From Skermanella rosea (lineage in GTDB: Bacteria; Pseudomonadota; Alphaproteobacteria; Azospirillales; Azospirillaceae): 64,000 nt of DNA. Location: assembly GCF_016806835.2 (NCBI RefSeq), contig NZ_CP086111.1, positions 1,285,001 to 1,349,000 on the forward strand, given 5' to 3'. A program made the position numbers and the translations under genes. Position 1 is the stretch's first letter. The number at the start of each line of letters is the position of its first letter. Shown piece by piece: positions 1 to 64,000 of the stretch. A model generated the notes under the pieces. The model saw nothing but the letters and a program-made list of their open reading frames with translations, made no database searches and was not told the DNA's origin.

Positions 1-2
1 TG

Positions 3-326
3 CATCGCCGCCTGCCGAAGCGCGGCTTCACCAACATCTTCGCCAAGGATTATGCCGTGGCGAACCTGGGCAAGATCCAGCAGGCCATCGAGTCCGGCAA
101 GCTGGACGCCTCGCAGACCATCACCGGGGAAATCCTGGTGGCGGCCGGAGTCGCCCAGAACAGCCGCGACGGGGTCCGCCTGCTGGCCAAGGGCGAGCTG
201 ACGACCAAGGCGAGCTTCAAGGTGGCGGGCGCCTCGGCGTCGGCCATTGCGGCGGTCGAGGCCCTGGGCGGCACCGTGGAAGTCACGGTGCCCAAGAAGG
301 CAGAAGAGGCTCCCGCGGCCGAATAA
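3..326 (+). CDS. rplO: 50S ribosomal protein L15 (C-terminal part)
   Basis: The gene is cut by the window start; only the C-terminal ~107 residues are present, read in the frame that opens at base 3. The sequence begins [13 protein letters not shown], the conserved middle of bacterial L15, and runs through the L15 C-terminal domain to a short Ala/Glu-rich tail. L15 is a late-assembling protein of the large subunit. Its position directly before secY is the standard spc operon order. An apparent GTG at 57 is an internal codon, not a start. Confidence 0.95.
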
Positions 327-416
327 AGGTCCGCGATCGACTGGCCGGCGTCTCTTCGGAGGCGCCGGCCATGCCTGTTACGACATACTTCGCACGTGAG
401 CGTCGAGGAATAGAAT

Positions 417-1760
417 ATGGCATCAGCGGCCGAACAGCTCGCCGCCAATATCAACTTTGGCGCCTTTGCGAAGGCTACCGAGCTGAAGAAGCGGATCTGG
501 TTCACCCTCGGGGCCCTGATCATCTACCGGCTCGGCACCTATATCCCGCTACCGGGAATCGATCCGAACATCCTGGCCGACATCTTCCGCCAGAACTCCG
601 GCGGCATCCTGGACATGTTCAACATGTTCTCGGGCGGCGCCCTGTCGCGTATGACCATCTTCGCCCTCAACATCATGCCGTACATCTCGGCATCGATCAT
701 CATCCAGCTCATGACGGCGGTGTCCCCGACGCTCGAGCAGATGAAGAAGGAGGGGGAGAGCGGCCGCAAGAAGCTCAACCAGTACACCCGTTACCTGACG
801 GTCCTGCTGGCCACGGTACAGGCGTACGGCATGGCGGTGGGCCTACAGGGCATGACCGGCTCGGCCGGCGCCGCCGTGCAGAACCCCGGCGTCTTCTTCC
901 TGGCCACCACCGTCATCACCCTGGTCGGCGGCACCATCTTCCTGATGTGGCTGGGCGAGCAGATCACGGCGCGGGGCGTCGGCAACGGCATCTCGCTGAT
1001 CATCTTCGCCGGCATCGTCGCCGAACTGCCGCGGGCCCTGGCGGGCACTCTGGAACTGGGGCGCACCGGCGCGCTGTCGACCTTCTTCATCATCTTCCTG
1101 CTGCTGATGGCGGTGGGCGTGATCTTCTTCATCGTGTTCATGGAGCGCGCCCAGCGCCGGATCATCGTCCAGTATCCGAAGCGCCAGGTCGGCAACCGGA
1201 TGTTCGGCGGCGAGAGCTCGCACCTGCCGCTGAAGCTCAACACGTCGGGCGTGATCCCGCCGATCTTCGCAAGCTCGCTGCTGCTGCTGCCGTTGACGGT
1301 GGCGGGCTTCTCGGGCGGTCAGGGGCCCGAGTGGCTGACCGCGGTCACCACGTATCTCGGCCACGGCCAGCCGCTGTACATCATCCTGTACGTGGCGCTG
1401 ATCGTGTTCTTCTGCTTCTTCTACACGGCGATCGTCTTCAACCCGACGGAGACGGCCGACAATCTGAAGAAGTATGGCGGCTTCATCCCCGGCATCCGCC
1501 CGGGCAAGAACACGGCGGACTATCTGGACTATGTCCTCACCCGCCTGACCGTAGTGGGTGCGGCATATTTGTCCGTCGTCTGCCTATTGCCCGAAATCCT
1601 GATTTCGCAGTATGCCGTCCCGTTCTATTTTGGCGGCACCAGCCTTTTGATCGTGGTCACCGTCACGATGGATACCGTCGCGCAGATCCATTCGCATCTG
1701 CTGGCGCATCAGTACGAAGGCCTGATCAAGAAGGCTAAGCTGCGGGGGAGGAGAGGATGA
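417..1760 (+). CDS. secY: Preprotein translocase subunit SecY
   Basis: This is the channel-forming subunit of the SecYEG translocon in the inner membrane. At 447 residues with about ten hydrophobic segments it has the normal family length. Visible signatures include TYIPLPGID after TM1, the GIGNGIS-like loop RGVGNGISLIIF, and the cytosolic loop PKRQVGNRMFGGESSHLPLK. The C-terminal end overlaps adk by four bases (ATGA), so the two genes are translationally coupled. The start was chosen where the family N-terminus (MASAAEQLAANINF) begins; a longer overlapping ORF in another frame is a shadow. Confidence 0.98.
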   Translation: MASAAEQLAANINFGAFAKATELKKRIWFTLGALIIYRLGTYIPLPGIDPNILADIFRQNSGGILDMFNMFSGGALSRMTIFALNIMPYISASIIIQLMTAVSPTLEQMKKEGESGRKKLNQYTRYLTVLLATVQAYGMAVGLQGMTGSAGAAVQNPGVFFLATTVITLVGGTIFLMWLGEQITARGVGNGISLIIFAGIVAELPRALAGTLELGRTGALSTFFIIFLLLMAVGVIFFIVFMERAQRRIIVQYPKRQVGNRMFGGESSHLPLKLNTSGVIPPIFASSLLLLPLTVAGFSGGQGPEWLTAVTTYLGHGQPLYIILYVALIVFFCFFYTAIVFNPTETADNLKKYGGFIPGIRPGKNTADYLDYVLTRLTVVGAAYLSVVCLLPEILISQYAVPFYFGGTSLLIVVTVTMDTVAQIHSHLLAHQYEGLIKKAKLRGRRG

Positions 1761-2413
1761 ATTTGATACTGCTGGGACCGCCGGGTGCGGGCAAGGGGAC
1801 CCAGGCGAAGCGTCTCGAGGATCGGCACGGACTCGTCCAGCTGTCGACCGGGGACATGCTGCGGGCGGTCGTCGCCAGCGGTGCGCCGCTGGGCCAGCAG
1901 GCCAAGGAGATCATGGCGGCCGGCAAGCTGATGCCGGACGAGCTGATGATCGAGATGATCGCCGACCGTATCTCCCAGCCGGACTGCGCCGCCGGCTTCA
2001 TCCTCGACGGCTTCCCGCGTACGGTCCCCCAGGCCGAGGCCCTGGACCGCATGCTGGAGGAGAAGGGGCTGAAGCTCGACCATGTGATCGAGATGAAGGT
2101 GGACGACGCCGCGCTGGTGGAACGGATCACCGGCCGCTACACCTGCTCCAAGTGCGGGCGGGGCTATCACGACACTTTCCAGAAGCCTGCCGTCGAGGGC
2201 GTCTGCGACGCCTGCGGCTCGACCGAGTTCACCCGGCGGGCCGACGACAACGCGGAGACGGTGACCACCCGTCTCGGTGCCTACCATAAGCAGACCGCGC
2301 CGATCCTGCCCTACTATCAGGCGCGGGGGGTTCTGGAGACGGTGGACGGCATGGCCGACATCGACGAGGTGACCGGGCAGATCGAGGCGTTGCTGAAAGA
2401 CAAGGCGGCCTGA
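1757..2413 (+). CDS. adk: Adenylate kinase, zinc-type LID
   Basis: Adenylate kinase interconverts AMP + ATP and 2 ADP in the cytosol. The P-loop GPPGAGKGTQ is at residues 7-16 and the AMP-binding DGFPRT motif near residue 84. The LID is the long form with four cysteines (Cys130, 133, 150 and 153 in CSKC...CDAC), which in this family binds structural zinc. Length 218 aa is typical. It starts inside the secY stop region, and a 212-bp gap with a promoter-like site follows before rpsM. Confidence 0.98.
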   Translation: MNLILLGPPGAGKGTQAKRLEDRHGLVQLSTGDMLRAVVASGAPLGQQAKEIMAAGKLMPDELMIEMIADRISQPDCAAGFILDGFPRTVPQAEALDRMLEEKGLKLDHVIEMKVDDAALVERITGRYTCSKCGRGYHDTFQKPAVEGVCDACGSTEFTRRADDNAETVTTRLGAYHKQTAPILPYYQARGVLETVDGMADIDEVTGQIEALLKDKAA

Positions 2414-2470
2414 AAAGGCAGCCTGAAGACTTCCGCAAACCCTCGGTTACGGTTGCAAGACAGACACGGG

Positions 2471-2498
2471 TTGACTCAAGGAGCGCGGCGGGTATACT
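2471..2498 (+). promoter_or_regulatory. Sigma-70-like promoter for rpsM-rpsK-rpoA-rplQ
   Basis: TTGACT (2471-2476) and TATACT (2493-2498) are separated by 16 bases, close to the housekeeping consensus. The start codon of rpsM lies about 130 bases downstream, so a leader of roughly 120 bases is predicted. The same bases carry a perfect 12-bp inverted repeat (arms 2477-2488 and 2499-2510) whose loop contains the -10 element. The position and match are seen directly; promoter activity is inferred. Confidence 0.6.
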
Positions 2499-2510
2499 CC
2501 GCGCTCCTTG
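2477..2510 (+). repeat. 12-bp perfect inverted repeat around the -10 element
   Basis: Arms CAAGGAGCGCGG and CCGCGCTCCTTG are exact reverse complements separated by ten bases that hold TATACT. As RNA it would be a strong stem, but no T-tract follows, so a classical terminator for adk is less likely than an operator or a cruciform-prone promoter element. Confidence 0.6.
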
Positions 2511-2625
2511 GTTCCTGAGGGAGCCGAGACCTGAATACTCGTCCTGATTCGGCGCGGCTGGTCAGGACCGTGACCGAGACGGACGGCCCCTTACGGGCCA
2601 CAGATCAAATGTTAAGGAGACGAGC

Positions 2626-2994
2626 GTGGCGCGTATTGCTGGCGTCAATATCCCGGCGCAGAAGCGCGTGGAGATCGGCCTGACCTATATCCATGGTATC
2701 GGACCTTCCAAAGCCAAGGAAATCTGCGGCAAGGTCGCCATCCCCGCCGAGCGTCGGGTCAACGAACTGACCGACGACGAGATCCTGAAGATCCGCGAAG
2801 TGATCGACAGCGACTACCGCGTCGAGGGCGACCTGCGCCGTCAGGTGGCGATGAACATCAAGCGCCTGATGGACCTGGGCAGCTACCGGGGTCTGCGGCA
2901 CCGCAAGGGCCTGCCGGTCCGCGGGCAGCGCACGCATACCAATGCGCGCACCCGCAAGGGTCCGGCCAAGCCGATCGCCGGCAAGAAGAAGTAA
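2626..2994 (+). CDS. rpsM: 30S ribosomal protein S13
   Basis: S13 sits in the head of the small subunit and contacts the P-site tRNA and L5. The 122-residue product begins ARIAGVNIP and ends with the basic [15 protein letters not shown] tail typical of S13. The start is GTG, preceded by a strong AAGGAGA ribosome binding site at 2614-2620. It is the first gene of the alpha-operon segment and is followed 21 bases later by rpsK. Confidence 0.98.
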
Positions 2995-3015
2995 GAGATA
3001 GGACGGACAGGACCC

Positions 3016-3414
3016 ATGGCCAAGCCTTCTGCCGCTTCCGCGCGCCTTCGTCGTCGCGAGCGCAAGAACATCACTTCGGGCGTCGCGCACGTCAACGCCT
3101 CGTTCAACAACACCATGATCACCATCACCGACGCGCAGGGCAACACCATCGCCTGGTCGTCGTCGGGTGCCCAGGGCTTCAAGGGATCGCGGAAGTCGAC
3201 CCCGTACGCGGCACAGATCGCCGCCGAGGATGCCGGCCGCAAGGCCCAGGAGCACGGCATGAAGACCCTCGAGGTCGAGGTCAAGGGTCCTGGTTCGGGG
3301 CGTGAGTCGGCCCTGCGCGCGCTTCAGTCGGTGGGCTTCGCGATCACCTCGATCCGCGACGTCACGCCGATCCCGCACAACGGCGTTCGTCCGCCGAAGA
3401 AGCGCCGCGTCTGA
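3016..3414 (+). CDS. rpsK: 30S ribosomal protein S11
   Basis: S11 forms the platform of the 30S subunit near the mRNA exit. The product is 132 aa; the conserved core [16 protein letters not shown] and the C-terminal [16 protein letters not shown] are clear. It follows rpsM closely. A 237-bp gap separates it from rpoA, unusually long for this operon. Confidence 0.98.
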
Positions 3415-3507
3415 TTTATCGGACGGCTCTCTGCCGGAGCGACCTTCCTCGAAGGCCTCCGGGAGGCGTTTTCTACCGCGCCTCCAGTTGCCCGCCGTTC
3501 CGGGAAA

Positions 3508-3594
3508 ACCGGTCATAGAGCCATCATGACCGGTCAAGCATGGGGATGGCGGCCGAGATTGCCGAAACCCTTCCTGTTCAGGGAGGGTGTCGGC
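3508..3594 (+). promoter_or_regulatory. Two hairpins in the rpsK-rpoA gap
   Basis: The 237-bp gap carries a perfect 9-bp inverted repeat (ACCGGTCAT at 3508-3516, ATGACCGGT at 3526-3534) and, further down, an imperfect hairpin from 3561 to 3594 (GCCGA...ACCCTTCCTG against CAGGGAGGGT...TCGGC) followed by ATTTCT. They could be an attenuator, a processing site or a regulator-binding leader for rpoA. No homologous RNA family is recognised. Confidence 0.35.
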
Positions 3595-3651
3595 ATTTCT
3601 GCGTTGGCACACTGGAATTGGCGCGTCAACCCGATGGCATGAGGTCAAGAC

Positions 3652-4668
3652 GTGATCCAGAAGAATTGGCAGGAGCTGATCAAGCCGAACAAGCTCGACA
3701 TCCAGCCGGGCGACGATCCGCAGCGGGTCGCGACCGTGGTCGCCGAGCCGCTCGAGCGGGGCTTCGGTCTCACGCTCGGCAACGCGCTCCGTCGCGTCCT
3801 GCTGTCCTCCCTCCAGGGTGCCGCCGTCACCTCGATCCAGATCGAGGGCGTGCTGCATGAATTCTCGTCGATCCCCGGCGTGCGCGAAGATGTGACGGAC
3901 ATCGTCCTGAACATCAAGACCATGGGCCTGCGCCTGCACGGCGACGGACCCAAGCGGATGCGCCTGCGCGCCGACGGCCCCGGCGAAGTGACCGCCGGCA
4001 TGATCGAGACCGGTCCCGACATAGAGGTGATGGATCCCGACCTGGTGATCTGCACCCTCGACAACGGCGCCCGGCTGGTGATGGAGCTGACGGTCGAGAG
4101 CGGCAAGGGCTATGTCCCGGCCAGCCAGAACCGTCCGGAAGACGCGCCGATCGGCCTGATCCCGGTGGACGCGCTGTTCGCGCCGATCCGCAAGGTATCG
4201 TACAAGGTCGACAACACCCGCGTCGGCCAGGTCACCGACTACGACCGCCTGTCGATGCAGGTCGAGACCAACGGCGCGGTGTCCCCGGAAGACGCGGTGG
4301 CTCTCGCCGCCCGCATCCTCCAGGACCAGCTCCAGCTCTTCATCAACTTCGAGGAGCCGACCCACGCGGTCGCCGAGGAGCGCGGCGAGGAGCCGCCGTT
4401 CAACAAGAACCTGCTGCGCAAGGTGGACGAGCTGGAACTGTCGGTCCGTTCGGCCAACTGCCTGAAGAACGACAACATCGTCTATATCGGCGACCTGGTG
4501 CAGAAGACGGAGGCGGAAATGCTCCGCACGCCGAACTTCGGCCGCAAGTCGCTGAACGAGATCAAGGAAGTCCTGTCCCAGATGGGTCTGCACCTGGGCA
4601 TGGAAATCCCGAACTGGCCGCCCGAGAACATCGAAGAGCTGGCCAAGCGTCTCGAAGAGCCGTACTAA
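3652..4668 (+). CDS. rpoA: DNA-directed RNA polymerase subunit alpha
   Basis: The alpha subunit nucleates core RNA polymerase and contacts activators and UP elements. The product is 338 aa from a GTG start ([15 protein letters not shown]), the usual alphaproteobacterial N-terminus. The dimerisation domain contains [19 protein letters not shown], and the C-terminal DNA-binding domain contains [14 protein letters not shown]. It lies between rpsK and rplQ as in most bacteria. Confidence 0.98.
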
Positions 4669-4783
4669 GCACCCGACACCATCTCCGTCCGCCGTACCGG
4701 TACCCGCCCTCCAGCGGGCCGGGCGGCGGACTTCACCATCGGTCCCGTGAGCGGGGCCAAGCCAGAGGAAGGAGCACGCAACC

Positions 4784-5206
4784 ATGCGTCACGGTATGAG
4801 CGGCCGGAAATTCAATCGCACGTCCAGCCACCGCAAGGCGATGTTCAGCAACATGGCCGCCGCGCTGATCAAGCACGAGCAGATCAAGACCACCCTTCCG
4901 AAGGCGAAGGACCTGCGTCCGATCGTCGAGAAGCTGATCACGCTCGGCAAGAAGGGCGGCCTGCACAACCGCCGCCTGGCCTACGCCCAGCTGCGCGACG
5001 ACACCGTGGTCGCCAAGCTGTTCGGCCCGATCGCCGAGCGCTACACCGACCGGCCCGGCGGCTATACCCGCGTGCTGAAGGCCGGCTTCCGGTACGGCGA
5101 CGCCGCCCCGCTGGCGTTCATCGAGCTGGTCGACCGCGACGTCGCGGCCAAGGGCCAGGACAGCGGCCCGGTCATGGTCGACGACGAGGAAGAGAGCCAG
5201 GGTTGA
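4784..5206 (+). CDS. rplQ: 50S ribosomal protein L17
   Basis: This is a large-subunit protein near the exit tunnel. The start [20 protein letters not shown] is the family N-terminus and is preceded by GGAAGGAG-like sequence. At 140 aa the core is normal, with a short acidic C-terminal extension (DDEEESQG) common in alphaproteobacteria. It is the last gene of the operon; a strong terminator lies 28 bases after the stop. Confidence 0.97.
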
Positions 5207-5233
5207 TCTGACCGACCCTGCGTTCATGGAAAC

Positions 5234-5264
5234 AAAAGGCAGCCTCCGGGCTGCCTTTTGCGTT
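5234..5264 (+). terminator. Intrinsic terminator after rplQ
   Basis: A perfect 11-bp stem AAAAGGCAGCC / GGCTGCCTTTT (5234-5244 and 5249-5259) with a TCCG loop ends in a T run and GCGTTT. This is a classical rho-independent terminator closing the ribosomal/rpoA operon. Confidence 0.9.
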
Positions 5265-5296
5265 TAGAAAGGCATCGAACCTTTCCGGAGGCGGTC

Positions 5297-5635
5297 ATGG
5301 TCTTGCAATCCAGAGATTTCTTCAGGGCGGTTACGCTGATCGGCTGCATGCTCTTGGCTGCCTGCAGCGGGCCGGATCGCCCGATACGCGGGGACTCCGC
5401 CGTCCCATCCCAGGGCGGCGAGTCTCCCGCGCGTGCCCCGGCGGACGATCTCCGGCCCAACGCGACCCGGGACGACCGCTACTCCTGCCGGCGCGCCTGC
5501 GACCGGGACTATTCGGTCTGCATGGATGCCGGGGCCGCGCGGCGCGGTGGTGTACTGGGCAATTCCGGCTATGCGAGCGCCACGTGCGAGCGCCAGCTCA
5601 ACATGTGCATGGTACGCTGCAACTCCATCCAGTGA
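5297..5635 (+). CDS. Small cysteine-containing lipoprotein, unknown function
   Basis: The product is 112 aa. The ATG at 5297 is preceded by CCGGAGG at a good distance, so it was preferred to an in-frame ATG at 5258. An N-terminal hydrophobic segment ends in the lipobox LLAAC, predicting a lipidated, periplasm-facing protein. The mature part contains six further cysteines (CRRACDRD, CMD, CERQLNMCMVRC), suggesting disulfide bonds. No family is recognised. It precedes the Deg protease gene by a short gap. Confidence 0.75.
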   Translation: MVLQSRDFFRAVTLIGCMLLAACSGPDRPIRGDSAVPSQGGESPARAPADDLRPNATRDDRYSCRRACDRDYSVCMDAGAARRGGVLGNSGYASATCERQLNMCMVRCNSIQ

Positions 5636-5672
5636 CGCTTCGGCCAGCCGCTGCGGGCCTCTTCTCCTTTCG

Positions 5673-7114
<1,442 letters not shown>

Positions 7115-7118
<4 letters not shown>

Positions 7119-8416
7119 CGCTGTTCTCGGCATCGGCGCCGCGGCCCCTGGCCGACCGTCTGCGGCCCAGGACACTGGGGGAGGTGGTCGGGCAGGACCA
7201 TCTGCTGAAGCCCGCCGGCCCGATCGGACGCATGGTGACGAGCCATCGCCTCGCCTCCATGATCCTGTGGGGACCGCCCGGCTGCGGCAAGACGACGATC
7301 GCGCGGCTGCTGGCCGACCAGACCGAATTCCATTTCGAGCCTCTGTCCGCCGTCTTCTCCGGCGTCGCGGACCTGCGCAAGGTGTTCGACGCGGCCAAGC
7401 AGCGGCGGGTCGCCGGGCGCGGGACCCTGCTGTTCATCGATGAGATTCACCGATTCAACCGGAGCCAGCAGGACGGTTTCCTGCCCTATGTGGAGGACGG
7501 CACGGTCACGCTGGTCGGCGCCACCACCGAGAACCCGTCGTTCGAGCTGAACGCCGCGCTGCTGTCGCGCGCCCAGGTCTTCGTGCTCAACCGGCTCGAC
7601 GACGCCGCGCTGGAACTGCTGCTGACCCGCGCCGAGGCCGAGACCGGCAAGACCCTGCCGCTCGACGCGGACGCGCGGCAGGCGATCAAGGCGATGGCGG
7701 ACGGCGACGGCCGCTTCCTGCTCAACCTGTGCGAGGAGCTGTTCGCCCTGGCGCCCGACAGCCCGCTCGACACGACCGCGCTGGCCGGCACGATCCAGCG
7801 GCGGGCGCCCCTGTACGACAAGTCTCAGGAAGGCCACTACAACCTGATCAGCGCGCTGCACAAGTCGGTGCGCGGGTCGGACACGGACGCGGCGCTCTAC
7901 TGGCTGGCGCGGATGCTGGCCGGCGGCGAGGACCCGCGCTTCATTGCCCGGCGGCTGGTGCGGATGGCGGTCGAGGATGTCGGACTGGCCGACCCCCAGG
8001 CTCTTCCCCAGGCGCTGGCCGCGTGGGAGACCTACGAGCGGCTGGGCAGTCCCGAGGGCGAACTGGCCCTGACCCAGTGCGTGATCTACATGGCGACCGC
8101 GCCCAAGTCCAATGCCGCCTATACCGCCTCCAAGGCGGCGATGCGCTCGGCGCGGGAGACCGGCTCGCTGATGCCGCCGATGCACATCCTCAATGCCCCG
8201 ACCAAGCTGATGAAGGGGCTGGGCTACGGCAAGGGCTACGCGTACGACCACGACACGCCGGAAGGTTTCAGCGGCCAGAACTATTTTCCCGACGGCATGC
8301 CCAGGCAGCAGTTCTACCGCCCGCCCGAGCGGGGCTTCGAGCGGGAGATCCGCAAGCGCCTGGATTATTGGAGCAAGCTGCGGGCCCAGAAATCCGCCGA
8401 TCCGGATCCCGAATGA
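7115..8416 (+). CDS. rarA: Replication-associated recombination protein A (AAA+ ATPase)
   Basis: RarA/MgsA is a clamp-loader-like AAA+ ATPase acting at stalled replication forks. The product is 433 aa. Walker A is GPPGCGKTTIARLL and Walker B LLFIDEIHRFNRSQQD, followed by sensor motif GATTENPSFE. The C-terminal tetramerisation region contains the family signature NAAYTASKAA and ends with HLPDGMPRQQFY-like sequence. The ATG overlaps the protease stop (ATGA) and its own stop overlaps the next gene, indicating a translationally coupled set. Confidence 0.96.
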
Positions 8417-9339
8417 CCGGAACCTTCGACGGCTTCGTCGGCATCGACTGGTCCGGCGCCGCCGGCAAGCGCTACCAGGGCATCGCCGTGGCCGAGTGTG
8501 CCGCCGGCACCGCGGCCCCGCTCCTGGTCGATCCTCCCGGCGGCGGGCGCGCCTGGACGCGCACCCAGGTGCTGGACTGGCTGGACGCCCGGATCGGGAG
8601 GATCGGCCGGGACGGGGGCGGGCGGCTGCTGATCGGGATCGACTGCGCCTTCTCGCTGCCGTTCGACACCGCGGCGGGATATTTCCCGGACGGGAACGGC
8701 GACGTCTTCGCCCTGTGGGACCTGGTGGAGCGGGCCTGCCACGCCGATCCCGACCTGTTCGGCGGGGCCTTCCCGCGCGACCCGGCCTATGCCGCCGGCT
8801 ACTGGACCGCGGGGCCGCGCGCCGAGGGGTTCGCGCCGGGGCGGCGGGCGACGGAGGATGCTTGCCGGGCCGACGGCTACGGCTCGCCGGAAAGCCCGTA
8901 CAAGCTGATCGGCGCCAAGCAGGTGGGGAAGGGGGCCCTGGCCGGCATGCGCCTGCTGCGGGCGCTTCGCGCCCGGCGGAGCGACGTCGCGGTGTGGCCC
9001 TTCCAGGAACCCGGAAACGGCGGCACGCTGGTCGAGATCTATCCCAGGCTGTTCCTGATGCGCGCCGGCTGGGGCCTGCGCAAGGTGCGCAGCTGGACCG
9101 ACCTGAACCGATGCCTGGCCCTGCTGGACAGCGATCCGGTCGAGGAGGTCCGACGGGAGCCCAGCGACCACGAGACCGATGCCCTGGTCTCCGCCGCCGG
9201 CCTGCGCTTCCTGTCCGGCCTGCCGGGAGTTTGGAATCCCGCCGCGCTGACCGACCGTGCCCGCCGGCAGGAAGGCTGGATCTTCGGTGTCGGCATGCGC
9301 GGGCCGCCATGCCTTGCTCCAGGCTTCCCGCCCGGCTAG
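8413..9339 (+). CDS. DUF429-like protein (RNase H-like fold), unknown function
   Basis: The product is 308 aa. The start ATG overlaps the rarA stop by four bases. The N-terminus FVGIDWSGAAGKRYQG and the later LIGIDCAFSLPF resemble the acidic beta strands of the RNase H-like fold seen in DUF429 proteins, and SDHETDALVSAAGL near the C-terminus resembles the last acidic helix of that family. Function is not established. The association with rarA is seen here; a role in nucleic acid handling is only inference. Confidence 0.75.
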   Translation: MTGTFDGFVGIDWSGAAGKRYQGIAVAECAAGTAAPLLVDPPGGGRAWTRTQVLDWLDARIGRIGRDGGGRLLIGIDCAFSLPFDTAAGYFPDGNGDVFALWDLVERACHADPDLFGGAFPRDPAYAAGYWTAGPRAEGFAPGRRATEDACRADGYGSPESPYKLIGAKQVGKGALAGMRLLRALRARRSDVAVWPFQEPGNGGTLVEIYPRLFLMRAGWGLRKVRSWTDLNRCLALLDSDPVEEVRREPSDHETDALVSAAGLRFLSGLPGVWNPAALTDRARRQEGWIFGVGMRGPPCLAPGFPPG

Positions 9340-9370
9340 GCTGCGGGCTTCATCGAGGAAGCCCGGCCGC

Positions 9371-9763
9371 ATGACGTTCTCTCCAGCCCTTCTGCTCGCG
9401 GTGGCCGCCGGCGGCGCCGCCGGCTCGGTCGCGCGGTTCGTGGTGATGTCCGCGATCGGCCATTGGCTGGGCACCGCCTTTCCCTATGGCACCCTGGCGG
9501 TCAATGTCGCGGGCTCCTTCGTCATGGGCGCGCTGGTGGAACTGGGCGCGCTGGCCTGGAGCCCGTCGCCGGAACTGAAGGCGCTGCTCACCGTCGGGGT
9601 GCTCGGCGGCTTCACCACCTTCTCCACCTTCTCGCTCGATGCCGCCGTCCTGATGCAGCGGGGCGAATTGGCGGCGTCGGCAACCTATATGGTGGTCTCG
9701 GTACTGTTTTCGGTCGGCGGACTGTTCGCCGGCTTGTTCTTGATCAGGGGCATGGTCGGGTGA
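9371..9763 (+). CDS. crcB: Fluoride channel CrcB/Fluc
   Basis: This is a small dual-topology membrane protein exporting fluoride. It has 130 aa with four hydrophobic segments. The signature GTLAVNVAGSFVMG and the pore region GGFTTFSTFSLD carry the conserved Asn and Phe-box residues. No fluoride riboswitch is visible in the 31 bases before the start. The stop overlaps the GTG start of the next gene (GTGA). Confidence 0.95.
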   Translation: MTFSPALLLAVAAGGAAGSVARFVVMSAIGHWLGTAFPYGTLAVNVAGSFVMGALVELGALAWSPSPELKALLTVGVLGGFTTFSTFSLDAAVLMQRGELAASATYMVVSVLFSVGGLFAGLFLIRGMVG

Positions 9764-10746
9764 GCGAGGTCGAAACACGCACTGTCGCCGACGAGGAATC
9801 GGAGGTCCGGCTGGACCGCTGGTTCAAGCGGCATTTCCCGCAGCTCAGCCACGGCCACCTGGAGAAGCTGTTGCGGACCGGGCAGGTCCGGGTCGACGGC
9901 AAGCGGGCCAAGGCCAATGTCCGGCTGGAGGCGGGGCAGACCGTGCGGATACCGCCGCTCGGCGACCTGCAGGCCGAAACCCCGCCGGGCGCGGCCAAGC
10001 CGAAGGTCAGCCGCAAGGACGCGGCGGAGATCCAGGGGCGCGTGCTCTACCGGGATGCCGACGTGCTGGTGATCGACAAGCCGCCCGGGCTGGCGGTCCA
10101 GGGCGGCACGGCGACCCCGCGCCACCTCGACGCCATGCTGGACGCGCTGCGGTTCGACGCGGACGAGCGGCCCAGGCTGGTCCACCGGCTGGACAAGGAT
10201 ACGTCCGGCGTGCTGGTGCTGGCCCGCAACGCCTTCGCCGCGACGAAGCTGGCGGCGGCCTTCCGCGGCAAGGATGCCCGCAAATACTATTGGGCGGTGA
10301 CGGTCGGCGTGCCCCGGCCGTTCCAGGGCAAGGTGGATGCCCCCCTCGCCAAGGAGCCGACCGGCCGGGGCGAGCGGGTCGCGATCGACGAGGAGGAGGG
10401 CAAGCGCGCCGTCAGCCTCTACCAGGTGATCGAGCACGCCACCAAGAAGGTCGCCTGGGTGGCGCTGTGGCCGCTGACCGGCCGCACCCACCAGCTGCGC
10501 GTCCACATGGAGGCGATCGGCACGCCGATCCTGGGCGACGGCAAATATGGCGGCCCGGACGCCTTCCTGGCCGGCGCCGGGGTTTCCGGCAAGCTGCACC
10601 TCCATGCCCGGCGGCTGATCCTGCCGCATCCCCGCGGCGGCCGGATCGACGTGACGGCGCCGCTGCCGGAGCACATGGTCAGGACCTGGGACTATTTCAG
10701 CTTCGACAAGGAGGACGACGGCGATCCCTTCGCCGCGGTCGACTGA
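9760..10746 (+). CDS. RluA-family 23S rRNA pseudouridine synthase (RluC-like)
   Basis: The product is 328 aa from a GTG start overlapping the crcB stop. An N-terminal S4 RNA-binding domain (LDRWFKRHFPQLSHGHLEKL...) is followed by the catalytic domain with HRLDKDTSGVLVLAR, whose Asp is the nucleophile, and GRTHQLRVHM. The architecture matches RluC/RluD; the target uridines cannot be assigned from sequence alone. Confidence 0.93.
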   Translation: MSEVETRTVADEESEVRLDRWFKRHFPQLSHGHLEKLLRTGQVRVDGKRAKANVRLEAGQTVRIPPLGDLQAETPPGAAKPKVSRKDAAEIQGRVLYRDADVLVIDKPPGLAVQGGTATPRHLDAMLDALRFDADERPRLVHRLDKDTSGVLVLARNAFAATKLAAAFRGKDARKYYWAVTVGVPRPFQGKVDAPLAKEPTGRGERVAIDEEEGKRAVSLYQVIEHATKKVAWVALWPLTGRTHQLRVHMEAIGTPILGDGKYGGPDAFLAGAGVSGKLHLHARRLILPHPRGGRIDVTAPLPEHMVRTWDYFSFDKEDDGDPFAAVD

Positions 10747-10835
10747 GGCCGGGCGGGGTTAGCGCTGGCGGATTTTCGTGCTATTGGGTCGGAAAGATAC
10801 AGGGTCAGAAAAATAAAAGGAAAAGACCGAGGATC

Positions 10836-11537
10836 ATGCCCCTGAACGACAAGTCCCGCCCCGGTTCCAAGCCGCTGCGCCTCGCCCTGTTCGATTGCGA
10901 CGGGACCCTGGTGGACAGCCAGTACGCGATCGTCGCCGCCATGAACGCCGCCTTCGTGGCGCTGGGCTTGCCGCTGCCCGATGCCGCCGCGGTGCGCCGC
11001 GTGGTCGGGCTGCCCCTGGTCCAGGCGATAGCCGTCCTGCTGCCGGACGGCCAGCCGAGGCTCCACGTGACGCTGGCCGACCGCTACAAGCTGGCCTTCG
11101 CCGACGCGCGCAACCGCGGCGTCCACGAGGAGCCGCTGTTCCCCGGCATCCGCGGCGCGCTCGACGCGCTGGAGAGCGCCGGGCTGCTGCTCGGCGTCGC
11201 GACCGGCAAGTCGCGCCGGGGGCTGGTCGCCACCCTGGACCAGCATGGGCTGCTCGACCGGTTCACGACCCTGCAGACGTCCGACACCGGTCCCGGCAAG
11301 CCGCACCCGGACATGGTGTTCCGCGCGCTCGCGGAAACCGGGGTAGAGGCTTCCGACACCGTTGTCATCGGCGACACCACCTACGACATGTTGATGGCCG
11401 GCAGCGCCCGCGCCGGCGCGGTCGGAGTCGCCTGGGGCTATCACGAGGTGGCGGAACTGACGGGAGCCGGGGCGCAGCGGGTCTGCGAGACGGCCGACCA
11501 AGTGCCCGCGGCCGTCCTGTCGCTGCTCGACCGCTAG
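10836..11537 (+). CDS. HAD-family hydrolase, phosphoglycolate phosphatase-like
   Basis: The product is 233 aa. Motif I is LFDCDGTLVDS with both catalytic aspartates, motif II lies around GVATGKSRRGL, and motifs III/IV include KPHPDM and VIGDTTYDMLMA. The cap between residues ~20 and 90 is helical, subclass I. This fits the Gph/PGMB group, so dephosphorylation of a small phosphorylated metabolite such as 2-phosphoglycolate is likely. The ATG at 10836 sits after a purine-rich AAAAGGAAAAG stretch that may serve as its ribosome binding site. Confidence 0.88.
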   Translation: MPLNDKSRPGSKPLRLALFDCDGTLVDSQYAIVAAMNAAFVALGLPLPDAAAVRRVVGLPLVQAIAVLLPDGQPRLHVTLADRYKLAFADARNRGVHEEPLFPGIRGALDALESAGLLLGVATGKSRRGLVATLDQHGLLDRFTTLQTSDTGPGKPHPDMVFRALAETGVEASDTVVIGDTTYDMLMAGSARAGAVGVAWGYHEVAELTGAGAQRVCETADQVPAAVLSLLDR

Positions 11538-11570
11538 AACGCCGCTCAGGCGCAATGGATGAAGTGAGAG

Positions 11571-12266
11571 ATGAAGAGGTTCTACAAGGAAGTATCGGTG
11601 GCCCGGACCGACGCCGGACATGAGGTCCGGCTCGACGGGCGGCCGCTCCGGACCCCGGCCAAGGCGCCCCTGGTGCTGCCCCAGGCCGGCCTGATGCAGG
11701 CCATCGCCGAGGAGTGGGATGCCCAGCGGGAAAACATCAAACCGGCCGACATGCCGGTGACCCAGTTGGCCAGCACCGCCATCGACCGCATCCCGGCCCA
11801 GCGGGCGGAGATCGTCCGCGCGGTCGCCGCCTATGCGGAAACCGACCTGCTGTGCTACAGGGCGGACCACCCGGCCGAGCTGGCGGAACGGCAGGAGCGG
11901 GTCTGGCAGCCGCTGCTGGATTGGGCCGCCGTCCGCTACGGCGCCCAACTGGAGGTCCATACCGGCATCATGCCGAAGCCCCAGCCGGCCGAGGCATGCG
12001 CGCTACTGGCCCGCGTGGTCGAGGACCTGGACGACATGACCCTGGCCGGCCTTCAGAACGCGACCTCCGCGCTGGGCTCCCTTGTGCTGGCCTTGGCGCT
12101 GATGGAGGGCAGGATCTCCGCCGAGGAGGCCTATGCCGCGGCCCAGCTGGACGAGACCTTCCAGATCGAACAGTGGGGCGAGGATGCGGAGGCGACGGCC
12201 CGCCGCGCGGCCCTGAGGGCGGACATCCTGGCGACGCGGCGGTATCTGGATCTGGTTAAGGTTTGA
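11571..12266 (+). CDS. ATP12-family F1-ATPase assembly chaperone
   Basis: The product is 231 aa. The N-terminus MKRFYKEVSVARTDAG and DGRPLRTPAKAPLVLP, then AEEWDAQ and DMPVTQLASTAIDR, are the hallmark blocks of ATP12 proteins, which in mitochondria bind the F1 alpha subunit during assembly. Alphaproteobacteria keep a homologue. No atp genes lie nearby. It follows the HAD hydrolase by 33 bases, probably in one transcript. Confidence 0.92.
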   Translation: MKRFYKEVSVARTDAGHEVRLDGRPLRTPAKAPLVLPQAGLMQAIAEEWDAQRENIKPADMPVTQLASTAIDRIPAQRAEIVRAVAAYAETDLLCYRADHPAELAERQERVWQPLLDWAAVRYGAQLEVHTGIMPKPQPAEACALLARVVEDLDDMTLAGLQNATSALGSLVLALALMEGRISAEEAYAAAQLDETFQIEQWGEDAEATARRAALRADILATRRYLDLVKV

Positions 12267-12325
12267 ATGGTATCAATGGGAACCGGTACCCTTCGGACCG
12301 TTCCCAACCATTCCATACGGCGGCC

Positions 12326-12628
12326 ATGACCCTCGACCAGATTGAAGCCAAGATGCGCAAGCGTCTGCCGCAGTTCCGCGCCTTCAACGGCACGGCCCGA
12401 TTCGACTTCGGCAAGGACGGCCTGCTGCGGCTGGACGCTACCAAGACTCCGGCGACCCTCCAGCGGGAAGACGGCGATGCGGTCTGCACCATCCGCATGA
12501 CGCTGGAGAATTTCGACAGGATGCTCGACGGCGACCTCAACCCGACGCTGGCGTTCGCGACCGGCAAGCTGAAGGTTCAGGGCTCCATGGGCTCCGCGCT
12601 CAAGCTGGCGTCGCTGCTGGAGGAGTGA
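12326..12628 (+). CDS. SCP2 sterol-binding-domain protein
   Basis: This is a 100-residue single-domain protein. MTLDQIEAKM opens the domain and the end GKLKVQGSMGSALKLASLL is the typical SCP2 C-terminal block. The family binds hydrophobic ligands such as fatty acyl chains. The ATG at 12326 was preferred over an upstream in-frame ATG at 12263 because the extra 21 residues are not domain-like and overlap the ATP12 gene. Confidence 0.88.
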   Translation: MTLDQIEAKMRKRLPQFRAFNGTARFDFGKDGLLRLDATKTPATLQREDGDAVCTIRMTLENFDRMLDGDLNPTLAFATGKLKVQGSMGSALKLASLLEE

Positions 12629-12629
12629 C

Positions 12630-13541
12630 CTAGAATCCGGAGGGACTCCGGCTGCGGGCCGGGTCCCCGATCAGCAGTTCCCGGAACGCCTCCGCGGCCG
12701 GCGGCAGCGAGCGGCCGCCCTTCAGCACGAGGGTGATGGAGCGGCGCAGCCGGGGCTCGGCGATCCGCAGCGACGGGATCGCCGGGTCGAGGCGCAGCTC
12801 GATCGCGGTGGAGGGCAGGATCGCGATGCCCAGGCCGGCCCGCACCAGCCCCAGCGCCGTGCTCATGTAGGTGACCTCGTAGGCCGGGGCGGCGAGGTGG
12901 CCGAGATCGGCGAAGGCCCGGTCGGTCAGGCGGCGCACGCTGCTCGACATGTCCATCAGGATCAGCGGCTCCCCGGCGAGCCGTTCCAGCGTGACCTCCC
13001 GCTCGCGGCTCAACGGATGCGTCGCCGGGACCACCGCCCGCATCTCGTCCTCGAACAGCGGAACGGACGTCAGGCCGGCTTCCGGCTCCAGGTCGGCACC
13101 GATGCCGAGATCCACGCTCTCGTCGCGGACCATGGCGTTGATCCGCTCGACCACGGAATCGCGGATCACGACCCGGATGAGCGGATGCCGTTCCCTGAAC
13201 CGGGCGATCAGCGGCGGCAGCACCGTCGCGGCGACGGAGGGCAGGGCGGCGATCCGCACCACGCCGTAACGCATCGCAGCCATTTCCCGCGTGCCGGCGA
13301 CGACCGCGTCCATCTCCGCCATCAGCCGGGTCAGGACCGGCAGCAGTTCGCGCCCGATCCGGGTCAGCTCGACCGCCCGGGTGTTGCGGTCGAACAGCTT
13401 GACGGCCAGCGCCTGTTCGAGCCGGCGGATCTGCACCGTCAGGGCCGGCTGGGTCAGGTTCAGCAGCTCGGCGGCCCGGGTGAAGCTGCCGAAGCGCGCG
13501 ACGACGATGAAGGCCCGGATCTGGCGCAGCTCCACATTCAT
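12630..13541 (-). CDS. LysR-family transcriptional regulator
   Basis: The product is 303 aa. The N-terminal winged helix-turn-helix is classic: LRQIRAFIVVARFGSFTRAA, then LNLTQPALTVQIRRLE. The C-terminal part is a periplasmic-binding-protein-like effector domain. It is divergent from the CitMHS transporter gene across a 126-bp gap holding a candidate operator at 13562-13585, so it most likely controls that transporter and the AtuA pair, and itself, in response to the transported acid. Confidence 0.94.
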   Translation of the reverse strand: MNVELRQIRAFIVVARFGSFTRAAELLNLTQPALTVQIRRLEQALAVKLFDRNTRAVELTRIGRELLPVLTRLMAEMDAVVAGTREMAAMRYGVVRIAALPSVAATVLPPLIARFRERHPLIRVVIRDSVVERINAMVRDESVDLGIGADLEPEAGLTSVPLFEDEMRAVVPATHPLSREREVTLERLAGEPLILMDMSSSVRRLTDRAFADLGHLAAPAYEVTYMSTALGLVRAGLGIAILPSTAIELRLDPAIPSLRIAEPRLRRSITLVLKGGRSLPPAAEAFRELLIGDPARSRSPSGF

Positions 13542-13561
13542 AAAGAAGATTTATTACAGAA

Positions 13562-13585
13562 ATCAGAAAGTTTCAATTCTCTGAT
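13562..13585. promoter_or_regulatory. Candidate LysR operator
   Basis: ATCAGA (13562-13567) and TCTGAT (13580-13585) are exact inverted 6-bp arms separated by 12 bases, the geometry of LysR-type sites (T-N11-A core). It lies 21-44 bases upstream of the regulator start codon in an AT-rich divergent promoter region. Confidence 0.5.
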
Positions 13586-13667
13586 CACTCCGCCCAAGTT
13601 ATGAAAAATAGAGTATTCACAGGCCGCCGCGGAAGAGCCGGCCGGAACCATAAACAATGGAGAGGAA

Positions 13668-15008
13668 ATGCTGGCCGCCCTTGGCTTCGCGACCATCGCC
13701 ATCTTTCTGATCGCCATCATGACCAAGCGGGTTTCCGTGCTGGTGGCGCTCGTCCTCATTCCCGTCGTGTTCGGCCTTCTGGCCGGCGCCGGCCCGGATC
13801 TCGGCAAGATGATGCTCGACGGCATCGTCAAGGTCGCCCCGGTCGGCGTGATGATCATCTTCGCCGTCCTCTATTTCGGCCTGATGCTCGATGTCGGGCT
13901 GTTCGAACCCATGATCTCGGCGCTGCTCCGGCTGGCCAAGGGCGACCCGGTGAAGGTGGCGCTCGCCACCGCGGTGCTGACCATGGCGGTCGCCCTGGAC
14001 GGCGACGGCGCCACCACCTTCCTGATCACGGTATCCGCCATGCTGCCGCTCTACCAGAGGCTCGGCATGGACCGGCTGATGCTGTCCGGCATCGTCTGCC
14101 TCGGCGCCGGCGTGATGAACATCCTGCCCTGGGGCGGCCCCACCGTCCGCGCCATGGCCGCGCTGAAAGCGGATGCCTCCGTGGTGTTCAACCCGGTGGT
14201 CCCGGCCATGGTGGCCGGCATTTGCTGGGTGCTGTTCGTCGCCTTCATGCTCGGCCGCCGGGAGCGCCGCCGGCTCGGCGTCGCGGATCTCCGCCAGCCC
14301 GCCAGCGTCGGGGCGGCGGCGACGCCGGCGTCGCTGCTGAACCAGGGGGGAGGCGTCGAGGAGGCCGGCAAGCGGACCGCGCCGGGCAATCCGATGCTGT
14401 TCTGGTTCAACGCCGCGCTGACCGTGGCGCTGGTCGTCGGCCTGCTGATGGGTCTGCTGCCGCTGCCGATCCTGTTCGTCCTGGCCTTCTCGGTGGCTCT
14501 GCTGGTCAATTACCCGCGGTGGGAGGATCAGCAGAAGCATCTGGTCTCCCACGCGTCCAGCGTCGTCACCGTCTCCACCATGATCTTCGCCGCCGGCATC
14601 TTCACCGGCGTACTGACCGGCACGAAGATGATCGAGGCGATGGCGTCGGCCACCGTGTCGGTCATTCCCGAAGCGGCCGCCGGATACCTGCCGCTGATCG
14701 TGGCGGTCGCGAGCATGCCGCTCAGCCTCGTCTTCACGCCCGACGCCTTCTATTTCGGCGTGATGCCGGTGCTGGCCCAGGCGGCGGGAAGCCTCGGCCT
14801 GGACCCGGTCGTGATCGGCCGTGCCTCGATCCTGGGCCAGATGACCACCGGCTTCCCGCTGAGCCCCCTGACGGCGTCCACCTTCATCCTGATCGGCCTC
14901 AGCGGCGTGACGCTGGGCGACCATCAGCGCTTCATCTTCCCCTGGGCGTTCGGGACCACGCTGGTGATGACGGCCGTCGCCTTCGCCACCGGCGCGCTCT
15001 CGAGCTGA
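13668..15008 (+). CDS. CitMHS-family citrate/divalent metal-type transporter
   Basis: The product is 446 aa with about a dozen hydrophobic segments and a hydrophilic central loop around residues 200-245 (RRERRRLGVADLRQ...), as in the CitMHS/ion transporter superfamily. The conserved FTPDAFYFGVMPV block is present near the C-terminal third. The ATG follows GGAGAGGAA. Family members take up metal-citrate or related carboxylates with protons. The following AtuA genes are 13 bases away, so they form an operon. Confidence 0.88.
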   Translation: MLAALGFATIAIFLIAIMTKRVSVLVALVLIPVVFGLLAGAGPDLGKMMLDGIVKVAPVGVMIIFAVLYFGLMLDVGLFEPMISALLRLAKGDPVKVALATAVLTMAVALDGDGATTFLITVSAMLPLYQRLGMDRLMLSGIVCLGAGVMNILPWGGPTVRAMAALKADASVVFNPVVPAMVAGICWVLFVAFMLGRRERRRLGVADLRQPASVGAAATPASLLNQGGGVEEAGKRTAPGNPMLFWFNAALTVALVVGLLMGLLPLPILFVLAFSVALLVNYPRWEDQQKHLVSHASSVVTVSTMIFAAGIFTGVLTGTKMIEAMASATVSVIPEAAAGYLPLIVAVASMPLSLVFTPDAFYFGVMPVLAQAAGSLGLDPVVIGRASILGQMTTGFPLSPLTASTFILIGLSGVTLGDHQRFIFPWAFGTTLVMTAVAFATGALSS

Positions 15009-15021
15009 GGAGACTTCTTGA

Positions 15022-16341
15022 ATGATACGCATCGGTTGCGGGGCCGGATTCGGCGGTGACCGCCTGGAACCCGCCGTGACGCTCCTGGAGCGGGCCGGCC
15101 TCGACTATCTCGTGCTGGAATGCCTGGCGGAGCGGACCATCGGGCTCGGCCAGAAGCGCCGGATGCACGACCCGGAGGCGGGATACGACCCGCTGCTTGA
15201 CCGTCGCCTCGCCCCCCTGCTGCCGCTGCTGAAACGGCACGGCACCCGGCTCATCACCAACATGGGGTCGGCGAACCCGCTGGCCGCCGGACGGCGCGTC
15301 GTCCGCCTGGCGGAGGAGGCCGGCATGGCCTTGACCGTGGCCGTGGTCACCGGCGACGACGTCCTGGGCATCATCGACCCGGCGGCTCCGTCGCTGGAGA
15401 ACGGCCGGCCGCTCTCCGGCCACGGGCCGATCCTGTCGGCCAACGCCTATCTGGGGGCGGACGCCCTGCTGCCGGCCCTGGAAACCGGCGCCGACGTGGT
15501 GATCACCGGACGGGTCGCCGACCCGTCGCTGGTGGTGGCGCCGCTGGCGCACCGGTTCGGCTGGAAGCTCGACGACTGGGACCGGATCGGGCAGGCGACG
15601 GTGATCGGGCACCTGCTGGAATGCGCCGGGCAGATCACCGGCGGCTACTTCGCCGACCCCGGCCGCAAGGACGTGCCGGGCTTGGCGGACCTGGGATTCC
15701 CCTTCGCCGACATCGATGCCGAGGGCCGCTGCCGGATCGGCAAGCTGGCCGGGACGGGCGGCCTGATCACGGCGGCGACCGTGAAGGAGCAGCTTCTGTA
15801 CGAGGTCACCGACCCGTCCGGCTATGTCACGCCCGACGCTGTCGCCGATTTCCGCGCCGTGCGGATCACCCCGACCGGCCCCGACCAGGTCGAGGTTGTC
15901 GGCGGAACGGCGAAACCGCGGCCGGACACGCTGAAGGTCAGCGTCGGCTACCATGCCGGCTTCGTCGGGGAGGGGGAGATCTCCTACGCCGGGGCCAACG
16001 CGCTCGGCCGCGCCCGGCTCGCCGGCCGGATCCTGGACGAGCGCCTGAGGCCGTCGATCCCGGAACTGACCGTCGAGTGCCTCGGCGGCGAGGCGTACCG
16101 CCACGGCTTCCTGGAAGGTCTGCCGCCGACCGTCGAGTACCGGCTTCGCGTCGTCGGCCGGGCCGCGGACGCCGCCACCGCCGGGGAGATCGGCCGCGAG
16201 GTCGAGGCGATGCTGACCAACGGCCCGGCCGGCGGGGGCGGTGCCCGCGGCAGCGTCCGGGAAACCGTCGGCATCGTGTCCACCCTGGTCGAACGGTCCC
16301 GGGTCCGTCCTCAGGTCACCGTCGTGGAGAGCGCCCGATGA
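15022..16341 (+). CDS. AtuA/DUF1446 acyclic-terpene-utilisation-type protein
   Basis: The product is 439 aa beginning MIRIGCGAGFGGDRLEPA, the DUF1446 N-terminus; the blocks ISANAYLGADALLPAL-like and TGRVADPSLVVAPL are typical. Family members occur in catabolic gene sets such as citronellol/geraniol degradation, but their biochemistry is poorly defined. An AGGAG ribosome binding site precedes the ATG. The C-terminal small domain found fused in longer AtuA proteins is encoded here as a separate overlapping gene. Confidence 0.85.
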   Translation: MIRIGCGAGFGGDRLEPAVTLLERAGLDYLVLECLAERTIGLGQKRRMHDPEAGYDPLLDRRLAPLLPLLKRHGTRLITNMGSANPLAAGRRVVRLAEEAGMALTVAVVTGDDVLGIIDPAAPSLENGRPLSGHGPILSANAYLGADALLPALETGADVVITGRVADPSLVVAPLAHRFGWKLDDWDRIGQATVIGHLLECAGQITGGYFADPGRKDVPGLADLGFPFADIDAEGRCRIGKLAGTGGLITAATVKEQLLYEVTDPSGYVTPDAVADFRAVRITPTGPDQVEVVGGTAKPRPDTLKVSVGYHAGFVGEGEISYAGANALGRARLAGRILDERLRPSIPELTVECLGGEAYRHGFLEGLPPTVEYRLRVVGRAADAATAGEIGREVEAMLTNGPAGGGGARGSVRETVGIVSTLVERSRVRPQVTVVESAR

Positions 16342-16655
16342 AGATCCGCCTGCACGAGATCGCCCATTGCCGGGCCGGCGACAAGGGCGACACCTCCACC
16401 CTGTCCCTGTTCGCATTCGACGAGCGGCATTATACGCTGCTGCGCCGGGAGGTCACCGCCGAGGCGGTCGGGCGGCACCTGTCGCGCACGGTCAGGGGCG
16501 AGGTGGTCCGGTTCGAGATGCCGAACGTGGCGGCGCTCCAGTTCGTCTGCCGTCAGGCGCTCCGCAGCGGGGTCACCACCTCGCTGGCGATCGACCCCCA
16601 CGGCAAATGCCTCAGCTCCGAACTGCTCGAGATGGAGATCGAAGCCGGGGAATGA
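16338..16655 (+). CDS. AtuA-related small protein (ferredoxin-fold-like domain)
   Basis: The product is 105 aa: LHEIAHCRAGDKGDTSTLSL is the signature of the small AtuA-associated domain (RAGDKGD motif). Its ATG overlaps the stop of the large AtuA gene (ATGA), so the two are co-translated and probably form one complex. It closes the CitMHS-AtuA operon. Function beyond the association is unknown. Confidence 0.82.
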   Translation: MKIRLHEIAHCRAGDKGDTSTLSLFAFDERHYTLLRREVTAEAVGRHLSRTVRGEVVRFEMPNVAALQFVCRQALRSGVTTSLAIDPHGKCLSSELLEMEIEAGE

Positions 16656-16757
16656 TCTCCGTCAGAGTTGACTACAATTAACCTTAATGTAATCCGGATG
16701 CGGAATGATCGGCTCCAGGCGGGACGGGTTTGTGCCGGCCGCATCAGGAGAGTGAGC

Positions 16758-16988
16758 ATGTCGGTTGCGGTTGGGCAGTGCTTCGTCAAGGCGGGCGCCT
16801 CGTACCCCGACGTATGGCAGGTCGTCAGCATCGACCGGCCGCCGGGTTCCATCGCCCATGCGCGGCTGGTCCGGCTGAGCAACCCCGACGACAGGAAGAC
16901 GCTGTCGCTGGTTGCCTTGGCCGATCGGCGGCAATATGTGCCCCACGAAGGCAACAAGATCCTGCGCCGCCGGCTGGGGTCGCTCTAG
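16758..16988 (+). CDS. Conserved small hypothetical protein
   Basis: The product is 76 aa, starting MSVAVGQCFVKAGASYPDVW after a CAGGAGAG ribosome binding site. The composition (GQ.F...G..Y..VW.V....RPPG..HARL) resembles a small beta-rich domain found in many Azospirillum-type genomes, but no function is known. It converges on the hybrid kinase gene, with four bases between the stops. Confidence 0.7.
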   Translation: MSVAVGQCFVKAGASYPDVWQVVSIDRPPGSIAHARLVRLSNPDDRKTLSLVALADRRQYVPHEGNKILRRRLGSL

Positions 16989-16992
16989 GCGC

Positions 16993-19900
16993 TCAGGCCG
17001 CCGTCTCCGCGGAGGCGAGCGCTTCCAGGGTGTCCTCCAGCGCCGATTCGAGGCGGGCCAGCAGGCCGGCCGACTCGTCGGGAGCGTGGCCGGTATCCTC
17101 CAGCAGGTGGGCGATCGCCTGCACCCGGGTCGCGCCGAAGCTGGCGGCCACTCCCTTCAGGCTGTGGGCGGCGCGCCGGGACGACCCTGCATCGCCGGAG
17201 GCCAGGGCGGCGCGGAGGGTCGCCAACTCCTCCCGCGCCGATTCGGGGAACATTTCAACCATCATCGCGTAGCTGTCCCCGACGGCCGCGCGCAACTCGT
17301 CGAGCCGGCCGGCATCGATCAGCGGCAACTCGACCAGCAGGTCCGTCCCGGGTTCGGGGGCGAAGGCGCCTGCGCCGGAACCTTCCGGAGGGGGGCCGCT
17401 CTCCCCGGCTTCGCCAACCGGCCCGTCAGCGCAGGTCAGGGCCGCGATCGCGCGGGCCAGCGCGTTCCAATCGATCGGCTTGGTAAAATAGCCGTCCAGC
17501 CCGGCCTGCAGGTAGCGCTCCCGATTGCCGGATACCACGTCGGCGGTCAGCGCCGCGATCGGGACCCGGCCGGCCGGGCCGGGGAGGGCGCGGATCTCGC
17601 GCGTCGCGGAGGCGCCGTCGAGCACCGGCATCTGCATGTCCATCAGGATCAGGTCGTAGCCACCGCCCCGCGCCGCTTCGACCGCCGCCCGGCCGTCTTC
17701 GACGGCGTCGACCCGGTGGCCCAGCCGTTCCAGCATCCTGACCACCATCAGGCGGTTGACCTCGTTGTCCTCGGCCAGCAGGACGCGCGCCCTGCGCCCG
17801 GCCGCGGCGGGAACGGCGCGCTCCGGCTCCGACGCGGGAAGCTCGGCACGGCTTCGTCCCAGCCGCACCGTGAAATGGAAGAGGGACCCTTTGCCGGGGG
17901 CGCTGCTGACGCCGATCTCGCCATCCATCGCCTCGACCAGCCGCTTGCAGATCGCCAGCCCCAGGCCGGTTCCGCCGAACCGGCGCGTGGTCGTGGTGTC
18001 GGCCTGGACGAACGCTTCGAACAGCCGGGAGCGCTGCTCTTCGGTCATTCCCATGCCGGAGTCCGTCACTTCGAACCGCAGCAGCACCCTGTCGCATTCC
18101 TCGTCCCGGACATGGGCGAGCCGGACCCGGACGGAACCCGCCGCGGTGAACTTGATCGCGTTGCCCACCAGGTTTAACAGCACCTGACGCAGGCGGGTCG
18201 GATCGCCGCACACGACGGACGGAGCGCCGGCCGGGATGTCCGCAGTCAGCCGCACGCGCTTCTCCGCCGCCCGTCCGGCGAACAGCTGGATCACGTCGGC
18301 GACGGTCCGGCGCAGGTCGAAGGCGATCGTCTCCATCTGGAGCTGCCCGGCCTCGATCTTCGAGAAGTCCAGGACGTCGTCGAGGATGGTCAGCAGGATC
18401 CCGGCCGAGGCCCCGAGCGTCTGCACGTAACCGCGCTGCTCCCCCGACAGCGGAGTGCCCATCAGGAGGTCGACCATGCCCATCACGCCGGTCATGGGGG
18501 TGCGCAGCTCATGGCTCATCATGGCCAGGAATTGCGATTTCGCGTCGCTCGCCTGCTCCGCCACCCGGCGCGCCGCGTCCAGGTCGATCGCCAGCTTGCG
18601 AAGCTCCACCGCCTGGGCGGCCAGCCGGTCGCTCGCCTCGCGAAGCTCCTGCTCGTAACGCACCCGCTCGGAGACCTCGCGCATCGCGGTCAGCAGCCCG
18701 CCATGGCCCTCGGGCGTTCCTTCCAGCTTCCCTGCCACGCTTTCGAACCACAGCCAGCGTCCGTCGCTGTGCCGGAGGCGGAACACCGCCGACCCGGGCA
18801 GGCCGGCCATCATCTCGGCGTGCTTGCGCTCGATCAGCGGCAGGTCTCCGGCATGGACGAACTCGCCCAGGCGGCGGCCCACCATCTCTACCGGGGCGCG
18901 GCCGAGTTGCTTCTCGCAGGACGGCGACACATAGAGGATCGTCGTGTCCGGAGCGTGCAGGCAGATGATGTCCGTGGCGCTGTCGGCCAGCAGGCGAAAC
19001 CGCTGCTCGCTCTCCCGGACCTTCGCCTCCTGCTCGCGCAGCGGGGTGATGTCGGTCAGGATGCAGACGATGCCGCCGTCGCGGGTGCGCCTTTCCGAGA
19101 CCCGGAAGTGCCGGCCGTCGGGCAGGCGCTGCTCCGCCGGGGCGTCGGGAGGGAAGCGGTGGGCGGCCAGCCGTTCGGCCACCCAGGATTCCCGGTCGGT
19201 GCCCGGATCCGCGTCCGGAATCTCGCGCCGGTCGAGGCCGGCCCGGAGGATCTCCTCGAAGGTGACGCCCGCGGGGGAGTCGAAGGCCGCGAGCTGGGGC
19301 GTGGCCGCGACGAAATTGTCATTGTACAGCACCAGCCGGTCATCGGCGTCATAAAGGGCGAACCCTTCGGATATGCTGTCGATCACGTCCCGCAGGCTCC
19401 GCTGCGCCGTGCGCATGCCTTCCTGGGCCAGCTTGCAGTCGGTGATGTCGTTGCCGACGCTCTGGTATCCCTCGATCCGGCCATCCCGGTCCGCGAGGGC
19501 CACGTTGCGCCAGCGGATCCAGCGCTGCTCGCCCGACGGCGTCACCACGGCGTTTTCGTTGACCAGGACGGGTGGACCGCCGTCCCCGACCGTGGTGCGG
19601 CTGCCGAACAGCGCGACGACCCGCTCGCGGTCCGAGGCGGCCAGGGTGTCGGCGAAGCGGCTGCCGACCAGGGAATCCGGAGTCCGGCCCAGCATCCGGG
19701 CATAGGCGTCGTTGACATAGGTCAGCGTGGTGTCCGGCAGGAAACGCGATATGAGGTCGTGTTGCTCGTCCAGCACGCCGCGGTAGAGCTCCGCCATGCG
19801 CGCCAGCTCCTCTCCCGCGGTCCGCCGGACCGTGACGTCGGTCGCGGTTCCCATCAGGCGGGCGGCCCTGCCCATGGAATCCAGCAGCGGGACAACCCCG

Positions 19901-20172
19901 ATCCTCACCCAGCGCGCCCGGCCGTCCGGTGCGAACTGGTGGTCGAACTCGACGGGGCCGACCGGGTTCAGGCGGCCGTGGAGCCGTTCGCCCGGGTCCC
20001 GCTCGACGAAGTCCCGGAAAGCCTCGTCGGAGAAACCCGACATCGTCCGGAACAGCCGGTTCATGCAGAGGGGACGGAACGGGCCGCTACGCGGCGCATC
20101 CACGACGAAGGTCGGGGCGCCGATGGTCTCGATGATCCCCGGCAGTTCGTTCTCGGCACAGGTCGCGAGCAT
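16993..20172 (-). CDS. Soluble hybrid histidine kinase: 4 PAS, HisKA, HATPase, REC, Hpt
   Basis: The product is about 1059 aa from the ATG at 20172; in-frame ATGs at 20286 and 20604 would lengthen it but run into the divergent gene's promoter and reading frame. Four PAS-like modules fill roughly residues 10-510. The phosphoacceptor His is in MMSHELRTPMTGVMGM. The ATPase domain carries NLVGNAIKFT and GTGLGLAICKRLVEAM, the receiver carries VLLAEDNEVNR and LILMDMQMPVLDG, and the C-terminal Hpt carries RRAAHSLKGVAASFGA. No membrane segment is seen, so sensing is cytosolic. This is a complete phosphorelay in one chain; the output partner is not adjacent. Confidence 0.93.
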   Translation of the reverse strand: MLATCAENELPGIIETIGAPTFVVDAPRSGPFRPLCMNRLFRTMSGFSDEAFRDFVERDPGERLHGRLNPVGPVEFDHQFAPDGRARWVRIGVVPLLDSMGRAARLMGTATDVTVRRTAGEELARMAELYRGVLDEQHDLISRFLPDTTLTYVNDAYARMLGRTPDSLVGSRFADTLAASDRERVVALFGSRTTVGDGGPPVLVNENAVVTPSGEQRWIRWRNVALADRDGRIEGYQSVGNDITDCKLAQEGMRTAQRSLRDVIDSISEGFALYDADDRLVLYNDNFVAATPQLAAFDSPAGVTFEEILRAGLDRREIPDADPGTDRESWVAERLAAHRFPPDAPAEQRLPDGRHFRVSERRTRDGGIVCILTDITPLREQEAKVRESEQRFRLLADSATDIICLHAPDTTILYVSPSCEKQLGRAPVEMVGRRLGEFVHAGDLPLIERKHAEMMAGLPGSAVFRLRHSDGRWLWFESVAGKLEGTPEGHGGLLTAMREVSERVRYEQELREASDRLAAQAVELRKLAIDLDAARRVAEQASDAKSQFLAMMSHELRTPMTGVMGMVDLLMGTPLSGEQRGYVQTLGASAGILLTILDDVLDFSKIEAGQLQMETIAFDLRRTVADVIQLFAGRAAEKRVRLTADIPAGAPSVVCGDPTRLRQVLLNLVGNAIKFTAAGSVRVRLAHVRDEECDRVLLRFEVTDSGMGMTEEQRSRLFEAFVQADTTTTRRFGGTGLGLAICKRLVEAMDGEIGVSSAPGKGSLFHFTVRLGRSRAELPASEPERAVPAAAGRRARVLLAEDNEVNRLMVVRMLERLGHRVDAVEDGRAAVEAARGGGYDLILMDMQMPVLDGASATREIRALPGPAGRVPIAALTADVVSGNRERYLQAGLDGYFTKPIDWNALARAIAALTCADGPVGEAGESGPPPEGSGAGAFAPEPGTDLLVELPLIDAGRLDELRAAVGDSYAMMVEMFPESAREELATLRAALASGDAGSSRRAAHSLKGVAASFGATRVQAIAHLLEDTGHAPDESAGLLARLESALEDTLEALASAETAA

Positions 20173-20446
20173 CGGTGCGTCTGTTCTTTCCCGGTTCGAA
20201 CGAGGGGAGCGGCACGTTCCCGGCAACCGGTCCGAAACCACCAGGCCGCCGGGCCGGCCTGTACCATGTATAGAGGGGAGCGACATTCCGTCAATCCGGA
20301 CGTGCGTACCGTTCAAATCGGTCGCAGCCGGCAGCACCGTGGAAACGGAACAACGCGCGCCAAACCATTGCCGTGACTCCTCGGCGCCTTGCACGATATG
20401 CTTGCAGCAGACCCTTCCTGCATCGATCGCCCAGATCAGTCCTTCC

Positions 20447-22354
20447 ATGAACGGCACGCCCGCCCACGAGCCCCAGGATCCGGACGGCCGGGAGCCGTCC
20501 ACCCTGTTCGCCCAAGCCCGCGAGCATCTGCTGGCCGGGAACGCGGCCGCCGCCGACGCGATCCTGCGGCGCGGCCGGACGCTCGTGCCCGACGATGCCG
20601 CCATGGCCTATCTCCACGGTCTCTGCCTCGTCCAGGCGGGCGATCCGCCGTCCGCCGCCGAGGCATTCGCCACGGTGCTCCGGCTCGAGCCCGGCAACGG
20701 ACGGGCCGCCCTGATGCTGGGCCGCGCGCTGTGCCGGTCCGGCGACCGTGCGGAGGCGGCGCGGTGGCGGACGGAGTTGGCGCGCCGGCATCCCGGCGAT
20801 CCGGCGTTGCTGAACGAACTCGCGGCCGACCTGCTGGAGGAAGGGGACGAACCGGGCGCCGCGCGCCTGCTCGACCAGGCGATCCAGGCGGCACCGAACG
20901 ATCCGGACGTGCTGCACAACCTGGGCGTCGGCTGTGCCCGGCTCGGCAGCCTGGAGCGCGCCGAGACGCTGCTGCGCCAGTCGCTGGAGCGCCGGAAGGG
21001 CATGCCCGCCCGGCGGGACTCGTCGGAAGCGGCGCTGGCCGGGGTCCTGGCGACTCGCGGCTCGTTCGACGAGGCCCAGGCAATCGCGGGCGGATTGCTC
21101 GACCGCGGCGCCGAGCAGGTCCATGCCTGGACCGTCCTCGGCACCGTCGCCGCGCGACGGCGTCGGCCCGCGGCGGCGGTCGGCGCGCTCCTGAAGGCCG
21201 AGGCGCTGGCCCCGGCCGATCCGGGCGTCCTGTCCAACTTGGCGGCCGCCCTGGACGAGGACGGCCGCGCCGCGGAGGCCGACGCGCGGTGGCGGCGGCT
21301 GGCGGCCTCCGGTCATGCAGGGGCGGAAGCGCGGGCACGGCTGGCGTCGCGGACGCCGGCGGCGGGCGAGGCGATTCGCCGGCTGTTTCCCCTGACAGAC
21401 CTGAGGCCCGGGGACGGCGGGCCGGTGGAACTCGCCCAGGCCGACCTGTGCATCGACCAGTGGCATCTGGTCCAGGGCGACCGCCTGGCGCTCGACCTCG
21501 TGTTCACGCCGCCGCTCGGCCGGGCCAACTTCATCGTCAGCGCCGACGGGACCGGCACCGTGCTGGTGCGCGACGACCTTGAGCGGCGCCGGATCGAGGA
21601 GCCCGTGGTGTTCCTCGGCGGTACCGCCAACTATTATCACTGGATGCTCGACACGCTGCCCCGGCTGGCGGCGATCGAGGGACTGGACGGGCCGCTGCTG
21701 GTCAATTCCGCGCAGAAGGGTTTCCATCTGCGGACACTGGAGCTGCTGGGCGTTCCGCCCTCCCGCCTTATGGTGCCCGACGCGCCGGCCCTGACGCGGT
21801 TCGCCCGTCTGACCGTCCCCGGCCTGGTATCGCGCCCGAGGCGCGCCGACGGCCAGATGGACTGGATGATGCCCTCCGTGGACCGGGCCGCGGCATTGCG
21901 GGTGCGGGATCGTCTGATGGAGGGGATCGCCGTCCTTCCCGGGAAGCCCCGGCGCATCCTGGTCTCGCGGGAGGGGTCGCTGTTCCGGCGGTGCGACAAC
22001 GAGGAGGTGATAGCGCAAGTCGCGGCGCGGCGCGGTTTCGTCGCCGTCCGGCTGGAGGAGCTGTCGTTCGACGAGCAGGCGTCGCTGTTCGCCGGGGCGG
22101 AGGCCGTGATGGGAGTCCATGGCGCCGGCTTCACCAACATGCTCTTCGCGCCGCCCGGCGCGCTCCTGATCGAACTCCACCCCGCCGGCCATCTGCCGGA
22201 GTTCTACCGCCACCTGACCCAACTGCTGGGGCAGGGGCACAGGGCCGTCGGCGGCGCCATCACCCAGGCGCTCCGTCCGGCCCGCGAGTACAATTGGAAC
22301 TTCAGGATCGATCCGGCCGAACTGGACCTCTGCCTCGCGGAACTGGGAGCCTGA
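20447..22354 (+). CDS. TPR-repeat glycosyltransferase, GT61 (DUF563) type
   Basis: The product is 635 aa. The first ~320 residues are TPR-like helical repeats (FAQAREHLLAGNAAAADAIL, LHNLGVGCARLGSLERAE). The second half is a GT61 domain: YYHWMLDTLPRLAAIEG, ILVSREGSLFRR and GVHGAGFTNMLFAPPGALL are characteristic. Proteins of this type add sugars in polysaccharide or capsule-like pathways. The ATG at 20447 was chosen because repeats begin right after it. It is divergent from the hybrid kinase and convergent with the small membrane ORF that follows. Confidence 0.85.
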   Translation: MNGTPAHEPQDPDGREPSTLFAQAREHLLAGNAAAADAILRRGRTLVPDDAAMAYLHGLCLVQAGDPPSAAEAFATVLRLEPGNGRAALMLGRALCRSGDRAEAARWRTELARRHPGDPALLNELAADLLEEGDEPGAARLLDQAIQAAPNDPDVLHNLGVGCARLGSLERAETLLRQSLERRKGMPARRDSSEAALAGVLATRGSFDEAQAIAGGLLDRGAEQVHAWTVLGTVAARRRRPAAAVGALLKAEALAPADPGVLSNLAAALDEDGRAAEADARWRRLAASGHAGAEARARLASRTPAAGEAIRRLFPLTDLRPGDGGPVELAQADLCIDQWHLVQGDRLALDLVFTPPLGRANFIVSADGTGTVLVRDDLERRRIEEPVVFLGGTANYYHWMLDTLPRLAAIEGLDGPLLVNSAQKGFHLRTLELLGVPPSRLMVPDAPALTRFARLTVPGLVSRPRRADGQMDWMMPSVDRAAALRVRDRLMEGIAVLPGKPRRILVSREGSLFRRCDNEEVIAQVAARRGFVAVRLEELSFDEQASLFAGAEAVMGVHGAGFTNMLFAPPGALLIELHPAGHLPEFYRHLTQLLGQGHRAVGGAITQALRPAREYNWNFRIDPAELDLCLAELGA

Positions 22355-22367
22355 ACCGCTCCGCCGG

Positions 22368-22508
22368 TCAGCCCTGGGCGATCGAGGCGACCAGCAGGAA
22401 CAGCACGACGGCGCCGAAGACCGTCCACCCGACGCGGGTCAGGCGCCGGCGTACGGCGGGGAATAGGGCCGCCAGGACGGCCAGGATGAGCAGGATCTTG
22501 AAGAGCAT
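22368..22508 (-). CDS. Small two-helix membrane protein
   Basis: A 46-residue ORF begins MLFKILLILAVLAALF, continues with a short basic loop (PAVRRRLTRVG) and a second hydrophobic stretch (VFGAVVLFLLVASIA). The pattern is that of a double-spanning micropeptide with a positively charged turn. It is in line with the yihY gene upstream on the same strand, 48 bases away. Coding status is inferred from the clean hydrophobic pattern. Confidence 0.5.
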   Translation of the reverse strand: MLFKILLILAVLAALFPAVRRRLTRVGWTVFGAVVLFLLVASIAQG

Positions 22509-22556
22509 GGGCCTTTGTGCACGCGGCCCGGCATCTTCGCAAGCCTGCCCGCCCGC

Positions 22557-23450
22557 TCAGCCCTGAGGGGCGGGCTGCGCGCGGCGGCGTGCCCGGCTGC
22601 CGTGCGTCAGGGAGAAGGCCCAGGTTATCTCCGCCCCGAACAGGAAGATCTGGGCGGAGTAGTAGACCCACATCAGGACGATCACAAGGGCGCCGGCAGC
22701 ACCATAGGCCGACGCTATGTTGCTGCTTCCCAGGTACAGGCTGATCAGCAGCTTGCCGATCGAGAACATCACCGCCGTGATGAAGGCGCCGAACCAGACG
22801 TCGCGCCAGGGAATCCGGGCATCCGGCAGCATCTTGTAGATCATCGCGAACAGGGTCGTGACCACGGCCAGCGAGATGACCAGGTTGGCCACCTGCATCA
22901 GGAGGTCGAGGCCCGGCATGATGCCGGCAAGATAGTCGCTCAACGCCGCCAGCGCCGCGCTCACCACCAGCGAGACCAGCAGCAGGAAACCGATGGCGCC
23001 GATCAGCGAGAGGCTCAGCAGGCGCACCTTGACCAGCCACACGACGCTCGACCCCGTCGGCGGCTGGGCCTTCCAGATGACGTTCAACGAGGACTGGAGC
23101 TCGGCGAAGACGGTGGTGGCGCCGACGATCAGCGTGACGACGGCGACGGCGGTCGCGATCGTCCCGGAGACCGGCTTCCCGGCGCTGGCGATCATGGCTT
23201 GGAGCGCCGCGGCACCCTCGCGTCCCATCATGCCCTGGAGCTGTCCCATCAGGGCTCCCTGCGCCGCCTCGGGCCCGAACGCCAGTCCGGTGATCGCGAT
23301 GATCAGCAGCAGCATCGGGGCCATCGAGAACAGGGTGTAGAACGCGATCGCAGCACCCATGCTGGCCGCCCGATCCTCAAGCCACCCGTTGAACGCGGTT
23401 ACCAGAACATGCCAGGCTTTTCCGAACGGCACGTGACCCAACCCTTTCAT
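22557..23450 (-). CDS. YihY/BrkB-family inner membrane protein
   Basis: The product is 297 aa. After the N-terminal WLEDRAASMGAAIAFYTLFS block, diagnostic for YihY/BrkB, about six transmembrane helices follow, with VWKAQPPTGSS-like loop and LMWVYYSAQIFLFGAE near the end. Members are widespread; a transport or envelope role is proposed but not settled. The likely ribosome binding site sits inside a hairpin stem (23457-23487). Confidence 0.9.
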   Translation of the reverse strand: MKGLGHVPFGKAWHVLVTAFNGWLEDRAASMGAAIAFYTLFSMAPMLLLIIAITGLAFGPEAAQGALMGQLQGMMGREGAAALQAMIASAGKPVSGTIATAVAVVTLIVGATTVFAELQSSLNVIWKAQPPTGSSVVWLVKVRLLSLSLIGAIGFLLLVSLVVSAALAALSDYLAGIMPGLDLLMQVANLVISLAVVTTLFAMIYKMLPDARIPWRDVWFGAFITAVMFSIGKLLISLYLGSSNIASAYGAAGALVIVLMWVYYSAQIFLFGAEITWAFSLTHGSRARRRAQPAPQG

Positions 23451-23456
23451 GGGAAA

Positions 23457-23487
23457 TCCCCGGCGGCGCCGCGGGCGCCGTCGGGGA
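23457..23487 (-). terminator. Hairpin between ysnF-like gene and yihY-like gene
   Basis: A 14-bp stem (23457-23470 with 23474-23487, one G-T pair) with a three-base loop. On the minus strand its distal arm ends in GGGGA six bases before the yihY-like start codon and is followed by TTT. It may be a terminator for the DUF2382 genes or a structure masking the yihY ribosome binding site. Confidence 0.5.
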
Positions 23488-23537
23488 TCGGTGGTTCCGG
23501 ACGTGGCCGGAAGCCCGAAGGCTCCCGTAACCCGCCC

Positions 23538-24554
23538 CTAGATGTCGCGGTCGCGATCGACCGCGCGGTCGGTCGCGGTCCGGTCCGTCATCGTGCGGTC
23601 GGTATCGGCGGCCCGGTCGACGTCCACCTCGGTCCGGCGGACCGTGTCCGAGACATGCTCGGTCCGCTCGGTCACGTCCTTGCCGACCACGACCTCCTCG
23701 GTGACGCGCGCGGTCTTCGAAACGACGGCCTCTTCGGAGGTTTCGGTCAGGTTGACGGTCCGCTCCCGGAAGGCGTCGGTCCCGGCATCCACCGGGCGGT
23801 CGACCGCACGGCGCTCCACATGGACGGATTCCTCGCGCAACCGGACGCTCTCCTCGACCGGAGTCTCCACCACGTAGCTGCGGACCCGCACGCCGCCGCC
23901 CTGGACCTGCCGTTTGCCGACGGCGATCTGCTCCTCGGCGATCGGGATGACCGTCTCCTCGCCGGTGCCCGCCGCCGTCCGGTCGCCCAGGCCGGTGGTC
24001 GTGTCGGAGGTGGTGTTGGTGGTCCGCATGGACGACGCGGCCTCGGTCAGGCCGGTGCCGGTGTAGGGGCCGGCATTCTCGTCATAGCGGCTCCAGCCCT
24101 CGGAGCGCCAGCTCGAGCCGCGCTCGTCGATGTCCACCGCACCATGGTTGCTCATGATCTCCAGGCCGCGCTCGACATTGTCGTCGGCCAGGCGTGCGAT
24201 CACCAGCGAACCGCCGCGGCGAACACCCTCGGCATAGACGTGCGAGTCGTCCTCGGGAACGCCGGCGCTGCGAAGCCGACTCAGGATGCCGCCCGACGTG
24301 GCGCCGGATGCCGCCGCCGATCCGGTCGCGCCGGTCATCCCGGCGGCGCTGGTGATGCCGGGAACGCCGGCGGCCACCGATCCCGAGCCGAGCGCCGGAT
24401 CGGCGGTACCGGCGTCGGACCACCCGGCGCTGCCGGAGCCGAGCGAGGAACTGTCGATGACCTCGGTTCCGGTGAAGCCGGCGGCGGAAAGATCGCGGGT
24501 GACGCTTTCGGCTTCGGTGGCGCTGTCATAAAGGGCGACTACGGTCTTGGTCAT
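23538..24554 (-). CDS. DUF2382 (YsnF/AvaK) stress-type protein with N-terminal stress 17M-like domain
   Basis: The product is 338 aa. The first ~110 residues (MTKTVVALYDSATEAESVTR) resemble the general-stress 17M-like domain. After a Gly/Ser/Thr-rich linker, a DUF2382 domain begins around VIPIAEEQIAVGKRQVQGGG and includes VRVRSYVVETPVEESV and the LREESVHVERRAVDRPV block. The C-terminus is strongly charged and repetitive (TDRTMTDRTATDRAVDRDRD). Family members are tied to stress responses, with unknown mechanism. It overlaps the upstream DUF2382 gene by four bases. Confidence 0.85.
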   Translation of the reverse strand: MTKTVVALYDSATEAESVTRDLSAAGFTGTEVIDSSSLGSGSAGWSDAGTADPALGSGSVAAGVPGITSAAGMTGATGSAAASGATSGGILSRLRSAGVPEDDSHVYAEGVRRGGSLVIARLADDNVERGLEIMSNHGAVDIDERGSSWRSEGWSRYDENAGPYTGTGLTEAASSMRTTNTTSDTTTGLGDRTAAGTGEETVIPIAEEQIAVGKRQVQGGGVRVRSYVVETPVEESVRLREESVHVERRAVDRPVDAGTDAFRERTVNLTETSEEAVVSKTARVTEEVVVGKDVTERTEHVSDTVRRTEVDVDRAADTDRTMTDRTATDRAVDRDRDI

Positions 24555-24988
24555 TGTTTCGCGTTTCCTTCTGCTGTGGATGATCCGGCCGGGTCGCCGT
24601 CGGCGGTCTCACGCTCGACGATGACGTCCTGGGACCGGAGCGTTATGTTTTCCTGATGGCGGCTTTCGGTCCTGCGGCGACGGATGTGGATCTCCTCGCG
24701 CAGGAAAAGCCGCTTCTCGACGACGAGACGTTCCTCGACGACCGGTATCACCAGCGTTTCGCCGTCGTCATAGACTTCCGGCGTCTCGTGGATTTCCCGG
24801 TCGATCGCGACCCTCTCCACGTCGACGTCGACGGACGTCAACGCCTGGTCTATTGCCTGTTCGTGCTCGCGCGTTACGGTCCGTACCCGGACGCGGCCGG
24901 TTTCGACCTCGCGCGTGCCGACCCTCAACTCTTCCTCGACAACCGGAATGGTCTGCGGCCGTGTCTGGTCGTCCGGTCGATCCGACAT
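24551..24988 (-). CDS. DUF2382 (YsnF-like) protein, short form
   Basis: The product is 145 aa, essentially a lone DUF2382 domain: TIPVVEEELRVGTREVETGR, then VTREHEQAIDQALTSVDV and VVEERLVVEKRLFLREEIHI. It is a paralogue of the next gene downstream, with which it overlaps (ATGA), so the pair is co-translated. The start at 24988 was chosen because upstream in-frame sequence is compositionally unlike the domain and overlaps the neighbouring membrane-anchored gene. Confidence 0.82.
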   Translation of the reverse strand: MSDRPDDQTRPQTIPVVEEELRVGTREVETGRVRVRTVTREHEQAIDQALTSVDVDVERVAIDREIHETPEVYDDGETLVIPVVEERLVVEKRLFLREEIHIRRRRTESRHQENITLRSQDVIVERETADGDPAGSSTAEGNAKQ

Positions 24989-25002
24989 GTCTTCGGGACC
25001 TA

Positions 25003-25296
25003 TCAGAACAGGTAGAGCAGGGCGAGGATGATCAGGACCACCACGACGGCGGGAATGATCCACTTGGCGGGCGACGCCGCCGTGGCGGCACTGGCCCTGC
25101 GGTTCGCGTCGCCCGCCGTGGCGGTCGATCCGGGCGCCGTCGAAGCGGTTCCCATGGAGCTGGTGCTTGCCGTTCCGGTGCCGACGGATCCGGTGCCCGG
25201 CGATCCCGTGCTCGAGGCGGTGTCGCTTCCGGTCGAATAGACGCCTATCTTGTCGGGATTTGCGCCGCGTGCCGATGTATCGTCCGTGTTCGTCAT
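25003..25296 (-). CDS. Tail-anchored low-complexity protein of the DUF2382 cluster
   Basis: The product is 97 aa. It starts MTNTDDTSARGANPDK, has a long Ser/Thr/Gly/Ala stretch, and ends in one transmembrane segment (WIIPAVVVVLIILALLYLF), so it is predicted to be C-terminally membrane anchored. It is the first gene of the three-gene DUF2382 set. No family is recognised. The start at 25296 was preferred over ATG 25359. Confidence 0.65.
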   Translation of the reverse strand: MTNTDDTSARGANPDKIGVYSTGSDTASSTGSPGTGSVGTGTASTSSMGTASTAPGSTATAGDANRRASAATAASPAKWIIPAVVVVLIILALLYLF

Positions 25297-25680
25297 TGGA
25301 TGCGAACCTCTCATGATTGTCGATCCTGATGTGCACCCTCCAACAGCGATGGCCGGCATTGATCGCGGGGACTAATTTGCGCCGTGTTTGTTCCAAAAGA
25401 TAAGGGGGTGCAAGGATCGGCGTCCGCCCGTGGGGGCGGGGACGATGCGAAGCCTTCCTCCGGAAAAGCGAACGCCCCGGAAGCGGCTGCTTCCGGGGCG
25501 TTGCACTGCGGCTTTCTGGTCCGCCGTTCCGTATGTCCAGAGCCGCCCTGGACGGGCGGTCCGGTACCGGGCGGCGGAAAAATCAAGGACGGATGCCGGG
25601 TTCGGCACCGTTCCGACGCCGGCGTTCCGGGATACCAGTCCTGGAACGTGAATGGTTAATCCGCCGGCCTTTCCGTTGGG
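25297..25680. other. Gene-poor gap with strong hairpin
   Basis: This 384-base gap lies between two minus-strand genes. It should hold the promoter of the DUF2382 set and the end of the HU transcript. The only clear element is the 14-bp hairpin annotated separately. Short ORFs here cross that hairpin and have no recognisable product. Confidence 0.6.
25471..25502 (-). terminator. Terminator-like hairpin downstream of the HU gene
   Basis: A perfect 14-bp stem AACGCCCCGGAAGC / GCTTCCGGGGCGTT with a four-base loop (25485-25488). On the minus strand it is followed by CGCTTTTCC, so it probably ends the HU transcript about 180 bases past the stop codon. Confidence 0.7.
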
Positions 25681-25956
25681 TCAGCCGTTCAGGGCGTCCT
25701 TCAGGCCCTTGGCCGCCGAAAACTTCGCCTGCTTCGACGCAGCGATGGTGATCTTCTCGCCGCTCTGGGGATTGCGCCCTTCGCGAGCGGCCCGTTCAGC
25801 CACGCTGAAGCTGCCGAAATTCGGAACCTTGACCTCGTCGCCGGACGCCAAAGCCTGGGCGATGACAGTGAACGCGGCGTCGACCGCCTTGCCGGCATCC
25901 GCTTTCGTCTGCCCCGTCTGGTCGGCCACGGCGGCCACGAGTTCGGCTCGATTCAT
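25681..25956 (-). CDS. HU-family DNA-binding protein
   Basis: The product is 91 aa: MNRAELVAAVADQTGQTKAD opens the helical dimer body and VKVPNFGSFSVAERAAREGR plus NPQSGEKITI form the DNA-binding arm. HU dimers bend and compact nucleoid DNA. A GAGGAGC ribosome binding site precedes the ATG. It stands alone, transcribed from its own promoter in the gap that follows. Confidence 0.96.
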   Translation of the reverse strand: MNRAELVAAVADQTGQTKADAGKAVDAAFTVIAQALASGDEVKVPNFGSFSVAERAAREGRNPQSGEKITIAASKQAKFSAAKGLKDALNG

Positions 25957-26331
25957 GGTGCTCCTCGATAGTCACTGGTTTCGGATCTTGCAAACGTCGG
26001 GCGTCTATAAGCCACGAACACTAAGAGGTAATGAAGAATGGCGTCTGTCCAGCGCTTTCCCGCAGCACCTGCCTCTTGGGGCGGAGTTGTCACAACGCTG
26101 CATCACCGGAACCCCCCTTTCGGGGTGGAAATCGTGCAAAACCCGCCGTGGCTGCACGCGCCGCGTCGGAAATCAAGCGGCAATTTTCAGTTCGGCGGCG
26201 GCGCGGCGGCGCCGGATGGAATCGCCGGACGGCACCTCCGCGGGCAGGATCTGTTGTATCCTTTGCCGCCGCGCGCTCGCGTGCGGCGGCCGAAACACGG
26301 CTGAACAGCGCCAGCGCAAAGGGGATCGACC
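25957..26331. other. Intergenic region upstream of the HU gene
   Basis: This 375-base divergent gap holds the HU leader (minus side). On the plus side an 11-bp stem with one G-T pair (26265-26275 with 26280-26290, loop CTCG) lies before the small ORF at 26332. A small hairpin ACCCCCC-TTTC-GGGGT is at about 26110. No convincing gene is seen. Confidence 0.5.
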
Positions 26332-26625
26332 ATGGCCGACGAAGGCTCGAAAGGCAGCGGGGCACCGCCGAGGACGGAGGCGGTGCCCCCCGCCGTGCCG
26401 GAAGCACGGGACAGCGGCATCTCGGCATGGCAGCCGGGGACGGCGGGCAGTTCGCCGCCCGAAACGCCGATGCCGCCGTCCGACGCGCCGGCCGGCGAGA
26501 CCGACATCGCGGCGGTCCGCGCCCGGATCGCCGAACTGCAGCGCGAGATCGACCGCCTGAGCGCGCTGGTCGATGGAGCTGTCGGCAAGCTCTCGCAAGA
26601 CGGCGGGAGGAGCGGCGGCCGTTGA
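26332..26625 (+). CDS. Small hydrophilic protein with C-terminal coiled coil
   Basis: The product is 97 aa. The first two thirds are Pro/Gly/Ala-rich and probably disordered (EGSKGSGAPPRTEAVPP). The last third, ADIAAVRARI-like then AELQREIDRLSALVDGAV, has heptad spacing of Leu/Ile and predicts a short coiled coil. No family is recognised, and there is no adjacent gene that suggests a job. Coding is plausible from composition and the ATG context. Confidence 0.45.
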   Translation: MADEGSKGSGAPPRTEAVPPAVPEARDSGISAWQPGTAGSSPPETPMPPSDAPAGETDIAAVRARIAELQREIDRLSALVDGAVGKLSQDGGRSGGR

Positions 26626-27027
26626 GGCGCCGCGATCCCGGCAGCATGGGTGCCGGCCGGTATTCCGTGCGCGGATATTCAACTCAGTATTCATGTTGAA
26701 ATAAAAGATCCACATTTTAGCCCCCGATACCCTATTGACTTGGTGGGATTTGGGCGCAAATATGACGGTGACCCTTCGGGGTCCGCGGGCATTTGATGGA
26801 TTCAGCTTGCGCCGCGTCACCAAACGCTAAAGCGCCACGAACAGGATCGTGGCTCGAGTTCGAGGAGACCGATCATGTCCACAGCCCATCCCCCCAGACC
26901 ATCCGCGCGCGGCTTCGGGAAGATGCCGATCTGTTGTCGCTGACCGCGACCACGTTCGTCCCTATCCCGCATCAGACCGGAGGCGGCACAGGAGTGCCGA
27001 CCCCCGCACAGGCATCGGAGCCGTGCC
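26626..27027. other. Gap of about 400 bases with a possible promoter
   Basis: The first part is AT-richer than its surroundings. TTGACT (26735-26740) and AAATAT (26758-26763) with a 17-base spacer could drive the two small genes that follow. Nothing else is recognised here; the overlapping ORF from 26793 is Arg/Pro-rich and looks like a shadow. Confidence 0.4.
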
Positions 27028-27225
27028 ATGATCCCTGCGCGTGCATACGCCATCGAAGTACAAGGAAACCAGGCCGGCGTCGTCGTCGCCGACGCCAACC
27101 GCTTCATCTTCTTCGCCGCCGACTGGGCCTTCGGGACCCTCGACCGCAAGTCCTTCCGCAGCCCCGCCCACGCGGAACAGGCGGCCCGGGACGTGCTTCA
27201 GCGCCGGCGACCCATTCCGAGTTGA
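27028..27225 (+). CDS. Small conserved-looking hypothetical protein
   Basis: The product is 65 aa: MIPARAYAIEVQGNQAGVVV, then FIFFAADWAFGTLDRKSF and SPAHAEQAARDVLQ. The mix of a beta-type N-terminal half and an amphipathic C-terminal helix looks like a real folded domain. No family is recognised. It is followed after 10 bases by another small ORF with its own ribosome binding site. Confidence 0.55.
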   Translation: MIPARAYAIEVQGNQAGVVVADANRFIFFAADWAFGTLDRKSFRSPAHAEQAARDVLQRRRPIPS

Positions 27226-27235
27226 GGAGCAGCAT

Positions 27236-27334
27236 ATGTCCGACATCGGTGAACTGGTCAGGAACCTGTCGCTCTATTCGGCCGGCATCGCCCTGCTGTG
27301 TCTCGCCTTCATGCTGATGGTCCAGGCGTTCTGA
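27236..27334 (+). CDS. Single-span membrane micropeptide
   Basis: A 32-residue ORF begins MSDIGELVRNLSLYSAGI and continues in a hydrophobic segment (ALLCLAFMLMVQAF). GAGGAGC lies at the right distance before the ATG. It is probably co-transcribed with the preceding 65-aa gene. A strong hairpin follows 31 bases after the stop. Confidence 0.5.
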   Translation: MSDIGELVRNLSLYSAGIALLCLAFMLMVQAF

Positions 27335-27365
27335 CCTGGTCCCCGTTCCGGGAAACCCCCGGGAG

Positions 27366-27393
27366 GGCCGGTCCGCTCCTCAGCGGACCGGCC
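27366..27393. terminator. Bidirectional terminator-like hairpin
   Basis: A perfect 12-bp stem GGCCGGTCCGCT / AGCGGACCGGCC with a CCTC loop lies between two convergent genes and covers the last codons of the minus-strand glycosyltransferase. It lacks a long T-tract. Confidence 0.5.
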
Positions 27394-28399
27394 GGTCGCC
27401 GGCTTCCGGCGACAACTCCATAGCGCTCCCGCCGACACCGGCGGCCTCGGCGATGCGGCGGGTGATGCCTCGCGCGACCCGTCCGCCGAATCGCTGCGAC
27501 GTGGTTAGGGGTTGAAGCGCCAATGCCACCGATGCGGTGCCCAAGGCCTTCAACAGCCGCCGTTCCGCGAAATGGATGCTGGTGTTGCGGTAGTATTGGC
27601 TGCCCACTCCGGCCACCGCCTCGCGAAGCCGCACGATGGCCGGCCGTGCCGACCGCGCCGCGAGATGATCGTCCAGTTCCAGGTCGCCGCCGGCCAGGCG
27701 CGCCTTGTTCCTCGCCTCGATGAAGGAGAACAGGACACGCTGTTTGGCGGACCGGTGGGCCGTCACGCTCTGGCCGTGGATCCGGTAGAGGGTCAGGACC
27801 TTGGGCAGGGTCCGCACCTGGCCGCGTTCGGCCAGCCGGCTCAACAACTCGATGTCCTCGGCCCCGTCGAACCGCGGGTCGTAGCCGCCCAGGTCAAGGG
27901 CCAAGTCGCGCCTGAACATGACGGTCGGGCCCAGGATATAGATCACCCTTCCGGCCCTGCGAACTTCTTCGAATTCCCGGGCGTTCACCGGCCCGAGCTG
28001 GGTTCCGCGCAGGCGGCGGCCATGACGGCTGATGAGTTGCGCGCCGCCGCCCCAGCAGACCACGTCCGGATGGCGTTCGGCCGCCCTGATCTGGGTTTCG
28101 AGCCGGTCCGGCACGGCGATGTCGTCGGCATCCAGCCGCGCGATCCAGGGAAACCGGGCCTCCCGCAGACCGACATTGCAGTTCCGGCTGACGCCGCCAT
28201 GCTTGTTGAGGATCAGCCTGATCCGTCCGTCCTTCCGCGCCAGTTCCTCGACGATCCTGATGGTGTCGTCCGTGGATCCGTCGTCACAGACCAGAAGCTC
28301 GAAATGGGCAAATGTCTGGGCGGTGACGCTGTCGATGGCTTCACGGATGAAGGCCGCCGAATTGTAGGATGGCATGACGATGCTGATCATGGGGCTCAC
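27380..28399 (-). CDS. Glycosyltransferase family 2
   Basis: The product is 339 aa of GT-A fold: SIVMPSYNSAAFIREAIDSV, the nucleotide-binding LLVCDDGSTDDT, then the metal-binding WIARLDADD (DxD-type) and the acceptor region GAEDIELLSRL. It is predicted to be cytosolic or membrane-associated and to transfer a sugar from a nucleotide donor. No other polysaccharide genes lie next to it except the gene-free stretch upstream. The start may be the ATG at 28399 or 28390. Confidence 0.9.
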   Translation of the reverse strand: MSPMISIVMPSYNSAAFIREAIDSVTAQTFAHFELLVCDDGSTDDTIRIVEELARKDGRIRLILNKHGGVSRNCNVGLREARFPWIARLDADDIAVPDRLETQIRAAERHPDVVCWGGGAQLISRHGRRLRGTQLGPVNAREFEEVRRAGRVIYILGPTVMFRRDLALDLGGYDPRFDGAEDIELLSRLAERGQVRTLPKVLTLYRIHGQSVTAHRSAKQRVLFSFIEARNKARLAGGDLELDDHLAARSARPAIVRLREAVAGVGSQYYRNTSIHFAERRLLKALGTASVALALQPLTTSQRFGGRVARGITRRIAEAAGVGGSAMELSPEAGDRPVR

Positions 28400-29362
28400 A
28401 TGAGTTTGCCGTGACGGACGACGGGTGGCGGTGAAATCGATCGTCCCGCGAATGACGGGTTACAGGGCGGGAGCGTCAAGCAACCTTTAAAATTCGGTCA
28501 GCAGGCAGGGTAAGGCTCGGCCTCGCCATACCATTCGAAACCTCCGGGAAATCACTGGCAGAACTCTTTGGGAGTCTATTCGATGAATACACGGGCATTC
28601 GGGGACTCTTGTCTGATCTGGACCAGCCTGATCCATTACAGAACCCCCTTGGGCCATGATTTACTATCGATGAGCCGCCGGTTTGGGTCAAATGCTAAGC
28701 TGTTTTAGGCCGATCGAGTACTCGAAAGATCGGGATATAGCCGGAAGAAGTTGAAATGCCTCATGCGATGGTAAGAAAATCGCCGGAGGCGTTCCCAACG
28801 GTACGCTATCCAAAGATCTCCGCGGCTTGTTACTGTAGATTTGGATAAACTAAGCTTGCTTGATCCAGGCTTGTACTTTGATGAGATGGAATAAGGGCGT
28901 CGTCGTGCAGTTTGCTGCGGAAGGTGGGGGCTCGGGCGACCGCAGGTCTCGCACTCCGGATCGCTTCCTTGACCGGCAACTTGATTGCCGAGACGTTGCA
29001 ACAAAGTCAGCGAGCCCTTTCCGTAAAGTTTAAGCTAATATCGAAGTGGGCCGCAATCGGCACACCTCCACCGAGCCGCCGCCGCATCCACCTCCTTGAT
29101 CTGAATCGCTACTGGTGCCGGTGTCCCGCGGTGCCGGATCCGCTTCGTGTGGATGAAGTGGGGCAGGTGTTTCACTTGGAGAAAGTTCAAAAATGCTTCT
29201 GCATTATTCACATTCATTGTCAAAACCCGCTCGTGGCGATTTCGTTAGGGAGAACTCTCAAAGACTTATCCAAAAGGGTGTATGGACATTTCACATTATC
29301 GAAGCGCTATATAATTCATCTCTTGCGGAACCTGAGATTCGGTGAGCTTGGCAAGTAATCTC
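28400..29362. other. AT-richer gene-free stretch
   Basis: Nearly 1 kb with no convincing gene on either strand. It is visibly lower in GC than the flanks from about 28.48 to 29.34 kb and has frequent stops. Short ORFs (28476-28691 and 28705-29004 minus, 28912-29358 plus) have no recognisable product. It may be decayed or transferred DNA, or hold long leaders for its two neighbours. Confidence 0.5.
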
Positions 29363-30958
29363 ATGATTACAGATCTTCGCAGTTTGCCCGACGAAACATC
29401 GGTTGAAACCGATGTCTGTATTGTGGGCGCCGGCGCCGCCGGCATTACCTTGGCGATGGAACTGCTGGGGCATGACTTTCGTGTCTGTCTTCTTGAAAGC
29501 GGCGGCCTGGATTTCGAGGACGAAATCCAGGCCTTGAACGATGCCGACTGTGTCGGCGAACATCGGGTCGACCTTCTGTGGAGCCGGCTGCGTTACTTCG
29601 GCGGAACCACCGGTCACTGGGGCGGCAACTGCGCGCCTCTCGACGAGCAGGATTTCGAGGAGCGCGCCTGGGTGCCGGACAGCGGCTGGCCGTTCCCCAA
29701 ATCGGAGCTGGATGCCAGCTACCCCAAGGCGTACGAGTATTGCGAACTTCCGTCGGCCAATTTCTCGGCCGATTACTGGGCGGCGCAGTCCGCGTCGTTC
29801 CGGGAACGGCGGATCTCCCTGGCGGGCGATCCGATCGGCGAGAAGATCATGCTGAAGAGCCCGCCGACCCGCTTCGGCGAGGTTTACCGGAACGCGCTCG
29901 CCCAGCCCGGCAACCGGTGCGATGTCTATCTCCACGCCAATGTGGTCGAGATCGAAACCAACGAGGAGGCCAACCGGGTCACCGCCCTGAGGACCAAGGG
30001 CATCGACGGGCAGACCTGCCGTTTCCGCGCCGGCGTCTTCATCCTGGCGTCGGGCATCGAGAACGCCCGGCTGCTGCTGCTGTCGAACCGCGTGCGCCCC
30101 CGGGGGCTGGGCAACGATCACGATGTGGTCGGCCGTTACTTCATGGCGCACACCACTCTCCGCACCGGGCGGGCGATGCTGTCGCTGCCGGAGGGGACCG
30201 CCAGCTATTACGCGACCCTCGGGTGGGAGCAGCGTTTCCTGAACGAGATAAGTCCCTTCATCGACGCGCTCCAGCCCAGCCGCGCCGCGCAGGAGCGCGA
30301 GGGCATCCTGAACAGCGTCGTGTTCTTCGAGGAAAGCTACGAGGGCGAAAAGACTCCCGGCTTCGTCGCCATGCGGCGGATCGCCAAGCAGATCGTTCAT
30401 GGGCGCATGCCATCCAACCTGGTGCGCGATCTCGGCATCGTGGTCGGCGACCTGGACGAGGTGGTGAAGGCCCTCTATGCGCGGAGCGTCGGCGATCGCA
30501 GTTACAAGATCCTGCAGACCCGCTTCTTCTGCGAGCAGGCGCCGGACCGCGACAGCCGTGTCGGATTGGGGGACGACCTCGATGCCCTCGGGCAACGGAA
30601 GCTGGTGCTCGACTGGCGCCTGAACGACCTGGACAAGCGTACGGTCATCCGGACCCAGAAACTGCTGGCGGAGCAGTTCGGCGGGCTCGGAGTCGGGCGG
30701 CTCCAGGTGGAGTTCGACTCCGAAACCGATCCATGGCCCCGCGGCGTCGACTCATCGGCCCATTTCATGGGGACGACCCGGATGAGCACCGATCCCCGCC
30801 GCGGCGTGGTCGACGGCGACTGCCGGGTCCATGGCATCGACAACCTCTACGTGGCCGGCGGATCGGTGATGCCGACGTCCGGGGCCACCATGGTGACCGT
30901 GAACATCGTGGCCCTGGCCGTGCGCCTCGCGGGACACCTGCGGAGCCGGCTCAGTTGA
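29363..30958 (+). CDS. GMC-family FAD-dependent oxidoreductase
   Basis: The product is 531 aa. The FAD-binding Rossmann motif is DVCIVGAGAAGITLAMELL near the N-terminus, followed by FGGTTGHWGGNCAPL. The C-terminal GMC domain contains SAHFMGTTRMSTDPRRGVVD and NLYVAGGSVMPTSGATM. This subgroup includes sugar and alcohol dehydrogenases of the fructose/gluconate dehydrogenase kind. The ATG at 29363 was chosen; a GTG at 29342 is possible. A small secreted-protein gene follows 30 bases later. Confidence 0.9.
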   Translation: MITDLRSLPDETSVETDVCIVGAGAAGITLAMELLGHDFRVCLLESGGLDFEDEIQALNDADCVGEHRVDLLWSRLRYFGGTTGHWGGNCAPLDEQDFEERAWVPDSGWPFPKSELDASYPKAYEYCELPSANFSADYWAAQSASFRERRISLAGDPIGEKIMLKSPPTRFGEVYRNALAQPGNRCDVYLHANVVEIETNEEANRVTALRTKGIDGQTCRFRAGVFILASGIENARLLLLSNRVRPRGLGNDHDVVGRYFMAHTTLRTGRAMLSLPEGTASYYATLGWEQRFLNEISPFIDALQPSRAAQEREGILNSVVFFEESYEGEKTPGFVAMRRIAKQIVHGRMPSNLVRDLGIVVGDLDEVVKALYARSVGDRSYKILQTRFFCEQAPDRDSRVGLGDDLDALGQRKLVLDWRLNDLDKRTVIRTQKLLAEQFGGLGVGRLQVEFDSETDPWPRGVDSSAHFMGTTRMSTDPRRGVVDGDCRVHGIDNLYVAGGSVMPTSGATMVTVNIVALAVRLAGHLRSRLS

Positions 30959-30988
30959 GCCGGGGGACTTCCTGAGCGGAGACCGAGT

Positions 30989-31348
30989 ATGAACCGACGC
31001 GAACTTCTCGCCGCCGCCGCCGCGGCGGGCCTGCTGTGCGGCTCGCCGGGGCCGGCCCGGGCCGCGACGGCCGTCCCGCCGGAAGCGCGGCGCCTGCTCA
31101 CCCTGCTGCGCTCCCCGGCGGCGGCGCGCCGAATCGGCCGGGCATACCTGGAAAAGGCGGGAGATGAGGCGGACCCTGCGAAGCTGGTCGCGCTGATCAT
31201 GGGCGAGGGCGGCACGGTGGAAGGCGACCTGTTGCGCCACGTCGCCGAACGCCAGCGGGCCGACTTCGCCGCCGGCAGGACGATCAAGCTCGACGGCTGG
31301 GTGCTGTCCCGGACGGAAGCCCGCCTGTATGCCCTGGCGGCGGTTTGA
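30989..31348 (+). CDS. Small exported protein, possible dehydrogenase accessory subunit
   Basis: The product is 119 aa. MNRRELLAAAAAAGLLCG is a signal sequence with an Arg pair that could be Tat-type, cleaved near ARA-A. The rest is helical (EARRLLTLLRSPAAARRIGR, DPAKLVALIMGE). Small Tat-signal subunits accompany membrane-bound GMC dehydrogenases, so pairing with the preceding gene is a reasonable inference, although no haem subunit is seen here. Confidence 0.6.
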   Translation: MNRRELLAAAAAAGLLCGSPGPARAATAVPPEARRLLTLLRSPAAARRIGRAYLEKAGDEADPAKLVALIMGEGGTVEGDLLRHVAERQRADFAAGRTIKLDGWVLSRTEARLYALAAV

Positions 31349-31425
31349 GCGATGCGGTGATCCGTCCCGAGGGGGTCGAGCCTTGTCCGCGCCGGTCCGA
31401 GCACATCCGTGGCTGATCGTCAAGG

Positions 31426-31511
31426 TGGTGCCCGCTGCCGGGATCGAACCGGCACGACCGAAGGTCGAGGGATTTTAAGTCCCTTGCGTCTACCAATTCC
31501 GCCAAGCGGGC
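31426..31511 (-). tRNA. tRNA-Leu (UAA)
   Basis: The minus strand reads GCCCGCTTGGCGGAATTGG..., with the anticodon stem-loop AGGGA-CTTAAAA-TCCCT (anticodon UAA), a long variable arm typical of class II tRNA, GGTTCGATCC in the T arm and an encoded CCA. The acceptor stem GCCCGCT pairs with AGCGGGC. Confidence 0.97.
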
Positions 31512-31599
31512 ACGGGGGGAGAAGCGAGACACCCTAATCCGCGCATGAACGCCCCGCAAGCATCTTGCCGAAGCCGGCCGTGAAGCCATCTAGCGGGGC

Positions 31600-31770
31600 A
31601 TGGAAACCATCAACTGGCTCGGCCTGATATCCCTGCTGCTGGTCGCCCTTCTCGTGGGGCCGGCGGCCTTCCGCATGAACTGTGGTGGCCAGTGGCTGCC
31701 CAAGGTGGCGGTCTGGCTCGCGATCCTGGTCGGACTGATGTTCGTGTACCAGACCTTCGGGCCGTTCTGA
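31600..31770 (+). CDS. Small membrane protein
   Basis: The product is 56 aa with two predicted spans: INWLGLISLLLVALLVGPAA, then a loop with RMNCGGQW and VAVWLAILVGLMFVYQ. It ends TFGPF. No family name is recognised. It is convergent with the following minus-strand membrane gene, with only 14 bases between the stops. Confidence 0.6.
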   Translation: METINWLGLISLLLVALLVGPAAFRMNCGGQWLPKVAVWLAILVGLMFVYQTFGPF

Positions 31771-31784
31771 CCCCAAACATCCCG

Positions 31785-32033
31785 TCAGTCGTGGTCGAAC
31801 ATGCCGTTCATCGTCATGACGCCGATGGCCATGGCGACGGTCCCGAAGGTCGCCATCAGCCCGAAGAACAGCAGCAGGATCGCGAGGACGCCGCCATCGC
31901 TCTGTCCCATCAGGGTGCGCAGGCTGGCGATGTCCAGCAGCAGCAGGCCGGTTCCCAGCACGCCGCCGCCCGCGGCACCGCTCGTCAGGTGCTTCAGGAG
32001 GAACATCACCAGGGGTTTTTCGAACGACCTCAT
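31785..32033 (-). CDS. Small hypothetical membrane protein
   Basis: The product is 82 aa with two or three hydrophobic segments: AAGGGVLGTGLLLLDIASL and AILLLFFGLMATFGTVAMAI. The start is cytosolic and charged (MRSFEKPLVMFLLKH) and the end acidic (MFDHD). No family is recognised. It lies downstream of the CinA-like gene on the same strand and might share its transcript. Confidence 0.6.
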   Translation of the reverse strand: MRSFEKPLVMFLLKHLTSGAAGGGVLGTGLLLLDIASLRTLMGQSDGGVLAILLLFFGLMATFGTVAMAIGVMTMNGMFDHD

Positions 32034-32115
32034 GCAGAGGTAGGTGGGATGCCGAAGCCCTGCGGCAAACTGTCGCTGACGTTATTCGCCGGAACCAGCC
32101 TTCAGGGATACTCCG

Positions 32116-32886
32116 TCAGGAATACCCGACCGTCACCGACGGCTCGCCGCCCAGGTCCCGGACCAGGGATGCGACAGCGTCGGTCGCTTGCTCCAACATG
32201 GCCTCGTCGGTGCCGTGCAGAACAAGGCTGACGCCGTACTCCTTGTTCCGGAGATAGGGGTAGCTGCCGATCTCGATCTCGGGGAAGCGCTTCTGCACCG
32301 CTTCGAGCCCTTCGGCCAGCGTGCCCTCCGGCAGGCCGCAGCTCACCGTCCGGGCCAGCATGCGGGCGCCGCCGCGCAACCGGGGAAGCAGGTTCTCGAC
32401 CATGCCCTGCATGATCATCGGCACGCCGGCCAGCACGAACACGTTGCCGATCTGGAAGCCGGGGGCCTTGCTCACCGGGTTGTCGATCAGGATTCCCCCG
32501 GCCGGGATGTTGGCCATGCGCAGGCGCGCCTCGTTGATCTGGTCGGTCTTGTAGTGGGCCTGCAGCCGCGCGACCGCCTCCGCGTTCCGTTCGAGCGCCA
32601 CGCCGAACGCCTTCGCGATGCATTCCGCCGTGATGTCGTCGTGGGTCGGGCCGATGCCGCCCGTGGTGAAGACATAGGTATAGCGGGCGCGCAGCGCGTT
32701 GACCGCGTCGATGATCTCGTCCTCCAGGTCGGGGACGACCCGGGCCTCGCGCAGGCGGATGCCGACTCCGTTCAGCTTCTCCGCCAGGAAGGGCAGGTTG
32801 GCGTCCTTGGTCCGCCCCGACAGGATCTCGTTGCCGATGATGAGCAGGGCGGCGGTGACGTCCGCCTCCCGGGTGTTCTGGGTCAT
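32116..32886 (-). CDS. CinA-like competence/damage-inducible protein A (MoCF-fold domain only)
   Basis: The product is 256 aa. It has the molybdopterin-binding MoCF domain: ALLIIGNEILSGRTKDANLP at the N-terminus and FTTGGIGPTHDDIT. It lacks the C-terminal nicotinamide nucleotide amidase domain of full-length CinA, as is common for the short form in alphaproteobacteria. The family includes ADP-ribose-type pyrophosphatases acting in NAD recycling; the exact substrate is not shown here. Confidence 0.9.
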   Translation of the reverse strand: MTQNTREADVTAALLIIGNEILSGRTKDANLPFLAEKLNGVGIRLREARVVPDLEDEIIDAVNALRARYTYVFTTGGIGPTHDDITAECIAKAFGVALERNAEAVARLQAHYKTDQINEARLRMANIPAGGILIDNPVSKAPGFQIGNVFVLAGVPMIMQGMVENLLPRLRGGARMLARTVSCGLPEGTLAEGLEAVQKRFPEIEIGSYPYLRNKEYGVSLVLHGTDEAMLEQATDAVASLVRDLGGEPSVTVGYS

Positions 32887-32993
32887 GGTCGCGCTTCTTC
32901 CCTGGTTCGCCGTGCCGGCTCGAAGATCGATCCCGGTGCAACAGGCCACGGACGGAAAAGTCGGGGATATGCTCGCCGATGGCAAGCTTCCGG

Positions 32994-35138
32994 TCAGCGC
33001 TGGTCCAGCATGCGGCGCACCGTTTGCGCCAGCAGCCCGGCTTCGACCGGCTTGATCAGGATCTGCCCGATCTCCGGGTCGAGGCCCAGCTCGGAGACCG
33101 GGTCGCCATAGCCGCTGCACAGGATCACCGGCAGCCGGGGGAAATCCTGCGCCAGCCGCGCCGCCAGATCCTGGCCCGACATGCCCGGCATCATCTGGTC
33201 GGAAATCACCAGGTCCCAGGCGCCCGGTTCCTCTCGGATCACGGACAGCGCCTCCTCCGCGCTGATGCAGCAGCCGACCTCATAGCCCAGCCGCTCCAGG
33301 CCCTGGGCGATCACGCTGGACACCATGTCCTCGTCGTCGACGATCAGGATGCGCTCGCTGCCGCGCGGCGCGCTGGCCGCCCAGTGGGCCTGCTCGACCA
33401 CGGCGCCCTCCAGGGTCGGAAGGTAGACCTGGAACCGGGTTCCCTCGCCGGGCTTGCTCTCGACCATCATCGCGCCGCGATGGGCGCTGACGATGCCATG
33501 CACGGCGGCCAGCCCGAGCCCGGTACCCTTGCCGATCCCCTTGGTGGTGAAGAACGGCTCCAGCATGCGCCCCATCACCTCGACCGGCATCCCGGACCCG
33601 CTGTCGGACACGGTCAGCCGCACGTAGCGGACCGGATGGTCCCGGTTGATCGGCAGCACGCCGATCCACATGCAGGTCGAGCCGGGACGCTCGCCGGGAC
33701 CCATCCGGGCCGGTATCAGGTCGCCCCGCAGGTCCAGCTCCTCGCGCAGCCCCTCCGCGCAGCCGCCGTCCAGGGTCGGCATGTCGATCTCCAGCGCCAG
33801 TTCCCCCGGCCCGGTGCCGATCGCGTCGGCCGCGTTGACGCACAGGTTCATCAGGACCTGGCTCATCTGGGTCGGGTTGGCGTGGACCAGCGCCGAAACC
33901 GCGTCGACACGGCAGGTCAGGTTGATCGACTTGGGCAGGGTCGCGCGCAGCAGGGCGACCGTCTCGTCCAGCACCGCGATCATGTTGACGGTCTCGCGCT
34001 CCACGCCCTCGGACCGGCTGAAGGCCAGGATCTGCTGGACCAGCCGCTTGGCGCGCTCTCCCGCGACCATCAGCTGGACGGCGAATTCATGCTCCGGCGC
34101 GTCGGGGGCGAGATCCTCGACCAGGAACGAGGCGTAGCCCATCATGGCGGCCAGGATATTGTTGAAGTCGTGGGCGATGCCGCCGGCCAGCCGGCCGATC
34201 GCCTCCAGCTTCTGGGCCTGGTGGAACTGCTCGGTCAGGCGGGCGCGCTCGTCCTCGGCCCGCCGGCGTTCGCTGATGTCGCGCACGATGTAGACCATGC
34301 CGCCGTCGTCGAGCCCGGTCAGCGTCAGGTCCTGGGCGAAGGTGCTGCCGTCGCGGCGGCGGCCGGTCACTTCCCCGCGCCAGCGTCCCTCCTCGATCAG
34401 GCGGGGCAGCGCGTCGGACTGCAGGTGGACCCGCTCGGCGGCGGCGTAGAGCGACAGCCAGCTCCGACCCAGCAGGTCGCGGGTGTCGTCGAAGCCGTGC
34501 ATGCGGGCGTGGCTGTCGTTCAGGTAGGTGAAGGTGCCCGCCTGGTCGAGGATCGCGACGCCGTCGGCCGACGCCTCCAGCGCCGTCAGCCGGTGCCGCA
34601 GCAGGTGCTCGGCCTGCTTCTGGGCCGTGATGTCGGTAAAGACGCTGACGGTGTCTCCCCCCGCCGTGCGGCGGCGATCGATCAGGAGCACCCGGCCGTC
34701 GCCCAGCGTCTCCTCCCACGGCGCATCGCCGGGGGCGGTCGCGGGGGAGGGTGCCGGCGCAAGCTCGCCGCGCACACGAAGATGTTCCGCATTGCCGAAC
34801 ACCACCTCGCCGGCGGTATCCAGCAGCATGAAGCCTCCCGGCACCGAGTCGATCGCTTCCCGCAGCCGCGCCAGGGAGGCCATGGCGGATGCCTCCGCCT
34901 GCCGGGCGGCTTCGCCGCGGCGCTCGGCATTCCGCGCCCTGCGCCAGAGGGGGAGTGCCGCCGCGGCCCCGATCCCCAGGCCGATCGCCAATCCTTCCCC
35001 CGTCGGCCAGCCGGCGATCCCGGCCAGCGTCAGGCCCGCGGTCGCCGAGACGAGGGCGGTGCCCATGGCCAGCGATGGCCGCAGCGCCCTGAACTGTCCC
35101 GGCCCCCCGTGGGGATGATCCACGCGCTCGGTCGTCAC
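32994..35138 (-). CDS. Membrane-associated PAS hybrid histidine kinase with C-terminal receiver
   Basis: The product is 714 aa from a GTG start overlapping the upstream response regulator stop (GTGA). Two hydrophobic segments near residues 25-65 suggest membrane anchoring. Two PAS domains follow. The HisKA block [20 protein letters not shown] carries the phospho-His, the ATPase domain shows [18 protein letters not shown], and the receiver shows [12 protein letters not shown] and [13 protein letters not shown]. It is the sensor of a two-gene operon with the LuxR-type regulator. Confidence 0.92.
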
Positions 35139-35767
35139 TGGAGGCGGCGCGCCTCCTGCGCCCGCAACGCGGCCTGGGTCCGGTTCTTGGCACCCAGCTT
35201 GCGGCAGATGCCCCGGATATGCAGCTTGATGGTGACTTCCTGAAGCTCCAGGGCGCGGGCGATCTCCTTGTTGGACCAACCCTTCTCGAGGTACTGCAAG
35301 ACCTCCCGCTCTCGCTGGGTCAGCAGGGCGTGGCCGTCCGCCTCGGCGGCCTCATAGGCCGGGACGTCCACCGCGCCGAAGGGAACGAACTTCTCCCCCG
35401 CCATGATCAGGCGGATCGCCGAGACCAGCGCCGGGCCGGTGAGCGTCTTCGGCAGGAAGCCCTGCGCGCCCAGGTCTATGGCGGTTCGTACGTCCTCGTG
35501 GCTGGCGCCGCCGGACATGATCACCACGGGAACGCCGGGAAGCCGTTCGCGCATCCTGCGCAGCCCGTCCAGGCCGTCCATGCCGGGCATCCTCAGGTCG
35601 AGGATGACCAGTGCGAAGTCGCCGGCTTCGTCGACCGCCTTGTAGGCCGTGGTGAAGCTGTCGGCCGATACGATCTCGGCAGCGGGCTCCAAGCGTTCGA
35701 TATAGCTTTTCAGCGCATCCCGAACCATGTTGTGGTCGTCGGCGAGCAGAATACGCATGCTAAGCAA
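35135..35767 (-). CDS. LuxR-family (NarL/FixJ-type) response regulator
   Basis: The product is 210 aa. The receiver domain has LLADDHNMVRDALK, the phospho-accepting Asp in LVILDLRMPGMDG and Lys in GFLPKTL. The C-terminal helix-turn-helix has LTQREREVLQYLEKGWSNKE and VKLHI-like recognition sequence. It is predicted to bind DNA when phosphorylated by the overlapping hybrid kinase. It may start at 35767 or at the ATG 35758. The upstream region is AT-rich and probably holds its promoter. Confidence 0.94.
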   Translation of the reverse strand: MLSMRILLADDHNMVRDALKSYIERLEPAAEIVSADSFTTAYKAVDEAGDFALVILDLRMPGMDGLDGLRRMRERLPGVPVVIMSGGASHEDVRTAIDLGAQGFLPKTLTGPALVSAIRLIMAGEKFVPFGAVDVPAYEAAEADGHALLTQREREVLQYLEKGWSNKEIARALELQEVTIKLHIRGICRKLGAKNRTQAALRAQEARRLQ

Positions 35768-35891
35768 TCCCGAGGTACGAGTTGCTTCAGCTATATCATA
35801 AAAAGTTAGTCAAACCTTACTTGAGCCCCCGGAAACCTATACGAAAGTTTGAGGTGGTCCGCGGCCCGGCGGAAGGGCGGAAGCGGTTGCC

Positions 35892-36401
35892 ATGATCCTC
35901 CCGGACGTCCTTGCCCCCGACCTCGACCTCGTGCTGTGCGGGACGGCGCCCAGCCGCGCCTCCAAGGAGGCGGCCGCCTATTACGCCAAGCCGGGAAACC
36001 GCTTCTGGCCGACGCTGCACCTCGTCGGCCTCACGCCCCGCCTGCTGAAGCCCCATGAATACCCCGAAGTGACCCGGTACGGGCTGGGATTGACCGACCT
36101 GTGCAAGACGGAATGGGGCAGCGACCAGGAGTTGACGAAGCACTGCTTCGACGTCTCAGGCTTCGTCGCGAAGATCGACCGCTACCGGCCGGCCGCGGTC
36201 GCCTTCGACAGCAAGAATGCTGGCAAGACCTTCTTCCGGCGCGCGGCGGTCCAGTACGGTCTCCAGGAGGAGACCCTGTTCGGCGCCGCGATCTTCATCG
36301 TGCCGTCGCCGTCGGGCCGCGCGCGCAGCCACTGGGACACGGCGCCCTGGCAGGAACTGGGCGAGTTCGTGGCCCGGCGCCGCGCCGCCCGCCGGCCCTG
36401 A
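35892..36401 (+). CDS. Mug-type mismatch-specific DNA glycosylase (G:U/T)
   Basis: The product is 169 aa of the uracil-DNA glycosylase superfamily. The active-site block is VLCGTAPSRASKEAAAYYAK followed by PGNRFWPTLH, and the minor-groove reading loop is FIVPSPSGRAR. These match the Mug/TDG family, which removes uracil or thymine mispaired with guanine. It has no operon partners; it is transcribed away from the two-component pair. Confidence 0.9.
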   Translation: MILPDVLAPDLDLVLCGTAPSRASKEAAAYYAKPGNRFWPTLHLVGLTPRLLKPHEYPEVTRYGLGLTDLCKTEWGSDQELTKHCFDVSGFVAKIDRYRPAAVAFDSKNAGKTFFRRAAVQYGLQEETLFGAAIFIVPSPSGRARSHWDTAPWQELGEFVARRRAARRP

Positions 36402-36641
36402 CCGCGAGCGGCCGCGACGGGGCGTCGCTATGCCCTGCGTATTACCCCTTTGGTCGTAATTGGCGATAGACCTGTGCCTGCGGTTCTGGTAACAGACAGG
36501 CAACGGGACAATCCTTCACACCCGGAAGTTTTATTTATTTAGAGAAAAAAGCATTGGCTGGTCGGCAGGCGGGACGGTGCGCCGGGGTCGCCGGGGTCGG
36601 CGGAGCCGTCGGTCCGACCGGACCGTGGGGGTAGATGGGAC
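36402..36641. promoter_or_regulatory. Region upstream of the chemotaxis cluster
   Basis: This 240-base gap should contain the promoter of the thirteen-gene cluster. Visible elements are an AT-rich block around 36529-36550, a tandem GCCGGGGTC repeat near 36582-36599 and a 6-bp hairpin CGGTCC-GACC-GGACCG just before the first gene. No confident sigma factor motif was found. Confidence 0.35.
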
Positions 36642-36965
36642 GTGGCCGATTTGTTGCCCCTGATTCATTCGGAGAACGAGGCAGGCAAGGCCACCTTGAG
36701 CCTTCCGGACGATCTCGACCTGCCGGTGGCCGCCTCCCTGGTGGAGAGCCTGCGGGCCGCCTTCAGCGAGTATTCGGACATCGTCGTGATCGCCGCGACG
36801 GTGGAACGGGCAAGCACGGCCGCCGTGCAGGCGCTGGTGGCGGCGACCCGGCACGCCGAGGGAACCGGCCAGCGCTTCGCCATCGCCGCGCCGTCGGATG
36901 TCCTGACGGACGTGTGCACGGACCTCGGCCTGGCCGGCTGGCTTAACGAGTGGAGCCTGAAATGA
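36642..36965 (+). CDS. STAS-domain protein of the chemotaxis cluster
   Basis: The product is 107 aa from a GTG start. The fold pattern and the block ERASTAAVQALVAATRHAE correspond to the phosphorylation loop and helix of STAS (SpoIIAA-like) proteins; Ser-Thr stands at the usual phosphosite, but the canonical DSSG is replaced by ASTA. It is the first gene of the cluster and overlaps cheY by four bases. It is a likely partner-switch protein linked to the ATPase at 47054 or to receptor arrays. Confidence 0.8.
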   Translation: MADLLPLIHSENEAGKATLSLPDDLDLPVAASLVESLRAAFSEYSDIVVIAATVERASTAAVQALVAATRHAEGTGQRFAIAAPSDVLTDVCTDLGLAGWLNEWSLK

Positions 36966-37327
36966 AGAAGAAGGTGCTGACCGTCGACGACTCGCGGACC
37001 ATGCGCGAGATGGTCTCGTTCACCTTGCGCGGTGCCGGGTTCGACGTCGTCGAGGCCATCGACGGACAGCAGGCGCTGGTGGTCCTGGCCAGCCACAAGG
37101 TCGACCTGATCCTGGCCGACCTGAACATGCCCAACATGGACGGCATCAGCCTGATCCGGAAGGTCAGGGCCAGCGGCGGCCACCGCACCGTCCCGATCCT
37201 GATGCTGACGACGGAGTCGGACGACGCCAAGAAGCAGGAGGGGCGGGCCGCCGGGGCGACGGGATGGATCGTCAAGCCGTTCAATCCCGAGAAGCTGATA
37301 CAGGTCGTGCAAAAGGTCATGGGCTGA
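36962..37327 (+). CDS. cheY: Chemotaxis response regulator CheY
   Basis: This is a 121-residue single-domain receiver. VLTVDDSRTMREMVSF holds the acidic pocket, Asp53 in LILADLNMPNMDG is the phosphosite, and Lys is in GWIVKPFNPEKL. It receives phosphate from the adjacent CheA. The ATG overlaps the STAS gene stop, and cheA starts seven bases after its stop. Confidence 0.95.
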   Translation: MKKKVLTVDDSRTMREMVSFTLRGAGFDVVEAIDGQQALVVLASHKVDLILADLNMPNMDGISLIRKVRASGGHRTVPILMLTTESDDAKKQEGRAAGATGWIVKPFNPEKLIQVVQKVMG

Positions 37328-37334
37328 GTCGGCC

Positions 37335-39470
37335 ATGACGGGCGCCTACCTCGACGACCTCGACCGCTTCAAGGCGACCTATTTCGACGAATGCGCCGAA
37401 CTCCTCGCCGTCGCCGAAGCGGGGCTGCTGCGCCTGTCGCCGCAGAACATCGACCTGGATGAGATCAACGCCGTGTTCCGTGCCGTCCACTCGATCAAGG
37501 GCGGCGGCGGCACCTTCGGCTTTTCCCAGCTGGTGGCCTTCACCCACGAGTTCGAGGCGGTCATGGACCGCCTGCGGTCGCAGCAGATCGGCGTCACGAC
37601 CGAGCTGGTGGATGTCCTGATCCAGGCCAACGACGTCATGGCCCGGCTGCTGACCTGCGCGCGCGACGGGCTGGCGGTTCCGGCCGGCCTGGCCGACGCG
37701 TCCGCCTCGGACCTCAAGCGCTTCCTCCAGAAGGACGCTTCCGGTCCCGGCGCGCCGGCTCCGGCGCCTCACCCGGCCGCGGCGCGGACGGCGCCGGCGG
37801 CGGCGCGCAGCTTCGTCATCTATTTCATGCCCAAGAGCGACCTCCTGCTCAGCGGCAACGAGCCGGCCTTCCTGCTCCGGGCCCTGAAGCGGCTCGGCCA
37901 GGCCGAGGTGGTCTGCGACATGGGGCGGGTCCCGCCGCTCTTCGAGCTGGATGGCGAAAGCCTTCACCTGTTCTGGCAGATCGCCCTGACCGGCACCACC
38001 GACGAGGCGGCGATCCGCGACGTCTTCGAGTTCGTCGTGGACGACTGCCAGGTGGACATCGTCGAGACCACCGGCTCCGCCGACGGCGGGGAGGAGGAGG
38101 CGTTCGGCGTGTTCGCGGAGAACCTGCCCTATGTCCCGCCCGGCCAGCTGACCGTCTACGAGGCCGGCGCGGTCGACGGCGCGCAGGCAGCCCCGGCCCG
38201 GCCGGAAGGCGGCGGCGCGGGACCGGGTTCCGGCACCTCGGCCGGCGGCGGCGGACTGGGCGGCCACACCATCCGGGTCGACCTGGACAAGGTGGACAGG
38301 CTGGTCAACCTGGTCGGCGAGATGGTCATTACCCAGGCGATGATCAGCGAACAGCTCCGCGACGTGCCGCCTGGAACGCTCCAGCAGCTGGTCGAAGGGC
38401 TGGAGGAGTTGAGCCGCCACACCCGCGAGCTCCAGGAGAGCGTGATGGCGATCCGGGCGCAGCAGGTCCGGTCCGTGTTCTCCCGCATGCCCCGGCTGGT
38501 CCGCGAGGTCGCCGCCCAGACCGGCAAGGAAGTCATGCTCGCCACCTCGGGGGAGACCACGGAGGTGGACAAGACCGTGGTCGAGAATTTGGTCGACCCG
38601 CTGACCCATATGATCCGCAACTCGATCGACCACGGCCTGGAAACGCCGGAGGAGCGGGAGACGATCGGCAAGCCGCGCAGCGGGACGGTCCATCTCTCCG
38701 CGCAGCACCGGTCCGGCCGGATCGTGATCGAGGTGGCCGACGACGGGCGGGGCATCAACCGGCAGCGGGTGCTCCAGAAGGCGGTCGAGCAGGGGCTCGT
38801 CCCCGCCGGCGCCGCCCTGTCGGAGGAGGAGATCGACAACCTCATCTTCCTGCCCGGCTTCTCCACCGCCGACGCCGTCTCGGCGATCTCTGGGCGCGGC
38901 GTGGGCATGGACGTCGTCCGGCGCAACATCGCCAGCCTGGGCGGGCGGATCGGCGTCCATTCGACGCCGGGCGTGGGCACGCGCTTCGTGCTGTCGCTCC
39001 CCCTCACCCTGGCCGTGCTGGACGGCATGGTCATCTCGGTCGGCGAGCAGCGTTTCGTGCTGCCGCTGACCAACATCATCGAAAGCCTGCGGCCCCGCAG
39101 GGCCGACCTGCAGAGCGTCGCCAACCAGTGCGACGTCATCATGGCGCGCGGCGAGTACGTGCGTCTGGTCTATGTCGACCGCCTGTTCCGGATCGACGGC
39201 GCGATCGGCGATCCGACGCGGGGCCTGGTCGTCCTGGTCGAGACGGAGGAGGGCGGGCGCCTCGGTCTCGTGGTGGACGAGGTGCTCGGCCAGCAGCAGG
39301 TCGTCATCAAGAGCCTGGAGAGCAACTTCCAGCGTCTCGACGGCGTCTCCGCCGCGACCATCCTGGGCGATGGTCGCGTCGCCCTGATCCTCGACGTCGC
39401 CGGCCTGCAGAGCATGAGCCGCAACACCCCTGCACGCGCGATCCCCGCCGCCGCACTGCCCGCCGCCTAG
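37335..39470 (+). CDS. cheA: Chemotaxis histidine kinase CheA
   Basis: The product is 711 aa. The P1 domain carries His52 in FRAVHSIKGGGGTFGF. A second module around residues 155-250 (FMPKSDLLLSGNEPAFLLRA) is P2-like. The P3 dimerisation helices include RLVNLVGEMVITQAMI, the P4 ATPase domain contains IRNSIDHGLETPEER and GRGVGMDVVRRNI, and the P5 CheW-like domain closes the protein. All catalytic boxes look intact. An Ala/Pro-rich linker separates P1 from the next module. Confidence 0.97.
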   Translation: MTGAYLDDLDRFKATYFDECAELLAVAEAGLLRLSPQNIDLDEINAVFRAVHSIKGGGGTFGFSQLVAFTHEFEAVMDRLRSQQIGVTTELVDVLIQANDVMARLLTCARDGLAVPAGLADASASDLKRFLQKDASGPGAPAPAPHPAAARTAPAAARSFVIYFMPKSDLLLSGNEPAFLLRALKRLGQAEVVCDMGRVPPLFELDGESLHLFWQIALTGTTDEAAIRDVFEFVVDDCQVDIVETTGSADGGEEEAFGVFAENLPYVPPGQLTVYEAGAVDGAQAAPARPEGGGAGPGSGTSAGGGGLGGHTIRVDLDKVDRLVNLVGEMVITQAMISEQLRDVPPGTLQQLVEGLEELSRHTRELQESVMAIRAQQVRSVFSRMPRLVREVAAQTGKEVMLATSGETTEVDKTVVENLVDPLTHMIRNSIDHGLETPEERETIGKPRSGTVHLSAQHRSGRIVIEVADDGRGINRQRVLQKAVEQGLVPAGAALSEEEIDNLIFLPGFSTADAVSAISGRGVGMDVVRRNIASLGGRIGVHSTPGVGTRFVLSLPLTLAVLDGMVISVGEQRFVLPLTNIIESLRPRRADLQSVANQCDVIMARGEYVRLVYVDRLFRIDGAIGDPTRGLVVLVETEEGGRLGLVVDEVLGQQQVVIKSLESNFQRLDGVSAATILGDGRVALILDVAGLQSMSRNTPARAIPAAALPAA

Positions 39471-39480
39471 GATAAGACAG

Positions 39481-40023
39481 ATGGCAACAGTCCCCTCGGC
39501 CGCCCTGCCGGCCGTTCCGCGAGGTCAGGCCGGACCGGCTTCGGCCGAGGAACAATACGTCACCTTCACCGTCGGGACGGAGGAGTACGGCGTCAACATC
39601 CTGTCCGTGCGCGAGATCCGCGGCTGGACGCCGGAGACCAAGCTTCCCAACATGCCAGACTACGTGCGCGGCGTGGTCAACCTGCGCGGCATCATCATTC
39701 CGATTTTCGACCTGCGCGCCCGCTTCGGCGGTAGCCAGACCGAGGTGACCAAGCGCCACGTGGTGGTGGTCCTGCAGGTCGGCGAACGCACCCGGGGCAT
39801 CCTGGTGGACGCGATTTCCGACATCCTGACCGTCGCCCACGACGCGGTGAAGCCGCCGCCGGACATCGACAGCGGGCTGATCGACCAACAGTACCTGAGC
39901 GGGCTGGTCACGGCGGAGAACCGCATGGTGACCCTGCTGGACGTGACCCGCCTGTTCGCCGGGGACGCCGTCGAGGTGCTCGCTTCCCATCCTATCCAGA
40001 TCCCGCATCAGGCGCAGGCCTGA
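39481..40023 (+). CDS. cheW: Chemotaxis coupling protein CheW
   Basis: The product is 180 aa with a single CheW domain: YVTFTVGTEEYGVNILSVRE, then NLRGIIIPIFDLRARFG and GILVDAISDILTV. It links receptors to CheA P5. Its N-terminal ~20 residues are a Pro/Ala-rich extension. It lies 10 bases after cheA and 24 before the receptor gene. Confidence 0.96.
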   Translation: MATVPSAALPAVPRGQAGPASAEEQYVTFTVGTEEYGVNILSVREIRGWTPETKLPNMPDYVRGVVNLRGIIIPIFDLRARFGGSQTEVTKRHVVVVLQVGERTRGILVDAISDILTVAHDAVKPPPDIDSGLIDQQYLSGLVTAENRMVTLLDVTRLFAGDAVEVLASHPIQIPHQAQA

Positions 40024-40047
40024 GCAGAGCCGCAAGGGGATTCCACC

Positions 40048-42765
40048 ATGTCCGTCACCGATCGAACCTCCGCCCCGGCTCGGCTCGGCATCAAAAAGCG
40101 CCTGTGGCTCGCGTTCGGCCTGATGGTCGGCCTGCTGGTCGCCGGCTTCGGCTATGGCGGATACAGCCTGATGGCGACCCAGGCCCTTGTCCATCTCCTG
40201 AGCGACATCGGGGAGGAGGCGAGGTTCGCCAAGGACCTGGAGTCCGATATGGTGGGTCTCCGCATCACCGCGCGCAACTTCGCGTACAGCGGAGACCAGA
40301 GGCTGCCGCCGGTCGTCCGGGACCTGCACGCCAAGCTGCTGGGCCACATCGGCACCACCAAGAAGGCGGTCGACGACCCGATGCGCCTGCGGCTGGTGGC
40401 CGACATCGAAGCGCTCGCCGCCGACTACCTGGTCAACTTCGAGAAGCTGGTGGACCTGCGGACCCGGCAGGACACCCTGCTGCGCGAGCGGATGGAGCCC
40501 TTGGCCGACAGGGTCTTCGGGCACTTCGCCGAGCTGAAGGACAAGTCCGCGGCCGCCGGCGCGATCGCCGCGTCGTTCGCCGCCGCGGAGGCGGAGGAAC
40601 ACTGGCTTGTCGCGCGGCTGGTAGCCGAACGGTTCCTGACCAGCGGGGACCAGTCGGCCCGGCAGAAGTTCGATGACAACATCGCCGAGCTGCGCCTGCA
40701 TCTCGAACAGTTCGACGCGGAACTGAAGGATCCGAAGCTGCAGGAGGTCAGGGCCGCTCTCGCCGAGGGGGTCAAGCAGTTCACCGCCGGTTTCAACGAG
40801 ATCCTGTCGAGCAACGTGGAAATCCTTCGGCTGCGCGACGACGTCCTGCTCAACGTGGGCACGGCGACCTCGAAGAAGGCGGTCGAGATCGTCAACTCGG
40901 CGGAAGCGAGCCAGACGGAAATCGAGGCCACCGCGGCGGCGCAGGCCAGGACCGCCCTGACGATCACCGTGATCATCGGCGTGATATCCACCCTGCTCGG
41001 GATCATCGCCGCCCACCTGATCTCGCGCAGCATCATCACCCCGGTCAACGCGCTCCGCAAGGTGATGTCCGACCTGACCGACGGCGATCTCGCCGTCACG
41101 GTTCCCGGCACCGCCGACCGCGACGAGCTGGGTGACATGGCGCGCGCCGTGGATGCGTTCAAGACCGTCGCCGTGGCGGCGGTGCGGACCCGGATCGGCC
41201 TCGACAACGTCAGCGCCAACATCATGATGTCCGACGCGGACGGCAAGATCGTCTATTGCAACCGGGCGATCATGAGCATGTTCGGCGCGTGCGAGGCCGA
41301 CCTGCGCAAGAGCCTGCCGGCCTTCGACTCGAAATCCCTGATCGGGACGAACATCGATGTCTTCCATCGCGATCCGTCGCATCAGCGCCGGCTGCTCGGC
41401 GGGCTGACCGGCAGTCACAAGGGCATCGCCAAGGCCGGCGGCCATACCTTCCAGGTCATCGCCCATCCGGTGTCCGGCCAGCGCGGGGAACGTCTCGGCA
41501 CCATCATCGAATGGCGCGACCTGACCGAGGAACTCCAGGTCGAGGAGGAAATCGGCGGCATCGTCGCCGGCGCGGTTCGGGGCGACTTCTCCGCCCGGAT
41601 CGAACTGGCGGGCAAGAGCGGATTCTTCCTGACGGTCAGCGAGGGCATCAACGATCTGGCCGAGAATGTCTGCGCCGTCGCCGAGGATCTGGCCTCCGTC
41701 CTCCAGTCCCTTTCCCACGGCGACCTTACCCGCCGGATCGAGAAGGACTACGAAGGCGTCTTCCAGCGCCTCAAGAGCGACTTCAACTCCACGGCCGAAA
41801 AGCTCTCGGACATCGTCGGCCGGATCAGCCAGTCCACGGCCGCGATCTCCGAAGCGGCGCGCGAGGTTTCGGCGGGAAGCCTCGACCTGTCCGAGCGGAC
41901 CGAGCAGCAGGCCTCCAGCCTGGAGGAAACGGCGGCCAGCATGGAGCAACTCGCCGCGACGGTGCGCAGCAACGCCGACAATGCCAAGCAGGTCAACGAG
42001 GTCGCCTCGACCGCCCGTACCGCCGCCGATCGCGGCGGCAAGGTCGCCGGCGATGCGGTGGACGCCATGCGCAGGATCGAGAGCTCCAGCCAGAAGATCA
42101 GCGACATCATTGGCGTGATCGACGAGATCGCTTTCCAGACCAACCTCCTGGCGCTGAACGCGGCGGTCGAGGCCGCCCGGGCGGGCGACGCCGGACGCGG
42201 CTTCGCGGTGGTGGCGCAGGAGGTCCGGACGCTGGCCCAGCGCTCGGCCCAGGCGTCGAAGGAGATCAAGGCCCTGATCATCGACAGCAACACCCAGGTG
42301 CGCGACGGCGTCGACCTCGTCGGAAATGCCGGCGGCGCGCTCTCGGACATCGTGGCGGGCGTCAGCCGGGTCGCCGACCTGGTCGCGGAGATCGCCCGCG
42401 CGACCGCCGAGCAGGCCAACGGCCTGGACGAGATCAACGGCGCCGTCGCCCAGATGGATGAGATGACCCAGAAGAACGCGGCGCTGGTCGAACAGAGTTC
42501 GGCGGCGGCGCGCTCGATGGAAGGGCAGGCCCATGATCTCGGCTCGCTGATCTCGTTCTTCAGCGTCTCCGGTGGCCTGCCCGCTTCCGAAGATCTCCCG
42601 TCGCGGCCCGCGCCGGTCCCGATGCGCAAGACCGCGGCCGGCGGGCGTTCCGCCCCCCGCCAAGCGGCCCGCCCCGCCGTCTCCGAAGCCAAACGGGTCG
42701 TCCCGCACCCGACCACCCTGCGCCGGGTGGAGACCAATGACGACCCCGACTGGAAGGAGTTCTGA
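40048..42765 (+). CDS. Membrane methyl-accepting chemotaxis protein with HAMP and PAS
   Basis: The product is 905 aa. TM1 is [20 protein letters not shown], a ~270-residue helical periplasmic domain follows, and TM2 lies in [25 protein letters not shown] domain, a PAS domain ([19 protein letters not shown]) and a second HAMP-like segment precede the signalling hairpin tip [19 protein letters not shown]. The protein ends PDWKEF, which fits the xWxxF pentapeptide that tethers CheR/CheB. It is the main receptor of this cluster; the ligand is unknown. Confidence 0.94.
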
Positions 42766-42846
42766 GCGGACGCGACAGCTCCGGCTCGTGACGTTTCATG
42801 ACCTTTCATGACATCTGGCGACATGCCCCCGCCCGGGAGGGATCGA

Positions 42847-43755
42847 ATGACTGAAGCGGCGCACCGGAGCGCACCGGCCGGCCGGGAACGGGAAGGAAGC
42901 CTGTCCCGGTCCACCGGCGAGCGCGAATTCCATTTCACCCGTGGGCATTTCGACCAGATCGCGGCGCTGCTCCAGCAGCTCACGGGCATCCATCTCGCTC
43001 CCCACAAGGTGGAGATGGTCTATTCCCGCCTTGCCCGCCGGCTGCGGGACCTGGGCATGGCGGACTTCGACGCCTACTGCGCCTTCCTGGCGTCCGAGTC
43101 GGGGGAAAGCGAGATCGGCCTGCTGGTCAATGCCCTGACCACCAACCTGACCCGCTTCTATCGGGAGCCCCATCACTTCGAGCACTTGGCCACGGTGGTG
43201 CTGCCCTGGATCCAGGAACGGCAGGCAGGCGCCGCCAAGCCGCGCCTGCGGATCTGGTCGGCGGGCTGCTCCTCGGGGGAGGAGCCCTACACGATCGCGA
43301 TGACCGTGGCGTCCACGCTGCCCGACCTCCACCGCTGGGACGTCCGCATCCTGGCGACCGACATCGACACCCACATGGTCGAGACCGCGCGCCGGGGGCT
43401 TTACGCTGCGGACGCGGCAAGCGCCATACCCGCGGCGGTCCGCTCGCGCCACACCGCGGAGCAGCAGCAGGGGACCCGCCGGGTTCTCTCCATGGGCGAG
43501 AGCCTGCGCCGGCTGATCACTTTCAAGCCACTGAACCTGCTTGAAGACTGGCCTATGCGCGGACCCTTCGATGCGATCTTCTGCCGCAACGTGCTTATCT
43601 ATTTTGACAGGCATGGTAGGACGGAAGTGATAGGGAAGTTCCATCAACTCCTGGATGGCGATGGGCATCTCTATCTCGGCCATTCAGAGAGTCTCTACGG
43701 CGTTTCAGAACAGTTTCGCCAAGTGGGGCCGACCAGCTATCAGGCCATACCATGA
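42847..43755 (+). CDS. cheR: Chemotaxis protein methyltransferase CheR
   Basis: The product is 302 aa. CheR methylates receptor glutamates using S-adenosylmethionine. The N-terminal helical domain is followed by the Rossmann domain: LRIWSAGCSSGEEPYTIAM is the SAM motif, then ILATDIDTHMV, and FDAIFCRNVLIYFD is near the end. The ATG at 42847 was preferred to 42808 because a GGGAGGGA ribosome binding site precedes it. Its stop overlaps cheD by four bases. Confidence 0.95.
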   Translation: MTEAAHRSAPAGREREGSLSRSTGEREFHFTRGHFDQIAALLQQLTGIHLAPHKVEMVYSRLARRLRDLGMADFDAYCAFLASESGESEIGLLVNALTTNLTRFYREPHHFEHLATVVLPWIQERQAGAAKPRLRIWSAGCSSGEEPYTIAMTVASTLPDLHRWDVRILATDIDTHMVETARRGLYAADAASAIPAAVRSRHTAEQQQGTRRVLSMGESLRRLITFKPLNLLEDWPMRGPFDAIFCRNVLIYFDRHGRTEVIGKFHQLLDGDGHLYLGHSESLYGVSEQFRQVGPTSYQAIP

Positions 43756-44396
43756 AGCATGCCGTGCGCGCACTCGACGACCGCAGAGGGGGTGTTCCGA
43801 GCCTGGACGAGCCCAACGAAGGCTATTTCCATCCGGGCTTCCGGGCCCATGCCGTCAAGGTCCTGCTCGGCGAGCACAAGATCACCCAGCGGCCCGACGA
43901 GATGCTGGTAACCACCCTCGGCTCCTGCATCGCCGCCTGCGTCCGCGATCCGGTCCTGGGTCTGGGGGGCATGAACCATTTCCTGCTGCCGGAAGCCCCC
44001 GCCGGGAGCGACGGCGGGGTCGACGCCGCCGCGCGGTACGGCGGTGTCGCCATGGAACGCCTGATCAACGAGATCCTGCGGCGGGGCGGCCGGCGCGACC
44101 GGTTGGAGGTGAAGGTGTTCGGCGGCGCCAAGGTGATCGCCAGCAGCAATCCCATCGGGCGCCGCAACGCTGAGTTCGTGCTGGGCTTCATCGCCGCCGA
44201 GGGGCTCACCCTGGCCGCGCAGGACCTGGGAGGCACCCTCGCGCGGCGGGTCCATTATTTCCCGAACACCGGGAAGGTGATGCGTCGCCTGATCCGGCAG
44301 GACGCGGTGGAGGACACCATCCGCAGCGAGATGCGGTTCATGTCCGACCTGGGCGCCAAGCCGGTCGAAGGCGAAATCGAGTTGTTCGGGGACTGA
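43752..44396 (+). CDS. cheD: Chemoreceptor glutamine deamidase CheD
   Basis: The product is 214 aa. The catalytic Cys is in LVTTLGSCIAACVRDP and the His in GLGGMNHFLLPEA. CheD deamidates receptor glutamines. The C-terminus EGEIELFGD resembles the tail of the soluble receptor in this cluster (NVELF). The ATG overlaps the cheR stop, and its stop overlaps the cheB start. Confidence 0.95.
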   Translation: MKHAVRALDDRRGGVPSLDEPNEGYFHPGFRAHAVKVLLGEHKITQRPDEMLVTTLGSCIAACVRDPVLGLGGMNHFLLPEAPAGSDGGVDAAARYGGVAMERLINEILRRGGRRDRLEVKVFGGAKVIASSNPIGRRNAEFVLGFIAAEGLTLAAQDLGGTLARRVHYFPNTGKVMRRLIRQDAVEDTIRSEMRFMSDLGAKPVEGEIELFGD

Positions 44397-45445
44397 TGAT
44401 GGGCAAGCCGATCCGGGTCGCGATCGTGGACGACAGCGCGCTGATGCGCCGGATGCTCACCGAGGCGCTGGCCGCAGAGCCGGGATTCGAGGTGGTCGGC
44501 CAGGCCGCCAATCCCTATGAGGCGCGGGAGATGATCAAGTCGGCCAATCCGGACGTCCTGACGCTGGACGTCGAGATGCCGCGCATGGACGGGCTGACCT
44601 TCCTGGAGAAGATCATGACGCTTCGGCCGATGCCGGTGGTCATGGTCTCGACCCTGACCCGCGAGGGGGCCGACGCCACCGTCCGGGCGCTGGAACTGGG
44701 GGCGATCGACTGCATCGCCAAGCCCAACGGCGCCGAGGGGGAGCGCTTCGCCGACTTCCGCGACGAACTGATCGGCAAGCTGAAGGTGGCGGCCCATGTC
44801 CGCCTGGGGCCTCCCAGGACGAAGCCTGCGCGGGCCAAGGCGGGAGTCCGCGGCGGCAGCGGCCGGCTGATCGCGCTGGGTGCCTCCACGGGCGGGGTCG
44901 AACGGATCCGCGACATCCTGGAGGTGCTGCCCGAAGGATCGCCGCCGATCCTGATCGTCCAGCACATGGGTGCCTTCTACGTGCCCAGCTTCGCCGCCCG
45001 GCTGGACCGCCAATCCGCGCTGACCGTCAGGATGGCCGAGTCGGGCATGCGCGTGATGGCCGGCGAGGTGCTGATCGCCCCCGGCGACCGGCACATGGCG
45101 CTGCGCCGGGATGGCTTCGGCTATCTGTGCGAGATCGTCGACGGACCGCCGGTCAGCGGTCACCGGCCGTCGGTCGACGTCCTGTTCAATTCGGTCGCCG
45201 AGGTGGCGGGCGTCAACGCGGTCGGCGTGATCCTGTCGGGGATGGGGCGCGACGGCGCTTCCGGGATGGCGGCGATGCATGCCGCGGGAGCCTGGACGAT
45301 CGGTGAGAGCGAGCAGAGCTGCGTCGTCTACGGCATGCCCCGCATGGCCAAGCTGGCCGGCGGTGTCGCCGTGGAGATGCCGCTCGGGCAGATCCCGGCC
45401 GAGATGCTGCGCGCTGCGGCGGCCCCTGCCTCACGGTCGACCTGA
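44396..45445 (+). CDS. cheB: Chemotaxis methylesterase CheB
   Basis: The product is 349 aa: an N-terminal receiver with Asp58 in LTLDVEMPRMDG and a C-terminal methylesterase with the catalytic Ser in ALGASTGGVERI, His in IVQHMG and Asp in SGMGRDGASGMAAM. Phosphorylation by CheA activates demethylation of receptors. It starts at the overlap with cheD; a second ATG lies three bases later. Confidence 0.96.
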   Translation: MMGKPIRVAIVDDSALMRRMLTEALAAEPGFEVVGQAANPYEAREMIKSANPDVLTLDVEMPRMDGLTFLEKIMTLRPMPVVMVSTLTREGADATVRALELGAIDCIAKPNGAEGERFADFRDELIGKLKVAAHVRLGPPRTKPARAKAGVRGGSGRLIALGASTGGVERIRDILEVLPEGSPPILIVQHMGAFYVPSFAARLDRQSALTVRMAESGMRVMAGEVLIAPGDRHMALRRDGFGYLCEIVDGPPVSGHRPSVDVLFNSVAEVAGVNAVGVILSGMGRDGASGMAAMHAAGAWTIGESEQSCVVYGMPRMAKLAGGVAVEMPLGQIPAEMLRAAAAPASRST

Positions 45446-45468
45446 TGACGGACGGGGGAGACTGACCG

Positions 45469-46662
45469 ATGTCGTTCGGATTGTTGAAGAACATCGCCGG
45501 CAGCCGTTCCGATGCGCTTCCGGCGGCGATCCGCCCGGTTCCGGCTCCGACACCGGTGGCTGAACTGCCGGCCGACTCCGGTCATGACGAGTTGCTGGGC
45601 CGCTGGCTCGGCTTTTCCGAGCTTCAGAACCATTGCCTGGACGCCCTGGCGACCGAGGTGAGGCGGACCAGCGACCTGGTCGAGTCCAGCACGCTGGAGA
45701 TCAGTTCGCGGTTCCGCGACCTCGCCACTTCGGCGCGGGAGCAGACCAAGCGGGTCGAGGATATCATCGCGGTCGCCAACTCCGTCACGATCGACGGGGA
45801 GGCCATCCCGCTTGACCGCGTGGTCGCGACGATGCAGCAGATTCTGGTCGAGATGGTGAATAACATCGTCAACCTTTCCAAGCAGGCCATGACGATGGTC
45901 TATGTGCTGGACGATGTGGTCCGGGATGTCGGCGAGGTCGAGAAGAGCATCGCCGACATCGACACCATAAACCGCCAGACCAATTTCCTGGCGCTGAACG
46001 CGACCATCGAGGCCAGCCGCGCGGGCGAGGCCGGCAGGACCTTCGCGGTGGTCGCCAACGAGGTGCGTCACCTGTCCAAGGCGACCGGCGACCTTGCCGG
46101 CCGCATGCGCGACAAGGTCGGCGCGGTCGTCGTCGGCGTCCGGCGCGGCCACGAGATCCTGCGCGACATCGCGAACACCGACCTGTCGCCCCAGATGCTC
46201 GCCAAGGACCGCATCGACATGACGATGATGAGCCTGGTCGCGCAGAGCCAGCATTTCCAGAGCGTGCTCCAGGATGCGGCGCGGGTTTCGACCGAGATTT
46301 CCGCCCATATCAGCCAGGTCATCACCCGGATGCAGTTCCAGGATCTGGCCAAGCAGCGCCTGGACCATGTGATCGACGGCATGACCGTGATGTCGAACGG
46401 CCTGGGCGAACTGGGCGCGAGGACGCGCCTCGCCCTGCCGGCCGGCGCCCAGGCGGACTTCCCGCAGGAATGGGTGGACCAGCTGCTGTCCGGCATGACC
46501 TTGAGCGAGCTTCGCCAGCGCTTCGTCCGCCGCATGCTGCTGGCGGGCTCGGCGCTGGATGCCCACGGCGCGCTGGACCACGAGACGGAGGTCCCGGAAG
46601 CCGACGGCGTGGATCCGGGCCTGTCGGACGGCACGGACGACGATAATGTCGAACTCTTCTGA
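45469..46662 (+). CDS. Soluble methyl-accepting chemotaxis-type protein
   Basis: The product is 397 aa with no membrane segment. A long coiled-coil region surrounds the hairpin tip [20 protein letters not shown] and [20 protein letters not shown], the CheA/CheW contact. A further helical domain of ~150 residues follows, with an acidic C-terminus ending DDDNVELF. No known sensory domain is seen, so it may act as a cytosolic receptor or as an adaptor between the array and the partner-switch genes just downstream. Confidence 0.88.
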
Positions 46663-46724
46663 TCGCGCGTGAGATTGCCGGGCGGCGGCAGCGCATTCTG
46701 CCATTCATGGAGCGGTGTGTAGAA

Positions 46725-47030
46725 ATGGATTATCGTATCGAGCTGGATGACCTGGAAGCGCGCATCTTCGTCACGGGCCGCCTGACCTTCAACGACCATG
46801 GCAAGGTCCGGAGCATGATCCAGGAGATGGTGCAGAGCCATCCGAAGCGTCAGGTCATGATGATCGGCGGGCTGGAGTTCGTGGACAGCTCCGGGCTCGG
46901 CATGATCCTGGTCGCCCGCGAGGAGGTCGCCCAGGTCGACAAGAAACTGTTCCTCCGCGGGGCGCAGGGGCAGGTCAAGCGGGTCCTTTCGGTCGCCCAG
47001 CTGGACAAGATCGTGGATATCCAGGACTGA
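46725..47030 (+). CDS. STAS-domain anti-sigma factor antagonist
   Basis: The product is about 101 aa from the ATG at 46725, or 107 aa from 46707. The canonical phosphorylation loop is present: IGGLEFVDSSGLGMILVARE, with DSSG as in SpoIIAA/RsbV. Phosphorylation by an anti-sigma-type kinase and dephosphorylation by a PP2C are predicted. The kinase-type ATPase gene follows 23 bases later and two REC-PP2C genes come after it, giving a complete partner-switching set. Confidence 0.93.
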   Translation: MDYRIELDDLEARIFVTGRLTFNDHGKVRSMIQEMVQSHPKRQVMMIGGLEFVDSSGLGMILVAREEVAQVDKKLFLRGAQGQVKRVLSVAQLDKIVDIQD

Positions 47031-47053
47031 AGCCGATTTCGGACGATCCGGCC

Positions 47054-47776
47054 ATGCGGGCGAGCACGCTCTACGGTGTCGGACTGACAGCCGAGCACCT
47101 CCAGGAGATCGCGGCGCTCGTCGGCCGCGGCGGCCACCCCGTCGTCTGCGGCCTTCCGGCGGACGCCTGTGCCCGGATCGACGGCGCCGCCGTGCTCGCG
47201 GCGGACCTTGACCAAGCTTGCCTCAGCCAGGCCCTGGACCGGGGGGCCGGGGCCTGCATCGAGGTCGGTTCGCTCGACGCCACGACGGCGGCGGAGTGCG
47301 TGCGGCGTGCGGCGGGCTGCACGCTGTTCCTGTCCCTGACCACGGCGAGCGCCTATCGGCTGCCCGTGGCCCAGGCGGTGGTGGCCGTGATCGACGGGAT
47401 CGCGTCGCTCGGGCAGGAGAGGCGGGACGACGTCGAGCTGGCGCTCCAGGAAGCCATCAGCAACGCGGTGATCCACGGCAACTTGGCGGTATCGAGCCTG
47501 CGCGGCCCCACGCTGGCGGCGCTGGACGCCTTCTCCTGCGATCTCAACGAAAGGCTGGCCGATCCGGCGCTGGCGAACCTGCGGGTCGGGATCGCCGTTT
47601 CGATCGACGATGCGGAGATCGCCATCGAGGTGATCGACGAAGGTCCCGGTTTCGTGCCGAAGCCCCGGGCTCCGACGGCGGCGAGCGGGCGGGGCATCGG
47701 CCTGATCGAGTCCCTGGCGGCCGCATGGGAGTTGCTCGACGACGGCCGCCGGGTCCGGATGAGGTTCGCCCGATGA
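47054..47776 (+). CDS. Anti-sigma-type HATPase (SpoIIAB/RsbW-like)
   Basis: The product is 240 aa. A ~100-residue N-terminal region without clear family is followed by a GHKL ATPase domain: VELALQEAISNAVIHGN is the N box, VIDEGPGFVP the G1 box and SGRGIGLIESLA the G2 box. This is the serine kinase/anti-sigma family that binds STAS partners. It overlaps the first REC-PP2C gene by four bases. No sigma factor gene is seen in the cluster, so its other target is unknown. Confidence 0.88.
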   Translation: MRASTLYGVGLTAEHLQEIAALVGRGGHPVVCGLPADACARIDGAAVLAADLDQACLSQALDRGAGACIEVGSLDATTAAECVRRAAGCTLFLSLTTASAYRLPVAQAVVAVIDGIASLGQERRDDVELALQEAISNAVIHGNLAVSSLRGPTLAALDAFSCDLNERLADPALANLRVGIAVSIDDAEIAIEVIDEGPGFVPKPRAPTAASGRGIGLIESLAAAWELLDDGRRVRMRFAR

Positions 47777-49011
47777 ACGGCGGGATGGAGATGGCCTCCG
47801 CGGCGGCGCTGACCGAGCTCCGGCAGGTCGGGATTCTCGACTGCCTGATCCTGGTGGTGGACGATACCGACTTCAACCGCACCTTGATCACCGCGATGCT
47901 CCGGCAGGCGGGGTTCCGCCGGATCGAGCATGCGGTCGACGGCATCGACGCGTTGCGCAAGATCGACCATGAAATGCCTGATCTGGTCATCCTGGACATC
48001 GTGATGCCCGGCCTGGACGGGTTCGAGGTGTGCCGGCGCCTGCGCGCCGAGGAGCGATTCGCCGATCTGCCCGTCCTTGTCCAGACCGCTCTGTCCAATA
48101 CCGAGGACCGCAACAAGGCATTCCAACTCGGCACCACCGACCTGATAACCAAGCCGATCGACCGGAACGAACTGCTGGCCCGGGTCCGCATCCACCTGGA
48201 GAACCGGATGCTGATCCAGGATCTCCAGCTCTACCGCACCCGGCTGGAGAACGAACTGGCCATGGCGCGGGAGATGTACGGCCACCTGCTGCCGACCGCG
48301 GCGATCTTCGACCAGATCAGCCGCGACAGCGGCGTGCGCATCCGTCATCACCGGGCCGTTTCGTCCGAACTGGGCGGCGACATCTGGGGCGTCATCCCGC
48401 TGCCGGAGGGACGCTTCGGGCTCTATCTCCTGGACATGACCGGGACCGGCGTATCGGCGGCCTTGAACGCGTTCCGCATGCATACCGTGCTCCACGAACT
48501 GGCGCCGCTAGCGTCTTATCCCTCCCGCTTCCTGACCGAGGCCAATGCTCGCGCGGTCGGGCTGTTCGAGTCGGACGAGCGGGCGGCGATGATCTATGGC
48601 GTGGTCGATCCGACCGCCGGGACCTTCTCCTACACCACCGCCTCGGCCCGGCGGCCGATCCTGGTCCGGCACGGCTCCGACACGGCGACTCTGGGCGAGG
48701 CCGACGGCGCGCCGGTCGGACATGCCGCCGGGAGCGTCTACCGCACCCGCACCCTGACGTTCGGGCCGGGCACCATGCTGCTTCTCTACAACAATGCCGT
48801 GCTGACCGCCCTGCCGGGCGACGGCGGCCGGGCGGCGGAACGGGCGCTCGCCGACCTCGCTGTTCCGGCCCTGCAGGCGCCCGGCCTGGATGAGGCCTGC
48901 GACCGCATGGTCGCGGCGCTCGCCCGCGCGGTCGGCGACCGCCCCGGCCAGGACATGACCCTGGTCTTCCTGGCCAAGGATGCCTGTAATCCTCCCTGGG
49001 CGGAGCGGTAG
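47773..49011 (+). CDS. REC-PP2C (SpoIIE-type) protein with degenerate phosphatase site
   Basis: The product is 412 aa. The receiver (residues ~25-145) is intact, with Asp75 in LVILDIVMPGLDG and Lys in LITKPID. The C-terminal PP2C domain has lost metal-site residues: GGDIWG at 201-206 instead of GGDxxD, DMTGTG at 221-226 instead of DxxGHG, and YNNA at 339-342 instead of YSDG; one Asp (GQDMTLVF) remains. It is therefore probably a pseudophosphatase or regulator. The neighbouring paralogue keeps all of these residues. Confidence 0.88.
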   Translation: MNGGMEMASAAALTELRQVGILDCLILVVDDTDFNRTLITAMLRQAGFRRIEHAVDGIDALRKIDHEMPDLVILDIVMPGLDGFEVCRRLRAEERFADLPVLVQTALSNTEDRNKAFQLGTTDLITKPIDRNELLARVRIHLENRMLIQDLQLYRTRLENELAMAREMYGHLLPTAAIFDQISRDSGVRIRHHRAVSSELGGDIWGVIPLPEGRFGLYLLDMTGTGVSAALNAFRMHTVLHELAPLASYPSRFLTEANARAVGLFESDERAAMIYGVVDPTAGTFSYTTASARRPILVRHGSDTATLGEADGAPVGHAAGSVYRTRTLTFGPGTMLLLYNNAVLTALPGDGGRAAERALADLAVPALQAPGLDEACDRMVAALARAVGDRPGQDMTLVFLAKDACNPPWAER

Positions 49012-50190
49012 ATGAGCAGTTCAGCCTCCGCACCGGTCAATATCCGGAATGCCCGGATTCTGGTGGTCGACGACAACCGGGTGAACCGCCACCTGCTGGT
49101 CGCCGTGCTCCAGCGCGGCGGGTTTCCCCAGGTGGAGATGGCCGAGGACGGGATCGACGCCCTGGCCAAGATAGAGGCGAACGCGCCCGACCTGATCCTG
49201 CTCGACCTGATGATGCCGAAGCTTGACGGCTTCGAGGTGTGCCGCCGGCTGCGCAACGACGCCAGCCGCCGGGACCTGCCGATCCTTGTCCAGAGCAGCC
49301 TGTCCAGCTCGGAGGACCGGACCCGCGCCTTCTCCGTCGGAGCGACCGATTTCGTCAGCAAGCCGATCAACGCGACCGAACTGCTGTCCCGCGTCCGCAT
49401 CCACCTGGAGAACCAGGCGCTGCTGCGCGACCTGCAAGGCTATCGCCGCCGCCGTCAGGGCGAGCTGGCACTGGCCCGGAGCATGCAAGAGCGGCTGCTG
49501 CCGGCCCCCTCGCGGCTGCGGGAGACCGAGGCCGACCTGGGCCTGAGCCTATCGGCGCATTTCGAGCCGTCCTCGGAACTGGGCGGCGACTTCTGGGACC
49601 TGCGGCGCGACGGGCGCGGCAGGCTGATCGTCTGGCTGGTCGATTTCTCCGGCCATGGCGTCGGCGCGGCGCTCAACACTTTCAGATTGCACGCCATCCT
49701 GCGGCAGATGGACCTGAACGATTTCGATCCGGCGGACCATCTGCGAGAAGTGAACGAACGGGTCTGTCCGCTCCTGCGCAGCGGCCAGTTCGCGACCATG
49801 CTGGTCGGCGTGGTCGATGCCGAGAACAACACGTTCCACTACGCTTCCGCCGGGGCGCCGGCGCCGATGGTCTGGCAGGCGGGCGATGCCGCGCCGGAGT
49901 TCGGCGACAGCAGCGGCTTGCCGGTCGGCATCCTGGCCTCGACCCGTTACCAGAACCGCGACCTGGCCCTGCCGGTCGGCGGCCGGCTGTTCCTCTACAG
50001 CGACGGTGCCAGCGAGCTGTGGACCGCCGAGGATACCGTGCTGGGCGAGGAGGGGCTGCTCGACCTCGTCCGCGGGCACATGCACCAGGAGGAGGATGCC
50101 GGCTTCCTGGCCGGCCTGCTCGGCTCCCTCACCGCGCTGGGCAGCTTCGACGACGACGTGACCGCGCTGGTGCTGACCCGAAGGGCATGA
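49012..50190 (+). CDS. REC-PP2C (SpoIIE-type) serine phosphatase, active-site intact
   Basis: The product is 392 aa, a tandem paralogue of the preceding gene, starting directly after its stop. Receiver: ILVVDDNRVNRHLL, Asp65 in LILLDLMMPKLDG, Lys in FVSKPIN. PP2C domain: GGDFWD, VDFSGHGVGAA, LFLYSDGASELW and FDDDVTALVL supply the expected metal ligands. It likely dephosphorylates the cluster STAS proteins when its receiver is phosphorylated, by analogy with HsbR of Pseudomonas and CrsR of Shewanella. It is the last gene of the cluster. Confidence 0.92.
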   Translation: MSSSASAPVNIRNARILVVDDNRVNRHLLVAVLQRGGFPQVEMAEDGIDALAKIEANAPDLILLDLMMPKLDGFEVCRRLRNDASRRDLPILVQSSLSSSEDRTRAFSVGATDFVSKPINATELLSRVRIHLENQALLRDLQGYRRRRQGELALARSMQERLLPAPSRLRETEADLGLSLSAHFEPSSELGGDFWDLRRDGRGRLIVWLVDFSGHGVGAALNTFRLHAILRQMDLNDFDPADHLREVNERVCPLLRSGQFATMLVGVVDAENNTFHYASAGAPAPMVWQAGDAAPEFGDSSGLPVGILASTRYQNRDLALPVGGRLFLYSDGASELWTAEDTVLGEEGLLDLVRGHMHQEEDAGFLAGLLGSLTALGSFDDDVTALVLTRRA

Positions 50191-50202
50191 CGCGATCGAC
50201 CG

Positions 50203-51003
50203 TCACTCGTCGGCGATCGGGTCGTAGAAGGCGGCGGAGAAGCCCGCCTTGTCCCGGCTCTCCTCGTTGAAGGGACGCTTCAATCCGCCCTTGAAATGGG
50301 TGCGGACGAGGTTCTGCCAAGTGGGAATCGGCGGGATGTCCAGTTTGTCGCAGACATGCTCGAACCAGCGCCGGCCGGCGGCCACGTGGGTGATCTCGTC
50401 GTCGTGGATGATCTGGAGCGCGTCGGCCCCGGCATCGTCGCCGACGGTGCGCAGGTTCCGGATCATGGCGGGCGTCACGTCCAGCCCGCGCGCCTCCAGC
50501 ACCAGCGGGACGATGGCAAGGCGGGCGGCGAGGTCGTGGGCGGTGTCCCGGCTGGCCTGCCAGAGCCCATCATGGGCGGGCAGGGCGCCGTAATGGCTGC
50601 CCAGGTCGGCCAAGCGGCGGCACAGCATGTCGAAATGCCGCGCCTCGTCGTCGGCGACCTGGACCCAGTCGTCGGTGAAAGCCTTGGGCATCTCCGCCCC
50701 GAAGCGGGCGACGATGTCCCAGGACAGGTCGATGGCGTTCAGCTCGATATGGGCGAGGGCGTGGATCAGCGCGGTCCGCCCGGCGACGCTGCCGGCCTTG
50801 CGGCGCGGCGGCATGTCGCGCGGCTGGCGCAGCTCCGGATAGTCCGGACGCGCCGGCCGGTCGGGCGGGACCGGCGGGCCGGGCGGCTCGATCCCGGCCA
50901 GCGCGCCGGTCCGCCACTCCTCGGCGAAGCGGCGGGAGAGGCGGACCTTCTCGGCAGGATCGGCGGTGGTCAGGACGGTGACGGCGGCAGACCGAATACT
51001 CAT
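50203..51003 (-). CDS. DUF455 ferritin-like protein
   Basis: The product is 266 aa. HIELNAIDLSWD, then VQVADDEARHFDMLCRRL and IIHDDEITHVAAGRRWFEHV supply the Glu and His residues expected for a ferritin-like four-helix di-metal site, as in DUF455. Its function is unknown. The ATG overlaps the cysQ stop (ATGA), so the two genes are co-translated. It is convergent with the phosphatase gene, 12 bases apart. Confidence 0.88.
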   Translation of the reverse strand: MSIRSAAVTVLTTADPAEKVRLSRRFAEEWRTGALAGIEPPGPPVPPDRPARPDYPELRQPRDMPPRRKAGSVAGRTALIHALAHIELNAIDLSWDIVARFGAEMPKAFTDDWVQVADDEARHFDMLCRRLADLGSHYGALPAHDGLWQASRDTAHDLAARLAIVPLVLEARGLDVTPAMIRNLRTVGDDAGADALQIIHDDEITHVAAGRRWFEHVCDKLDIPPIPTWQNLVRTHFKGGLKRPFNEESRDKAGFSAAFYDPIADE

Positions 51004-51800
51004 CGGCGGCCGTAGGCGATGAACTCCCCGTTCAGGAAATCCGGCTTGCCGTAGCCCAGCGGCTTGCCGTCGGGCGTCTCGATGGAGCCGCCGGCCGCCA
51101 GCAGGATGGCGTGTCCGGCCGCCGTGTCCCACTCGCAGGTCGGGCCGAAGCGGGGATAGACGTCCACCTCGCCGCGGGCGATCAGGCAGAACTTGAGCGC
51201 GCTGCTGGAGTGGCGGTGCTCCTTCACCAGCTTGCCCTCCAGGAACCTGTCGAGCCGTTCGCGGTCGCCGTGGCGGCGGCTGGACAGCACCACCAGCCCG
51301 TCCGGCGGAACCATGCGGGCGGAGATCGGCACGTCGCCGCGGCCCTGGACGCAGTGGACGGCGGTGCCGGGGCCGGCGGCGGCGTAGAGATCGCCGTCCA
51401 CCGGCAGGTACATGACGCCCAGGACCGGGACGCCGTCCTTCACCAGGCCGATATTCACGGTGAACTCGCCCGTGTGCTCGACGAAGCTGCGCGTGCCGTC
51501 CAGCGGATCGACCAGCCAATAGGTGCCGTGGTCGCCCGGCGGGGACTTGCCGGCGGCGTGCTGCTCCTCCGAGATGACGGGGATGTCCGGGGTAAGGTGG
51601 TGCAGGGCCGGAAGGATTACGGCTTCGGCGGCGTGGTCGGCGGCGGTCACCGGACTGCCGTCGGACTTGACGTGGGCGGTCACGGTGTCTGTGTAATACC
51701 GGAGTATGACCTGACCGGCCTCCCGCGCGATGGTGCGCACGGCCGGAAGCAACTTGGCAAAGCCGTGATCCAGGCTCTGATCCGCCCTACGATCTGACAT
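51000..51800 (-). CDS. cysQ: 3'(2'),5'-bisphosphate nucleotidase CysQ
   Basis: The product is 266 aa of the inositol monophosphatase superfamily. SDGSPVTAADHAAE, the Glu pair in VISEEQ, the metal-binding WLVDPLDGTRSFV and CEWDTAAGHAILLAAGG are conserved. CysQ removes PAP formed by sulfate assimilation. The ATG at 51800 was preferred to 51818 because GGGGGAC precedes it. Confidence 0.92.
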   Translation of the reverse strand: MSDRRADQSLDHGFAKLLPAVRTIAREAGQVILRYYTDTVTAHVKSDGSPVTAADHAAEAVILPALHHLTPDIPVISEEQHAAGKSPPGDHGTYWLVDPLDGTRSFVEHTGEFTVNIGLVKDGVPVLGVMYLPVDGDLYAAAGPGTAVHCVQGRGDVPISARMVPPDGLVVLSSRRHGDRERLDRFLEGKLVKEHRHSSSALKFCLIARGEVDVYPRFGPTCEWDTAAGHAILLAAGGSIETPDGKPLGYGKPDFLNGEFIAYGRR

Positions 51801-51869
51801 GAGTCCCCCAAAGGTCACAAGATGGGGAGCATACGCCCCCGCGCGACCCTTGGGGAACCCCTGCCGACG

Positions 51870-54194
51870 TTATTCGGCGGCGATCGCGGGGCGATGCTCC
51901 TGGATCAGGCGCCAAATCTTCTGCGGTGTTGCAGGCATGTCCACATGCCGCACCCCGTAGACCGACAGCGCGTCCACCACGGCGTTGATCACCGCGGGCG
52001 GCGCCCCGATCGCCCCGGCCTCCCCGGCACCCTTCATGCCGAGGGCGTTGGTCGTGCTGGGCACCTCGTTCAGCTTGAACTGGACGAACGGGATATTGTT
52101 GGCCCGCGGCATGCAATAGTCCATGAAGGAGCCGGTCAGGAGCTGGCCCGAATCGGGATCGTAGACGCATTCCTCGTACACGGCCTGCCCGATGCCCTGG
52201 CCGACGCCGCCATGGACCTGGCCGGCCAGCATCAGCGGGTTGAGCACCTTGCCGAAATCATCGACCACGGTGTAGCGCACGAACTCGATCCCGCCGGTAT
52301 CCTCGTCGATCTCCAGCTCGCAGATGTGGCAGCCGTTGGGGAAGGTCGCGGCCGGCGGCGTCCAGCGGGCCTCCTCGTCGAAGGCGAAGCCGCCGTCGGC
52401 GGGCGCGCTGGCCTTGGCGACGTCCTGGATCGTCACCTTGCGGTCGGTGCCGACGATGGTGAAGGTCCCGTCCTCGAACCCGATGTCCACGGCCGCAGCC
52501 TCCAGCAGCTCCGCCGCCTTGGCCCGGGCCTTCTCGATCACCCGTTCCGCCGTGTCGGACAGGGCGGCGCCGCCGACCGGGATGGAGCGGGAGCCGCCCG
52601 TGCCCGAGCCGAAGCTGATCCGCGCGCTGTCGCCCTGGACGATCTCGATGTCCTCCGCCGGGATGCCCAGCCGGTCGGAGACGATCTGGGTATAGGCCGT
52701 CTCGTGCCCCTGGCCGTTGGACTGGGAGCCGATCAGCACCGTCACCTTGCCGGCGCCGGACATCTGGATCGTCGCCTGCTCCGGCCCGCCGCCCGAGCAT
52801 GCCTCGATATAGGTGGCGAGGCCGATGCCGCGCAGCTTGCGGCGCGACCGCGCCTCCGCCCGGCGCTGCTCGAAGCTGGTCCAGCCCGACAGCTCCAGCG
52901 CGTCGTCCATGTTGCGGGCGAACTCGCCGGTATCATAGGTGAGGCCCAGCGCGGTGTTGAAGGGCATCGCCTCCGGCGGGATGAAGTTGCGCCGGCGCAG
53001 CTCGCCCGGATGCATCCCCAGCTCGCGCGCCGCCGCGTCCACCAGCCGCTCCAGCAGGTAGGCCGCCTCCGGCCGGCCGGCGCCCCGGTAGGCGTCCACC
53101 GGGTTGGTGTTGGTGAAGACGCCCTTGACCAGCACGTGGATCGCCGGCGTGGTGTAGACCCCGGCCAGCATGGCCGTGCCGGCGTCGGTCGGGATGTAAG
53201 GGCCGAAGTTCGACAGGTAGGCGCCCAGGTTGGCGACGGTGGAGACCCGCAGCGCCAGGAACCTGCCGTCGGCGTCCAGCGCCAGGTCGGCGTGGGAGAC
53301 GTTGTCGCGCCCGTGGTCGTCGCTGAGGAACGCCTCGCCCCGCTCCGACGTCCACTTGACCGGGCGGTTCAGCTTGCGCGCGGCGAACAGCGACAGGACA
53401 TATTCCGGATACATGAAGATCTTCATGCCGAAGCCGCCGCCCACGTCGGTGGTCAGCACGTGGAATTTCTCTTCCGGCTCGTTGAAGATCTGGGTCGCCA
53501 GCTGGGTGCGCAACCCGTGGACGCCCTGGCTGGAGACGTAGAGGACGTAGCGGTCGGTGTCGTCGATCGAGGCGAGGCAGGCCCGGCCCTCCATCGAGTT
53601 CGGCACGATCCGGTTGTTCACCAGGTCGATGCTGACCACCTTGGCGGCCTTGGCGAACCCGGCCTCGGTCGCGGCGTGGTCGCCCTTCTCCCACTCGAAG
53701 CTGAGATTGCCGGGCGCCTGCTCCCACACCTGGGGGGCGTTGGACGCCAGGGCGCCCACGGTGTCGGCGATGGCCGGCAGCTCCGAATAGTCGATCATGA
53801 CCAGTTCGGAGGCGTCGCGCGCCGCGTCCAGCGTCTCCGCGACGATGAAGACGACGGGGTCGCCCACGTGGCGGACGCGGCCCTTGGCGAGGGCCGGGCG
53901 CGGCGGCATCACCAGCGGCTGGCCGTTGCGCTGGACCAGCGGGACGTTGCAGGGCAGGGGGGCGATGCTGGCCGCCTCCAGGTCCTCCACCGTGTAGATG
54001 CCGAGCACGCCGGGGGCGCTGCGGGCGTCTTCCAGGTCGATGGAGACGATCTCCGCATGGGCGTGGGGCGAGCGCAGGACATACCCGTAGGTCTGCCCCG
54101 GCAGGGAGATATCGTCGGTATAGCGTCCGCGCCCGGTCAGCAGGCGGGCGTCCTCGGTGCGCGGCACCGCTTGTCCGATTCCAAACTTGGCCAT
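51870..54194 (-). CDS. CoxL-like molybdenum hydroxylase large subunit (form II type)
   Basis: The product is 774 aa of the xanthine oxidase family, with the aldehyde oxidase a/b hammerhead domain at the N-terminus (GQAVPRTEDARLLTGRGRYT) and the molybdopterin domain after residue ~170. The loop AYRGAGRPEAAYLLERLVDA is the form II version of the motif that reads AYRCSFR in true CO dehydrogenases. GEAGAIGAPPAVINAVVDAL carries the catalytic Glu. No small (2Fe-2S) or medium (FAD) subunit gene lies beside it, so its partners must be encoded elsewhere. The substrate is unknown. Confidence 0.9.
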   Translation of the reverse strand: MAKFGIGQAVPRTEDARLLTGRGRYTDDISLPGQTYGYVLRSPHAHAEIVSIDLEDARSAPGVLGIYTVEDLEAASIAPLPCNVPLVQRNGQPLVMPPRPALAKGRVRHVGDPVVFIVAETLDAARDASELVMIDYSELPAIADTVGALASNAPQVWEQAPGNLSFEWEKGDHAATEAGFAKAAKVVSIDLVNNRIVPNSMEGRACLASIDDTDRYVLYVSSQGVHGLRTQLATQIFNEPEEKFHVLTTDVGGGFGMKIFMYPEYVLSLFAARKLNRPVKWTSERGEAFLSDDHGRDNVSHADLALDADGRFLALRVSTVANLGAYLSNFGPYIPTDAGTAMLAGVYTTPAIHVLVKGVFTNTNPVDAYRGAGRPEAAYLLERLVDAAARELGMHPGELRRRNFIPPEAMPFNTALGLTYDTGEFARNMDDALELSGWTSFEQRRAEARSRRKLRGIGLATYIEACSGGGPEQATIQMSGAGKVTVLIGSQSNGQGHETAYTQIVSDRLGIPAEDIEIVQGDSARISFGSGTGGSRSIPVGGAALSDTAERVIEKARAKAAELLEAAAVDIGFEDGTFTIVGTDRKVTIQDVAKASAPADGGFAFDEEARWTPPAATFPNGCHICELEIDEDTGGIEFVRYTVVDDFGKVLNPLMLAGQVHGGVGQGIGQAVYEECVYDPDSGQLLTGSFMDYCMPRANNIPFVQFKLNEVPSTTNALGMKGAGEAGAIGAPPAVINAVVDALSVYGVRHVDMPATPQKIWRLIQEHRPAIAAE

Positions 54195-54414
54195 GTGATC
54201 TGAACCCCCCTGAAGGAATGCGCCGGCAGATTGTGCTGCCTGGTTGTGCCGTTGTCTTCGTAAGCCAGAGAGTTTATGCGCGTCCAGCCGGATGACAAAC
54301 CCCGGAAGTGGTCTTACCTGACATGTCCCGAAAAGATGCTTGGCGGGCGGCGCGGGGTCCTTATGTTGCAGGATGTTTCAAGGATCAGCCGAGCTTGGAA
54401 AGCACCGGAAAGCC

Positions 54415-55179
54415 ATGTGCGGACGCTATACCCTCGCGACTCCGGTCGCCGAAATGAGCCGGATGTTCGGCTTTCCCGACCTGCCGAACCTGCCGGCCCG
54501 CTTCAACATCGCGCCGACCCAGGACGTCGCGGTGGTGCGCTGGCTGGACGACGGGAAGCGGCGCGCGCTGTCCCTGGTGCGCTGGGGGCTGGTGCCCCAC
54601 TGGGCCGACGATCCGTCGATCGGCAGCCGGATGATCAACGCGCGGTCCGAATCGGTCGCCGACAAGCCGTCCTTCCGCAGCGCCTTCGCCCGCCGCCGCT
54701 GCCTGGTCCCGGCCGACGGGTTCTATGAATGGCAGCAGCATGTGCCCAAGGGGACGAAGAAGCAGCCCTTCCGCATCCGCCGCCGCGACCGGCAACCCTT
54801 CGCCTTCGCCGGATTGTGGGAGACCTGGAAGGGACCGAAGGGCGGCCCCGCCCTGGACCACCCGCTGGAGACGGTCACCATCGTGACGACCACGGCCAAC
54901 GGCGTGCTGAAGCCGCTGCACGAGCGGATGCCGGTGATCCTTGCCGAGGACGACTATGCCGCGTGGCTGGACCCGGAGACCTCCGGGGAAGCCGCCGGGG
55001 CGCTGCTTCGGCCCTGCCCGGAGGATTGGCTGGAGGCCTATCCGGTCAGCACGCGGGTGAACAGCGTGCGGAACGACGATCCGTCGTGCGTCGATCCCGT
55101 CGAGGGGGCTGGGGTGGCGGCGGGGGCGGGAGGTTCGGCGGAGCCGGCGCCGGAGCCGAGACAGCCGAAGCTGCTGTGA
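54415..55179 (+). CDS. SRAP-family protein (HMCES/YedK-like)
   Basis: The product is 254 aa. MCGRYTLATP places the catalytic Cys2 right after the initiator Met, as required for the DNA-protein crosslink to abasic sites. RFNIAPTQDVAVV, the active-site NARSESV and the His in LHERMPVIL are conserved. It is divergent from the CoxL-like gene. The C-terminal ~30 residues are a Gly/Ala/Pro-rich tail beyond the usual domain. Confidence 0.94.
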   Translation: MCGRYTLATPVAEMSRMFGFPDLPNLPARFNIAPTQDVAVVRWLDDGKRRALSLVRWGLVPHWADDPSIGSRMINARSESVADKPSFRSAFARRRCLVPADGFYEWQQHVPKGTKKQPFRIRRRDRQPFAFAGLWETWKGPKGGPALDHPLETVTIVTTTANGVLKPLHERMPVILAEDDYAAWLDPETSGEAAGALLRPCPEDWLEAYPVSTRVNSVRNDDPSCVDPVEGAGVAAGAGGSAEPAPEPRQPKLL

Positions 55180-55713
55180 CGGGGGGATGACGCCCCCCGG
55201 GGTTTGGCCGTGGATGTCATCAAACGTGATCATGGCGGCGGGCGGCGGGCGCTCCTGTTCCGGAGGTGTCGAGGGGGCCACAGATTACGGCGATGGCCAC
55301 AGATGGGGGCGATATGTGAGCTTTTGTCATGATCGGACGGTGGCGTTCCTTCCTTTCGTCTCCTTATGATCTTCTTTCATCTCCTTCCATCATGCGCGGG
55401 CTTGACCCGCGCATCCACGTGCGAACCATCACGGCGAAGGATGCTGACATCATCCCCCCCGGAGCATGTCAGCAAACGTATTCATCCGCGCGTGGGAGCA
55501 GGCGGGTACCGTGGGTCCTGATATTCACGCTGCAAAGATCCGGCACCGAGATGCAGCGGCAAGCCTAGCGCGAATTGGTGAAGGAATAGCTTCCTGACAG
55601 ATCGGAAGATGCTTTCGCGCGAGCGTTTCAACTATTTTTATACAAATAGGAGATAAAGAAGGCGCCAGAACGTCCGCAAGGTAGTGCGGGCACCGAGGCG
55701 CCGGCCCGATTCC
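55180..55713. other. Gap of about 530 bases
   Basis: No convincing gene. It contains the CTTGA-loop palindrome at 55392-55414 and an AT-rich stretch near 55630-55660 that may be the promoter for the next gene. The short ORF from 55329 crosses the palindrome and is not credible. Confidence 0.5.
55392..55414. repeat. CTTGA-loop intergenic palindrome, copy 1
   Basis: ATGCGCGGG and CCCGCGCAT are exact inverted 9-bp arms around CTTGA. A second copy with different arms but the same loop, inverted, is at 57843-57865. This looks like a dispersed alphaproteobacterial palindromic element. Confidence 0.65.
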
Positions 55714-56544
55714 ATGCCGGCCGATCCACAGGCAATCGGGGGCACGGACTTGGACAAGGGCAGGGATCTGGTCGCCGCGCTGGCGGGGATGTTCATGGTG
55801 GCCTGGGCCGGCGGCGGGGCGGGTGTCGCCGTCGCGGCATCCTCCGACGGGGCGGACCCGCTGAAGCGCTATATCGAGGCGATCTCCGACGCGGCCGTTC
55901 CGACCCCGGCCAAGATCGACGATCGCCTGGTGCCCATCCGTCGCGATAACGCGGCCCTGCGCTGGGAGACCGAGGCTGCCGACTCCCGGGTCAAGGTCGT
56001 ATCCTGGATGTCGGAAAGCGCGTTCCAGCGTTTCTATTCCCAGCCGGAGGAACTGCCGGCGGACAAGTCGGCCCCGCCGAACTGGGGCACGGTGATGTGG
56101 GTGACGGCCGTTCCGCAGGTGCAGGACTTCTGCCGCTCGCTGGGCACCGGCGACACGGTCGCGATCACCAATCGCCTCCTTCAGCTTTTCGGGCTGCCGC
56201 CGACCGGTCAGAACGCGCGCTTCGTGGAGATGTGGGTGTCGCCCAAGGACATGTTGCGCCCCTGTCCCGACCGCGAAGTGGACGACAGCCGCTGCGAGGT
56301 GGATACGGCGAGCGACGTGGATGATTATCGGACCTGGTTCACCGGCAACTATGCGAAGTCCTACAACGCCTCCGGTTTTCCGTGGACCCGGCTGGGATAC
56401 ACCTATGACTGGGCGCCCGCCGACGACAAGGCGAACCCGAACAAGCCCAAGGGCGCCAGCGAGTTCATCCTGAGGCCGGGAACGCCCTACACGATCACGG
56501 GGCGGTACACGACCGCGGAGTATTGCCGGCGGCCGGCGCGGTGA
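55714..56544 (+). CDS. Hypothetical exported protein
   Basis: The product is 276 aa from the ATG at 55714 (or a GTG at 55684). An N-terminal hydrophobic segment (VAALAGMFMVAWAGGGAGVA) ends near AVAA-SS, suggesting a signal peptide or anchor after a ~15-residue hydrophilic start. The mature part contains RDNAALRWE, PNWGTVMWVTAVPQVQDFC and LRPGTPYTITGRYTTAEYC. Several cysteines could form disulfides. No family is recognised, and the gene stands alone before tRNA-Leu. Confidence 0.7.
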   Translation: MPADPQAIGGTDLDKGRDLVAALAGMFMVAWAGGGAGVAVAASSDGADPLKRYIEAISDAAVPTPAKIDDRLVPIRRDNAALRWETEAADSRVKVVSWMSESAFQRFYSQPEELPADKSAPPNWGTVMWVTAVPQVQDFCRSLGTGDTVAITNRLLQLFGLPPTGQNARFVEMWVSPKDMLRPCPDREVDDSRCEVDTASDVDDYRTWFTGNYAKSYNASGFPWTRLGYTYDWAPADDKANPNKPKGASEFILRPGTPYTITGRYTTAEYCRRPAR

Positions 56545-56625
56545 AGGCGGGGCCGTGATGCAGGGCGGTGAATTTGATTGACCCCGGGGTGCCGGCGAGT
56601 ATGATCCCGGCACTTTCCCCAGGGA

Positions 56626-56712
56626 GCCCCTGTGGCGGAATCGGTAGACGCGGCGGACTCAAAATCCGTTGCCAGTGATGGCGTGCCAGTTCGAGTCTGG
56701 CCGGGGGCACCA
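56626..56712 (+). tRNA. tRNA-Leu (CAA)
   Basis: GCCCCTGTGGCGGAATCGG opens the gene. The anticodon stem-loop is GCGGA-CTCAAAA-TCCGT (anticodon CAA), a long variable arm follows, AGTTCGAGTCT is in the T arm, and CCA is encoded at the 3' end. It is the second leucine tRNA in the window and stands at the edge of an AT-richer stretch with a toxin-antitoxin pair. Confidence 0.97.
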
Positions 56713-57059
56713 ATCAAACCAAAGCTTCGTGCGCAAGAGGGTCTGTTGCGGGCTTCACTCAATGACTGTATTGCAGTCTCGCCTGGGTAGCAGGAGATAC
56801 GTAATCAGACGTGAGCCAGGTAAGTTCCGGGGTATGTTGCCCGGCGGCTGGCCATGTCAAATTGCGGCGCTGTCTTGATAAAGATGCGCCTCACTCACAT
56901 TGAAGCTTAGTGCGTTGTTTTTCCAAGAGAGAAGTGATTCCTGCATTGTCCTCGGCGAATGAAACCGCTTTCTTTTCAAAATGAACCAGGCATTGAAAGT
57001 CATCTTTGTTTCACTGTCATTAGGGAGCTGAACATCACTCGTCCTGTACACGGCCTACC
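56713..57059. other. AT-richer stretch after tRNA-Leu
   Basis: The 347 bases between the tRNA and the toxin gene have lower GC than their surroundings. A 64-codon minus-strand ORF (56857-57051) has no recognisable product. No integrase and no repeat of the tRNA 3' end were found within the window. Confidence 0.45.
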
Positions 57060-57359
57060 CTATACGCTTTTCCACTCCTGCACAGGCGGCCATTGTTGGG
57101 CGGCGTGAAGCACGCGAAGGATCGTCACCGCGCGAGTGTCTTCGGTATAGACAACTACGTAATTTGTTCGAACCACCATTTCGCGTGTGCCGGCGACTCG
57201 GCCGGTCCGGTAGAGCTTCGGATGTTCAGGCAGCTTTGCAGTCTTGGCCTCAATGTCGTTCTTTAGACGCTGAGCGGCGTCCAAATTGTCATCTGATATG
57301 TAATCAAGTATTGCCAGGAGATCGGCGCGGGCCGTTTCCCGCCACTCAAGCACCGCCAC
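57060..57359 (-). CDS. RelE/ParE-superfamily toxin
   Basis: The product is 99 aa: VLEWRETARADLLAILDYIS at the N-terminus, RVAGTREMVVRTNYVVVYTE in the core and ILRVLHAAQQWPP at the end are the ParE/RelE fold pattern. It is translated together with the antitoxin, whose 3' end overlaps it by 14 bases. Whether it is an mRNA endonuclease (RelE) or a gyrase inhibitor (ParE) cannot be told from these motifs. Confidence 0.9.
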   Translation of the reverse strand: MAVLEWRETARADLLAILDYISDDNLDAAQRLKNDIEAKTAKLPEHPKLYRTGRVAGTREMVVRTNYVVVYTEDTRAVTILRVLHAAQQWPPVQEWKSV

Positions 57360-57645
57360 GACGTTTCCTGTCGATCAAGGCTTGAGCTTCGTCCATGACA
57401 TGCTGATGAGGTGCCGCTGGGCTTGTGTCGGCCAGCGCCTCGTGAACCTTGGCCCGAAACCATTCGTCATAAGCTTCAGGTGTCGCAGTCAATCCGATCG
57501 GCAGCGCGCCTTCTTTGGCAATGCGCGTAAGCAAGATACGTACGGCATCCGAGACAGTGAGGCCGACATTGGCGAGCTTTTCCGTTGCGTCAGCCTTGAG
57601 TTTGTCATCCACGCGGATGTGCAGCATTGATGTCTGGGCAACCAT
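57346..57645 (-). CDS. RelB/DinJ-family antitoxin
   Basis: The product is 99 aa with an N-terminal ribbon-helix-helix: MLHIRVDDKLKADATEKLAN and LTVSDAVRILLTRIAKEG, typical of RelB/DinJ. The C-terminal part wraps the toxin. Just upstream an 18-bp perfect palindrome fills the promoter spacer, consistent with autorepression by the complex. Confidence 0.9.
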   Translation of the reverse strand: MVAQTSMLHIRVDDKLKADATEKLANVGLTVSDAVRILLTRIAKEGALPIGLTATPEAYDEWFRAKVHEALADTSPAAPHQHVMDEAQALIDRKRRGGA

Positions 57646-57670
57646 CGCCGGTTCTCCTGTTGTAGGCTCC

Positions 57671-57700
57671 TATCATGTATCTCAATTGAGATACGATCAA
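57671..57700 (-). promoter_or_regulatory. relBE-type promoter and 18-bp palindromic operator
   Basis: GTATCTCAATTGAGATAC (57677-57694) is a perfect 18-bp palindrome about 30 bases before the antitoxin start. On the minus strand it lies exactly between TTGATC (57700-57695) and ATGATA (57676-57671), so it fills the -35/-10 spacer. This is a strong candidate for the ribbon-helix-helix operator. Confidence 0.7.
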
Positions 57701-58016
57701 GGGCGTAATGTCCCCGGGGTGGGCGTGTGGCCAGTGCGTGATCTACGGTGTGTTTACTTGGATGTCGAAACTTGTTCTTCATCCTGATCGGGCTTGCCCT
57801 GCGGGGCTCAATCAGCGAAGGCCTGATGAAGCCCGCTGGGAGATGACCGGATCAAGTCCGGTCATGACGGAAGGAGCGCTTTTGGTTGCCTGATACATTG
57901 TTGGGTACTGGCAAAACTCTTGTCGGACAGCCTTGGACTTGGCGGATAAATCGGCCTATAGGCAGGCCGGCGTGGGTGTTTGCAATTCCACATCGCCGAG
58001 CGCCGTGAAAGGAACC
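57701..58016. other. Gap between antitoxin promoter and fatty acid transporter
   Basis: About 320 bases with no convincing gene; it contains the second CTTGA-loop palindrome. No clear terminator for the minus-strand transporter gene was found. Confidence 0.45.
57843..57865. repeat. CTTGA-loop intergenic palindrome, copy 2 (inverted)
   Basis: ATGACCGGA and TCCGGTCAT are exact inverted 9-bp arms around TCAAG, the reverse complement of the CTTGA loop of copy 1 at 55392. Confidence 0.65.
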
Positions 58017-59333
58017 TCACCCCCACAGCAACCCCGCCGAAATCACCACCCCCGACACGACCAGCACGATCAGGCAGAACCCCATCACGTCCTTCGCCTT
58101 CAGCCCCGCGATCGCCAGGGCCGGCAGAGCCCAGAAGGGTTGGATCAGGTTGGTCCAGGCGTCGCCCCAGGCGACGGCCATGGCGACCTTGGGGAGGTCG
58201 GCCTTCAGCTCCATCGCGGCGGGAAGCATCACCTGGGACTGCACCGCCCACTGGCCGCCGCCCGAGGGGATCAGGATGTTCAGCAGGCCGGCGCTCCAGA
58301 AGGTGAAGAGGGGTAGGGTGTCGGAGGTGGAGAAGGAGACGAACCATTCGGACAGGCTCCGGGCCAGGCCCGATTCCACCATCATCCCCATGATGCCGGC
58401 GTAGAACGGAAACTGGATGACGATGCCGGCGGCACCCTTCACGGCCTCCTGGAGGCTGTGGAGGAAGCGGTAGGGCGTGCCGTGCAGCAGGATGCCGAGG
58501 AACAGGAACGTGAAGTTGACGATGTTCAGGTTCAGCGCCAGGCCCTTGTCGATCACATAGAGCGCGATGAACAGCAGGCCGAGCCCCCCGACGATCCAGG
58601 AGATCGCGCGGCTCTGCTCCAGCCGGTCGGCCGGGCGGTCGATTCGGCCGGCGTCCTCCGGGTCGGTGTCCACCAGCTTGGCCGGGTCCACGTGGACGGG
58701 TTGGCCGCCGTGGCCCAGCATCAGGCGGTTGGTCAGCGGGATCAGGACGAACAGGGCGGCGACGATGATCAGGTTGTAGCTGCTGAAAAGCGTCTGGCTG
58801 GTCGGGACGATGCCGATCAGGCTTTCGGTGAAGTGGCCGGGAGTGGCGATGGTCAGGGGGACCGAGCCGGAGAGGCCGCCGTGCCAGATCACGAAGCCGG
58901 AATAGGCGCTGGCGATCAGCAGGCGGTAGTCAACCGTCGGGACGGCGCGGGCGAGCTGGCGGGCGAACAGGGCGCCGATGACGAGGCCGAAGCCCCAGTT
59001 GATCCAGCTCGCCGCCAGGGACACCAAGGTGACCATGACGATGGCCTGTCCCGGCGTCTTCGCCAACCGGGCGATGGCGGACAGTATGCGCCTGAAGAAG
59101 GGCGTGCTGGCCAGAACGAAGCCGGTCACCAGGACCAGCACCATCTGCATGCTGAATTCCAGCAGCTGCCAGAACCCGCCGCCCCAGTAACGGGCCATGG
59201 CAAGCGGCGAGGCGCCTTCGAACAGGATGCCGGCGGCATAGACGAGCAGGGTCAGCAGCAGCACGAGAACGTAGGGGTCGGGCAGATAGCGCTCGACCAA
59301 GTTCGTGGACCAGTTGGTTGCTGCGCCCAGCAT
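58017..59333 (-). CDS. AtoE-type short-chain fatty acid transporter
   Basis: The product is 438 aa with many hydrophobic spans. RYLPDPYVLVLLLTLLVYAA near the N-terminus, NWGFGLVIGALFARQLAR, and the C-terminal PSGGGQWAVQSQVMLPAAME block are typical of the TIGR00366/AtoE family, which takes up short-chain fatty acids such as acetoacetate or butyrate. No ato catabolic genes are adjacent. It stands between two toxin-antitoxin pairs on the same strand. Confidence 0.9.
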   Translation of the reverse strand: MLGAATNWSTNLVERYLPDPYVLVLLLTLLVYAAGILFEGASPLAMARYWGGGFWQLLEFSMQMVLVLVTGFVLASTPFFRRILSAIARLAKTPGQAIVMVTLVSLAASWINWGFGLVIGALFARQLARAVPTVDYRLLIASAYSGFVIWHGGLSGSVPLTIATPGHFTESLIGIVPTSQTLFSSYNLIIVAALFVLIPLTNRLMLGHGGQPVHVDPAKLVDTDPEDAGRIDRPADRLEQSRAISWIVGGLGLLFIALYVIDKGLALNLNIVNFTFLFLGILLHGTPYRFLHSLQEAVKGAAGIVIQFPFYAGIMGMMVESGLARSLSEWFVSFSTSDTLPLFTFWSAGLLNILIPSGGGQWAVQSQVMLPAAMELKADLPKVAMAVAWGDAWTNLIQPFWALPALAIAGLKAKDVMGFCLIVLVVSGVVISAGLLWG

Positions 59334-59428
59334 TGGCGTCTCCCCCTTGTTGATTCCGTGCCGGCGTGCGGTGCCGGGTCGGGTGTTTGCGGGAGATCAA
59401 CCCGTTGGGGCGGCGGAAGTTCAGGGCT

Positions 59429-59920
59429 TCAGGACGGAGACAGTGGAACCGGTTGATCGAGTCCGGTGCCGGCATCGGCACCCAGGACGGAACACAGAAG
59501 CGGGTGTCGCGGCGTGGCGAAAGGGTCGATGATCGTCACCCCCCGCCAAGTGAACCCTTGGTGCATGTCTTCGGACAGCAGCAAACGGCATCCTGCATCG
59601 GCGGCAACTGCCAGGATCACGGCATCCCAAGCGGAAATGCCATGGTCAACGGTCAGATCCATGGCCGCAGCCAGCGCAGACGCGGTCGTGCCGTGGGTCG
59701 GGAAGCTGTCTTGCCATGCCAGCACCGCCCCACGCGCCTCGGCGGGCGGACGTTTGGCCTTGCGGGTCAGCACTCGAAACAACTCTCCCAAGACCTGTAC
59801 CGGAACCACGACGTTGGTCAGCGGAAGCGCCGCGATCAGCGATAATGCGCGCGTTCGGGGCACGGAACCGTTGATGCCTTCCGCATACACCAGGACGTTG
59901 GTGTCGAGAGCCACCTTCAC
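59429..59920 (-). CDS. PIN-domain toxin (VapC-like)
   Basis: The product is 163 aa. The acidic residues of a PIN nuclease are visible: VALDTNVLVYAEG, the Glu in LGELFRVL, SAWDAVILAVA and LLLSEDMHQG. It probably cleaves RNA when freed from the antitoxin. The ATG overlaps the antitoxin gene by four bases. The C-terminal ~25 residues extend past the PIN fold. Confidence 0.88.
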   Translation of the reverse strand: MKVALDTNVLVYAEGINGSVPRTRALSLIAALPLTNVVVPVQVLGELFRVLTRKAKRPPAEARGAVLAWQDSFPTHGTTASALAAAMDLTVDHGISAWDAVILAVAADAGCRLLLSEDMHQGFTWRGVTIIDPFATPRHPLLCSVLGADAGTGLDQPVPLSPS

Positions 59921-60195
59921 GCCCGGGTTCCACCAAGCGGCGTGGTCTCGGGATCACTATCGTAGTCATAGAGTTCGTCCCGGTCCCACGTGCCGATGTC
60001 GGTTACCGGCTGGTCTCGCAGCCTGGACAGAAGTGCGTCGTGCGCCCGCATCCTGGCACGAAGCTCGTCATCCGCCGGCGCCAGCGTCGCGACAGGGGTG
60101 CCGTGTGACGTGACGATATACGATGTGCCCTTCCGGACTTCATGGAGCAAATGGGAGAATTGCCGGTTGGCTTCCGCCGCGGTGATCGTCTTCAT
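59917..60195 (-). CDS. Phd/YefM-family antitoxin
   Basis: The product is 92 aa with MKTITAAEANRQFSHLLHEV and SYIVTSHGTPVATLAPAD, the Phd/YefM N-terminal DNA-binding pattern. The C-terminal part (GTWDRDELYDYDSD) is acidic and likely binds the PIN toxin encoded by the overlapping gene downstream. A 12-bp tandem repeat lies just before the start. Confidence 0.88.
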   Translation of the reverse strand: MKTITAAEANRQFSHLLHEVRKGTSYIVTSHGTPVATLAPADDELRARMRAHDALLSRLRDQPVTDIGTWDRDELYDYDSDPETTPLGGTRA

Positions 60196-60224
60196 GCCGG
60201 CCTCTCCTGTAGGTGATCACGCTA

Positions 60225-60249
60225 CATTCATGCCGGACATTAATGCCGG
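60225..60249 (-). promoter_or_regulatory. Tandem 12-bp repeat before the Phd-type antitoxin
   Basis: CATTCATGCCGG (60225-60236) and CATTAATGCCGG (60238-60249) differ at one base and are one base apart (13-bp period). The location, 30-54 bases before the start codon, suits an autoregulatory operator. Confidence 0.5.
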
Positions 60250-60326
60250 TGCCGTGGAGAGGGGAAGGGTTTTCGAGGGAAGCGATGCGAAGCCGGCTCC
60301 CCGGTGCCGGCTCCGCCCGCAGCGCG

Positions 60327-60503
60327 TCAGTCGATGATCGTGCCGAGCAGGCCGCCGCCCGCGCCGCCGATCAGGGCTCCGCGCTTGCCGTCCACGGCAT
60401 AGCCGCCGGCGGCGCCGACTCCCGTGCCGACCATCTGTTCCGTCGAGCATGCTCCCAGCGCCAGCAGGGCGAATACAACACCGATAAGCTGCTTCTTGCT
60501 CAT
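60327..60503 (-). CDS. Small glycine-zipper lipoprotein
   Basis: The product is 58 aa. MSKKQLIGVVFALLALGACS carries a lipobox (LGAC), then AAGGYAVDGKRGALIGGAGG forms a glycine-zipper of the type seen in small outer-membrane lipoproteins. No further domain is present. The ATG was placed at 60503 because the signal peptide begins there. Confidence 0.8.
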   Translation of the reverse strand: MSKKQLIGVVFALLALGACSTEQMVGTGVGAAGGYAVDGKRGALIGGAGGGLLGTIID

Positions 60504-60584
60504 GATTTGATCTCCTTCTGAGCATTTAACAGACAAGCCGGTGATTCATTCCCTGGGGCGACGGGGTGCGGCGGCGGTACTGCT

Positions 60585-61565
60585 TCAGGCCTTGCCGGAC
60601 TTCTTCGCGGCTACTTCTCGCGTCTCGGCCACCGGGGTCAGCGCGCCGCGGCCGTCGAACCAGGAGACGAGATTGTCCACCACGAGCTGGCCCATGGCGT
60701 TGCGGGTGTGGACCGTGCCGGAAGCCACGTGGGGCAGCAGCACCGTGTTCTCCATCGCGATCAGCTCGGCCGGGACGTTGGGCTCGTCGGCATAGACGTC
60801 CAGGCCGGCGGCCAGGATCGCCCGGGAGCGGAGCGCCTCGATCAGGGCGGCCTCGTCCACCACGGTGCCGCGGCCGACATTGACGAAGATGCCGTCTGGG
60901 CCGAGGGCTTCGAAGATCTCGCGGCCGACCATCCGCTCGGTCGAGGCGCCGCCGGGAATGACCGAGATCAGCACGTCCACCTGGCGGGCCAGATCGACCG
61001 CGTCGGCGACATAGGCGTAGTCGACGCCGTCCTGCCGGGTGCGGCCATGGTAGGAGATCGGCAGGCCGAAGGCTTCGAGTCGCTTGGCGATGGCCTTGCC
61101 GATCCGGCCCAGGCCGAGGATGCCGACCTTGCGCCCACGCAGCGACGCGGTAAGCGGGAAGGCTCCCGAGGGCCACTTTCCGTCGCGCAGGTGGCGTTCG
61201 GCCTCCGGGATGCGGCGGACCGTCGAGATCAGCAGGCCGATCGTGAGGTCCGCGACCTCGTCGGTCAGCACGTCGGGCGTGTTGGTCACGACGACGCCGT
61301 TGCCGCCGGCCCACTTGGCGTCGATCTGGTCGTAGCCGACGCCGAAGGCGGAGACGATCTCCAGCGCGGGGAGCCTGCCCATCAGCTGCTCGTTCAGCGG
61401 GGCGTGCCCGCCGGCGGCGATGCCGCGGATCCGGGGGCCGTGCTCGGCCAGGAAGGCGTCCCGGTCGGCGACCTCCCACAGACGGTGAACGGTGAACAGC
61501 CGGTCGATCTGGTCGGCGACCACGGGCATCATCGGGGCGATCTGAAGGATTTCCGGGCGGGCCAT
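60585..61565 (-). CDS. 2-hydroxyacid dehydrogenase (D-isomer-specific type)
   Basis: The product is 326 aa. The NAD(P)-binding motif is VGILGLGRIGKAIAKRL, and the catalytic block runs from NVGRGTVVDEAALIEAL through DVYADEPN to LPHVASGTVHTR (Arg, Glu and His). This is the glyoxylate/hydroxypyruvate reductase group. The ATG at 61565 was preferred to 61580. It is divergent from an RraA-like gene, and the region between is likely a shared promoter. Confidence 0.92.
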   Translation of the reverse strand: MARPEILQIAPMMPVVADQIDRLFTVHRLWEVADRDAFLAEHGPRIRGIAAGGHAPLNEQLMGRLPALEIVSAFGVGYDQIDAKWAGGNGVVVTNTPDVLTDEVADLTIGLLISTVRRIPEAERHLRDGKWPSGAFPLTASLRGRKVGILGLGRIGKAIAKRLEAFGLPISYHGRTRQDGVDYAYVADAVDLARQVDVLISVIPGGASTERMVGREIFEALGPDGIFVNVGRGTVVDEAALIEALRSRAILAAGLDVYADEPNVPAELIAMENTVLLPHVASGTVHTRNAMGQLVVDNLVSWFDGRGALTPVAETREVAAKKSGKA

Positions 61566-61754
61566 GGCTTGTATCAGCACCTTTGTTGTCTCTTCCCTCC
61601 GCCTTGTGTCCGGCGGCTACACACCATGGCGCGTCTGTCAACTCCAGGCAAGTTTCGTTCCAAAAGAAAACAAGCTTTGTCGTGGCATAAAGCCGCGTTA
61701 CAGTTCTCGAAAGCCTCCGGACCAGAGAGGCGACATCAGGGGGGAGATGAGCCC

Positions 61755-62459
61755 GTGGCGACTGGCACGGACATTCTCGATACCATACGCACGCGGCTTT
61801 TCACGGCCGTGCTGGGCGACGTCATGGACACGCGCGGGCTGACCCGCCAGTTCCTGCCGCCGGCGATCCGCCCGATCGATCCCGACACCGCTCCCGCCAG
61901 GGTGATGGCCGGCCGCGCCATGCCCGTGCTGGAGGCCGACTGCTGCGGCGACGTGGAGTGGCGGGGGGCCGGGCAGGGGGGAGGCAATCCTTTTCCATTC
62001 GGGCTGATGCTCCGCGCGCTCGACGAGCTGCAGCGGGACGAGGTCTATGTCTGCACCGGCGGCTCGCCGCGCTACGCGCTGTGGGGCGAGCTGATGAGCA
62101 CGCGCGCCCGTACGCTGGGAGCGGCGGGGGCGGTGGTGGACGGGTTCCACCGCGACACGCTGGGGATCAGGAAGCTCGGTTTCCCGGTGTATTCCCACGG
62201 CTCCTATGCCCAGGACCAGCGGATGCGCGGGCGGGTCATCGACTTCCGCTGCCCGATCGAGTTCGGCAACGGCGTCCGGATCGATCCCGGCGACGTGATC
62301 GTCGCCGACATCGACGGGGTGGTGGTCGTTCCGGCCGACCATGCCGCCGACATCGTGGCACTGGCGCTGGAGAAGGTCGAGGGCGAGGAGAGCGTCCGGC
62401 AGATGATCGAGCGGGGCGAGCGCACCGAGGACATCTTCGGGAGGACCGGCATCATGTAG
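61755..62459 (+). CDS. RraA-family protein
   Basis: The product is 234 aa from a GTG start preceded by a GGGGGAGA ribosome binding site. VLGDVMDTRGLTRQFLPP, GAAGAVVDGFHRDT (the RD pair) and DPGDVIVADIDGVVVVP are conserved RraA/HMG-aldolase-type blocks. Family members are RNase E inhibitors or aldolases/decarboxylases acting on 4-hydroxy-4-methyl-2-oxoglutarate-type acids. With the adjacent dehydrogenase and ABC binding protein, a catabolic enzyme is more likely than an RNase regulator. Confidence 0.85.
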   Translation: MATGTDILDTIRTRLFTAVLGDVMDTRGLTRQFLPPAIRPIDPDTAPARVMAGRAMPVLEADCCGDVEWRGAGQGGGNPFPFGLMLRALDELQRDEVYVCTGGSPRYALWGELMSTRARTLGAAGAVVDGFHRDTLGIRKLGFPVYSHGSYAQDQRMRGRVIDFRCPIEFGNGVRIDPGDVIVADIDGVVVVPADHAADIVALALEKVEGEESVRQMIERGERTEDIFGRTGIM

Positions 62460-62534
62460 CGGAGTCGGAGAACGCGCCGGGCCCGGTGTTGCCTGATGGA
62501 ACAATCAAAAAAACGAGAACGGGGAGAAGAAGCG

Positions 62535-63902
62535 ATGAAGTCACTGTTGGGTGCGGTTCTGGCCGTCTGCATGGCGGCGACGGCGGGCCAGGCGATGGCC
62601 CAGGAAAAGCTGAACGTCTATTGGGTCAAGGGCTTCTACAAGTCCGAGGACGACGCGCTGTTCGAGGCGATCCGGAAGTTCGAGCAGAAGACCGGGGTCA
62701 AGGTCGAGCTGTCCCAGTATCCCGTGCAGGACATGATCCCCAAGACGGTCGCGGCGCTGGATTCCGGCACGCCTCCGGATGTCGCCTATGCCGACGTCTA
62801 TGATTTCCAGGTCACCGGCAAATGGGCCTTCGAGGGCCGGCTGGAGGATATCACCGACGTCCTGGAACCGATGAAGGACCGGTTCGCGCCGAACACCGTG
62901 GAGACGGCGTACCTGCTGAACGAGAGCACGGGCAAGCGCGCCTATTACGCCTTCCCGATCAAGCAGCAGACCATGCATATCCAGTACTGGATCGACATGC
63001 TGAACGAGGCGGGTTTCCAGGAATCCGACATTCCCAAGACCTGGAAGGAATACTGGGCCTTCTGGTGCAGCAAGGTGCAGCCGGCCTACCGCAAGGCGTC
63101 TGGCCAGCGGGCCTACGGCATCGGGCAGCCGCTGGGCGTGGACAGCAGCGACTCCTTCTATTCGTTCCTGACCTTCGCCGACGCCTACAACGTCAAGATG
63201 GTCGATGACGACGGCAAGCTGCTGGTCGACGATCCCAAGGTGAAGGAAGGGCTGGTCGGCGCGCTGACCGACTATACCGAGCCGTACGCCAAGGGTTGCG
63301 CGCCGCCGTCGGCCACGAGCTGGAAGGACCCGGACAACAATGTCGGCTTCCACAACAAGACCACGGCCCTGACCCACAACGCGACCATCTCGATCGCGGC
63401 CAAGTGGCTGGACGACATGAACAACGCGACCCTGACCCAGGAGCAGCGGGACCAGGCCAAGAAGAACTATGACCAGCTGATCCGCACGGCGGGTTTCCCG
63501 CAGAAGCCCGACGGCAGCAAGATGGTGTACCGCGCGGCGGTCAAGACCGGCGTGATCTTCTCCAACGCCCGCAACAAGGAGCGCGGCAAGGAATTCGTGA
63601 AGTTCCTGCTGGAGGAGGAGAACCTGACCCCCTATGTCGAGGGCTCGCTCGGCCGCTGGTTCCCGGTCACCAAGGAGGGGCAGGAGCGTCCGTTCTGGAA
63701 GGCCGATCCGCACCGGCTGTCGGTCTACAACCAGTTCAAGGACGGCACCGTGACCTTCGAGTTCACCAAGAACTACAAGTTCACGATCCTGAACAACGAG
63801 AATGTCTGGGCCAAGGCGGCCAACCGGGTCATCAACGAGAAGGTGCCGGTGGACAAGGCCGTGGACGAGATGATCGCCCGCATCAAGGCGGTCGCGGGCT
63901 GA
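62535..63902 (+). CDS. ABC transporter extracellular solute-binding protein (family 1)
   Basis: The product is 455 aa with a signal peptide ending AGQAMA-QE. It has the bilobal binding-protein pattern of carbohydrate-type family 1 (EQKTGVKVELSQYP, TPPDVAYADVYDF, FPIKQQTMHIQYW). The ATG at 62535 follows GGGGAGAAGA. It would deliver a sugar or polyol to permeases encoded after the window. It is probably in one transcript with the RraA-like gene. Confidence 0.9.
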   Translation: MKSLLGAVLAVCMAATAGQAMAQEKLNVYWVKGFYKSEDDALFEAIRKFEQKTGVKVELSQYPVQDMIPKTVAALDSGTPPDVAYADVYDFQVTGKWAFEGRLEDITDVLEPMKDRFAPNTVETAYLLNESTGKRAYYAFPIKQQTMHIQYWIDMLNEAGFQESDIPKTWKEYWAFWCSKVQPAYRKASGQRAYGIGQPLGVDSSDSFYSFLTFADAYNVKMVDDDGKLLVDDPKVKEGLVGALTDYTEPYAKGCAPPSATSWKDPDNNVGFHNKTTALTHNATISIAAKWLDDMNNATLTQEQRDQAKKNYDQLIRTAGFPQKPDGSKMVYRAAVKTGVIFSNARNKERGKEFVKFLLEEENLTPYVEGSLGRWFPVTKEGQERPFWKADPHRLSVYNQFKDGTVTFEFTKNYKFTILNNENVWAKAANRVINEKVPVDKAVDEMIARIKAVAG

Positions 63903-63919
63903 TCCCGGCACGATGAGGC

Positions 63920-63948
63920 GGAGGGGCGGCGGGACGCCGCCCCTCCGC
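63920..63948 (+). terminator. Strong hairpin between binding protein and permease
   Basis: A perfect 13-bp stem (63920-63932 with 63936-63948) with a GGA loop. There is no good T-tract, so it may act as a leaky terminator or an mRNA stabiliser that raises binding-protein levels over the permease genes, as is common in ABC operons. Confidence 0.6.
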
Positions 63949-63973
63949 GGTGCCCGCTTCCTATTCCACCACA

Positions 63974-64000
63974 ATGGCGGACGCGATGAACACGGTAGCG
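63974..64000 (+). CDS. Probable start of next gene (ABC permease?), cut by window end
   Basis: Only nine codons (MADAMNTVA) are present after the hairpin. A permease gene is expected at this place in such an operon, but nothing in nine codons can confirm it. A second in-frame ATG is at 63986. Confidence 0.3.

Follow-up and report, generated by a model that had tools for sequence, protein, structure and literature searches.

Chemosensory operons of the stage-1 and stage-2 F7 type are ancestral forms of the Escherichia coli chemotaxis system, and both their function and the role of their McpA-like receptors have been called unclear (PMC7184735). The stage-1 cluster is described from gammaproteobacteria (V. 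cholerae cluster III and M. alcaliphilum) in a gene-order analysis covering gamma- and betaproteobacteria, in which the F7 array can do without McpA, whose conserved C terminus is left unexplained (PMC7184735). In Azospirillum brasilense, the che4 operon is assigned to class F7 and governs swimming reversals (PMC6759762, PMC8561660, PMC8100600); it includes CheS, Tlp4a and Tlp4b and is treated as a nine-protein operon, six detected proteins of the nine being named in PMC8561660, with CheY4 and CheW4 named in further che4 literature (PMC6759762, PMC8100600), and we infer that CheD is a member as well. Tlp4a carries a PAS domain between HAMP domains 1 and 2 (PMC6759762), and CheA4 affects the rpoN, nifA and nifH promoters via regulators that were not identified (PMC8561660). 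In Shewanella, Che1 encodes the CrsR-CrsA partner switch, which lies in a che locus that also encodes Aer2 and McpA and for which the authors infer control of RpoS, and McpA clusters with the chemotaxis kinase CheA3 and, like other receptors, raises swimming when overproduced (PMC9855816). The Pseudomonas STAS protein HsbA can act on a diguanylate cyclase or on FlgM (PMC6482189), and CheT, a reported CheY phosphatase, uses a DxxxQ motif (PMC12654446).

Within the window analysed here (a stretch of 64,000 nucleotides of Skermanella rosea; contig NZ_CP086111.1, positions 1,285,001 to 1,349,000), we verified thirteen open reading frames on the + strand at 36642-50190 from the ORF list, with Pfam supporting their names and with intergenic gaps of −4 to +62 bp, in agreement with an earlier note on this DNA that had described thirteen co-directional, tightly packed genes. 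Terminator-like sites between 35800 and 50600 were not above chance (4 observed, 5.0 expected). Two neighbours outside the operon could be named (a UDG-type protein and a LuxR-type response regulator), and FliM is encoded elsewhere in the genome (G000:C1:467358). Judged from its sequence, the operon represents the ancestral stage-1 F7 chemosensory operon in its Azospirillaceae variety, orthologous to Azospirillum che4; its class is taken from the published assignment of A. brasilense Che4 (PMC6759762) and from an Aer2 match.

Compared with the published description of che4, the nine first genes match, from CheS to Tlp4b: STAS1, a CheS-like STAS protein (36642..36965; 107 aa, GTG start; PF13466 (STAS_2), E=1.4e-10); a CheY4-like CheY (36962..37327; PF00072, E=1.6e-28) that keeps the phospho-Asp and K motifs; a CheA4-like histidine kinase of 711 aa (37335..39470; Hpt, H-kinase_dim, HATPase_c and CheW domains) that keeps the phospho-His motif; a single CheW (39481..40023; PF01584, E=2.3e-38); an Aer2-like receptor (40048..42765); CheR (42808..43755; PF01739, E=3.9e-64); CheD (43752..44396; PF03975, E=9.3e-27); CheB (44396..45445; PF01339, E=4.4e-56, and PF00072); and a Tlp4b-like protein resembling McpA. 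The Aer2-like receptor ends in DWKEF, has the domain order of A. brasilense Tlp4a (HAMP-PAS-HAMP_2-MCPsignal; PMC6759762) and matches the NCBIfam Aer2 model with E=8e-147 and 491 bits, under that model's cut-off of 1200. Four genes downstream, unmentioned in the A. brasilense che4 literature as surveyed, are present here. The order STAS-cheY-cheA-cheW-aer2-cheR-cheD-cheB-mcpA-STAS-PP2C is also that of the gammaproteobacterial stage-1 cluster (PMC7184735); that cluster has two cheW genes (adjacent pairs occur in our loci L254 and L264), and because the window operon has one, we file it as an alphaproteobacterial variant of the stage-1 layout. Here, moreover, an ATPase gene and a second REC-PP2C gene are placed between STAS2 and PP2Cb. 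The earlier note could not say whether this set had been described: in essence it has, as the stage-1 F7 cluster (PMC7184735), but the extra ATPase and REC-pseudoPP2C genes set it apart. No sigma factor or flagellar gene was found among the thirteen genes from ORFs and Pfam, which upholds the same note for the operon itself; its suggestion that the output may not be motility was not borne out, since che4 controls reversals in A. brasilense, and on those genetics we rejected an operon without motility output.

The linkage of the chemotaxis genes to the four genes that follow was conserved. An orthologue of this CheA (>600 bits) occurred in 57 of the 82 family genomes, weaker matches being left out of the linkage count as paralogues, and in 52 of these 57 a REC-PP2C gene lay 6.9-10.4 kb downstream of it; the other five comprised four contig ends and one true split. 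The 59 PP2Cb matches that entered this count (E up to 7e-104) placed a PP2Cb of this type in 57/57 genomes with this CheA and in 1/25 without. A REC-PP2C gene was linked to 12 of the 25 CheA matches, read by hand, in a 289-genome sample of the class (window genome and one relative included), with McpA, STAS and PP2C at the operon end in the maps made for 10 of the 12; the remaining 13 had no linked REC-PP2C gene, partly for contig reasons. Among 20 homologous stretches hand-picked from 71 genomes with an ATPase match, all thirteen genes stood in the same order in 13, one-gene differences were seen in 4 (membrane MCP absent or a scrap in L043, L054 and L056; CheD moved in L058) and only the STAS-ATPase-PP2C part was present in 3. 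The four genes downstream of Tlp4b were likewise linked in the Azospirillum genomes mapped. These patterns support a single inherited unit made of a chemotaxis half and a partner-switch half, joined as the earlier note had proposed and not unlinked in most relatives, and the linkage counts (52/57) led us to reject a chance joining of two operons.

Both REC-PP2C proteins have complete receivers, but the earlier note's view of them as two phosphatases was not supported by the alignments. In PP2Ca (47773..49011; PF07228, E=3e-27), the receiver residues are kept in 26/26 orthologues (29 rows, reduced to 26 by merging PP2C rows identical over the first 300 residues) and the third of the PP2C Asp residues, which we take to be catalytic or metal-binding, is absent in 26/26, with Asp 1 retained in 21/26 and Asp 2 in 17/26. 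PP2Cb (49012..50190; PF07228, E=1.3e-38; best solved match 3eq2) keeps Asp 1-3 in 27/27 and Asp 4 in 26/27, with one gap; Asp 3 is present in 35/35 other REC-PP2C proteins, 13 of which have a gap at the position of the fourth Asp. In an identity comparison with eight other sequences each, the receivers were alike (68.3% PP2Ca, 68.4% PP2Cb) but the PP2C domains were not (44.6% and 60.0%), suggesting that the PP2C domain of PP2Ca diverges faster than its own receiver. PP2Ca is thus probably a pseudophosphatase with an intact receiver, and PP2Cb, intact by residues, a putative active phosphatase. In other classes of the phylum, the protein at the PP2C position was a fused REC-SpoIIE-HATPase_c_2 protein in 3/3 tested (L252, L253, L254). 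A REC-pseudophosphatase in a che operon was not found in the literature surveyed, most subscription journals lying outside it.

Only one of the two STAS proteins has an invariant canonical DS phosphosite in our alignments. STAS2 (46725..47030; PF01740, E=2.5e-11; alternative start at 46707), the putative partner-switch substrate, has both D and S in 73/73 aligned sequences. STAS1, which corresponds to CheS, lacks the Asp in 33/33 and has S in 22, T in 8, D in 2 and G in 1 at the serine position; with S or T in 30/33 it could be a substrate, but as an equal one it is less likely than STAS2, so that of the earlier picture of both STAS proteins as substrates the STAS2 part is supported and the STAS1 part is weakened. 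The RsbW-type ATPase (47054..47776; PF13581 (HATPase_c_2), E=4.8e-15), a putative STAS kinase, keeps the N-box residues E and N and the two glycines of the G motifs in 52/52 sequences and the G1 Asp in 51/52, and matches TIGR01925 (RsbW/SpoIIAB) with E=2.8e-4, far under the model cut-off.

The McpA-like protein (45469..46662; MCPsignal, E=1e-22), which the earlier note called a soluble receptor, does have an MCP hairpin, but that label is weakened by a CheZ/CheT-type phosphatase active-site signature that its sequence carries: FQDLAKQ (D292, Q296) with an NVELF end. The D and Q of D-x-x-x-Q and an [ED]LF end were found in 76/76 McpA-like orthologues, a count that, like others here, contains near-duplicates because some loci come from the same strains; the 76 rows comprise 47 ORFs (coverage >60%) whose loci had been selected by PP2C or CheA, that of the window among them, and 29 loci (3 from the same class, 26 from other classes) among 30 of 48 matching genomes. 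A motif of this type was absent from 75/76 other MCP-type ORFs, and 2 of 122 MCP-type ORFs with an ELF or DLF end were without it. The residues correspond to D143 and Q147 in confirmed E. coli CheZ numbering, presumably the catalytic pair. In profile comparisons the match to CheZ was weak when judged by the usual cut-offs: the Pfam CheZ profile scored 16.1 bits on the C-terminal half and 7.9 on the whole protein against a gathering score of 30.7, hhalign against CheZ gave E=1.3e-4 (probability 26%), and E. coli CheZ reached only E=1.3 to 7.7 with a McpA-core model. A CheZ-only core model (18 CheZ sequences, PF04344 matches chosen by FQDxxxQ, E. coli included) ranked McpA-like proteins above all other non-CheZ ORFs in a background of 7631; the motif is built into this model by the way its sequences were picked, so the information in the ranking is the lack of a match among other MCPs. 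With a longer McpA core model, ordinary MCPs were drawn in because the hairpin is shared. Foldseek with a predicted model (mean pLDDT 67.6) returned MCPs and coiled coils, with no CheZ among the best 50 matches listed, a PDB search with the C-terminal part returned two unrelated chains only, and plasmid searches returned distant matches only. A missing CheZ fails as a reason for a McpA-like phosphatase in Azospirillaceae: the window genome has 7 CheZ-family matches, so that a CheY-P terminator exists anyway, and at least one occurs in 82/82 family genomes. The literature surveyed, which left most subscription journals outside, contained no CheZ-like reading of McpA.

Several other explanations of this operon deserve weighing. 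It could be a plain chemotaxis operon co-transcribed with an unrelated partner switch, another histidine kinase phosphorylating the PP2C receivers. The STAS-ATPase-PP2C part is found without che4 (L046, L052, L053, L070/L187) and so does not need CheA, histidine kinases lie near 3 of 7 detached modules (L072, L080, L083; hand-chosen neighbours scanned), and Azospirillum che4 is treated as nine proteins without the four extra genes (PMC8561660). We nevertheless consider this quite unlikely, given the linkage in the family and in the class sample, the linkage published for gammaproteobacteria (PMC7184735) and the presence of McpA-STAS-PP2C within another che operon, one whose CheA is large (L252, L256, L257, L258), by which the association with kinases of the CheA type is repeated. 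At 4 of 14 McpA loci hand-picked from 44 genomes of other classes, no STAS or PP2C neighbour could be detected. That PP2Ca retains phosphatase activity through unusual metal ligands, making two phosphatases perhaps for STAS1 and STAS2 separately, appears more improbable still: Asp 3 is lost throughout PP2Ca but kept in PP2Cb and all the other REC-PP2C proteins, its PP2C domain outpaces its receiver in divergence, and STAS1 lacks the DS Asp, with D or G in place of the serine in three sequences. These points outweigh the retention of Asp 1 and Asp 2 in most orthologues, the persisting PF07228 match and the S or T that makes STAS1 a potential substrate.

Classical sigma control, in which the ATPase would be an anti-sigma factor released by STAS2 to give CheA-dependent transcription, seems to us rather unlikely. 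No sigma partner is known to us for this ATPase, and none of the thirteen genes encodes a sigma factor; HsbA, moreover, acts on other targets (PMC6482189). The domain similarity to RsbW/SpoIIAB, the RpoS control inferred for CrsR-CrsA (PMC9855816) and the promoters affected by CheA4 (PMC8561660) favour it. Finally, the McpA-like protein may be an ordinary soluble receptor whose FQDxxxQ and ELF end have a structural role or form a tether that binds an adaptor, a reading that we find doubtful but take seriously: the hairpin is standard, MCPs are among the fold-search matches listed, CheZ-family proteins already occur throughout the family and Shewanella McpA behaves as a receptor would in clustering and swimming (PMC9855816), yet the invariant D and Q, the near-absence of the motif from other MCP-type ORFs and the CheZ-only ranking argue for something else, as do the use of DxxxQ by CheT (PMC12654446) and the conserved end of a protein dispensable for the array (PMC7184735).

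The joint explanation that we favour, and regard as probably right without holding it firmly, combines a CheA4 array, a PP2Cb/ATPase/STAS2 switch, a non-catalytic PP2Ca and a McpA-like terminator. The Aer2-like receptor array would drive CheA4, which would phosphorylate CheY4 (for flagellar reversals, as known in A. brasilense), CheB and, as linkage suggests, the receivers of PP2Ca and PP2Cb. Phospho-PP2Cb would dephosphorylate STAS2 and the RsbW-type ATPase would rephosphorylate it, the state of STAS2 setting which partner STAS2 or the ATPase holds; PP2Ca, its catalysis lost, could serve, under the control of its receiver, as a competitor, a scaffold or a sink for phosphate; and the McpA-like protein, docked on the array, might terminate signalling by dephosphorylating CheY or the PP2C receivers in the manner of CheZ and CheT. 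The array would thereby gain a slow regulatory output alongside the fast motor output. More broadly, and here we are slightly more doubtful than convinced, the McpA-like 'receptors' of ancestral F7 systems may be array-docked CheZ/CheT-type phosphatases rather than sensors (MCP hairpin, D-x-x-x-Q helix and CheY-binding end), forming with STAS and REC-PP2C a transferable output cassette of CheA-type kinases to which Azospirillaceae added a receiver-pseudophosphatase for tuning. If true, this would explain why McpA-like proteins exist, supply the signal terminator and output that stage-1 F7 systems are missing and link che4 directly to the effects that cheA4 has on transcription. The four linked genes are candidates for the regulators through which CheA4 affects the rpoN and nif promoters (PMC8561660). 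Azospirillum che4 is genetically tractable, and the D-x-x-x-Q pattern makes a simple assay of the role of McpA possible.

Compared with known systems, the earlier proposal that CheA acts through the receivers on the STAS proteins is plausible and not new in kind: in CrsR-CrsA and HsbR-HsbA, too, a PP2C under receiver control is combined with a kinase domain and a STAS protein with a conserved Ser, a likeness seen here by sequence. In gammaproteobacterial CrsR and HsbR, however, REC, PP2C and kinase are fused, whereas the window operon encodes the ATPase as a separate chain (47054-47776) and has an additional pseudophosphatase. The SigB/SigF switches (RsbV-RsbW-RsbU) have their cognate sigma gene in the operon, unlike the thirteen genes here. 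CheS of S. meliloti is likewise a small STAS protein encoded beside cheY-cheA (via PMC12654446), but in a rhizobial che context, whereas the CheS-like STAS1 stands in an F7 context. CheZ of E. coli and CheT of S. meliloti (via PMC12654446) share with the McpA-like protein a long helix bearing D-x-x-x-Q and a C terminus of acidic-hydrophobic character; here, in contrast, the signature is embedded in an MCP-hairpin protein that scores under the Pfam CheZ cut-off.

Thirteen co-directional open reading frames (ORFs) occupy positions 36642-50190 (+ strand) of the window (G000:C1:1285001-1349000 in the 7.76 Mb genome), with intergenic gaps of -4 to +62 bp. ORF calling and Pfam domains bore out the gene set of the earlier note, in the order STAS1, CheY, CheA, CheW, MCP (an Aer2-like membrane receptor), CheR, CheD, CheB, a second MCP-type protein (the McpA-like protein), STAS2, an RsbW-type ATPase and two REC-PP2C proteins (PP2Ca, then PP2Cb). 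Terminator-like sites in the operon region showed no excess over shuffled expectation.

The linkage of the chemotaxis half to the switch half is real and old, and the thirteen genes are passed on as one unit. When the ATPase, CheA, PP2Cb and FliM were sought in all 82 genomes of the order (a single family), CheA of the window type (>600 bits) was found in 57; PP2Cb of the window type was present in every one of these, versus 1 of the 25 genomes lacking that CheA (G058). In 52 of these 57 genomes its gene lay on the strand of CheA, 6.9-10.4 kb downstream, so the mostly unlinked halves that the earlier note had considered were not seen when gene order was compared across relatives. Four of the five unlinked cases were genes near contig ends in fragmented assemblies and one (G036) was a real split onto two contigs (L183 and L184), which broke the operon at its receptor gene and left CheR to PP2Cb contiguous; receptor sequence was present on both parts. 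Among 20 fetched stretches, 13 carried all thirteen genes in order, 4 differed in one gene and 3 held the STAS-ATPase-PP2C part only. In a class-level sample of 289 genomes (CheA threshold, E ≤ 1e-140), 25 had a CheA match, with a REC-PP2C gene nearby on the same strand for 12 and the McpA-like, STAS2 and PP2C genes at the operon end in all 10 of the 12 that were mapped; the other 13 CheA loci had no REC-PP2C within reach, the contig ending first for some. FliM was present in 80 of the 82 family genomes, that of the window among them.

The earlier note had taken both REC-PP2C proteins for phosphatases, a description that suits PP2Cb, in which PP2C aspartates 1-3 were intact in 27 of 27 rows (as in 35 of 35 other REC-PP2C proteins), and is not supported for PP2Ca, in which the third aspartate was lost in all 26 distinct rows (sequences identical over their first 300 residues being merged) and the first, second and fourth in 5, 9 and 6 (plus 6 gaps), respectively. 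The PP2Ca receiver residues (DD, D, T and K) were kept in 26/26. Against eight sequences of other genera, mean receiver identity was 68.3% for PP2Ca versus 68.4% for PP2Cb, and mean PP2C-domain identity was 44.6% versus 60.0%. PP2Ca, which forms one clade (FastTree support, 0.98), is thus probably a pseudophosphatase, and its age and retention suggest a regulatory role. As for the partners of these proteins, STAS2 kept both DS-motif residues, aspartate and serine, in every one of 73 aligned sequences; STAS1 lacked the aspartate in 33 of 33 and was variable at the serine position (S in 22, T in 8, D in 2 and G in 1), and is therefore the less likely partner-switch substrate. Three loci that belong to other classes of the phylum have a REC-SpoIIE-HATPase_c_2 protein in the PP2C slot, the architecture given for HsbR (PMC6482189). 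In four alphaproteobacterial loci, the PP2C gene was adjoined by a gene for a stand-alone HATPase_c_2 protein (303-330 aa; same strand in L170 and L172, opposite strand in L078 and L169); in L177, such a protein was encoded between STAS2 and PP2C. Given this fused state in other classes and separate state in alphaproteobacteria, the window's ATPase, which retains the ATP-binding residues, is most readily interpreted as the third CrsR domain, encoded as a separate chain.

STAS-ATPase-PP2C modules were also found apart from che4-type operons, and CheA is therefore not obligatory for them. Among seven detached modules with scanned neighbours, histidine kinases occurred at three (L072, L080 and L083), with none among the ORFs scanned at the other four (L046, L053, L076 and L187). 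L187/L070 (Hyphomicrobiales bacterium UR115) carried a STAS2-ATPase-PP2Ca-PP2Cb quartet without a nearby match to the window's che proteins, and the ORF upstream of it had no Pfam match at E ≤ 0.001. McpA-like, STAS and REC-PP2C genes were found together within a che operon of another kind, one that has a very large CheA (L252, L256, L257 and L258), so this trio appears to travel as a cassette. Downstream of a free-standing REC-PP2C paralogue in Azospirillum canadense, a 561-aa frame (L060:15067-16749, - strand) matched FliG_M, FliM and FliMN_C, as though components of the flagellar switch had been joined in one protein; in G029, a long ORF with a FliM match adjoined the same REC-PP2C module, and G080 had one as well.

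The McpA-like protein of the window contains MQFQDLAKQ in its C-terminal half and ends in NVELF. Across 76 orthologue rows, which include near-duplicates from the same strains, the D and Q of the motif were invariant and the end was ELF in 72 and DLF in 4; other classes had QFEDMVTQ, QFQDMSSQ and similar, and E. coli CheZ has FQDLTGQ (D143 and Q147). A CheZ-only model, built from 18 cores chosen by the pattern FQDxxxQ and so carrying the motif by design, was run against 7631 ORFs and found only CheZ and McpA-like proteins better than E = 0.28 (best McpA-like, 4.6e-4; window genus, 0.02 to 0.11). The reverse, McpA-core model matched CheZ of the family at 3e-5 to 4e-3 and, at E < 0.08, no ordinary MCP and just one additional ORF, in a CheT-like position; the match to E. 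coli CheZ was not significant (E = 1.3 to 7.7). Profile comparison of McpA with CheZ gave E = 1.3e-4 (ordinary MCPs, 0.56), in register, but a probability of 26%. Among 76 other MCP-type ORFs, the motif occurred in a single one, which occupies the McpA position of its locus. For CheT of Sinorhizobium meliloti, DxxxQ, a predicted fold resembling that of CheZ and activity towards one CheY-P have been reported (PMC12654446), and two CheT-position ORFs aligned with the McpA-like D and Q. At L052, a free-standing module, the gene immediately upstream of STAS2 encodes a true CheZ-family protein, in the slot that the McpA-like gene has in che4. Counting against a CheZ-like reading are the fold search and the further CheZ-family genes that the window's genome carries; the McpA-like protein also missed the Pfam CheZ cut-off. 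McpA-like proteins are described as dispensable for the F7 array and without an assignable heptad class, with a strikingly conserved C-terminus whose role was called unknown (PMC7184735). The window's genome encodes a second McpA-like protein (G000:C1:2091917-2092981, - strand; L250:7918-9084), which matches 72% of the query at 61% identity, contains LQFQDLAKQ and terminates in VELF; 18 kb around its gene held no match to the other twelve window proteins. As far as our searches show, the putative conserved pseudophosphatase and the CheZ/CheT-like signature of McpA-like proteins are new, the signature being the more important claim and directly testable.

Together, these features suggest a scheme in which the array would act through CheA4 on the receivers of CheY4 (motor), CheB (adaptation) and PP2Cb and PP2Ca (switch), PP2Cb and the ATPase would set the level of STAS2 phosphorylation, PP2Ca may serve as competitor or scaffold, and the McpA-like protein would end the signal; CheA phosphotransfer to both PP2C receivers, like every step beyond STAS2, is what we infer. 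One place to seek the operon's output is the reported influence of cheA4 on the promoters of rpoN and nifA, via unidentified regulators (PMC8561660).

The earlier note was unsure whether this gene set had been described; its kind is already known, because parallels have been published. The first nine genes correspond to che4 of Azospirillum brasilense, described as encoding nine proteins, including CheS, CheA4, CheB4, CheR4, Tlp4a and Tlp4b (PMC8561660), and assigned to class F7 (PMC6759762), with control over swimming reversals (PMC8100600, PMC8561660). The PAS domain lies between the first two HAMP domains in Tlp4a (PMC6759762) and in the window's receptor alike. Among Aer2-like receptor ORFs listed in Azospirillaceae che4 loci L044 to L069, the xWxxF end was absent except in L058; receptors of the window genus, L183 and other alphaproteobacteria retained the pentapeptide. 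The whole gene set corresponds to the stage-1 F7 cluster of gammaproteobacteria, given as anti-sigma factor antagonist, cheY, cheA, two cheW, aer2-like, cheR, cheD, cheB, mcpA-like, anti-sigma factor antagonist and serine phosphatase, with a function that its authors called unclear (PMC7184735); cluster III of Vibrio cholerae is a stage-1 case described as likewise poorly understood (PMC7534058). The Shewanella che1 locus encodes, besides Aer2 and McpA, the CrsR and CrsA proteins of a partner switch that acts on RpoS, and the authors propose that Che1 controls this switch (PMC9855816).
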